32,839 nt of DNA from an uncultured Bacilli bacterium (GTDB lineage: Bacteria > Bacillota_I > Bacilli_A > RF39 > UBA660): contig CANRJN010000007.1 in NCBI GenBank assembly GCA_947630945.1, positions 1-32,839 of the forward strand, given 5' to 3'. The notes beneath the pieces were generated by a model. It was given only the letters and a program-made list of their open reading frames with translations. It ran no database searches and was not told the DNA's origin. Both the position numbers and the translations under genes were made by a program. Below, piece after piece: positions 1 to 32,839 of the stretch (positions are counted from its first letter, which is position 1; the number at the start of each line of letters is the position of its first letter).

Positions 1-33
1 TTTTAAAATTTTTATATTATTTAAAAAAAAGAA

Positions 34-68
34 CTGTCGAAAAATTAATTATTTAACTTTTTCGACAG
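34..68. terminator. Bidirectional hairpin at window edge
   Basis: CTGTCGAAAAA (34-44) pairs with TTTTTCGACAG (58-68), an 11-bp perfect stem with a 13-nt loop. It is flanked by A8 on the left and CCCCTTTTT on the right, so it could end transcripts from either side: a plus-strand gene lying left of the window, or leftward read-through from the tRNA-Ser gene. Confidence 0.6.
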
Positions 69-85
69 CCCCTTTTTAAAAGCAT

Positions 86-107
86 AAAAAAAGCCCAATT
101 TCTGGGT
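86..107 (-). terminator. Terminator of tRNA-Ser
   Basis: Read on the minus strand, CCCA-GAAAT-TGGG (plus an outer wobble pair) is followed directly by a run of seven T. It sits 12 nt beyond the CCA end of the tRNA-Ser gene. The stem is short but the T-run is perfect. Confidence 0.55.
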
Positions 108-118
108 AAAAATTTATA

Positions 119-209
119 TGGCGGAGTGGGAGGGATTTGAACCCTCGCACCAGTTTCCCGATCTACACCCTTAGCAGGGGCGCCTCTTCAGCCACTTGAG
201 TACCACTCC
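119..209 (-). tRNA. tRNA-Ser (GCU anticodon)
   Basis: The reverse complement folds as a class II tRNA of 91 nt with encoded CCA. The acceptor is GGAGTGG/CCACTCC with discriminator G. The anticodon loop is CTGCTAA with anticodon GCT, decoding AGC/AGT serine codons. A long variable arm (TGTAGATCGGGAAACTGGTGC region) and a T-arm GAGGGTTCAAATCCCTC are present. The long variable arm marks it as a serine type. Confidence 0.97.
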
Positions 210-224
210 AAAGGTCACAAATAA

Positions 225-253
225 ATAATACATTAAAAAGAATAATAAGTCAA
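225..253 (-). promoter_or_regulatory. Promoter of tRNA-Ser
   Basis: On the minus strand, -35 TTGACT (253-248), a 17-bp spacer and -10 TATTAT (230-225) lie about 16 bp upstream of the mature tRNA 5' end. Near-consensus for a housekeeping sigma factor. Confidence 0.75.
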
Positions 254-262
254 GAAAAACAC

Positions 263-291
263 TTGTATAATTTATTATTTTTTGTTATTAT
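263..291 (+). promoter_or_regulatory. Promoter of the 79-aa membrane protein gene
   Basis: TTGTAT (263-268), a 17-bp spacer, then TATTAT (286-291), 31 bp upstream of the ATG. It is back-to-back with the tRNA-Ser promoter, making a short divergent control region. The -35 is a 4/6 match, so confidence is moderate. Confidence 0.5.
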
Positions 292-322
292 TAATGTATA
301 AATGATACAAGGAGAGTAAAAC

Positions 323-562
323 ATGGATAAAGATGCAATGTTTGAAACAACTGCTATTATCGATATTGATGAGCAGATTAGGAAACAAGAAGAATTATTA
401 AATACAATTAAAATGGAGCCAATCTTAGAAAAGACTGAGATAGTAGAAGAAGAAACAGTTGAAAAGAAAAAGAAAAAGATAAGACTTACTGACCTATTTC
501 TAGTAGCATTAATATTTATACTTAGCATTGTATTTATTTTAGTAGTATTAAAAATAAAATAG
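323..562 (+). CDS. Small single-pass membrane protein, unknown function
   Basis: A 79-residue protein that I do not recognise. Residues 1-52 are highly charged, with an acidic helix-prone stretch (EKTEIVEEETVEKKKKK) ending in a lysine cluster. Residues about 56-76 form one strongly hydrophobic segment, followed by a short KIK tail. A tail-anchored or N-in orientation is likely, because the lysine cluster lies just before the membrane segment on what would be the cytoplasmic side. The start is supported by AAGGAG 8 nt upstream of ATG. It is a monocistron with its own promoter and terminator; stop codon TAG. No enzymatic motif is visible. The minus-strand ORF over it is a shadow. Confidence 0.75.
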   Translation: MDKDAMFETTAIIDIDEQIRKQEELLNTIKMEPILEKTEIVEEETVEKKKKKIRLTDLFLVALIFILSIVFILVVLKIK

Positions 563-585
563 CAAGACAAAATTTGTCTTGTTTT
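563..585 (+). terminator. Terminator of the 79-aa gene
   Basis: CAAGACAAA (563-571) and TTTGTCTTG (573-581) form a nearly perfect palindrome, giving about 7-8 bp of usable stem, followed by TTTT. It begins at the base after the TAG stop. Its right arm overlaps the gltX -35 hexamer. Confidence 0.65.
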
Positions 586-607
586 AATTAGTAAATTCAT
601 ATATAAT
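579..607 (+). promoter_or_regulatory. Promoter of gltX
   Basis: TTGTTT (579-584), a 17-bp spacer and a perfect TATAAT (602-607) lie 30 bp before the gltX ATG. The -35 lies within the right arm and T-run of the preceding terminator hairpin. Confidence 0.7.
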
Positions 608-636
608 ATATGTGTTTTAAAAAGAGGTGAAGTTTC

Positions 637-2280
637 ATGAGTAATAAAGATTTAGCAGATTTAATATTTCCAAATATTACAAAAACAGTAGAAGATTATG
701 AAAAAATGTATCCTAGTAGAAATGGACAAGTTGTAACAAGAATTGCTCCTAGTCCAACAGGATATATGCATATAGGTGGAATATATCAAGCAATAATTGA
801 TAATTTAATTGCTAAAAGTAATAAAGGTGTATTTATATTAAGAATAGAAGATACTGATCAAAAAAGAGAAGTAAAAGAAGCAGTTGATTTAATAAAAGAA
901 GCACTTTATAGATATGATTTAAAACCAGATGAATATGAATTAGATGGTAAAATTGTAGGTAATTATGGACCATATGTACAAAGTGAAAGAAAAGAAATAT
1001 ATCATGCTTTTATTAAACATTTAATTGAAATTGGAAGAGCATACCCATGTTTCTGTAAAAAAGATACGTTAGATGAATTAAGAGTTATGCAAGAACATAA
1101 AAAACTAAGAACAGGTTATTATGGTAAATATGCTAAATGTAGAAATCTAACAGTAGATGAGATGATTCAAAAAATTAAATCTGGTGAAGAGTATGTAATT
1201 AGGTTTAAATCAATGGGAGATTTTGAACAAAAATTTAAATTTCATGATGAAGTTAAAGGAGATTTAGAATTATCACAAAATGATGAAGACTTTGTTATTA
1301 TGAAAAGTGATAATTTACTTCCAACATATCATTTTGCACATTTAGTAGATGATCACTTAATGCATACAACACATGTAATAAGAGGAGAGGAATGGTTAAG
1401 TAGTGTACCAAAACATGTAGAATTATTTGAAACATTTAATTTTGAACTTCCAAAATATATACATACTCCACTTATTATTAAAAAAGAAGGGAATAGTATT
1501 AGAAAGATAAGTAAAAGAAAAGATCCAGAAGCAACTATGAGTTATTATAGTGAAAATGGTTATCCAAAAGAAGCAGTTATTGAATCTTTAATGACAATAA
1601 TTAATTCTAATTATGAAGAATGGCATACACAAAATCCAGATAAATCATATTTAGAATTTGAATATAATCCAGATAAAATGTCATCTAGTGGTGCTTTATA
1701 TGATTTAGAAAAATTAAATAGTTTATCAAAAGATATTATTTCTAAAAAGAAAGCAATTGATGTTTGTAATGAATCTTATGAATGGGCTTTAAAATATAGT
1801 GATTCATTAAAAGAAATGATAGAACAAGATAAAACATATTACACAAATATACTAAATATAGAAAGAGAACAAGAAAAGCCAAGAAAAGATATAGTAAATT
1901 ACAGTATGATAGAAAATCTAATTTGGTATATGTATGATGATAAATTTAATTCAAAAGAAAAAGAATATGAATGGAAAAATATAACTGATAAAGATGAAAT
2001 TAAATTAATATTAAATACTTATTTTGATAAATATTATGATATTAATGATGATAAAGATACATGGTTTAATAAAGTAAAATTAATGTGTGATGAGTTAGGT
2101 TATGCATCAAACATAAAAGATTATAAAAAAGAACCAGATAAATATAAAGGTAATGTAGCAGATGTAAGTACAGTTATAAGAGTTGCATTAACTACAAAAT
2201 CTAATACACCAGATTTATATGAAATAATGAAATTACTTGGAGTATCTAGAATAAAGGAAAGAATAAGTAAAATAAATTAA
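637..2280 (+). CDS. gltX: Glutamyl-tRNA synthetase
   Basis: A class I aminoacyl-tRNA synthetase that charges tRNA-Glu in the cytoplasm. The catalytic domain opens with APSPTGYMHIGG, the HIGH signature at residues 45-48, followed by RIEDTD, the family glutamate-binding segment. The KMSKS loop is KISKR at about 290-294. The C-terminal half is the helical anticodon-binding region. At 547 residues it is longer than the roughly 470-500 of most bacterial GluRS and matches the longer clostridial type (near 550), including the ADLIFPNITKT opening. Start: ATG with GAGGTG 7 nt upstream. It has its own promoter and lies just ahead of tRNA-Trp. Discriminating or non-discriminating specificity cannot be read from the sequence; a gatCAB search elsewhere would tell. 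Confidence 0.96.
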   Translation: MSNKDLADLIFPNITKTVEDYEKMYPSRNGQVVTRIAPSPTGYMHIGGIYQAIIDNLIAKSNKGVFILRIEDTDQKREVKEAVDLIKEALYRYDLKPDEYELDGKIVGNYGPYVQSERKEIYHAFIKHLIEIGRAYPCFCKKDTLDELRVMQEHKKLRTGYYGKYAKCRNLTVDEMIQKIKSGEEYVIRFKSMGDFEQKFKFHDEVKGDLELSQNDEDFVIMKSDNLLPTYHFAHLVDDHLMHTTHVIRGEEWLSSVPKHVELFETFNFELPKYIHTPLIIKKEGNSIRKISKRKDPEATMSYYSENGYPKEAVIESLMTIINSNYEEWHTQNPDKSYLEFEYNPDKMSSSGALYDLEKLNSLSKDIISKKKAIDVCNESYEWALKYSDSLKEMIEQDKTYYTNILNIEREQEKPRKDIVNYSMIENLIWYMYDDKFNSKEKEYEWKNITDKDEIKLILNTYFDKYYDINDDKDTWFNKVKLMCDELGYASNIKDYKKEPDKYKGNVADVSTVIRVALTTKSNTPDLYEIMKLLGVSRIKERISKIN

Positions 2281-2300
2281 TTATTATAAAAAGGGTTATA

Positions 2301-2329
2301 TTGACAAAAAATCAAAAATATATTATATT
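2301..2329 (+). promoter_or_regulatory. Promoter of tRNA-Trp
   Basis: Consensus -35 TTGACA (2301-2306), a 17-bp spacer and TATATT (2324-2329), ending 11 bp before the tRNA 5' end. Confidence 0.75.
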
Positions 2330-2340
2330 ATTAATGCACT

Positions 2341-2414
2341 AGGGGTATGGTTTAACGGTAGAATAGCGGTCTCCAAAACCGTTTGTGTGGGTTCGATTCC
2401 TACTACCCCTGCCA
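2341..2414 (+). tRNA. tRNA-Trp (CCA anticodon)
   Basis: 74 nt including encoded CCA. The acceptor AGGGGTA pairs with TACCCCT, discriminator G. Anticodon stem GCGGT/ACCGT carries the loop CTCCAAA, so the anticodon is CCA, reading UGG only. T-arm GTGGGTTCGATTCCTAC is intact. There is no UCA-anticodon tRNA-Trp in the window, which fits UGA not being a tryptophan codon here. Confidence 0.97.
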
Positions 2415-2447
2415 TTGGTAATATAAGGTTTGACCTTTAAATATATA

Positions 2448-2476
2448 GAGTTGATAGAAATATCAGTTCTTTTTTT
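2448..2476 (+). terminator. Terminator of tRNA-Trp
   Basis: GAGTTGATA (2448-2456), GAAA loop, TATCAGTTC (2461-2469): a 9-bp stem with two G-U wobbles, closed by a GNRA-type tetraloop and followed by seven T. A convincing intrinsic terminator 33 nt after the tRNA. Confidence 0.8.
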
Positions 2477-2523
2477 ATATAGTTATAAAAAAGAATTGTA
2501 TTATTAAATTAGATAACTTTTCC

Positions 2524-2554
2524 ATTAGTCAATCATGATTTATGGTTAACTAAT
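2524..2554. repeat. Imperfect 13-bp inverted repeat upstream of the MBL gene
   Basis: ATTAGTCAATCAT (2524-2536) and ATGGTTAACTAAT (2542-2554) are inverted repeats with one mismatch and one wobble around a 5-nt centre. They lie 12 bp upstream of the -35 box of the following gene. No T-run follows, so an operator fits better than a terminator. The binding factor is unknown. Confidence 0.45.
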
Positions 2555-2566
2555 AATATAATCTCA

Positions 2567-2595
2567 TTGATTAATTTTTTCTTTTCTTTTATAAT
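2567..2595 (+). promoter_or_regulatory. Promoter of the MBL-fold gene
   Basis: TTGATT (2567-2572), a 17-bp pyrimidine-rich spacer and perfect TATAAT (2590-2595), 27 bp before the ATG. Confidence 0.75.
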
Positions 2596-2622
2596 TTAGT
2601 TAGATTAAAAGGAGAAAAAGTT

Positions 2623-3498
2623 ATGGAATTAGTAAAAGTAGGAGAAAAAACATATTATATTAAAAATCCAACAAATATAGGAATTTATAAAATAGATGAT
2701 AATAATGTTTATATTATAGATTCTGGAAATGATAAAGATGCAGGAAGAAAAATATTAAAAATAGCAGAAGAAAATAATTGGAATATTAAAGGAATTATAA
2801 ATACACATTCAAATGCAGATCATATTGGTGGAAATAAAATAATTCAAGATAGAACAAACTGTGTAATACTTGCAAATAATATTGAAAAATGTTTTACTGA
2901 ATTTCCTATATTAGAGTCATCATTTTTATATGGTGGTTATCCATTTAAAGATATAAAAAATAAATTTTTATTAGCGAAAGAATCAAAAGTAGATAATATA
3001 GAAAATAATTTACCAGATGGATTAGAATATTTTAATTTAAAAGGTCATTTCTTTGATATGATTGGAATTAAAACATGTGATAATGTATATTTTCTAGCAG
3101 ATTCATTATTTAGTGAAGAAACTATTATAAAATATCATTTATTCTTTATATATGATGTATCTGAATATTTAAATACTTTAAATTACTTAGAAACATTAGA
3201 TGGTAAATTATATATTCCATCTCACACAGATGCATTAAGTGATATATCTAATTTAATTAAAATAAATAGAAATAAAATAGAAGAAATATGTAATAAAATA
3301 TGTGATATATGTTCACATGAAATTACATTTGAAGAAATATTAAAGAGCATATTTGATGAATATAATTTGATTATGAATCCAAATCAATATGTATTAATTG
3401 GTAGTACAATAAAATCATATTTATCATATTTATATGATGAAAATAGATTAACTTATGAGTTTAAAGATAATAAAATGTTATGGAAAAAAGTACAGTAA
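2623..3498 (+). CDS. MBL-fold metallo-hydrolase with variant metal motif
   Basis: A 291-residue cytoplasmic protein of the metallo-beta-lactamase superfamily. The metal-binding motif reads THSNADHIGG: His62, Asn64, Asp66, His67, so the second His of the usual HxHxDH is Asn. Other ligand candidates are present: the His in LKGHFFDMIG, the Asp in YFLADSLF, and the His in PSHTD. The N-terminal two thirds is the MBL fold; the last 80 or so residues are a helical and possibly winged-helix-like tail, absent from minimal members. No signal peptide. Start ATG has AAAGGAG upstream. The substrate cannot be named: the superfamily includes glyoxalase II, nucleases and lactonases. It has its own promoter and terminator. 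Confidence 0.85.
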   Translation: MELVKVGEKTYYIKNPTNIGIYKIDDNNVYIIDSGNDKDAGRKILKIAEENNWNIKGIINTHSNADHIGGNKIIQDRTNCVILANNIEKCFTEFPILESSFLYGGYPFKDIKNKFLLAKESKVDNIENNLPDGLEYFNLKGHFFDMIGIKTCDNVYFLADSLFSEETIIKYHLFFIYDVSEYLNTLNYLETLDGKLYIPSHTDALSDISNLIKINRNKIEEICNKICDICSHEITFEEILKSIFDEYNLIMNPNQYVLIGSTIKSYLSYLYDENRLTYEFKDNKMLWKKVQ

Positions 3499-3503
3499 TT
3501 ATT

Positions 3504-3524
3504 AGTCCTTATAGGACTTTTAAT
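3504..3524 (+). terminator. Terminator of the MBL-fold gene
   Basis: AGTCCT-TAT-AGGACT (3504-3518) followed by TTTTAATTT. A short 6-bp stem, 5 nt after the stop codon. No clear consensus promoter was found between it and the next gene. Confidence 0.55.
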
Positions 3525-3562
3525 TTGTATTAAAAATGGTTATACTATATATGTGAGGATAT

Positions 3563-4786
3563 ATGAAAAATAAAATAATTTTAGTTATTATTATGATATT
3601 AATTATATTTATAATTTGTTTTTCTTTAATAAATAATTGTAATAAAAAAGCAGCAAAAACAATAAAAGAAATTAATGAAGAAGAAAATTTAGAACAAAAA
3701 TTAGATGAAAAAATAAATGAAGTTATATCTAATTTAACTCTTGAAGAGAAGATTGCACAAATGTTAATTATTTCAACAAATGAAACTAAAATGAATGAAA
3801 AATTAAAAAGTGAATTAGAGAGTGTTGGCGGAGTAATTTTATTTAGTAAAAATATTACTACTTATGAACAAACTCTTAATTTTATAAATGATATTAAAAG
3901 TACAGCTAAAATACCTATGTTTATATCTGTTGATGAAGAGGGTGGAAAAGTACAAAGATTAACTTCTCTTAAGAATATTAAACTAAAAAGTATACCTAGT
4001 ATGTTCTCTATTGGTAAAAAGAATGATGAAGAATTATCTTATAATATAGGTAAATTGCTAGCAGAAAGATTACGTGTATTTGGATTTAATATGGACTTTG
4101 CACCTGTTGTGGATGTAATTGATAGTGAAGATAATAAAATTATTGGTACTCGTAGTTTTAGTACAGATGAAAATGTTGTTACTAATATGGCATTTAATGT
4201 ATATAAAGGACTTACTGATAATAAAGTTATTGGAGTATATAAACATTTTCCAGGTCATGGTTATGCTAAGAGTGACTCTCATTTAGGTTTACCAGTAATT
4301 AATAAAACAAAAGAAGAATTATTAAATTTAGATTTAGTACCATATAAATATGCTATTAAAAATGGACTTGATGCTATTATGGTAGCGCATTTATCTCTTC
4401 CTAAAATAACTAATGATAACACTCCATCATCACTTTCTAAAACAATAGTTACAGATTTACTTAGAAATGAATTACACTTTAATGGAGTAGTAATAACAGA
4501 TGGACTTAATATGAAAGCACTAACAAATAATTATAGTGAAAAAGAAATATATGAAAGTTCTATTAATGCAGGTGTTGATATATTATTAATTCCTGTATCT
4601 AGTAAAAGTGCTATTGAAAAAATAAAAACAAGTATTAACGAAGGTATTATTAATGAAAATAGAATTAATGAATCAGTTAAAAGAATACTTAAATTAAAAT
4701 ATAAATATTTAAATAATTATGAATTATTAGAGAAAGACACACTAACTAATAGTGACGCGTTAAATATAATAAATGGAATTAATTAA
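3563..4786 (+). CDS. nagZ: Membrane-anchored beta-N-acetylhexosaminidase (GH3, NagZ-like)
   Basis: Glycoside hydrolase family 3 enzyme of 407 residues, expected to cleave terminal N-acetylglucosamine from muropeptides or glycans. Residues about 4-24 are a single hydrophobic segment, so it is exported and anchored; the Cys in LINNCNKK is not in a good lipobox. The GH3 barrel carries the NagZ signature KHFPGHG (227-233) followed by DSH (238-240), supplying the family's mobile Asp/His acid-base pair. VITDGLNM contains the nucleophile Asp313. The GH3 C-terminal sandwich domain is missing, as in other single-domain NagZ proteins. Start ATG follows GAGGATAT. Converges on a minus-strand membrane protein and shares its terminator hairpin. 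Confidence 0.9.
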   Translation: MKNKIILVIIMILIIFIICFSLINNCNKKAAKTIKEINEEENLEQKLDEKINEVISNLTLEEKIAQMLIISTNETKMNEKLKSELESVGGVILFSKNITTYEQTLNFINDIKSTAKIPMFISVDEEGGKVQRLTSLKNIKLKSIPSMFSIGKKNDEELSYNIGKLLAERLRVFGFNMDFAPVVDVIDSEDNKIIGTRSFSTDENVVTNMAFNVYKGLTDNKVIGVYKHFPGHGYAKSDSHLGLPVINKTKEELLNLDLVPYKYAIKNGLDAIMVAHLSLPKITNDNTPSSLSKTIVTDLLRNELHFNGVVITDGLNMKALTNNYSEKEIYESSINAGVDILLIPVSSKSAIEKIKTSINEGIINENRINESVKRILKLKYKYLNNYELLEKDTLTNSDALNIINGIN

Positions 4787-4810
4787 AAAAACCAAGTTAT
4801 TTTCTTGGTT
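4785..4810 (-). terminator. Shared hairpin between convergent genes
   Basis: AACCAAG (4790-4796) and CTTGGTT (4804-4810) form a 7-bp stem. On the minus strand it is followed by TTTTTT, giving a proper terminator that contains the last codons and stop of the minus-strand gene. On the plus strand no T-run follows, so it is a weaker stop for the nagZ-like gene. Confidence 0.65.
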
Positions 4811-5351
4811 CATAATCATTAATTCCATATTTTTGTTCAACTCTATCATAAAATAAATCATATTTAAGAGGCCTATAAGTAAGTATACCCATTATTACAT
4901 AAATTAATATAATTGCAATTATACTAATTGTTTTCTCATATTTTATTTCATTTAATTTTAATATAAAATATCCAATAATATTAGAAATTAATATAGCAAT
5001 AAATAATATTATAAATGTAACTATCATATGTTCACCAAATATTTTTAATATAGGTAAATATATTATTAAATCAATTGGGATACATATAACTGCTTTTAAT
5101 AAAGTTGATATTAAAAAATTATTATGTATAATTTTAAATTTTTTCATTATAAATGCTTCTATTATTCCATAAAGTAATATAGTAGTATAAATCATTTTCA
5201 TATGTTCCCATATACTTTCATTAACTGGGAAAAATATAGAGAACATAGGATTAGGTAACCATGTATATAGAAAATGAGTTAGAAAACAAAGTATGAATGT
5301 AAGAATTGAATTAACTATAATCATTTTCTTTAAATCTAGTTTAAATTTCAT
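4797..5351 (-). CDS. Five-helix integral membrane protein (DUF6512-like)
   Basis: A 184-residue hydrophobic protein with about five predicted membrane helices. The first loop contains FFPVNESIWEHMK, a signature I associate with the DUF6512 family of uncharacterised Firmicute membrane proteins; that family call is from memory. The C-terminal tail is short and charged (DYEPRK). The ORF track starts at 5375, but GGTGAT lies 5 nt before the internal ATG at 5351 and nothing resembling a ribosome site precedes the upstream ATG, so I take MKFKLDL as the N-terminus. Function unknown. It stands alone on the minus strand and converges with the nagZ-like gene. Confidence 0.8.
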   Translation of the reverse strand: MKFKLDLKKMIIVNSILTFILCFLTHFLYTWLPNPMFSIFFPVNESIWEHMKMIYTTILLYGIIEAFIMKKFKIIHNNFLISTLLKAVICIPIDLIIYLPILKIFGEHMIVTFIILFIAILISNIIGYFILKLNEIKYEKTISIIAIILIYVIMGILTYRPLKYDLFYDRVEQKYGINDYEPRK

Positions 5352-5457
5352 TATATCACCATTAATAATATACACAAATTTTAATATTTTATACTATATA
5401 ATCATATAAAAAATAATATAAAATATTTAAAAAAATCAATTATTATTAAAATAAATA

Positions 5458-5486
5458 TTGACTTTTTAAATTAAAAATTGTAAATT
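5458..5486 (+). promoter_or_regulatory. Putative promoter of the RSH leader and gene
   Basis: TTGACT (5458-5463), a 17-bp spacer and TAAATT (5481-5486). The -10 is weak (4/6); a perfect TATAAT one base later (5487-5492) has too long a spacer from this -35. Transcription would begin near 5494 and produce a leader of about 135 nt. Confidence 0.4.
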
Positions 5487-5515
5487 TATAATAATCTTTA
5501 ATTTTAGAGGTAAAT

Positions 5516-5590
5516 ATGGGAATAAAAATAATAACTAAAATTAATTATATTAGCATTTTTAACTATTGTCTTTGTTTGGAAAAAAATTAA
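5516..5590 (+). CDS. Possible 24-aa leader peptide upstream of RSH
   Basis: ATG GGA ATA ... TAA encodes 24 residues (MGIKIITKINYISIFNYCLC...) with AGAGG 5 nt before the ATG, as good a ribosome site as its neighbours. Its stop codon abuts the left arm of the hairpin at 5589-5611. Too short for the ORF track. It could be a chance ORF in AT-rich DNA; six of its 24 residues are Ile, which AT richness alone favours. Confidence 0.3.
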   Translation: MGIKIITKINYISIFNYCLCLEKN

Positions 5591-5614
5591 CATCTTTATT
5601 ATGAAGATGTTTTT
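5589..5614 (+). terminator. Attenuator-like hairpin upstream of RSH
   Basis: AACATCTT (5589-5596) and AAGATGTT (5604-5611) form a perfect 8-bp stem with a TATTATG loop, followed by TTT. It lies between the candidate leader ORF and the RSH ribosome site (GGAGGG, 5619-5624), the position of a transcription attenuator. The T-run is short, so it may be only partly effective. Confidence 0.45.
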
Positions 5615-5630
5615 AAATGGAGGGTTTAAG

Positions 5631-7073
5631 ATGAATGTAACATTTAATGATTTAATTAATAATATTAAGAAATATGATATTAATGATTTAGAAATTATAA
5701 CTAAGGCTTATAATTATGCATCATATCTTCATAGTGGACAAAAAAGACAAAGTGGAGAAGACTATATTACTCATCCTATAAATGTTGCATATATTTTATC
5801 TAATATGCATGCTGATAGTGATACAATATGTGCATCTCTTCTTCATGATACTCTTGAAGATACTAAAACAACAAAAGAAGAAATAGCATGTGAATTTAAT
5901 GAAACAATTGCAGAATTAGTAGATGGTGTAACTAAAATTAGTAAATTAAATTTTTCATCAAAAGAAGAACAAAATCTAGCAAATACTAGAAAAATAATAA
6001 CAGGTATGATGAGTGATGTTAGAATTATAATTATTAAACTTGCAGATAGACTTCATAATATGAGAACACTAGAATATAAATCAAGTTTTAAACAAAAAGA
6101 AAATTCATTAGAAACAATGGAAATTTTTGTACCTCTTGCTTATTATATTGGACAGTACCGTATAAAAAGTGAACTTGAAGATATATCATTTAGTTATTTA
6201 AAACCGGATAATTATAAAAGAATATTAGAAGTTAAAAATAAATTAGAAAAAGAAAATTATCCTTATTTAGAAGAAATGTCAGATAAAATAAAAGAATTAT
6301 TAAAAGAAAAAGAAATAATTAATGAGATTAAAATTAGAACTAAAAATATATATGGTATATATAAAAGAATGAAAGAAACAGATAATATACATAAAGTACA
6401 TGATTTATTTGCTCTTAAAATAATGATAGATGAAATTGATAATTGTTATAGAACACTTGGCGCTATACACAGTTTATATCATCCAATTAATAATAAATTT
6501 AAAGATTATATAAGTAATCCAAAAACTAATTTATATCAAAGTTTACATACAACTGTTTTTGGACCAAATAATAAATTAGTACAAGCACAAATAAGAACAT
6601 TTGATATGGATAAAATCGCGTCTAATGGTATAACTGAATATTGGTATATAAATAAAGGATATTCAAGAGAAAAAATACAAGATTTCTTAAAAACAAAATT
6701 TCAATTTTATAATTCATTAAAAGAAATAGATAGTATGTTTAGTGATAATAAAGAATTTATATCACAAGTTAAAACAGAACTTTTAGCAAATACAATTTAT
6801 GTATATAATTCTAATGGAGAAATTATTGAATTACCTGAAAAGTCTACTATTATAGATTACGCTTATAAACTTGGAAGTGATATTGCAAGTCATATGGTAA
6901 CTGCTTATGTTAATAATGAAAAAGTAGAATTTAATTATGAATTAAAAAATAAAGATAGGGTACTTGTAATAACTGATGATTTAGTTAGTTCTGTAACAGA
7001 AGATTGGGAAAATATTGCTAAAACTAGTCATGCTAAGAAATTAATAAAGAATTTTATTAACAATGATAAATAA
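5631..7073 (+). CDS. rsh: RelA/SpoT homologue, probably ppGpp hydrolase only
   Basis: A 480-residue member of the long RSH family that turns over the alarmone (p)ppGpp. The HD hydrolase domain looks intact: His34, His48, His72-Asp73 in LLHDTLEDT, and Asp139 in KLADRLHNM. The synthetase domain keeps the fold and the RxK and NLYQSLHT segments, but the catalytic Glu of the usual ExQIRT is Gln318 (QAQIRT), the conserved Arg in DLxAxR is Lys (DLFALK), and the following MHxxAExG is MDKIASNG. A TGS domain (about 385-445) follows. The C-terminal helical, zinc-finger and ACT domains are absent, against about 730 residues for full-length Rel. The track start at 5601 is rejected because GGAGGG lies just before ATG 5631. 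Confidence 0.88.
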   Translation: MNVTFNDLINNIKKYDINDLEIITKAYNYASYLHSGQKRQSGEDYITHPINVAYILSNMHADSDTICASLLHDTLEDTKTTKEEIACEFNETIAELVDGVTKISKLNFSSKEEQNLANTRKIITGMMSDVRIIIIKLADRLHNMRTLEYKSSFKQKENSLETMEIFVPLAYYIGQYRIKSELEDISFSYLKPDNYKRILEVKNKLEKENYPYLEEMSDKIKELLKEKEIINEIKIRTKNIYGIYKRMKETDNIHKVHDLFALKIMIDEIDNCYRTLGAIHSLYHPINNKFKDYISNPKTNLYQSLHTTVFGPNNKLVQAQIRTFDMDKIASNGITEYWYINKGYSREKIQDFLKTKFQFYNSLKEIDSMFSDNKEFISQVKTELLANTIYVYNSNGEIIELPEKSTIIDYAYKLGSDIASHMVTAYVNNEKVEFNYELKNKDRVLVITDDLVSSVTEDWENIAKTSHAKKLIKNFINNDK

Positions 7074-7136
7074 AATCTAGCAAAATTACTAATTTTATAT
7101 TATAATTAAGTAAATTATGAATGAGGGGTGAAATAC

Positions 7137-8453
7137 ATGCCAAAGAAAACAGTATGTTTAGTAGGAAGACCAAATACAGGAAAATCTACTTTATTTAATA
7201 GAATAGTTGGTAAACAAGTTGCAATTATTGAAGATGCACCTGGTATTACAAGAGATAGAATTTATAGTGAAGCATCATATAATGATATATATTTTTATTT
7301 AATAGATACAGGTGGTATTGATCTTAGTGATGGAGACTTTAATGAAGAAATTAGAATGCAAGTAGAAATTGGTATTGAAGAAGCAGATACAATAGTATTT
7401 GTAGTTGATGCAAAAGATGGAATTACAAATAGTGATTTACTAATTAGAGATATGCTAAAAAAACAAAATAAAGATGTAATTGTTGCAATTAATAAAGTTG
7501 ATAATAAATTATCAGAAGATAATATATATGATTTTTATTCACTTGGATTTGATGAATATGTAAATATTTCAGCAGAACATGGAACAGGGGTAAATGAACT
7601 ATTAAAATTAATAACATATGGACAAGAAAAAGGTTATGAAGAAGATGATAGCACAATTAAAATATCAGTAATAGGAAGACCAAATGTAGGAAAATCTAGT
7701 CTAGTAAACGCGTTATTAAATGAAGATAGAGTAATAGTTAGTAATGTAGCAGGAACTACAAGAGATGCAGTTGATACAAAATTTACATATAACAAAGAAG
7801 AATATACATTAATTGACACAGCAGGACTTAGAAAAAAAGGTAAAATATTTGAAGCAGTAGAAAAATATAGTTTAATTAGAAGTATGAAAGCAATTGATAG
7901 AAGTGATGTATGCTTACTTGTACTTGATGCAACAAGCGGAATAGTAGAACATGATAAACATATCGCAGGGTATGCACTAGAAAAAGGAAAACCAATTGTA
8001 ATTGTTGTTAACAAATGGGATACAGTTGAAGATAAAGATGAAAATATGAAAGAATGGAAAAAAGATATCAAATATAATTTTCAATTCATGGATTATGCAA
8101 AAGTAGTATTCCTAAGTGCACAAACTAAAAAAAGAATACACACATTAATGCCAGAAGTATTATCATCATATAGTAACTCAATAAAAGAAGTAAAAACAAG
8201 TATAATAAATGACATAATAAGAGATGCTTTTATAGAAACACCACCAGCAACATATAAAGGTAAAAAACTAAAAGTATACTTTGCTCATCAATCTGGAATT
8301 AAACCTCCTAGATTTGATATAGAAGTTAATTCAAAAGCACTTGTTCATTTTTCATATTATAGATATTTAGAAAACAAAATAAGAGAGAATATTGATTTTA
8401 GTGGAACACCAATATTAATACAATTTAAAAATAAAGGCGAAAAAGAACTTTAA
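7137..8453 (+). CDS. der: GTPase Der (EngA), ribosome assembly
   Basis: A tandem GTPase of 438 residues needed for 50S subunit maturation. The first G domain has the P-loop GRPNTGKST (10-18), DTGG and NKVD. The second has GRPNVGKSS, DTAGLRKK and NKWD. A C-terminal KH-like domain ends with PPRFDIEVN and YLENKIRE, which is typical. Length is normal for the family. The track begins at GTG 7128, but AGGGGTG lies 6-7 nt before ATG 7137, giving the usual Der N-terminus (MPKKTVCLVG). It probably has its own promoter around TATAAT (7100s), though I see no good -35. The final codons form the left arm of the terminator. Confidence 0.97.
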   Translation: MPKKTVCLVGRPNTGKSTLFNRIVGKQVAIIEDAPGITRDRIYSEASYNDIYFYLIDTGGIDLSDGDFNEEIRMQVEIGIEEADTIVFVVDAKDGITNSDLLIRDMLKKQNKDVIVAINKVDNKLSEDNIYDFYSLGFDEYVNISAEHGTGVNELLKLITYGQEKGYEEDDSTIKISVIGRPNVGKSSLVNALLNEDRVIVSNVAGTTRDAVDTKFTYNKEEYTLIDTAGLRKKGKIFEAVEKYSLIRSMKAIDRSDVCLLVLDATSGIVEHDKHIAGYALEKGKPIVIVVNKWDTVEDKDENMKEWKKDIKYNFQFMDYAKVVFLSAQTKKRIHTLMPEVLSSYSNSIKEVKTSIINDIIRDAFIETPPATYKGKKLKVYFAHQSGIKPPRFDIEVNSKALVHFSYYRYLENKIRENIDFSGTPILIQFKNKGEKEL

Positions 8454-8480
8454 TATTTACATTTTAGTTCTTTTTATTTA
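8441..8480 (+). terminator. Terminator of der
   Basis: AAAAGAACT (8441-8449) pairs with AGTTCTTTT (8466-8474), 9 bp, and is followed by TATTTATAATTTT. The left arm is inside the der coding end and the stop codon is in the loop. Confidence 0.6.
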
Positions 8481-8504
8481 TAATTTTATTAAAAGGAAGA
8501 ATAA

Positions 8505-9071
8505 ATGAAAGAAGAAAAATATTTAATATTATTAATTGTATTAATTTCACTAACTGTAATATCAACATCATTTGCATATTTTACTCCAAATATTATTCGT
8601 GAAAATGTAAATGATACTAGTATTAGTAGTGGAAATATCTCTGTTCATATTTCAGATAATAAAGTAAATGCAACTAACATAGCACCTATATATGATAAAG
8701 ATATGGAAAGTCTAGCATTTAAGAAAGAATTTAGCATTATATCATCTAGTACACTAAATTCATGTAATAAAATATATTTAGATATAACTAGTATTTCAGA
8801 TAGTTTAAAAAGTGAATATTTTAAATACAAAATAGTAGGAGAGGAAGAAAGTTATGAAGGTAACTTTCTATCATCAAATGATAATGAAAAAATGATTCTA
8901 ATTGATAATGTATTTTTAAAAAATAATGAAAGTAAAAACTATAAATTATATATTTGGATAAGTTATCAAGATGAAATAGATCAAATTGATATGTTAGGTA
9001 CTAGTGTTAGTGCTAAACTAAGTATAGAATCATATGATGCACAAAACAAAGAAAATTGTGTAGTAAAATAA
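8505..9071 (+). CDS. Secreted TasA/camelysin-like surface protein
   Basis: A 188-residue exported protein. The N-terminus is a signal-type segment (LILLIVLISLTVISTSFAYFT) resembling the SipW-dependent signals of TasA and camelysin, with cleavage expected near SFAYF. The mature part is beta-rich and follows the TasA-like order: GNISVHIS strand, then ITSISDSL, then KNYKLYIWISYQ and LGTSVSAKLSIES near the end. Two Cys (in LNSCNK and ENCVVK) could form a disulphide. Start ATG has AAGGAAG upstream. The following membrane gene is 30 bp downstream, probably co-transcribed. The family assignment rests on the signal type and strand pattern, not on a clear catalytic motif; no SipW peptidase is in the window. 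Confidence 0.6.
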   Translation: MKEEKYLILLIVLISLTVISTSFAYFTPNIIRENVNDTSISSGNISVHISDNKVNATNIAPIYDKDMESLAFKKEFSIISSSTLNSCNKIYLDITSISDSLKSEYFKYKIVGEEESYEGNFLSSNDNEKMILIDNVFLKNNESKNYKLYIWISYQDEIDQIDMLGTSVSAKLSIESYDAQNKENCVVK

Positions 9072-9101
9072 TTTTTAACATATAATTAATAGGAGAAAAA
9101 A

Positions 9102-9593
9102 ATGAGAAAAGAAAAAAATACAAAATTAGAAGAAGTAAAAGAGGAAGTTAAAGTAGAAAAAACAGATACTAAAAAGAAAAGAAAATATAAAAATATTATA
9201 ATTATTATAGTTGCAATAGTATTACTATATTGCTTTCTTCCAAGTATTACAATTTTTACTGCACTATTTTTTGGAATTGATAATACAAAATTTATTGAAA
9301 ATAATAATTCAATAATAGTAGATAATGGAAAAGTAACTATTAGTAATATAAATGCATACTATGATAATGAAACAAAAGAATATATAGTATATGGATATAT
9401 AAGTAATGTTAAAAAAGACTATACTATTGATATTGAATATAATTTATATGATTCAAATAATTATGTTATAGGTACTGCATTTTGTAATTTAGAAATGAAA
9501 AAAGGTGAAAATTATAAATTTAAAGCAATATATTATGATAATGATGCTAGTGAAGTAGTTAATTATAAACTAAAAGATATTAATTTATATTAA
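9102..9593 (+). CDS. Single-pass membrane protein with FxLYD-like domain
   Basis: 163 residues. A charged, Lys/Glu-rich cytoplasmic N-terminus (1-29) is followed by one membrane helix (about 30-55). An extracytoplasmic beta-domain follows, with the pattern of FxLYD domains: YGYISNVKKDYTI, then YNLYDSNNYVIGTA, then KKGENYKFKA. These domains are common in Firmicute surface proteins and have no defined enzymatic role. AGGAG lies 8 nt before the ATG. Its neighbour upstream is the TasA-like protein, so the two may act together at the cell surface. No terminator is evident before the str promoter; read-through into rpsL is possible. Confidence 0.7.
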   Translation: MRKEKNTKLEEVKEEVKVEKTDTKKKRKYKNIIIIIVAIVLLYCFLPSITIFTALFFGIDNTKFIENNNSIIVDNGKVTISNINAYYDNETKEYIVYGYISNVKKDYTIDIEYNLYDSNNYVIGTAFCNLEMKKGENYKFKAIYYDNDASEVVNYKLKDINLY

Positions 9594-9617
9594 ATTTTCT
9601 AAATATTAAAATTTTTA

Positions 9618-9646
9618 TTGACATATTAATTTATTAATGATAAAAT
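9618..9646 (+). promoter_or_regulatory. Promoter of the str operon
   Basis: Consensus TTGACA (9618-9623), a 17-bp spacer and TAAAAT (9641-9646). Transcription should begin near 9653, giving a leader of about 88 nt before rpsL. Confidence 0.8.
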
Positions 9647-9660
9647 CAAATAGATTTGTG

Positions 9661-9723
9661 GGTTTTCATGCGTGAAAACCTTATAAAATGTGAATTATGA
9701 TACACCTGGAAATGTGTATTATA
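9661..9723 (+). promoter_or_regulatory. Structured leader of rpsL (two hairpins)
   Basis: Hairpin 1 is GGTTTTCA-TGCG-TGAAAACC (9661-9680), a perfect 8-bp stem with a tetraloop. Hairpin 2 is TATGATACAC (9696-9705) with GTGTATTATA (9714-9723), 10 bp with one wobble, and it ends at the base before the Shine-Dalgarno GAAAGGAG (9724-9731). Neither is followed by a T-run. The position suits translational feedback by an operon protein (S12 or S7), which is inference. Confidence 0.55.
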
Positions 9724-9740
9724 GAAAGGAGAAAAAATAA

Positions 9741-10154
9741 ATGGCTACAATTAATCAATTAGTTAGAAATGGTAGAGGAAAGAAAACTAAGAAGAGTAAG
9801 AGTCCTGTATTAAATATAGGTTACAATTCAAAAGATAAAAAAAGAACAAACAATAATTCACCACAAAAACGTGGAGTTTGTACTCGTGTTTCAACTAAGA
9901 CTCCTAAAAAACCAAACTCAGCATTAAGAAAAATTGCAAGAGTTAGATTAAGTAACGGACTAGAAGTTACTTGCTATATTGGTGGAGAAGGACACAATTT
10001 ACAAGAACATAGTGTAGTTTTAATCCGTGGAGGTCGTGTTAAAGACTTAATCGGTGTTCGTTATCATATTGTACGTGGTACTCTAGATACTGCTGGTATT
10101 GATAAGAGAAGACAAGGTAGAAGTAAATACGGAACTAAAAAACCTAAAAACTAG
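9741..10154 (+). CDS. rpsL: 30S ribosomal protein S12
   Basis: A 137-residue decoding-centre protein of the small subunit. The hallmark [11 protein letters not shown] and [13 protein letters not shown] segments are intact, so the classical streptomycin-resistance lysines look wild type. A short variable insertion (about residues 26-42) precedes the conserved core. Stop TAG. First gene of the str operon, with AAAGGAG 9 nt before the ATG. Codon use is richer in CGT and C-ending codons than the neighbouring membrane-protein genes, as expected for high expression. Confidence 0.98.
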
Positions 10155-10189
10155 TAAATAAATAAAACTAATAGAAAGGAGAATAGAAC

Positions 10190-10657
10190 ATGCGTAAAAG
10201 ACAAGCAATTAAAAGAAATGTATTAGCAGATCCAATATATAATTCTAAAATGATTACTAAATTAATCAATGGAATTATGTTAGATGGTAAAAAAGGAACT
10301 GCTCAAAGAATTTTATATAATGCACTTGATATAGTAAAAGAAAAAACAGGTAATGATCCAATTGAAGTTTTAAATCAAGCATTTGAAAATATTAAACCTG
10401 CACTTGAAATAAAGAGTAGAAGAATTGGTGGAAGTAACTATTCTGTACCAATGGAAGTAAGAGAAGATAGAGCAAATGCTTTAACTTTAAGATGGTTAAT
10501 ACAATATGCTAAAAATAGACCTGGTAAAGGTATGGCAGAAAAATTGGCTGCTGAAATAATAGATGCTTCAAATAATACAGGTGGAGCAGTTAAAAAACGT
10601 GAAGATACTCATAAGATGGCAGAAGCAAATAAGGCTTATGCACATTATAGATGGTAA
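10190..10657 (+). CDS. rpsG: 30S ribosomal protein S7
   Basis: 155 residues, normal length. Begins MRKRQAIKR and contains [18 protein letters not shown] and the helical [15 protein letters not shown] region of S7, which nucleates assembly of the 16S rRNA 3' domain. Lies 35 bp after rpsL with AGAAAGGAGA before its ATG, and 15 bp before fusA. In other bacteria S7 is a translational repressor of its own operon; nothing in the short rpsL-rpsG gap looks like the E. coli site. Confidence 0.98.
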
Positions 10658-10672
10658 GAAGGGAGAAACTTT

Positions 10673-12748
10673 ATGGCACGTGATGTCTCAATAGATAAAA
10701 CTCGTAACATAGGAATAATGGCTCATATTGATGCTGGTAAAACAACAACAACTGAGAGAATCTTATTCTTAGGTGGAAACATTCATAAAATTGGTGAAAC
10801 TCACGATGGTGAATCACAAATGGATTGGATGGATCAAGAAAAAGAAAGAGGTATAACTATAACTAGTGCTGCTACAACTGTTCACTGGAATGGTTATAGA
10901 CTTAATATAATAGATACTCCGGGACACGTAGACTTTACAATTGAAGTTGCTCGTAGTTTAAGAGTATTAGATGGTGCTATTGCACTTATTGATGCTCAAG
11001 CAGGAGTTGAAACTCAAACTGAACAAGTTTGGAGACAAGCAAATGATTACAAAGTTCCAAGAATGATTTGTGCTAATAAAATGGAAAAAATTGGTGCTGA
11101 CTTCTATTATTCAATGGATTCAATCCATAATAGACTTGCAACTAATGCAGAACCAATCGTTCTTCCAATAGGTGCAGAAGATCATTTTACTGGATATGTT
11201 GATTTAGTTACAATGAAAGCATATAAGTATGATGGAACTGAAAAACAAGAATTAGAAGAAATAGATATTCCTAGTGATATGCAAGATAAGGCTGAAGAAT
11301 ATAGAGGAAAATTAATAGAAGCCGTAGCAGATTATAGTGATGAATTAATGGAAGCATACCTAGAAGGTAATGAAATATCAGTTGACTTATTAAAATCTGC
11401 AATTAGAAAGGCTACTATTGATGGTAAATTCTATCCTGTATTATGTGCAGATGCACTTGGAGATAAAGGTACAAGAACTCTACTTGATGCAGTAATTGAT
11501 TATTTACCAGCACCAACAGATATCCCACCTGTTAAGGGAGTAGACTTAAATGATAAAGAAATAGAAAGAAAAGCAAGTGATAGTGAACCATTCTCTGCAC
11601 TAGCATTTAAAGTTATGAACGATCCATTCGTTGGAAACTTAACATTCTTTAGAGTTTACTCTGGTGTATTAAAGAGTGGAAGTTATGTAATGAATTCAAC
11701 TAATGGAGAAAAAGAAAGAATTGGTAGAATTCTTCAAATGCATGCTAATCAAAGAAAAGAAATTAGCGAAGTATATGCTGGTGAAATTGCTGCTGCTGTT
11801 GGTCTTAAAGATACAACAACAGGAGATACTCTTTGCGATGAAAAGAGCCAAGTAATTTTAGAAAAAATGGTATTCCCAGAACCTGTTATTGAACTTGCTA
11901 TTGAACCAAAATCAAAAGCAGATCAAGAAAAAATGAGTTTAGCACTTCAAAAACTTGCAAAAGAAGACCCATCATTTAGAGCTAAAACTGATCATGAAAC
12001 AGGTCAAACAATTATTGCTGGTATGGGAGAACTTCACTTAGATGTATTAGTAGATAGAATGAGAAGAGAATTTAATGTTGAAGCAAATGTTGGTAAACCA
12101 CAAGTTGCTTATAGGGAAACTTTAAAATCATCTGCTGAATGTGAAGGTAAATATATTAAACAATCAGGTGGACGTGGACAATACGGACACGTTTGGGTTA
12201 AATTCGAACCAAATAAAGATAAAGGTTATGAATTTGTTGATGAAGTTGTTGGTGGAGTAGTTCCAAGAGAATATATTCCAGTAGTAGACAAAGGACTTCA
12301 AGAAGCACTTGCTGGTGGAGTACTAGCAGGATACCCAATGATTGATGTTAAATGTACATTATTTGATGGATCATATCATGATGTTGACTCAAATGAAATG
12401 GCATTTAAAATTGCTGCTTCAATGGCATTAAAAGAAGCAAAAAATAAATGTAATCCATGTATTTTAGAACCTATTATGAATGTTGAAGTTAGAGTTCCAG
12501 AAGAATTCATGGGTACAGTTATGGGAGATTTAACAAGTAGAAGAGGAAGACCTCTTGGAAATGAAAGTATTGGTAGAGATATTTCAATTAAAGCAATGGT
12601 ACCTCTATCAGAAATGTTTGGTTATATGACTATCCTTAGAAGTAATACACAAGGACGTGGAACTTATCAAATGATATTTGATCATTATGAAGAAGTACCA
12701 AAGAGTATAGCCGAAGATATTATTAAGAAAAATGGTGTACAAGCATAA
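10673..12748 (+). CDS. fusA: Elongation factor G with unusual NKME motif
   Basis: The 691-residue translocase GTPase. Domain I has the P-loop [12 protein letters not shown] (17-28), [10 protein letters not shown] and DTPGHVDF. The fourth GTPase motif reads N135-K-M-E138 followed by KIGADF, where nearly all EF-G proteins have NKMD. Domain IV has [16 protein letters not shown] and domain V the usual C-terminal fold. Length and all other regions look fully functional. Start ATG has GAAGGGAGAA before it. The codon AGG in VAYRETL confirms AGG is read as Arg here. Third gene of the str operon; a small inverted repeat (GTACAA/TTGTAC) spans its stop. Confidence 0.98.
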
Positions 12749-12780
12749 GTTGTACATTATAGTTGCCAATTAGTTATTTT

Positions 12781-12813
12781 ATACTTGAATTATTTTCAAG
12801 TATTAGATAAAAT
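12781..12813 (+). promoter_or_regulatory. Hairpin and probable internal promoter before tuf
   Basis: ATACTTGAA (12781-12789) and TTCAAGTAT (12795-12803) form a perfect 9-bp stem, with outer TATTTTA/TAAAATA pairing available. The same bases contain TTGAAT (12785-12790), a 17-bp spacer and TAAAAT (12808-12813), a reasonable promoter. No T-run follows the hairpin. It may give tuf extra transcription, or the hairpin may be a processing site. Confidence 0.45.
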
Positions 12814-12847
12814 ATATGTATATGTAAAAAAAGGAGGAAAATAGAAA

Positions 12848-14017
12848 ATGGCAAAACAAAAATTTGATCGTTCAAAAGAACATGTTAATATTGGTACTAT
12901 TGGACACGTTGACCATGGTAAAACAACATTAACAGCTGCAATTACTAAATATTTTGGAGAATTCATGGCTTATGACCAAATCGATAAGGCTCCAGAAGAA
13001 AGAGAAAGAGGTATTACTATTAATACTGCTCACGTTGAGTATACAACTGACAAACGTCACTATGCTCACGTTGACTGCCCAGGACATGCTGATTATGTTA
13101 AAAACATGATTACAGGTGCTGCTCAAATGGATGGTGCTATCCTAGTAGTTAGTGCTACAGATGGACCAATGCCTCAAACTCGTGAACACATCTTATTATC
13201 ACGTCAAGTTGGTGTACCAAAAATGGTTGTATTTATCAACAAATGTGATATGGTTGATGATGCTGAACTTCTTGATTTAGTAGAAATGGAAGTTAGAGAA
13301 TTATTAACTGAATATGGATTTGATGGAGAAAATACTCCAGTTATTCGTGGTAGTGCTCTTAAAGCTCTTGAAGGAGATGAAAAATGGGTACAACCAATTA
13401 AAGATCTTATGGCTGCTGTTGATACATGGATTGATACTCCAGTAAGAGACAACGACAAACCATTCTTAATGAGCATTGAAGATGTATTTACTATCACAGG
13501 ACGTGGAACTGTTGTTACAGGTCGTGTTGAAAGAGGTAGATTAAATCTTAATGATGAAGTTGAAATCGTTGGTATCAGAGATACTAGAAAAACAGTAGTT
13601 ACTGGTATTGAAATGTTCAGAAAATCATTAGATTATGCTGAAGCAGGAGATAACGCAGGAGTTTTACTTCGTGGTATCAATAGAGAAGATGTTGAAAGAG
13701 GACAAATTCTTTGTAAACCAGGAAGTGTTACACCACATAAGAAATTTAAAGCAAGTGTTTATGTATTATCTAAAGAAGAGGGTGGACGTCATACACCATT
13801 CTTCAGTAACTATAGACCACAATTCTATTTTAGAACAACTGATGTTACAGGAGTAATTACATTACCAGAAGGAACAGAAATGGTTATGCCTGGTGATAAT
13901 GTAGATATGACTGTTGAATTAATCACTCCAATTGCAATTGAAAATGGAACTAATTTCTCAATTCGTGAAGGTGGTAGAACAGTTGGTGCTGGTGTAGTTT
14001 CTGAAATCTTAGAATAA
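12848..14017 (+). CDS. tuf: Elongation factor Tu
   Basis: 389 residues; delivers aminoacyl-tRNA to the ribosome. GTPase motifs are complete: GHVDHGKTT (19-27), [16 protein letters not shown] and GSALKAL. Domains II and III follow, with [12 protein letters not shown] and [15 protein letters not shown] is about 7 nt before the ATG, one of the strongest sites in the window. Ends in tandem TAA TAA and a strong terminator, so it closes the str operon. The ORFs on both strands over it are shadows. Confidence 0.98.
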
Positions 14018-14034
14018 TAAGACTTTAAATAGAT

Positions 14035-14065
14035 AAAAGAAGGCAAAAAATATTGTCTTCTTTTT
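14035..14065 (+). terminator. Terminator of the str operon
   Basis: AAAAGAAGGCAA pairs with TTGTCTTCTTTT (one G-U wobble) around an A-rich loop, with a T-run at 14061-14065. About 12 bp of stem; the strongest terminator candidate of the central region. Confidence 0.85.
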
Positions 14066-14121
14066 CTTATGTTTTTAAAAATTATTAATAATAAAAATTT
14101 TATTTTTTAATAAAGTTTTTA

Positions 14122-14150
14122 TTGATACAATTTTATTTATGTGTTAAAAT
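14122..14150 (+). promoter_or_regulatory. Promoter of sepF-divIVA
   Basis: TTGATA (14122-14127), a 17-bp spacer and TAAAAT (14145-14150), 31 bp before the sepF ATG. Confidence 0.75.
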
Positions 14151-14180
14151 TAAATCGTAGTAGACTAAAGGAGGAAGATT

Positions 14181-14576
14181 ATGGCATTTGAATCATTAAA
14201 GAAAATCTTAACAACTGAGGTTGATGATGAAGAATATGAAGAAGTAAAAGAAACTACTAAATCTAGTAGTAGTAATAAAGAATATAAAAATAAAACTATT
14301 TTAGTTGAACCACGTGCATTTTCAGAGGCTCAACAAATTGCAGATTATTTAAAAGCAAAAAATCAAGTAGTTGTTAATTTTAAAAGAGTAACTTCTGATG
14401 TATCTAAAAGAATTATGGATTTCTTAAATGGTATCATTTATGCAATTGACGGAACTATGGAAAAATTAGGACCTGGAATTGTCATATGTGCTCCAAAGGG
14501 GTTTGAGATAGAGGGAAATATTAGCGAAGAAGATACTAAAAAAAGTTCAAAAAAAGATGATTTAGGAGATTGGTAA
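14181..14576 (+). CDS. sepF: Cell division protein SepF
   Basis: 131 residues. SepF binds FtsZ filaments and tethers them to the membrane at the septum. The N-terminal MAFESLKKIL is a short amphipathic membrane-binding helix, followed by an acidic linker (about 13-38). The core has VEPRAFSEAQQIADYL, VVNFKRV, RIMDFLNGIIYAIDGTMEKLGPGI, the family's diagnostic run. AAGGAGG sits 8 nt before the ATG. It is followed 38 bp later by divIVA, the conserved division-gene neighbourhood of Firmicutes, though ylmD, ylmE, ylmG and ylmH are missing between them. Confidence 0.95.
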   Translation: MAFESLKKILTTEVDDEEYEEVKETTKSSSSNKEYKNKTILVEPRAFSEAQQIADYLKAKNQVVVNFKRVTSDVSKRIMDFLNGIIYAIDGTMEKLGPGIVICAPKGFEIEGNISEEDTKKSSKKDDLGDW

Positions 14577-14614
14577 GAAAAAATAAATAAAAAAATATTT
14601 TAGAGGTGTCGAGC

Positions 14615-15064
14615 ATGAGAAAATTTGATACGGTATTTCGTGGCTATGATAAATATCAAGTACAGAAATGTTTAGATGAAATTATCAAAAACTATGAAAA
14701 TTTACTTAATAAAAGTAAAAAAACCGAAGAAGAAAATAAAAAATTATTAGATCAACTAGCATATTATCAAAGAATAGAAGACTCAATGAATAGAGCAATA
14801 TTTACAGCAGAAAGTGCAGGAGATCAAATTAAAAGTAGTGCTAGAAAAGAAGCAGAAGCACTAGTAAGTGAAGCAAGACATAATGCAAGTAGAATAATAA
14901 ATGATGCATTATTAAAAGCAGAAAAAGCACAAAATCATGCAGACCAATTAAGAAGAAATACCAATATTCTAAAAAGAAGATTAAGACAAATAATAGAAAA
15001 TCAATTAGAAGTAATTGAAGAAATTGATAATGTAGATTTTAGTAAAGTAGATGATAAATATTAA
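14615..15064 (+). CDS. divIVA: DivIVA-family polar/septal coiled-coil protein
   Basis: 149 residues. The N-terminal domain FDTVFRGYDKYQVQKCLDEI matches the DivIVA membrane-curvature domain, and a long coiled coil (about 30-135) follows. DivIVA marks division sites and poles and recruits partners. The C-terminal region ends acidic. The track starts at GTG 14606, but AGAGGTG lies 6-7 nt before ATG 14615, so MRKFDTVF is the N-terminus. Co-transcribed with sepF. Its last codons form the left arm of the terminator. GpsB is a shorter relative; the length and long coil favour DivIVA. Confidence 0.92.
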   Translation: MRKFDTVFRGYDKYQVQKCLDEIIKNYENLLNKSKKTEEENKKLLDQLAYYQRIEDSMNRAIFTAESAGDQIKSSARKEAEALVSEARHNASRIINDALLKAEKAQNHADQLRRNTNILKRRLRQIIENQLEVIEEIDNVDFSKVDDKY

Positions 15065-15076
15065 TCTACTTTTTTA
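15044..15076 (+). terminator. Terminator of sepF-divIVA
   Basis: AAAGTAGAT (15044-15052) pairs with ATCTACTTT (15064-15072) around an 11-nt loop, continuing into TTTT. The hairpin overlaps the last codons and stop of divIVA. Confidence 0.7.
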
Positions 15077-15130
15077 AATTTGTTGACTTTTCATATATAT
15101 ATAATATTTAATAGAAAGAAGGAGTAAAAA

Positions 15131-16486
15131 GTGAAAGATAAAAAAAGTTTATTTTTAATTATTTTAATTAGTTTAGTCATTATAATTTTATTAATTGCGT
15201 CTGTATTTGGATATTTATATAAAAATAATAAATCAAATATAGATTGTACTTATAATTTAGAAAGTAGTTCATATAATGAAGAATTAGCATCAATTTGTAA
15301 GAAAAATAATATTAAATACATGGCTTATGTAAATAAAGAAGAATTAGGAAATTTAGAATTAAATAACTACAATGTAGCAAAATATTTTAATTTTAAATAT
15401 TTTGATAATATTAATAATACAGATGCTAGTACAAGAAAAAATATAATATTAAGTTATTTAAATTTTGATAAGAATACTTGTTATTCTAAAAAAATAATAG
15501 AAGACATTAATTCAGATTTATTTATACAAAATGTTGATTTAAAAGATATTATAGATATAAATGATATTTTTGATAATACTGAAATAAGTGATAATTTTAT
15601 TTGTGTTAAAAGTGTTAATACTAATGATGTTATTATTTCTTCACCTTATTATTTATTAAATAATAAAAATATTGTTGAAATAAGTAAAAATAATGGAATT
15701 TTATATGTTCATAATATAAAAGAATATTCTGATAATAATACATCAAATGCAAAAGTAATAAATATTAATGATACTAATATAAATTCATTATTAAAAAAAG
15801 AAGAATTTAGTAATGATCATAATGATTATAATATAATTCTAAGTGGAAATACTGAATATACTTTTAAACATCCAAATACAAAGATAGAAATTAAAAATGA
15901 TGAAGTATATTTAATTCAAGAAGATGAAACATTACTTGCTAAAAGTATAGATAAAGTATTTTTACAAGAGTATGAAGAATATGAAGGATATAATATTTAT
16001 TTATTAGATAAAGATGGTAATATATATAAAAAGTCAGATGATTCATATTTAAAATATAATAAAATAAATACAGATTATAAATTTAAAAATATATATTATA
16101 TATTTGAAGATACTATTGTAGGTGAAACTATTGATAATAAATTATTTGATTTATATGATGAAAAAATTATTGATAATTATGAAAATGATGTATATATTGG
16201 AAATGATTATAAAAATGTAAAATATAAATTAAAAGTTAATTTAAATGATTATTCTATTTTAATGGATGATAAAGATACTAATTATAAAGTAAAATATTCT
16301 TTTGGAAATTATTTATTAACAACAGATGATTATTTATTCAGTGTACAAGATGGAAAATTATTTTCAAATAATAAAGTCAATGAAATTTTAGTAGAGGATA
16401 TTAATCTTGAAGATAATAATGAAACTCATAGATTATATATAACATTTGATAATAATGAAAAAATTGCTTTATTTGATGTATATTAG
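15131..16486 (+). CDS. Orphan membrane-anchored extracytoplasmic protein
   Basis: 451 residues, start GTG with AGAAGGAG 6 nt upstream; no recognised family. A single hydrophobic segment (about 7-29) anchors or exports it. The rest is very rich in Asn, Asp, Lys, Tyr and Ile. Residues about 30-200 contain five Cys, including IDCTYN, ASICKK, NTCYSK and NFICVK. From about 225 on, short strand-turn units recur (YNIYLLDKDGNIYK, NKLFDLYDEKI, DDYLFSVQDGKLF), suggesting a beta-propeller or repeated-sheet domain; that is inference from pattern. A TTGACT (15081-15086) precedes it, but its -10 is unclear. Ends TAG, then a strong terminator. Likely surface or envelope role. Confidence 0.65.
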   Translation: MKDKKSLFLIILISLVIIILLIASVFGYLYKNNKSNIDCTYNLESSSYNEELASICKKNNIKYMAYVNKEELGNLELNNYNVAKYFNFKYFDNINNTDASTRKNIILSYLNFDKNTCYSKKIIEDINSDLFIQNVDLKDIIDINDIFDNTEISDNFICVKSVNTNDVIISSPYYLLNNKNIVEISKNNGILYVHNIKEYSDNNTSNAKVININDTNINSLLKKEEFSNDHNDYNIILSGNTEYTFKHPNTKIEIKNDEVYLIQEDETLLAKSIDKVFLQEYEEYEGYNIYLLDKDGNIYKKSDDSYLKYNKINTDYKFKNIYYIFEDTIVGETIDNKLFDLYDEKIIDNYENDVYIGNDYKNVKYKLKVNLNDYSILMDDKDTNYKVKYSFGNYLLTTDDYLFSVQDGKLFSNNKVNEILVEDINLEDNNETHRLYITFDNNEKIALFDVY

Positions 16487-16487
16487 T

Positions 16488-16516
16488 AAAAGGCACTTAA
16501 AATTGAGTGCTTTTTC
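16488..16516 (+). terminator. Terminator of the 451-aa gene
   Basis: AAAAGGCACT (16488-16497) pairs with AGTGCTTTTT (16506-16515) with one wobble around an 8-nt loop. The right arm provides the T-run. Begins 1 nt after the stop codon. Confidence 0.75.
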
Positions 16517-16563
16517 ATTTACTAAAATATATAATAAGTGATAAAATATTATTGAGGTTTACT

Positions 16564-19461
16564 ATGAAATACATACCATTAAATATTAAAACAGAATATG
16601 ATTTAATGAATAGTATCATCAAAATAGATGATTTAATTTCCTATGCAAAAGAAAATAATATTAATACTCTTGGTATAACAGATAAAAATATGTTTTCATC
16701 TTATGAATTTATTAACAAATGTAAACAAAATAATATAAAACCAATTATTGGAATAGAATTAAATATTAATGATGATAATTTACTTTTATATGCAAGAAAT
16801 TATGATGGATATGTTTCATTATGTAAAATAGTAACTAAAAAGAATATTGATACAATTGATATAGATTTTATTAAACAATTTACTAACAATATAATAGTTG
16901 TAGTTGATTATAAAGACTTTAATAAATATAAAGATTTTACTTATACATACATTAAATATAAAGATGAAAATGAATTTCAAAATGCAAAGTTACTTACAGA
17001 AAATATAGTTTATATAGATGAAATTAGATATTTTAAAGAAGAAGATAAAGAATATTTTAAATACATTAAATATATTGAAGAAGCAAAAACAATAGATGAA
17101 GATATAACTTTTTATGATAGTTATTTTAAAAAAATAAATAACGCGAGTTATATAGAAAGTACATACAAATTTTCTAATTTAATAAATATTGAATTAAAAG
17201 AAAGTAAATTTCATATACCTGTATACAATGATAATTCACTTGCATACTTAAAAGCACTTTCTAAAAAAGGTCTTGAAAAAAGATTAAATGGTAATGTAAG
17301 TGAAGTATATAAAAATAGATTAATGTATGAACTTAGTGTTATTGAAAAAATGAATTATGTTGACTACTTTTTAATAGTATATGATTTTGTATTATTTGCA
17401 AAAAAACATAATATATTAGTAGGTCCTGGAAGAGGTAGTGGTGCTGCATCACTTGTTAATTATGCTCTTGGAATTATTAATATAGACCCAATCAAATATA
17501 ATTTAATATTTGAAAGATTTTTAAATCCAGATAGAATTACTATGCCTGATATTGATATAGATTTTGATAACTTAAAAAGAGAACAAGTAATAGAATATGT
17601 TACAAATAAATATGGTAAAAATAAAACAGCAAGAATTATATCATTTAATACAATGCTTCCAAAACAAATTATAAGAGATGTTGCAAGAGTATTAAAAATG
17701 GATAATACTCTAATAGATAGAATTTGTAAAACTATAAAAGATGAAAAAGATTTTCAAACATTAAAAAATAATCAAGAATTTATGAACATTGTATCTAGAA
17801 ATAATAATGTAAAAGAATTAATTAAAATTTGTAATAAACTTTGTGGTCTTAAAAAAAATACAAGTATGCATGCAGCAGGAGTAGTAATTAGTGATGTTGA
17901 CTTAGATACACTAATGCCTCTTTATAAAAGTAATAATGTTATATTAACAGGTTTTAGTATGGAGCATATAGAATCACTAGGACTTTTAAAAATGGATTTT
18001 TTATCTATTAAAAACTTAAATACAATATCTAATATAATAGATGATATAAGGTCTGATGGTATAGAAATAGATATAAATAATATAGATTTAAATGATAAAA
18101 GAACATTAAATTTATTTAAATATGCATACACATCTGGTATATTTCAATTTGAAAGCGCAGGTATGAGAAACTTTTTAAAATCACTTGAAGTTGATAACTT
18201 TAATACATTAGTTGATGCGATTGCATTATATAGACCAGGTCCTAGAAATATGATAGACTCATATATTGCAAGAAAAAAAGGTAAGGAAAAAATTACATAT
18301 GCAGTTAAAGAATTAGAGCCAATATTAAAAAGTACATATGGAATTATAATATATCAAGAACAAGTTTTAGAAATACTAAGATTCATAGCAGGATATACTT
18401 ATGCAGAAGCAGATATAATAAGAAGAGCAATGTCTAAAAAGAAATATTCTGTTATTGATAAAGAAAAAGAAAAATTTGTAAATGGAGTTTTATCAAAAGG
18501 TTATGATAAAACTGTTGCATTAGAATTATATGATTTAATAATTAAATTCTCAAATTATGGTTTTAATAAATCACACTCAGTAGTATATTCCCTAGTAGCA
18601 TTCCAAATGGCATATTTAAAAGTAAATTATACTATGTATTTTATGAGAAATTTACTTAATATGAATAAATCAAGTGAAAAATTAAAAGAGTATATTGATG
18701 AAGCACACTTATTACATATAGATTTTGAAAATGTTGATATAAATGTTTCAACTTATGAATTTATTATTAAAGATAAAAAATTAGTTTTACCATTTAGTAT
18801 AATAAAATCTATTGCTAGAAATGTAAGTGAAGAAATAGAAGAAGAAAGAAAAAAAGGTCCTTTTACATCTTTCTATGATTTTATGATTAGATGCTATGGA
18901 AAAAGTGTTAATAAAAAAGTAGTAATTGCTTTAATTGAATGTGGCGCGTTTGATAAATTTAATGTAAATAAAAAACAATTAGTTAATTCATTTGATGAAA
19001 TATTAAATTATGTAATGCTTTGTAAAGATTTAAATGTAACACTAGAAACTATGCCTGAACTTGAAAATATAGATGATTATAATGATAAAGAATCAATTGA
19101 TAATGAAATTAAAAATTATGGATTTTATTTATCACATCATCCGGTTACTAAATATGATAGAAGTAATGCAATAACTCTTAAAAATTTTAAAAATTATTTT
19201 GATAAAACTATTACTACAATTTTATATGTAGAAAGTATTAATACAATTAAAACTAAAAATAATGAAAAAATGTCATTTTTAAAATTAAGTGATGAATATG
19301 GTGTAGTAGAAGCAGTTATATTTCCAGAACAATATAAAAAATTAAATGATATATCTAAAAATAATGTATATAAAATAAATGCAAAGGTAGAAAGAAGAAA
19401 CAATATTTATCAATTAATTGTATATAATATGGTATTAATTAGTTTATTAAATTTAAAATAG
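16564..19461 (+). CDS. dnaE: DNA polymerase III alpha subunit, DnaE type
   Basis: 965-residue C-family replicative polymerase. The N-terminal PHP domain is degenerate: where active forms have HLHxHS and TDH, this has PLNIKTEY and ITDKN, so no PHP nuclease activity is expected. The polymerase core is intact: GPGRGSG (287-293), catalytic PDIDIDF (328-334), RPGPRNMIDSYI, IYQEQVLEI and FNKSHSVVYSL. A helix-hairpin-helix segment (CGAFDKFN) and a C-terminal OB fold (about 875-960) follow. It lacks the proofreading exonuclease of PolC, and is shorter than B. subtilis DnaE (about 1,115). The track starts at a TTG inside the upstream terminator; ATG 16564 with TTGAGGTTT before it is preferred. In Firmicutes DnaE works beside PolC. 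Confidence 0.95.
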   Translation: MKYIPLNIKTEYDLMNSIIKIDDLISYAKENNINTLGITDKNMFSSYEFINKCKQNNIKPIIGIELNINDDNLLLYARNYDGYVSLCKIVTKKNIDTIDIDFIKQFTNNIIVVVDYKDFNKYKDFTYTYIKYKDENEFQNAKLLTENIVYIDEIRYFKEEDKEYFKYIKYIEEAKTIDEDITFYDSYFKKINNASYIESTYKFSNLINIELKESKFHIPVYNDNSLAYLKALSKKGLEKRLNGNVSEVYKNRLMYELSVIEKMNYVDYFLIVYDFVLFAKKHNILVGPGRGSGAASLVNYALGIINIDPIKYNLIFERFLNPDRITMPDIDIDFDNLKREQVIEYVTNKYGKNKTARIISFNTMLPKQIIRDVARVLKMDNTLIDRICKTIKDEKDFQTLKNNQEFMNIVSRNNNVKELIKICNKLCGLKKNTSMHAAGVVISDVDLDTLMPLYKSNNVILTGFSMEHIESLGLLKMDFLSIKNLNTISNIIDDIRSDGIEIDINNIDLNDKRTLNLFKYAYTSGIFQFESAGMRNFLKSLEVDNFNTLVDAIALYRPGPRNMIDSYIARKKGKEKITYAVKELEPILKSTYGIIIYQEQVLEILRFIAGYTYAEADIIRRAMSKKKYSVIDKEKEKFVNGVLSKGYDKTVALELYDLIIKFSNYGFNKSHSVVYSLVAFQMAYLKVNYTMYFMRNLLNMNKSSEKLKEYIDEAHLLHIDFENVDINVSTYEFIIKDKKLVLPFSIIKSIARNVSEEIEEERKKGPFTSFYDFMIRCYGKSVNKKVVIALIECGAFDKFNVNKKQLVNSFDEILNYVMLCKDLNVTLETMPELENIDDYNDKESIDNEIKNYGFYLSHHPVTKYDRSNAITLKNFKNYFDKTITTILYVESINTIKTKNNEKMSFLKLSDEYGVVEAVIFPEQYKKLNDISKNNVYKINAKVERRNNIYQLIVYNMVLISLLNLK

Positions 19462-19485
19462 TACATAATATTAGTGGTGAATGTT

Positions 19486-19989
19486 ATGTACTATTTAACT
19501 ATATTTTTCTTTTATTCAATACTTGGATATATTATGGAAACATCACTTTCATTTTTAATGGATAATGGTTTTACTAGTGGAATACTTTATGGACCATGGA
19601 CCCCTATATATGGTATTGGTGCTTTAATAATATTATTTTTGTCAAAAAAATTATTTAAAAATTTACATATGAATAGAATAGTAGAAACAATTATTATATT
19701 TTTAATAGTAACTCTCATACTTACTTTACTTGAAGGTATCTCTGGTATATTAATTGAAAAATTATTTAATATGGTATATTGGGATTATAGAGATTTACCA
19801 TTACATATTGGTAAGTATGTATGTGTATTAATTAGTTTAATATGGGGAATTTCATCTATAATATTTATTTATATTTTAAATCCATTATGTGATAAATTAA
19901 TTAGAAAGATACCAAGTTTTGTTACTATAACTATACTTATATTATTTATTATTGATATTATTGCTACAATTATAGTTAAATTTAATTAA
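19486..19989 (+). CDS. CmpB-like putative ABC-transporter membrane protein
   Basis: 167 residues with about five membrane helices. It carries the family pattern FFFYSILGYIMET near the start, GFTSGILYGPWTPIYGIGAL, LEGISGILIEKLF, WDYRDLPLHIGKYVC and LIWGISSI, which I recognise as the family annotated ABC_trans_CmpB (putative type IV ABC-transporter membrane protein). The family's real function is not established and no ATPase gene is adjacent. The track starts at GTG 19474; GGTGA 5 nt before ATG 19486 supports MYYLTIF as the start. It is 24 bp after dnaE and likely co-transcribed, ending in a strong terminator. Confidence 0.8.
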   Translation: MYYLTIFFFYSILGYIMETSLSFLMDNGFTSGILYGPWTPIYGIGALIILFLSKKLFKNLHMNRIVETIIIFLIVTLILTLLEGISGILIEKLFNMVYWDYRDLPLHIGKYVCVLISLIWGISSIIFIYILNPLCDKLIRKIPSFVTITILILFIIDIIATIIVKFN

Positions 19990-19992
19990 ATT

Positions 19993-20030
19993 AAAAGAAT
20001 AAAATGTAATGTACTTTTTATTCTTTTTTT
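19993..20030 (+). terminator. Terminator of dnaE-CmpB-like unit
   Basis: AAAAGAATAAAA (19993-20004) pairs with TTTTTATTCTTTT (20015-20027), continuing into TTTTTTT. About 12 bp of AU-rich stem. A perfect TATAAT (20033-20038) follows immediately as the likely -10 of the next gene, without a good -35. Confidence 0.75.
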
Positions 20031-20072
20031 GATATAATCTTTTATAGGAATAAAAGAAATAGGGTGAATAGT

Positions 20073-21311
20073 ATGAATTCAAATGAAAATAATACAAATT
20101 TAAATCAAAATAGTATGAATATGACACCTAATGCAAATAACTTAGTAGGAAATACACAAAGTAATGTACAAACAACTCCAAATCAAACTACGGTTGTTAA
20201 TAATACTCAAAATACAACACCTACAAATCAAACAGTTACTAATGAAACACAAAATGTAGCACAAACTATTCCACCTGTTCAATCTGCACAACAAGTACAA
20301 CCTGTGCAACCAAACCAAACAGTTCAATCTGTTCAACCAACACAACCTATGCAACCAGCGCAGTCAACACAGTCTGTACAATCTGTACAAACCACACAAC
20401 CCGTGCAACCTGTTCAGCCTGTGCAAACGGTACCAACTACACCTGTAACACCAACAGTAAATGAACAAAATCAAAATAATGAAATTGTAGTAAATACAAC
20501 TAAAAAAAGAACAAGTAATTTAATTTTAATTATATTAGTATTTTTAATGGTTTTATTTGTATTTAATATTGATACAGTAATTGATATGTATAATAATTAT
20601 GTTAATAATGGAACACTTACTAACAATAATTCCACTACTGATAATTTAGCAAATGGATTTATTATGATTGATGAAGCAAGTTATATGAATTTAAAAGAAA
20701 TAAGATTTTATAACTTTAAGAAAAAAGATGGTAGTGTAGAAGTTACTTTTAATTATGAAGCAAATCAAAAATATGATGATGCATCAGAATTAAAAATATA
20801 TATAGAACTTTATAATTCAGATAAAGAAATAATATATAAAGAATTATTTAATCCAGGAGGACCACTTGAAAAAGGAACTATAAGAACATATACACTATCT
20901 TTAACAAATGATGTTTATACTTCTGCATTTTATGCGCTTGCTAAAATATATACTCAAACAGAAGAAAACTCTACGAGCAGCCTTGTATGTAAATTTAATG
21001 ATGATAATGAAAATGTAACTGTAAATTATGAAATAACATATAATTTTAAAAATAATGGACTTACTAGTTATAGTGTAAATAAAAACTATCAATTAAAGGG
21101 TGCCAATACTGATAATTATGTAACAGAATTAGAAAATGAATATAATAGTGTAAAAGATATAATACCATCAGTTGTTTATGAAAATAATACTTTACAATAT
21201 TCAGTAAATTTAGAAACTGAAATAGAAAACTTTACACCACTTTATAATAAAGATACAATTATAAATATAATAAAACAAAAAGAAACTTTAAAGAAATGGA
21301 ATTGTGAATAA
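20073..21311 (+). CDS. Membrane protein with Q/P/V-repeat tail and FxLYD-like domain
   Basis: 412 residues. The first 145 or so are low-complexity, moving from Asn/Thr-rich to repeats built on PVQ, SVQ and TQ units (VQPVQPVQTVP). One membrane helix follows (about 152-170). The outer part starts with an FxLYD-like beta-domain (YMNLKEIRFYNF, then IELYNSDKEIIYKE, GPLEKGTIRTY), then a second domain with SYSVNKNYQL and NNTLQYSVNLETE. The N-terminus is probably cytoplasmic. The track start at GTG 20064 is passed over: AGGGTGA lies 6 nt before ATG 20073. Its stop overlaps the scpA start (TAATG), so it is translationally coupled to scpA. No enzymatic motif. Confidence 0.75.
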   Translation: MNSNENNTNLNQNSMNMTPNANNLVGNTQSNVQTTPNQTTVVNNTQNTTPTNQTVTNETQNVAQTIPPVQSAQQVQPVQPNQTVQSVQPTQPMQPAQSTQSVQSVQTTQPVQPVQPVQTVPTTPVTPTVNEQNQNNEIVVNTTKKRTSNLILIILVFLMVLFVFNIDTVIDMYNNYVNNGTLTNNNSTTDNLANGFIMIDEASYMNLKEIRFYNFKKKDGSVEVTFNYEANQKYDDASELKIYIELYNSDKEIIYKELFNPGGPLEKGTIRTYTLSLTNDVYTSAFYALAKIYTQTEENSTSSLVCKFNDDNENVTVNYEITYNFKNNGLTSYSVNKNYQLKGANTDNYVTELENEYNSVKDIIPSVVYENNTLQYSVNLETEIENFTPLYNKDTIINIIKQKETLKKWNCE

Positions 21312-22027
21312 TGGATAAATTGTTAATAGGGGATTTTGAAGGGCCACTTGATTTACTACTTCATCTTATAAAAAAATCAAAGATGGAAATTTTTGATATA
21401 GAAATTTCTGAAATTACAAATCAATATTTAAAATTCATAGAAGAAATGAATGAAATGAATTTAGATATTGCTAGTGAATATTTAGTAATGGCAGCAGAAT
21501 TAATAGAAATAAAAAGTAAAAAACTACTTCCACAAAAAGAAGAAGAAAATGAAGAAGTAGAAGAAGTAAATAGTGAAGAAGAATTAAAAAGAAGATTATA
21601 TGAATATCAAAAATATAAAGAAAGTACAAGTGAATTTAGAAAACTAGAAGAAAATAGAAATTCATATTATACAAAAGCACCTGAATCATTAAAAAATTAT
21701 TCACAAGAAATAATAGAAAATGATGGTAGTGTTAGTGTAATGGATTTACTTGATGCTTTTCAAAAATTATTAGAAAGACAAAACTTTAATAAACCACTTA
21801 ACACTAAAATAGCAAGAAAAGAGTTGTCAGTAAAAGAAAGAGTTGTTAAAATAAGAGATATATTAAAAGAAAAAAAGAGGGTAAATTTTATAGAATTATT
21901 TGATGATTTTAGTAAACCTTATGTAGTAGTTACATTCTTATCAGTATTAGAAATGGCTAAAAATAAGGAAATAACTCTAAAACAAGATAATAATTTTTCA
22001 GATATTTATTTAGAAAGAGTTGATTAA
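21311..22027 (+). CDS. scpA: Segregation and condensation protein A
   Basis: 238 residues. Kleisin subunit of the SMC-ScpAB condensin that organises and segregates the chromosome. The opening DFEGPLDLLLHLIKKSKMEIFDIEI and ASEYLVMAAELIEIKSKKLLP are diagnostic; the C-terminal winged helix has VVTFLSVLEMAKNKEI. A Glu-rich linker lies between. The ATG shares its first base with the stop of the upstream membrane-protein gene and has only a weak ribosome site, so translation likely depends on coupling. scpB follows with a 1-bp gap. Confidence 0.97.
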   Translation: MDKLLIGDFEGPLDLLLHLIKKSKMEIFDIEISEITNQYLKFIEEMNEMNLDIASEYLVMAAELIEIKSKKLLPQKEEENEEVEEVNSEEELKRRLYEYQKYKESTSEFRKLEENRNSYYTKAPESLKNYSQEIIENDGSVSVMDLLDAFQKLLERQNFNKPLNTKIARKELSVKERVVKIRDILKEKKRVNFIELFDDFSKPYVVVTFLSVLEMAKNKEITLKQDNNFSDIYLERVD

Positions 22028-22028
22028 A

Positions 22029-22592
22029 ATGAATTTAAAAGCAGTACTTGAAGGTATATTATTTATTGTAGGGGATGAAGGAACTACTATAAAAGAGATG
22101 AGTAAAGTATTAGAAGTTAGTGAAGAAGAAGTTAAATCATTATTATTAGAATTAAAAAAAGATTATGAAAATACAGATAGAGGACTTAGAATTTCATATC
22201 TTGGAAATGCATTTAAATTAACAACAAAAGAAGAACATAAAGAATTTTATGAAAAATTAGTTACAGATAATAAAACAACTAATTTATCAAATGCAGCATT
22301 AGAAGTTCTAGCAGTAATAGCATATAATGAGCCAATTACTAGACTTAAAATAGATGAGATAAGAGGAGTAAATTCATCTCAAATTGTAAAAAGATTAGTG
22401 GCACGTGGTTTTGTTAAAGTATGTGGAAAAGATGAAACTATTGGAAGACCTAATTTATATAAAACAACTAATGATTTTCTTGATTACTTTGGACTTTCAT
22501 CAAAAGAAGATTTACCAAAAATAATTAATGAAGAAAAAGTAGAAAATGAAGTAGGAGATTTATATGATTCTACTTATAAAGAAGAATATTAA
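22029..22592 (+). CDS. scpB: Segregation and condensation protein B
   Basis: 187 residues; forms the dimeric winged-helix subunit binding ScpA. ALEVLAVIAYNEPITRLKIDEIRGVNSSQIVKRLVARGFV and the later ETIGRPNLYKTT are the family signature (quoted here in part by region 93-150). The track starts at TTG 22020, but AAAGAG is correctly placed only for ATG 22029, one base after the scpA stop. A short acidic tail ends the protein. Nothing odd in length. Confidence 0.96.
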   Translation: MNLKAVLEGILFIVGDEGTTIKEMSKVLEVSEEEVKSLLLELKKDYENTDRGLRISYLGNAFKLTTKEEHKEFYEKLVTDNKTTNLSNAALEVLAVIAYNEPITRLKIDEIRGVNSSQIVKRLVARGFVKVCGKDETIGRPNLYKTTNDFLDYFGLSSKEDLPKIINEEKVENEVGDLYDSTYKEEY

Positions 22593-22596
22593 AACT

Positions 22597-22623
22597 AAGT
22601 ACATTTTTGATACTTATTTTTTT
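22597..22623 (+). terminator. Weak terminator of scpAB
   Basis: AAGTA (22597-22601) and TACTT (22611-22615) form a 5-bp stem followed by ATTTTTTT. Weak, and overlapping the end of the convergent kinase-fold gene. Confidence 0.35.
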
Positions 22624-23360
22624 AATGATAATTTAAGTTTACTATTTTCTAAATATTCTTCGTCAAATAAATCAATATATTCTCTTAAATCAATATATGA
22701 TCCCTCAGAATAAAATGCTCTATTTAAAAATTCTTTTTGTTTATTATTAGATTTTTTATATATACTATAAAGTTCATTTGTATTTATATTATCAAAATTA
22801 AAATTATAATTAAGTAATATTGCAAATATAGTTTGTGCTAAATTATATGTAATATTTTTTTTAATACTATTATAAATATTTATATGAATTTTATTTTTTA
22901 ATAGGCAACCATCTAAATCAATTAGTTTATATTCAATATTATCAGTATTATTAGAATTAACCATAATATTATCTAAATAAATGTCATTAAAAAGTAAATT
23001 ATTTATTTCTAAAAAATCTAGTTTTTCACAAATAGAATAGCATAAATCTCTTCTTATTTCTAAATCTATTTGATTATACTTTAAAAAAATTGATAAATTT
23101 ATATATTCTTTTAAATAGGGAAGTACACATCCACAAAATTTATTATCAAGAGTAAGTATATATAATGCAGGTAAACAATTATGATCATTTAAATTACTCA
23201 TAGTAAAAATTGCTTCTTCTCTTATATCAGTTCTATTTTCTTCAAATAATACTTTATATATTAAATCATTTACCAAATAAATATTACTTTCATAATGATT
23301 TGTATTTTTAACTAAGTTTGATTTTTTTTGTATATCTTTTGTTAAACTTATATATTTCAT
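22614..23360 (-). CDS. Minimal protein-kinase-fold protein
   Basis: 248 residues with the order of kinase-fold landmarks: ATP-binding Lys36 in LIYKVLFE, Glu48/49 in IREEAIF as a possible helix-C partner, a hinge-like VLPYLKEYINLS, a catalytic-loop-like FNDIYLDNIM with Asp126 and Asn131, and LIDLDG with Asp148 as the DFG equivalent. The HRD His-Arg is replaced by Phe-Asn, as in some atypical or aminoglycoside-phosphotransferase-like kinases. There is no clear Gly-rich loop. Cytoplasmic; no membrane segment. Substrate unknown. Start ATG has AAGGGG 8 nt upstream and a near-consensus promoter. Divergent from ldh and convergent with scpB. Confidence 0.65.
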   Translation of the reverse strand: MKYISLTKDIQKKSNLVKNTNHYESNIYLVNDLIYKVLFEENRTDIREEAIFTMSNLNDHNCLPALYILTLDNKFCGCVLPYLKEYINLSIFLKYNQIDLEIRRDLCYSICEKLDFLEINNLLFNDIYLDNIMVNSNNTDNIEYKLIDLDGCLLKNKIHINIYNSIKKNITYNLAQTIFAILLNYNFNFDNINTNELYSIYKKSNNKQKEFLNRAFYSEGSYIDLREYIDLFDEEYLENSKLKLSLKK

Positions 23361-23387
23361 AATAAACCCCTTACAAATTTATTTGAT

Positions 23388-23416
23388 ATTATACCATTTT
23401 TATCTAATTAAGTCAA
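23388..23416 (-). promoter_or_regulatory. Promoter of the kinase-fold gene
   Basis: On the minus strand TTGACT (23416-23411), a 17-bp spacer and perfect TATAAT (23393-23388), 28 bp before the ATG. Its -35 lies 1 bp from the likely ldh -35, so the two divergent promoters are packed together. Confidence 0.8.
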
Positions 23417-23417
23417 T

Positions 23418-23446
23418 TTAAGTAAAATATTATTTTATGATATAAT
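23418..23446 (+). promoter_or_regulatory. Promoter of ldh
   Basis: Perfect -10 TATAAT (23441-23446) with a weak -35 TTAAGT (23418-23423) at 17 bp. A weak -35 next to a divergent promoter could mean activator dependence, but no operator is evident. Confidence 0.5.
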
Positions 23447-23487
23447 TAATTAATAAATGGTAAAAATAAAAATAGAGAGGTTAATTT

Positions 23488-24396
23488 ATGAAAAATAAAA
23501 TTGTTTTAATTGGTTGTGGAAATGTAGGTATGGCTTATGCTTATGCTCTTGTTAATCAAAAAGTATATGTAGATGAACTTATATTAATTGATATTAATAA
23601 AGATAAAGTTATGGGAGAAGTAATGGATTTAAATCATTGTCTTGCATATAGTCCATCTAAAATAAAAGTAAAAGTTGGAGATTATAGTGATTGCAAGGAT
23701 GCTAAAATTGTAGCAATTGCTGCTGGGGCTAATCAAGAAGTGGGAGAGACTAGAATGGACTTAATATATAAAAATAGTAAAATATTTAAAAGTATCATTG
23801 ATAATGTTAAATCTAGTGGCTTTGATGGAATATATTTAGTAGCAACTAATCCCTTAGATGTAATGACTTATATTACTTTAAAATATAGTGAATCTCCAAA
23901 TGAAAAAGTTATCGGAACAGGAACAGCACTTGATACAGCAAGACTTAGGTATATACTAAGTGAAAAAACAGGAGTATGTTCAAAAGATATAGATGCATAT
24001 GTTATAGGTGAGCATGGAGATAGTGAATTTATTCCTTGGAGTACAGCAAATATAGCATTTAGTAATATATCAAATTATTTAAGTCAAAATGAAATGCTTA
24101 AAATAGAAAATGAGGTTAGAAATTCTGCATATGAAATAATTAAAAGAAAAGGTGCTACGGCATATGGTATAGGGGTTTGTATGGTTAGAATTACAAATGC
24201 TATACTTGAAAATAAAAATATAATATTAGCGGTATCTAGTTATGATAAAAAACATAAAATATGTATTTCAACCCCAGCAGTAGTTGGTGAAGATGGAGTA
24301 AAAGGTAAAATATTTATGCCATTAAACAAAGATGAAGAAAATAAATTATTAAATTCAATCAATGTTATAAAAGATGCAATATCTAAAATAGAATAA
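23488..24396 (+). CDS. ldh: L-lactate dehydrogenase
   Basis: 302 residues; NADH-dependent reduction of pyruvate to L-lactate, regenerating NAD+ in fermentation. The Rossmann start is GCGNVGMA. The active-site loop GANQEVGETR has Gln83, which favours pyruvate over oxaloacetate (malate dehydrogenases have Arg there), and Arg89. NPLDVMTYI, GTALDTARLR with the substrate-binding Arg, and the catalytic His176 in IGEHGDSE are all present. Length is slightly below the usual 310-320. GAGAGG precedes the ATG. It suggests a fermentative metabolism. Confidence 0.95.
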   Translation: MKNKIVLIGCGNVGMAYAYALVNQKVYVDELILIDINKDKVMGEVMDLNHCLAYSPSKIKVKVGDYSDCKDAKIVAIAAGANQEVGETRMDLIYKNSKIFKSIIDNVKSSGFDGIYLVATNPLDVMTYITLKYSESPNEKVIGTGTALDTARLRYILSEKTGVCSKDIDAYVIGEHGDSEFIPWSTANIAFSNISNYLSQNEMLKIENEVRNSAYEIIKRKGATAYGIGVCMVRITNAILENKNIILAVSSYDKKHKICISTPAVVGEDGVKGKIFMPLNKDEENKLLNSINVIKDAISKIE

Positions 24397-24450
24397 AAAC
24401 TAACTTGACCTTAAATATTACATTTATTATAATTATTATAGTGAAGATAT

Positions 24451-25737
24451 ATGAAAGAAAGATACGTTAAATTTTTTAAAAAGAATGTAGTAGTACTTGT
24501 AATATTATTAATAGTAGTATGTTTTTCATTTGGAATATCTTATTCAAATTTTATTTTTAATTCAAATAATCATAGAGCCGTAGAAATGCATGTAAATAAA
24601 TTAAAATATAATATCAAAATAAATAATACACTTACAAATAAAATAGATGTACCATCTGGAAATAGTGTTATAAATATAGAAATTGAATCATTAAATAATG
24701 TTGATACTTATTTTAAATTATTAACATTAAAAAGTGATTATTTAGATATATATTATTTAGATCAAAAACCAAATGATAAAATTAATTCAAATAATAAAAT
24801 TATAGTTAAATTGTTTATATCAAATAAAACAAATAATAATGTATCATGTGAATTTTTAGTATCTGGTGGTTATATAAATAATAGTATAGATGATATTAAT
24901 GTTCCTAATAATTATCAAGAAATTATTAACAAAATTAGTGTGGGAGATAATTTTGAATATAAAATTGATGATAAAACTTATAATTTAAATTATGATTTTT
25001 TAGATAATATAGAATTACATTCAATTAATAATGGATTTAGAATACTTAATGTAAATGATGATGGAAGTATTGATTTAATATCAAATGAAAGTGTAAGTAT
25101 AAATTCATTAAAATTTAAAGGTGCTAAATCTTATAATAATATAATTTATATTTTAAATACTATTTTAAATGAATTATATAGTTCTAAATATAGTGTAAAT
25201 GTAAGAAATATAAATATAAATGATATAAATAAATATATGAAATCAAATTTAGAAATATATAGTAATAATATTAAAACATATACAAATCAAAATAATATTT
25301 ATATTCCAAGTTTATATGAAAATGAAATAGGAAGTATTATAAATAATCAACATTTAAATGGTAAAGTTGATAAAAGTGAAAATAGTAGTTTTATTGATTC
25401 AAATTATAAAATTGTAAATACAATTACATTAAAAGAAATGAATAAATTAAATAATATAGTAGAAGATAATTTTAAATCATACATTTATTATGAATTATTT
25501 ATAGAAAAAGATAACAAATATTATAATCCATATTATGTATTAACAAGATATAGTGATACTAGTGAAGATAATATATTATTTGGAATATTTGGTATAAAAA
25601 ATGATGAGTTATATAAATCTAATTTATATGATAGTAATAATAATGAATATGAAAGCAGTTTATTTGTAAGACCAATTATTAGAATATCTAATAAAGTAAA
25701 TATTTATTTAGATAAAAATATTTTTAAAATAAATTAA
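24451..25737 (+). CDS. Secreted/anchored surface protein, two beta-rich regions
   Basis: 428 residues; no firmly recognised family. A signal/anchor segment (about 10-33, VVVLVILLIVVCFSFGISYSNF) resembles that of the TasA-like protein at 8505. Residues about 40-165 look like an Ig-like beta-domain, ending NNVSCEFLVSGGYINNS. The second half has FRILNVNDDGSIDLISNES and ends SLFVRPIIRISNKVNIYL, an arrangement I have seen in large exported proteins of gut Firmicutes (recalling DUF6273-like domains; unverified). Very rich in Asn, Ile, Tyr and Lys. The ribosome site (GTGAAGATAT) is weak. It lies 120 bp before the first pilin gene, which has its own promoter. Confidence 0.6.
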   Translation: MKERYVKFFKKNVVVLVILLIVVCFSFGISYSNFIFNSNNHRAVEMHVNKLKYNIKINNTLTNKIDVPSGNSVINIEIESLNNVDTYFKLLTLKSDYLDIYYLDQKPNDKINSNNKIIVKLFISNKTNNNVSCEFLVSGGYINNSIDDINVPNNYQEIINKISVGDNFEYKIDDKTYNLNYDFLDNIELHSINNGFRILNVNDDGSIDLISNESVSINSLKFKGAKSYNNIIYILNTILNELYSSKYSVNVRNININDINKYMKSNLEIYSNNIKTYTNQNNIYIPSLYENEIGSIINNQHLNGKVDKSENSSFIDSNYKIVNTITLKEMNKLNNIVEDNFKSYIYYELFIEKDNKYYNPYYVLTRYSDTSEDNILFGIFGIKNDELYKSNLYDSNNNEYESSLFVRPIIRISNKVNIYLDKNIFKIN

Positions 25738-25742
25738 CAAAT

Positions 25743-25772
25743 ATGTAAATTTTATATAAAAAATGTAAATTT
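25743..25772. repeat. Direct repeat ATGTAAATTT upstream of pilin promoter
   Basis: ATGTAAATTT occurs at 25743-25752 and 25763-25772, exactly 20 bp apart (two helical turns), ending 3 bp before the -35. The related ATGTAAAATTT occurs at 32543-32553 ahead of the second pilin promoter. A shared regulator site is possible; AT richness makes chance plausible. Confidence 0.35.
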
Positions 25773-25775
25773 ATC

Positions 25776-25805
25776 TTGATATATACATATAAAATTTGTT
25801 AAAAT
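25776..25805 (+). promoter_or_regulatory. Promoter of the first pilin-like gene
   Basis: TTGATA (25776-25781), then TTAAAA at 17 bp or TAAAAT at 18 bp (25800-25805). Transcription near 25812 leaves a 45-nt leader with a purine-rich AAGGAAAGGAAGAG unusually far (about 15 nt) from the ATG. Confidence 0.6.
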
Positions 25806-25857
25806 TATATTGATGATAGGGTAAACCTAGAAGGAAAGGAAGAGTGAAAATAAAATT

Positions 25858-26265
25858 ATGAAAAAGAAAGGATTTACATTAGTAGAGTTACTAGCAGTAA
25901 TTGCAATCTTAGCAATATTAGTAATTATCGCGTTACCAAATGTACTTAGTATGTTTAGACAAGCAAAAGAAAATTCATTTAAGGAAGAAGCACAAAAATT
26001 ATTCCAAACAGCAGAAACAGCATACATTAATAGTGCTATGGGATCATCTGAAGTTACTTGTTTCTCAGATTCAGGTACAAATAAATTAGATCTTACTGGT
26101 AGAAGTCTTACATATAGAGTAGATTTTACAAACGGAAAAATTTCTACTATTCAAGTAACAGATGGTACTTATAATGTTAGTAAAACTAATGCTGATGGTT
26201 TAAAAGTTACTGACATTGATACTGTTAATTCAGGTAATTTAACTATTACTCAATGTGGCGCGTAA
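25858..26265 (+). CDS. Type IV pilin-like (class III signal) protein
   Basis: 135 residues. Prepilin signal: KKKG|FTLVELLAVIAILAILVIIALPNV, with cleavage by a prepilin peptidase after Gly5, N-terminal Phe and Glu at +5. A long alpha-helix continues to about residue 60 and a small C-terminal domain follows. Cys68 and Cys133 could form the C-terminal disulphide loop typical of pilins. It resembles ComGC-type pseudopilins or Gram-positive major pilins; no assembly ATPase or prepilin peptidase gene is in the window. Its N-terminal 30 residues are nearly identical to those of the gene at 32625, so the two are paralogues. Ends with a strong terminator, as a single-gene unit with good codon use, suggesting high expression. 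Confidence 0.85.
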   Translation: MKKKGFTLVELLAVIAILAILVIIALPNVLSMFRQAKENSFKEEAQKLFQTAETAYINSAMGSSEVTCFSDSGTNKLDLTGRSLTYRVDFTNGKISTIQVTDGTYNVSKTNADGLKVTDIDTVNSGNLTITQCGA

Positions 26266-26297
26266 AATAAAAAGACTTAAACGTCTTTTTTATTTTG
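26264..26297. terminator. Bidirectional terminator between pilin and helD
   Basis: AAAATAAAAAGAC and GTCTTTTTTATTTT flank a TTAAAC loop. The A and T runs on either side make it work in both directions, ending the pilin transcript and the convergent helD transcript. Confidence 0.8.
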
Positions 26298-26305
26298 CCC
26301 AAAAA

Positions 26306-28342
26306 TTAATTTTGATTATAAATTATTAAATAGTGTTCACTTCTAGTACAAGCAACATAATATAAATATCTTTCATCATAACTATATTTATTATTTTTAT
26401 CTGTATAAATGATACTAGCATCAAATTCTAATCCTTTTGACATATAAGATGGAATTACAATAAGTTTTCTTGAAAATTTATTTGAATTATTTCTAATTAA
26501 AACTAAATCCTTAAAATCATTAATTAATAATTTATAAATTTTAGTTGCTTCTATATCATCTTTTGTTATTATTGCAATACTTTTATTATTTTCGATTAAA
26601 TTATTTATATCATTTGTAAGTTGCTCTTTTAAATTATTTTCACTTTTAAATATTACAGGTATATGTGTATCTCTTCTAATTGCTGATACCAAATTTAATC
26701 CTAATATTTTATTTGTATGTTCTATTATTTCAGGACTAGATCTATAAGTTTTATTAAGTTCTATATAATTTACAGAATCATTAAATACCATTTTTAAATC
26801 TTCAAGTGATTTGTATTGATAATAAGGATTAATAGTTTGATTAATATCACCAAGTATTGTAAATTTACTTTTTTTAAGTATTTTTTTAAGAAGTATATAT
26901 TGAAGTATATTATAATCTTGTGCTTCATCTATAATAGTTTGTTCAATTGTATAATCATTACCTAAAAACATAAGTAAACTTTTCATATATACAAATAAAC
27001 AAGCATCTTCAAAAGATATATTTTTTTCATTCAATTTATTTAAATATGAATCTGGTATTTCTTTTTTATAAGCATTTTTAAATTCGAGACTTTTATAAAA
27101 ATTCTTATATATTTCTTTCATATCAGTTTTTATATTTAATATTTCTTTTAACCATTTCTTTATTTGCTTTGCTTTTGACTTATTACCTCTAAATTCCATC
27201 TCTGATATTTTAATTGATATTTCATCTAATCTTTCAAATAGTGGAAGGGATGAGTATCTTTCTTTTAAATAATAATTTAATTTATCTTTTTCAATATATA
27301 AATCTCTATTAAAAATATCACTAGTAAATGATGCCTCACTTGTATAATTTTTAATGTATTCTTCCATTACACTAATTATTTCATTTGATTGTTTAAATTT
27401 AATTAAATCAGTAAATGTTTCTTCATATTTATAATATCTTTCAATGAATGAAGTGAATGATTCAATAGATTTATATTCTGTTATATATGTTTCTAAAAAA
27501 TCACTAAATGTTGTTTCTTTTGTATTTTCTTCGCCTAGTTCTGGAAGTACATTAGATATATATTCACTAAATACTTGATTAGGCGCAAATATTAAAACTT
27601 TATCACTTGTTAAATTTTTAATTTTATAAAGTAGGAATGCAATTCTATGAAGAGCAACTGATGTTTTACCAGAGCCAGCAATACCTTGAACTATTAAATT
27701 TTTATCTTTAACATTTCTAATAATTGAGTTTTGTTCTGTTTGAATAGTATTAACAATATTTTTCATATGTTCATCTGTTTTACTAGCAAGTACTTCTTGT
27801 AACATTTCATCTTGAACATTAAGTTTTGAATCAAATACTCTTTTTATTTTAGAGTCTTCAATTGTAAATTGTCTTTTATTATGTAAGTATCCATTAATTA
27901 TTCCACCAGGTGCTTCATATGAAACCTCCCCTGGCTCATAATCATAAAATATACTTGATATTGGTGCTCTCCAATCATAGATTATATTTTCATCTTTATC
28001 TGTAAGATAGGTAAGACCAATATAAATGTCATTAATGCAATCATCACTTTCAAATGTTATTTTAGCAAAATAAGGCGAGTTTTGAATTTTATAAAGTTTC
28101 ATATAATATTTTGCTTTTACTTCAAGATCTTCAATTTCTTTGTTATTGTTAGATACAATAGTTTTCATTTCACTAGGATCGAGTTCACTTCTTGTATCCC
28201 AAATAAATTTTTTAAATTCTTGTTGCTTTTCTTCACTATCGTATAAGTCTTGTGCCAAATTAGAGATTTGCTCTCTTAAAAGTTTAGTAGTTAATTCTAG
28301 ATGTTTATTTTCTTTTTCGAATTCTTCTTTACTTAAATTCAT
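26306..28342 (-). CDS. helD: HelD-type RNA polymerase-associated helicase
   Basis: 678-residue superfamily I (UvrD/Rep-like) ATPase of the HelD family, which in Firmicutes removes RNA polymerase from stalled or post-termination complexes. The N-terminal charged coiled coil (about 1-85) is the HelD arm that enters the polymerase channel. Then come YIGLTYL and IYDWRAPISSIFYDYEPG, typical of HelD; Walker A GIAGSGKTS (220-228); motif II TIIDEAQDYN; NKTYRSS; SYMSKGLEFD; and YVACTRSEHYLII. At 678 it is shorter than B. subtilis HelD (774). GGAGG 4-5 nt before the ATG. Divergent from the MFS gene, convergent with the pilin. Confidence 0.93.
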   Translation of the reverse strand: MNLSKEEFEKENKHLELTTKLLREQISNLAQDLYDSEEKQQEFKKFIWDTRSELDPSEMKTIVSNNNKEIEDLEVKAKYYMKLYKIQNSPYFAKITFESDDCINDIYIGLTYLTDKDENIIYDWRAPISSIFYDYEPGEVSYEAPGGIINGYLHNKRQFTIEDSKIKRVFDSKLNVQDEMLQEVLASKTDEHMKNIVNTIQTEQNSIIRNVKDKNLIVQGIAGSGKTSVALHRIAFLLYKIKNLTSDKVLIFAPNQVFSEYISNVLPELGEENTKETTFSDFLETYITEYKSIESFTSFIERYYKYEETFTDLIKFKQSNEIISVMEEYIKNYTSEASFTSDIFNRDLYIEKDKLNYYLKERYSSLPLFERLDEISIKISEMEFRGNKSKAKQIKKWLKEILNIKTDMKEIYKNFYKSLEFKNAYKKEIPDSYLNKLNEKNISFEDACLFVYMKSLLMFLGNDYTIEQTIIDEAQDYNILQYILLKKILKKSKFTILGDINQTINPYYQYKSLEDLKMVFNDSVNYIELNKTYRSSPEIIEHTNKILGLNLVSAIRRDTHIPVIFKSENNLKEQLTNDINNLIENNKSIAIITKDDIEATKIYKLLINDFKDLVLIRNNSNKFSRKLIVIPSYMSKGLEFDASIIYTDKNNKYSYDERYLYYVACTRSEHYLIIYNQN

Positions 28343-28390
28343 TTTTCCTCCATAAACAATCTATTGAATAAAATTAACAGTCTGGAAAAA

Positions 28391-28419
28391 ATATTACCAA
28401 AATTGTAGATAATTGTCAA
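28391..28419 (-). promoter_or_regulatory. Promoter of helD
   Basis: On the minus strand TTGACA (28419-28414), a 17-bp spacer and TAATAT (28396-28391), leaving a leader of about 40 nt. Confidence 0.75.
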
Positions 28420-28429
28420 TAAATTATAA

Positions 28430-28458
28430 TTGATTTAATTTAATAATTTAGTTATACT
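28430..28458 (+). promoter_or_regulatory. Promoter of the MFS gene
   Basis: TTGATT (28430-28435), a 17-bp spacer and TATACT (28453-28458), 18 bp before the ATG. Divergent from the helD promoter, 10 bp away. Confidence 0.7.
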
Positions 28459-28476
28459 TTATTTAAGGTAGTGAAT

Positions 28477-29643
28477 ATGAAAAAACAAAATATTTTATTT
28501 AATAATGAAAAAGTGTTAATGTTTGTACTTGCTTTTATGTCATTTTCTATTGGCATATGGACTAATTATCGAAGTATGTGGCTTGAAAGTATTAATTATA
28601 ATGTACAAACTATTAGTAGAATACTTTCTGTCGCGCTCACATGCAGTTCTATAATTGCATTTATTATAAGTTTGTTTTCATCAAAAATTAAAGTTAAAAA
28701 TGTAATACTTTTATCTATATTTTTAAGAATAGTATCATTTATATTTTTATTAGTTTTAAAAGATGATTTTATGATTAAAACTTGTATGTTACTTACAATA
28801 ATGTGTGAAGTAATATTTACTATATCTTTTTATCCATTACTTTCAAATGTTAGTAAAACGGATGAATCTTATAAAAGAAAAACAATAATTGATTATTTTG
28901 CAAAAGATGCTGGTATTATTATATGTGGTCTTTTAATAGGTGTTAGTTTTGGTAAATATATTTTTGATTATAATGGATGCTTATTATTATCATTAATTTC
29001 TTCAATAATATCATTTATATTTTTAATACTTATTAAAGATATTGAAAGTAATAAAAATGAGATAAGTTTAAAAAATTCATTTATTAAAATATTCTCATCT
29101 AAAATAAATAATATATTTTTATTTAATCAATTAGTAATTAATATATCTTATGGAATAGTATTTGATTTAATAGTATTATTACTTGTAAATTATGTAGGAT
29201 TTGATGTTTCAATTGCGTCAATATTTATAATACTTTCTAATTTACTTGGTAGTATTTTAACTTCCATATTTAATAAATTTAGTAATAAATTATCAGGTAG
29301 TATAAGTACAATTATTAAATTTGGAACAAGAAGTTTTGGATATTTTCTTGCATTTTTATTAAATAATAGTTATGGCTTTGTTATTGCTATTTTGATTGCT
29401 CTTGTAACAACTAGAATATTAGAAGATAAAGTAACAGGTGTATATTTAAGAAAAATAGATACTGATAGTCAGTTCTTATTTGAAAATATAAGATATTTTA
29501 TAGCAAGTATAGCAGAGGGAATAGGTGTGTTTTTAGCAGGACTATTATTACTTAGTTCATTTAAAATATTATTTTTCTTTGCATCCTTTGTAACTTTAAT
29601 TCAAACTTTAATACAACTTTATTTAGAAAAAATAAATAAATAA
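28477..29643 (+). CDS. Major facilitator superfamily-like transporter
   Basis: 388 residues with about 11-12 hydrophobic segments in two halves separated by a charged loop near 180-200 (KDIESNKNEISLK). The layout fits the MFS fold; the loop 2-3 signature GxxxDRxGRR is not clear, so substrate and direction cannot be assigned. The segment TTRILEDKVTGVYLRKID between later helices is charged and conserved-looking. The track starts at GTG 28471; AAGG at 8 nt fits ATG 28477 better. It has its own promoter. The stop codon adjoins the T-tract side of the candidate minus-strand RNA, so no plus-strand terminator is obvious. Confidence 0.75.
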   Translation: MKKQNILFNNEKVLMFVLAFMSFSIGIWTNYRSMWLESINYNVQTISRILSVALTCSSIIAFIISLFSSKIKVKNVILLSIFLRIVSFIFLLVLKDDFMIKTCMLLTIMCEVIFTISFYPLLSNVSKTDESYKRKTIIDYFAKDAGIIICGLLIGVSFGKYIFDYNGCLLLSLISSIISFIFLILIKDIESNKNEISLKNSFIKIFSSKINNIFLFNQLVINISYGIVFDLIVLLLVNYVGFDVSIASIFIILSNLLGSILTSIFNKFSNKLSGSISTIIKFGTRSFGYFLAFLLNNSYGFVIAILIALVTTRILEDKVTGVYLRKIDTDSQFLFENIRYFIASIAEGIGVFLAGLLLLSSFKILFFFASFVTLIQTLIQLYLEKINK

Positions 29644-29768
29644 AAAGAACATTTATTATGTCTTTTAAGGAAACTAATAGTTTTTCTATTAGTATTATGA
29701 ATAAAGATGTAAATCCAAATATTCATAAGTAGTGTTTTTTAAATAAAAGAAGACATATATAAATGTTC
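29636..29768 (-). ncRNA. Candidate structured small RNA, minus strand
   Basis: A three-way-junction fold. The ends close with a stem of about 20 bp (29647-29666 with 29748-29768, one bulge, one wobble). Inside are an 8-bp hairpin ACTAATAG-loop-CTATTAGT (29673-29693) and a 9-bp hairpin TTATGAATA/TATTCATAA (29695-29728) with a 16-nt loop. On the minus strand a promoter (TTTACA, 17 bp, TGC-TACACT) would start transcription at about 29768, exactly at the stem, and the closing stem ends in CTTTTTATTTATTT, as a terminator should. No ORF of note is inside. Function and family are unknown. Alternative: an AT-rich bidirectional terminator complex or a degenerate palindromic element. Confidence 0.4.
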
Positions 29769-29774
29769 ATATAT

Positions 29775-29803
29775 AGTGTAGCACAACATTTTTATTTTGT
29801 AAA
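29775..29803 (-). promoter_or_regulatory. Putative promoter of the candidate RNA
   Basis: On the minus strand TTTACA (29803-29798), a 17-bp spacer, then TACACT (29780-29775) with an extended TG one base upstream (TGCTACACT). The rest of the 29769-29858 interval holds only AT-rich sequence with a small AAAGT/ACTTT inverted repeat. Confidence 0.45.
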
Positions 29804-29858
29804 GTATAACTTTATATATTTTTAATAATAATTTAATTTAACAGCAGTAAATACGCGG

Positions 29859-29886
29859 AAAAAATCAAAAAAAGATTGATTTTTTT
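29859..29886. terminator. AT-rich hairpin before the rpsO promoter
   Basis: AAAAAATCA (29859-29867) pairs with TGATTTTTT (29877-29885), with A- and T-runs both sides. It may end read-through from the left; its right arm contains the rpsO -35. Confidence 0.45.
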
Positions 29887-29904
29887 AAATATTTATAGTA
29901 TTAT
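29876..29904 (+). promoter_or_regulatory. Promoter of rpsO-pnp
   Basis: TTGATT (29876-29881), a 17-bp spacer and TATTAT (29899-29904). Predicted start near 29911 leaves an 80-nt leader. Confidence 0.7.
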
Positions 29905-29910
29905 TAACTA

Positions 29911-29982
29911 GAAGTTGTCCCAGGTTTAGAAGACCTCTGACTCTATACTTAGGATATACGGATAATATATGAAAAGGAGGAA
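29911..29982 (+). promoter_or_regulatory. Structured leader of rpsO
   Basis: This is the only locally GC-richer part of the gap. AGGT (29922-29925) pairs with ACCT (29933-29936), extended by GTC/GAC (29917-29919, 29939-29941). Alternatively TGTCC (29916-29920) can pair with either of two GGATA copies (29952-29956, 29960-29964). The Shine-Dalgarno AAGGAGG follows. S15 represses its own mRNA through a leader in several bacteria, so an S15 autoregulatory site is plausible, not shown. Confidence 0.45.
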
Positions 29983-29991
29983 TATTTTAAA

Positions 29992-30261
29992 ATGGCTTTA
30001 AGTAAAGAAAAAAAGACTTCAATAGTAGAAGAATTTGCTAGAAATAAAAAAGATACAGGTAGTGTTGAAGTACAAGTTGCTCTTTTAACTGAAAGAATTA
30101 ATAGACTTACAGAACATATGAAAGAACACACTCATGATTATCATACTAATCGTGGATTACTTAAAATGGTAGGTAAAAGAAAAAGTTTACTTGATTATCT
30201 AAAAAGAGAAGATGTACAAAGATATCGTGAACTTATCAAAAAATTAAATTTAAGAAAGTAG
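29992..30261 (+). CDS. rpsO: 30S ribosomal protein S15
   Basis: 89 residues, the normal length. S15 binds 16S rRNA helices 20-22 and bridges to the large subunit. Conserved stretches are [41 protein letters not shown] and [12 protein letters not shown] (read in segments along the protein). AAGGAGG is 9-10 nt before the ATG; stop TAG. First gene of the rpsO-pnp pair, a linkage conserved across many bacteria. A hairpin after it probably reduces read-through to pnp. Confidence 0.98.
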
Positions 30262-30284
30262 GCACTTATTTTAAGTGTCTTTTA
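30261..30284 (+). terminator. Hairpin between rpsO and pnp
   Basis: GGCACTT (30261-30267) pairs with AAGTGTC (30273-30279) with one wobble, followed by TTTTATTTT. It may be a partial terminator, since pnp starts 20 bp later and no separate pnp promoter is seen. Confidence 0.65.
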
Positions 30285-30303
30285 TTTTAAGGAAGGAGAA
30301 TTT

Positions 30304-32478
30304 ATGAAAAGAGTATTTGAATATGATTTTCAAGGTAGGAAATTGATAATAGAGCATGGTGAACTTGCCAAACAAGCAGGAGGTGCAGTACTTGTAAGAT
30401 ATGATGATACAGTTATCTTATCAACTGCTGTTATGAGTAATAATGTATCAACTGCTGACTTCTTCCCACTTACAATATTATATCAAGAGAAACTTTATTC
30501 TGTTGGTAAAATTCCAGGTGGTTTTATTAAAAGAGAAGGTCGTCCAACTGATGCAGCAACACTTACTGCAAGAGTTATTGATAGACCAATAAGACCAATG
30601 TTTGATGAGAATTTTAGAAATGAAGTACAAGTTGTTAATACAGTTTTAAGTGTTGATCCAGATCGTACACCAGAAATGACTGCGTTATTTGGAACATCAC
30701 TTGCACTAGGTATATCTTCAATACCATTTGATGGACCTGTATCAGGTGTAATTGTTGGTAAAATTGATGGAGAACTTAAAATTAATCCAACTTGTGAAGA
30801 AATGGAAAGAAGTACAATTAACTTAACAGTTGCTGGAACTAAGGATGCTATTAACATGGTTGAAAGTGGTTCTAAACAAGTAAGTGAAGAAGAAATGTTA
30901 GAAGCATTAATGTTTGGTCACGAAGCAGTTAAAGAATTATGTATGATTCAAGAGGATATCATAAGTGAAATAGGAGAAGAAAAAATAGAAGTTAGTCTTG
31001 CTAGTATTCCAGATGAGTTAAGACAAGAAGTAGAAGAGGACATCAAAGATGATATGATTAGTGCTATTCAAATTAAAGATAAAATAGAAAAATATGCAAG
31101 AATTGATGAATTAAAAGAGAGTGCCTTAACTCATTATAGTGAAAAACATGAAGGTGAAGAAGATTTAGAAAATAATTTAAAACTTGTTAAAAAAGTTGCA
31201 GATGAAATAGAAGGAAATGAAGTTAGAAGACTTATTACAAATGAACATATAAGACCTGATGGAAGAGATATGGATGAAATAAGAGAATTATCATGTGATG
31301 TAGATTTACTTCCAAGAACACATGGTTCTGCATTATTTACAAGAGGTCAAACACAAGCACTTGCAATTACTACACTTGGTGCTCAAAATGAAGAACAAAT
31401 TTTAGATGGTCTTGGACTTGAAGATTCTAAGAAATTTATATTCCATTATAATTTCCCTGCATTTAGTGTAGGTGAAACAGGGAGATATGGTGCTCCTGGA
31501 AGAAGAGAAATAGGACACGGAGCCCTAGCAGAACGTGCACTTTTACAAGTTATGCCATCACAAGAAGAATTCCCATATACAGTAAGAGTAGTATCAGAGG
31601 TATTAGAAAGTAATGGTTCATCTAGTCAAGCAAGTATTTGTGCTGGTTGTATGTCTTTAATGGCAGCAGGTGTACCAATTAAAGCCCCTGTTGCAGGTAT
31701 TGCTATGGGACTTATCACAGAAGATGGTACTTGTGACTCTAAATATACAATTTTAACAGATATTCAAGGACTTGAGGATCACATGGGAGATATGGACTTT
31801 AAAGTAGCAGGTACAAGAAAAGGTATTACTGCACTTCAAATGGATATTAAAATTAAAGGTGTTACAAAGGATGTATTAAGAGAAGCATTAGAAAAAGCAA
31901 ATAAAGCAAGAATGAAAATTCTTGATGTTATGGAAAATACAATTCCAGAAGTAAGACATGAATTATCTCAATATGCACCTAAAATTAGAACTATGAAGAT
32001 AGATCCAGAAAAAATTAAAGATGTAATTGGTAAAGGTGGAGAAACTATTACTAAGATTATCTTAGAATCTAGTAATGTTACATCAGTAAATCATAAAGAT
32101 GCAGTTAAAATTGATATTGATGATGATGGAAATGTAATATGTTATCATATGAAAGAAGAAGTTTTAGATAAAGCAATCTCTATGATTGAAAATATTACAA
32201 AAGAAGTAGAAATTGGAAAAGTTTATACTGTTAAAGTAGTAGACATTCAAGATTTTGGTGCTTTTGTAGAATTATGGCCTGGTTGTGAGGGACTTGTTCA
32301 TGTATCTCAACTTGATAATAAGAGAGTAAATCATCCAAGTGATATTCTTAAAGTTGGAGATGAAATTGTTGTTAAAGCAATTGGATATGATAGAAAAGGT
32401 AAATTAAATTTATCAAGAAAAGAATTATTACCAAAAGAGGAAAAGAAATCAAAAGATAAATCATCTAAAAAAGAATAA
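30304..32478 (+). CDS. pnp: Polyribonucleotide nucleotidyltransferase (PNPase)
   Basis: 724 residues; phosphorolytic 3'-5' exoribonuclease, trimeric, degrading mRNA. Order: first RNase PH domain (about 1-140), helical linker, second RNase PH domain with [20 protein letters not shown] and [13 protein letters not shown], the catalytic-side [20 protein letters not shown] region, a KH domain with IGKGGETI (about 579-586) and a C-terminal S1 domain ([19 protein letters not shown]). Ends in a Lys-rich tail. GGAAGGAG lies before the ATG. The first RNase PH domain and linker are present; nothing looks truncated. Downstream of rpsO, as usual. Confidence 0.97.
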
Positions 32479-32485
32479 TAAAAAT

Positions 32486-32530
32486 AAATAAAATTTTCAT
32501 TTATAAAAGTGAAAATTTTATTTTTATTTT
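32486..32530 (+). terminator. Terminator of rpsO-pnp
   Basis: AAATAAAATTTTCA (32486-32499) pairs with TGAAAATTTTATTT (32510-32523), 14 bp, leading into TTATTTT. Strong but all A/T in the lower stem. Confidence 0.8.
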
Positions 32531-32565
32531 AAATAATTAAAAATGTAAAATTTAAAAGGTGCCTC

Positions 32566-32594
32566 TTGATATATATATATATATACGATATAAT
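32566..32594 (+). promoter_or_regulatory. Promoter of the second pilin-like gene
   Basis: TTGATA (32566-32571), a 17-bp spacer that is mostly alternating AT, and perfect TATAAT (32589-32594). The -35 is identical to that of the first pilin gene. Confidence 0.8.
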
Positions 32595-32624
32595 GAATGG
32601 TGAAAATAGAAAGAGGTAATAAAA

Positions 32625-32839
32625 ATGAAAGATAAAAAAGGTTTCACATTAGTAGAACTTCTAGCAGTAATAGCAATATTAGCAATACTCGTAATAATAG
32701 CATTACCAAATGTACTTAAATTATTTAGAAGTGCAAAACAAAATACATTTGTAACAGAGGTACAAAATTTAGTAAGAAGTGCAGAAAATAAATATTTAAC
32801 AAGTTCATTATCAAATGGTAGTAATGAAATATGTTTTGA
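32625..32839 (+). CDS. Second type IV pilin-like protein (cut by window end)
   Basis: The first 71 codons of a gene that continues beyond the window; missing from the ORF track because no stop is reached. The N-terminus MKDKKG|FTLVELLAVIAILAILVIIALPNV has the class III prepilin cleavage site, with Glu at +5. Over residues 7-32 it is essentially identical to the pilin at 25858, then diverges (LKLFRSAKQN vs LSMFRQAKEN). Both reach a Cys-Phe (ICF vs TCF) near residue 70. Many synonymous differences show an old duplication kept by selection. AAGAGGT precedes the ATG. The final ga is two bases of the next codon, not part of a stop. Confidence 0.88.
   Translation, partial: MKDKKGFTLVELLAVIAILAILVIIALPNVLKLFRSAKQNTFVTEVQNLVRSAENKYLTSSLSNGSNEICF

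Follow-up and report, generated by a model that had tools for sequence, protein, structure and literature searches.

A very probable clade-restricted small RNA gene beside rpsO in an uncultured Bacilli bacterium, with a small HTH regulator as its predicted antisense target

What does the gap between an MFS gene and rpsO encode in an uncultured Bacilli bacterium of the gut? The window analysed here is a whole stretch of 32,839 nucleotides of its genome, in which the gap spans 348 nt downstream of the MFS ORF (28471-29643; MFS_1, Pfam). An earlier note, made from the sequence alone, had proposed that an independent structured RNA is transcribed from the minus strand at the MFS end of this gap. 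Hardly any small RNAs (sRNAs) are known from uncultured gut Bacilli with reduced genomes, and a narrow literature search returned none. We conclude with high confidence that the locus is a genuine, clade-restricted small RNA gene. The fuller account, a clade-restricted trans-acting antisense sRNA that acts on a small HTH gene and blocks its translation, we hold to be the probable one, with appreciable room for doubt. The features on which both conclusions draw are collected in Table 1.

Table 1. Features of the sRNA locus in window coordinates, and sites of a promoter-like motif elsewhere in the genus
Feature	Position	Strand	Remarks
Small RNA gene, predicted transcript ~127 nt	29642..29768	-	fold z, conserved block, model match 29641-29768
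-35 element TTTACA, within conserved block GTTATACTTTACA	29798..29803	-	kept in G015 and G017
Extended -10 element TGcTACACT, 17-nt spacer	29775..29783	-	TGtTATACT in G015, TGtTAATAT in G017
Closing stem, 5' arm	29750..29768	-	10 bp + 1-nt bulge + 8 bp
Predicted single-stranded seed	29728..29749	-	22 consecutive pairs with small-HTH leader over Shine-Dalgarno; unpaired probability 0.65-1.0
Hairpin 1, 9+4 pairs	29695..29728	-	inner helix around GAU/AUC conserved, outer pairs fewer in relatives
Hairpin 2, 8 bp	29673..29693	-	ACUAAUAG...CUAUUAGU
Closing stem, 3' arm	29647..29664	-	doubles as terminator stem
U-tract UUUUU of intrinsic terminator	29642..29646	-	overlaps MFS stop codon, opposite strand
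Promoter-like motif sites	G000:C13 (L146), G000:C51 (L145), G015:C8 (L150, L175), G015:C9 (L181), G017:C6 (L152)
Further motif sites	G005 (L043, L179, L185), G008 (L046), G016 (L182, L188)

The minus-strand RNA from 29768 to 29642 folds to -31.1 kcal/mol, as against -11.3 +/- 3.0 for dinucleotide shuffles (z -6.6), and none of 200 shuffles reached so low an energy. The caveat in the earlier note, that low GC content weakens any argument from folding energy, thus loses its force: GC is indeed 19%, but composition does not explain a fold that stands so far from its own shuffles. Homologous RNAs in two relatives, G015 and G017, fold with z -4.3 and -7.4, respectively. From its 5' end the RNA runs through the 5' arm of a closing stem, an unpaired 5' bubble of 21 nt, a pair of hairpins and the 3' arm into UUUUU. 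The closing stem is real, with 18 pairs and a one-base bulge where a near-perfect stem of about 20 bp had been claimed, and the two enclosed hairpins of the note appear on folding. Since an inverted repeat folds on either strand, the plus strand forms a structure as well, without a T-tract at the stem exit.

The extended -10 promoter that the note had read on the minus strand is present (29803-29775) and conserved in both relatives. In the window's genome (G000), the predicted start coincides with the first base of the stem (29768), as the note had placed it, or precedes it by one to two bases; six bases past the -10 element the sequence reads GAACAUUUAU... from 29768. A plain scan finds promoter-like matches no more often than in shuffled sequence (9 versus 7.7 +/- 2.9); our promoter call therefore rests on conservation in the relatives rather than on the consensus match itself. 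The T-rich tract noted at the other end of the stem is the U-tract of Table 1, and the corresponding tracts in G017 and G015 are longer. An own promoter and a rho-independent terminator, the pair expected of an antisense sRNA gene, are thus computed for this unit and kept in three genomes; with the stem retained as well, the independent RNA of about 125 nt is supported.

How widely is this unit conserved? The earlier note had proposed looking for homologous intergenic regions beside rpsO in related genomes. Among 18 genomes of the genus, the window's own included, G015 and G017 carry a homologous unit upstream of rpsO; it is preceded by an MFS gene in G017, as in the window, and by a different gene in G015. 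A covariance model built from the three copies recovered no further convincing copy, either in the genus sample or among 386 genomes sampled from the family, where the filters were strict and weak copies could be missed. Two further matches were set aside: a candidate second RNA at G000:C13 (28 bits) consists of the last part of a pilin-like gene and its terminator, and a match in G394 (31.9 bits) falls within a coding gene. A scan for the core motif across the genome collection and viral contigs gave, besides G015 and G017, matches in coding or unrelated sequence. In a tree of rpsO and PNPase from 11 of the genomes, the three carriers form one clade (support 97/96).

Three-way identity stands at 59% for the RNA and 62% for its promoter, drops to 6% in the spacer beyond and reaches 82% over the rpsO promoter and leader, a profile which implies that the conserved block hardly extends past the transcription unit. 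When the structure is projected onto the three-genome alignment, 95% of base-pair cells are paired, compared with 39-54% when it is slid along, and two closing-stem pairs are doubly compensatory across the three sequences; shuffling the 3' letters gives equal values in 58 of 500 cases. Pairing and compensatory changes in three sequences are supportive of the structure, not conclusive. A protein-coding reading was rejected, as the three genomes share no conserved ORF (the frame that opens at the RNA's AUG in G000 is absent in G015 and G017), and so was a mobile element or repeat, the genome holding no second copy.

The longest invariant block of the RNA lies outside its stems, within the unpaired 5' bubble, AUUYAAAAAACACUAC (conserved seed core 29729-29743). 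In a genome-wide motif search the complement of this seed precedes one gene in all three species, encoding an HTH_3 protein of 70-73 aa. The leader of this small HTH gene reads GTAGTGTTTTTTRAATAGAGGTG, immediately upstream of and into the Shine-Dalgarno sequence. Whole-RNA duplex energies proved uninformative, so duplexes were computed with the unpaired bubble only: seed and leader form 19-22 consecutive pairs at -24.0 to -25.5 kcal/mol in the three genomes (-25.4 kcal/mol in G000). In all three the exposed seed is thus predicted to pair with the translation start region of an mRNA encoded at an unlinked locus. Among 284 sampled G015 leaders (mean -6.4 +/- 2.5) the small-HTH leader ranks first, a rank that is partly circular because the target was found by seed search; the best duplex among 150 shuffled seeds reached -20.3, never lower. 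The exact 12-mer GTAGTGTTTTTT is found only 2-4 times in each of G000, G015 and G017, namely at the sRNA locus and in the small-HTH leader (3/3 genomes), in the leader of a secreted-protein gene (two) and at one intergenic site (G000).

At one position, seed and leader also vary together. The one variable seed base is U in G000, opposite A in the leader, and C in G015 and G017, opposite G; the mismatched combination of G015 seed and G000 leader falls to -17.7 kcal/mol. This covariation in trans comprises one Y/R position at the HTH leader and, in two genomes, the start codon of the secreted-protein gene, and concerns few genomes. As there are only three carriers in one clade, the joint occurrence of sRNA and HTH gene, like each covariation, counts as a single evolutionary event. 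The small HTH gene (L080, L110, L111) is divergent from a gene for a conserved 230-235-aa protein, which itself abuts a Sir2-like gene; a Pfam scan of two of the three copies of this protein gave no match.

Two more genes could be secondary targets, more tentatively. They lie in a cluster ordered larger HTH gene, secreted-protein gene, LytTR regulator gene. In G000 and G017, GTAGTGTTTTTT follows the Shine-Dalgarno of the secreted-protein gene and precedes its start codon; the G015 orthologue has GTAGTGTTTTT, one T shorter, at the equivalent place. The variable base is here the first letter of the start codon, ATG with seed U in G000 and GTG with seed C in G017; the G015 site, being one T shorter and followed by ATG, limits this covariation to two genomes. 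By energy alone the secreted-protein site is not significant, as 29 of 150 shuffled seeds match it. The adjacent larger HTH gene carries a shorter site, GTAGTGTT(T), between Shine-Dalgarno and start codon in all three genomes. That a single seed coordinates a lineage-specific circuit, repressing the Cro-like HTH regulator together with this cluster, is a possibility we regard as unlikely.

The alternative that survives best is a real, independent sRNA with another function, such as a protein sponge or a regulator of other targets, the HTH match being due to chance or to a DNA site that a protein binds at both loci. Structure and promoter fit this equally well, and GTAGTGTTTT, a part of the seed complement, recurs at promoter-like sites in the genus. 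It would have to accommodate the 17-nt exact match beside the Shine-Dalgarno in three genomes with its matched base change, and the fact that the motif has one and the same orientation in all three leader types and sits at their translation starts, not at a promoter position. A likelier DNA site for the protein, moreover, lies elsewhere: the palindrome TTCCTAT...ATAGGAA upstream of the small HTH gene, which may be the HTH operator, is retained in the closest HTH homologues found in sRNA-free genomes (G065 and G128; 71% identity), and these are without the seed site. We therefore give this alternative a minor share of the probability, well behind antisense action on the small HTH gene.

The string GTAGTGTTTT is, for other reasons, not rare, because it recurs at promoter-like sites. 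Alone, it is the upstream half of a motif in the genus, RWAGTGTTTTwnrwA-N6-kCTwATTATATw (sites in Table 1), which lies directly upstream of the Shine-Dalgarnos of dnaG, radC-like, C39-peptidase ABC exporter, pilin-linked and exported-protein genes, as named by eye from translations, and which is found also in genus genomes without the sRNA. By position and spacing it looks like a SigH/ComX-type promoter and would suggest a competence-type regulon. Could the locus then be a plus-strand, alternative-sigma promoter of this kind reading into rpsO, with the stem incidental? On its plus strand the window has GTAGTGTTTTTTRAA, the upstream half, with TATATA spaced as in the motif. None of the three species has the other half, kCTwATTATATw (ACATATATA, ACTTTAATA, ACATTAATA); a conserved promoter of rpsO itself lies further downstream, and from the HTH-leader copy transcription would begin past the start codon. 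With its downstream half missing and that start misplaced, the motif does not account for the sRNA element, and a promoter into rpsO would leave the compensatory stem changes, the minus-strand promoter and the U-tail unexplained. As a plain promoter motif the reading fits the other genes; we reject it for the HTH leader, and at the sRNA locus we consider it quite improbable.

Less probable again is that the element is only the terminator of the MFS gene, the alternative which the earlier note had named as a possible refutation. The stem does begin right behind the MFS stop codon, but on the plus strand it exits into ATATATAG, with no T's, the T-tract lying on the minus side in 3/3 genomes; the element persists in G015 beside a different upstream gene, and a terminator needs neither the conserved bubble nor a divergent promoter. 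The 3' end of the sRNA does resemble an intrinsic terminator, a stem followed by U's; it differs in that its arms are ~85 nt apart, with hairpins and the conserved bubble between them and an own promoter ahead.

No Rfam family matched the sRNA, even at permissive thresholds; the earlier note had recognised no known family by eye. The RNA recalls 6S RNA (RF00013) in its long stem, which closes the ends around an open bubble on the 5' side, and differs from it in being shorter, clade-restricted and without a match to the 6S covariance model, either in G000 (E 1) or in 29600-30000 (E 10). A degenerate housekeeping RNA (6S, small SRP and the like), for which this likeness and the lack of a detected 6S in G000 speak, is scarcely credible for an element of ~127 nt, short for 6S, that has no Rfam match even at E 10 and is confined to three genomes of a genus in which G011 has a 6S-like RNA at a separate locus (full-model alignment, below cut-off). 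That locus, L039 (G011:C1:117365-117536), matches the 6S model over its full length (26.5 bits, E 9e-4) and is likely a divergent 6S RNA belonging to this genus; in the remaining 17 genus genomes no 6S was detected.

The sRNA shares its position upstream of rpsO with the S15 (rpsO) leader, RF00114. This model gave no match at the coordinates and strand of the sRNA and weak ones downstream on the other strand: the leader-like element is a plus-strand one, separate from the sRNA, in the rpsO-proximal third of the gap (~29866-29990), which holds the separate conserved rpsO promoter and leader. Weak RF00114 matches in the relatives (L011 and L010; 27.8 and 23.3 bits) lie below the gathering score, and window 29866-29990 (+) is possibly a divergent S15 autoregulatory leader. 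Also near rpsO-pnp, two prepilin-like ORFs (KGFTLVELLAVIAILAILVIIALPN; window 25858-26265 (+) and 32625-32837 (+)) suggest a type IV pilus or competence pseudopilins.

How might the sRNA act? On the antisense account, 29642-29768 (-) would have a sigma-A-type promoter of its own, and its transcription would stop at its own closing stem and U-tail. The long stem would protect the RNA ends and keep the single-stranded 5' bubble open, and the bubble would pair over 19-22 bp with the leader of the Cro/CI-type (HTH_3) regulator, Shine-Dalgarno included. We infer expression, pairing in the cell and repression from sequence comparison; ribosome binding on the small-HTH mRNA would be blocked by the pairing, and the sRNA may also pair with the secreted-protein and larger HTH mRNAs, in the interval from Shine-Dalgarno to start codon. 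Block of translation is the simplest mechanism, and its analogue is found in the csRNAs of Streptococcus pneumoniae (87-151 nt), which pair with ribosome-binding sites and start codons, including those of the regulatory gene comC, and whose repression was demonstrated by breaking and then restoring complementarity (PMC4507080). By this analogy the target regulator mRNAs are probably switched off by the sRNA. Both have seeds complementary to translation start regions, a regulatory gene included. Unlike the csRNAs, which are five siblings, the sRNA is single-copy, with a three-way junction, a long closing stem and an A-rich seed, AAAAAACACUAC; nor did the Rfam scan match it to them.

In conclusion, the sRNA is new as a sequence family and ordinary as a kind, and it has very probably not been described before. 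The seed mirrors the upstream half of the SigH/ComX-like motif at competence-type genes and, should the circuit reading nevertheless be true, this would point to competence- or quorum-type control. The sRNA comes with a seed open to testing, a named target and natural covariation linking them, and intergenic regions of AT-rich metagenome-assembled genomes can thus yield both a regulator and its candidate target from the comparison of a few relatives.
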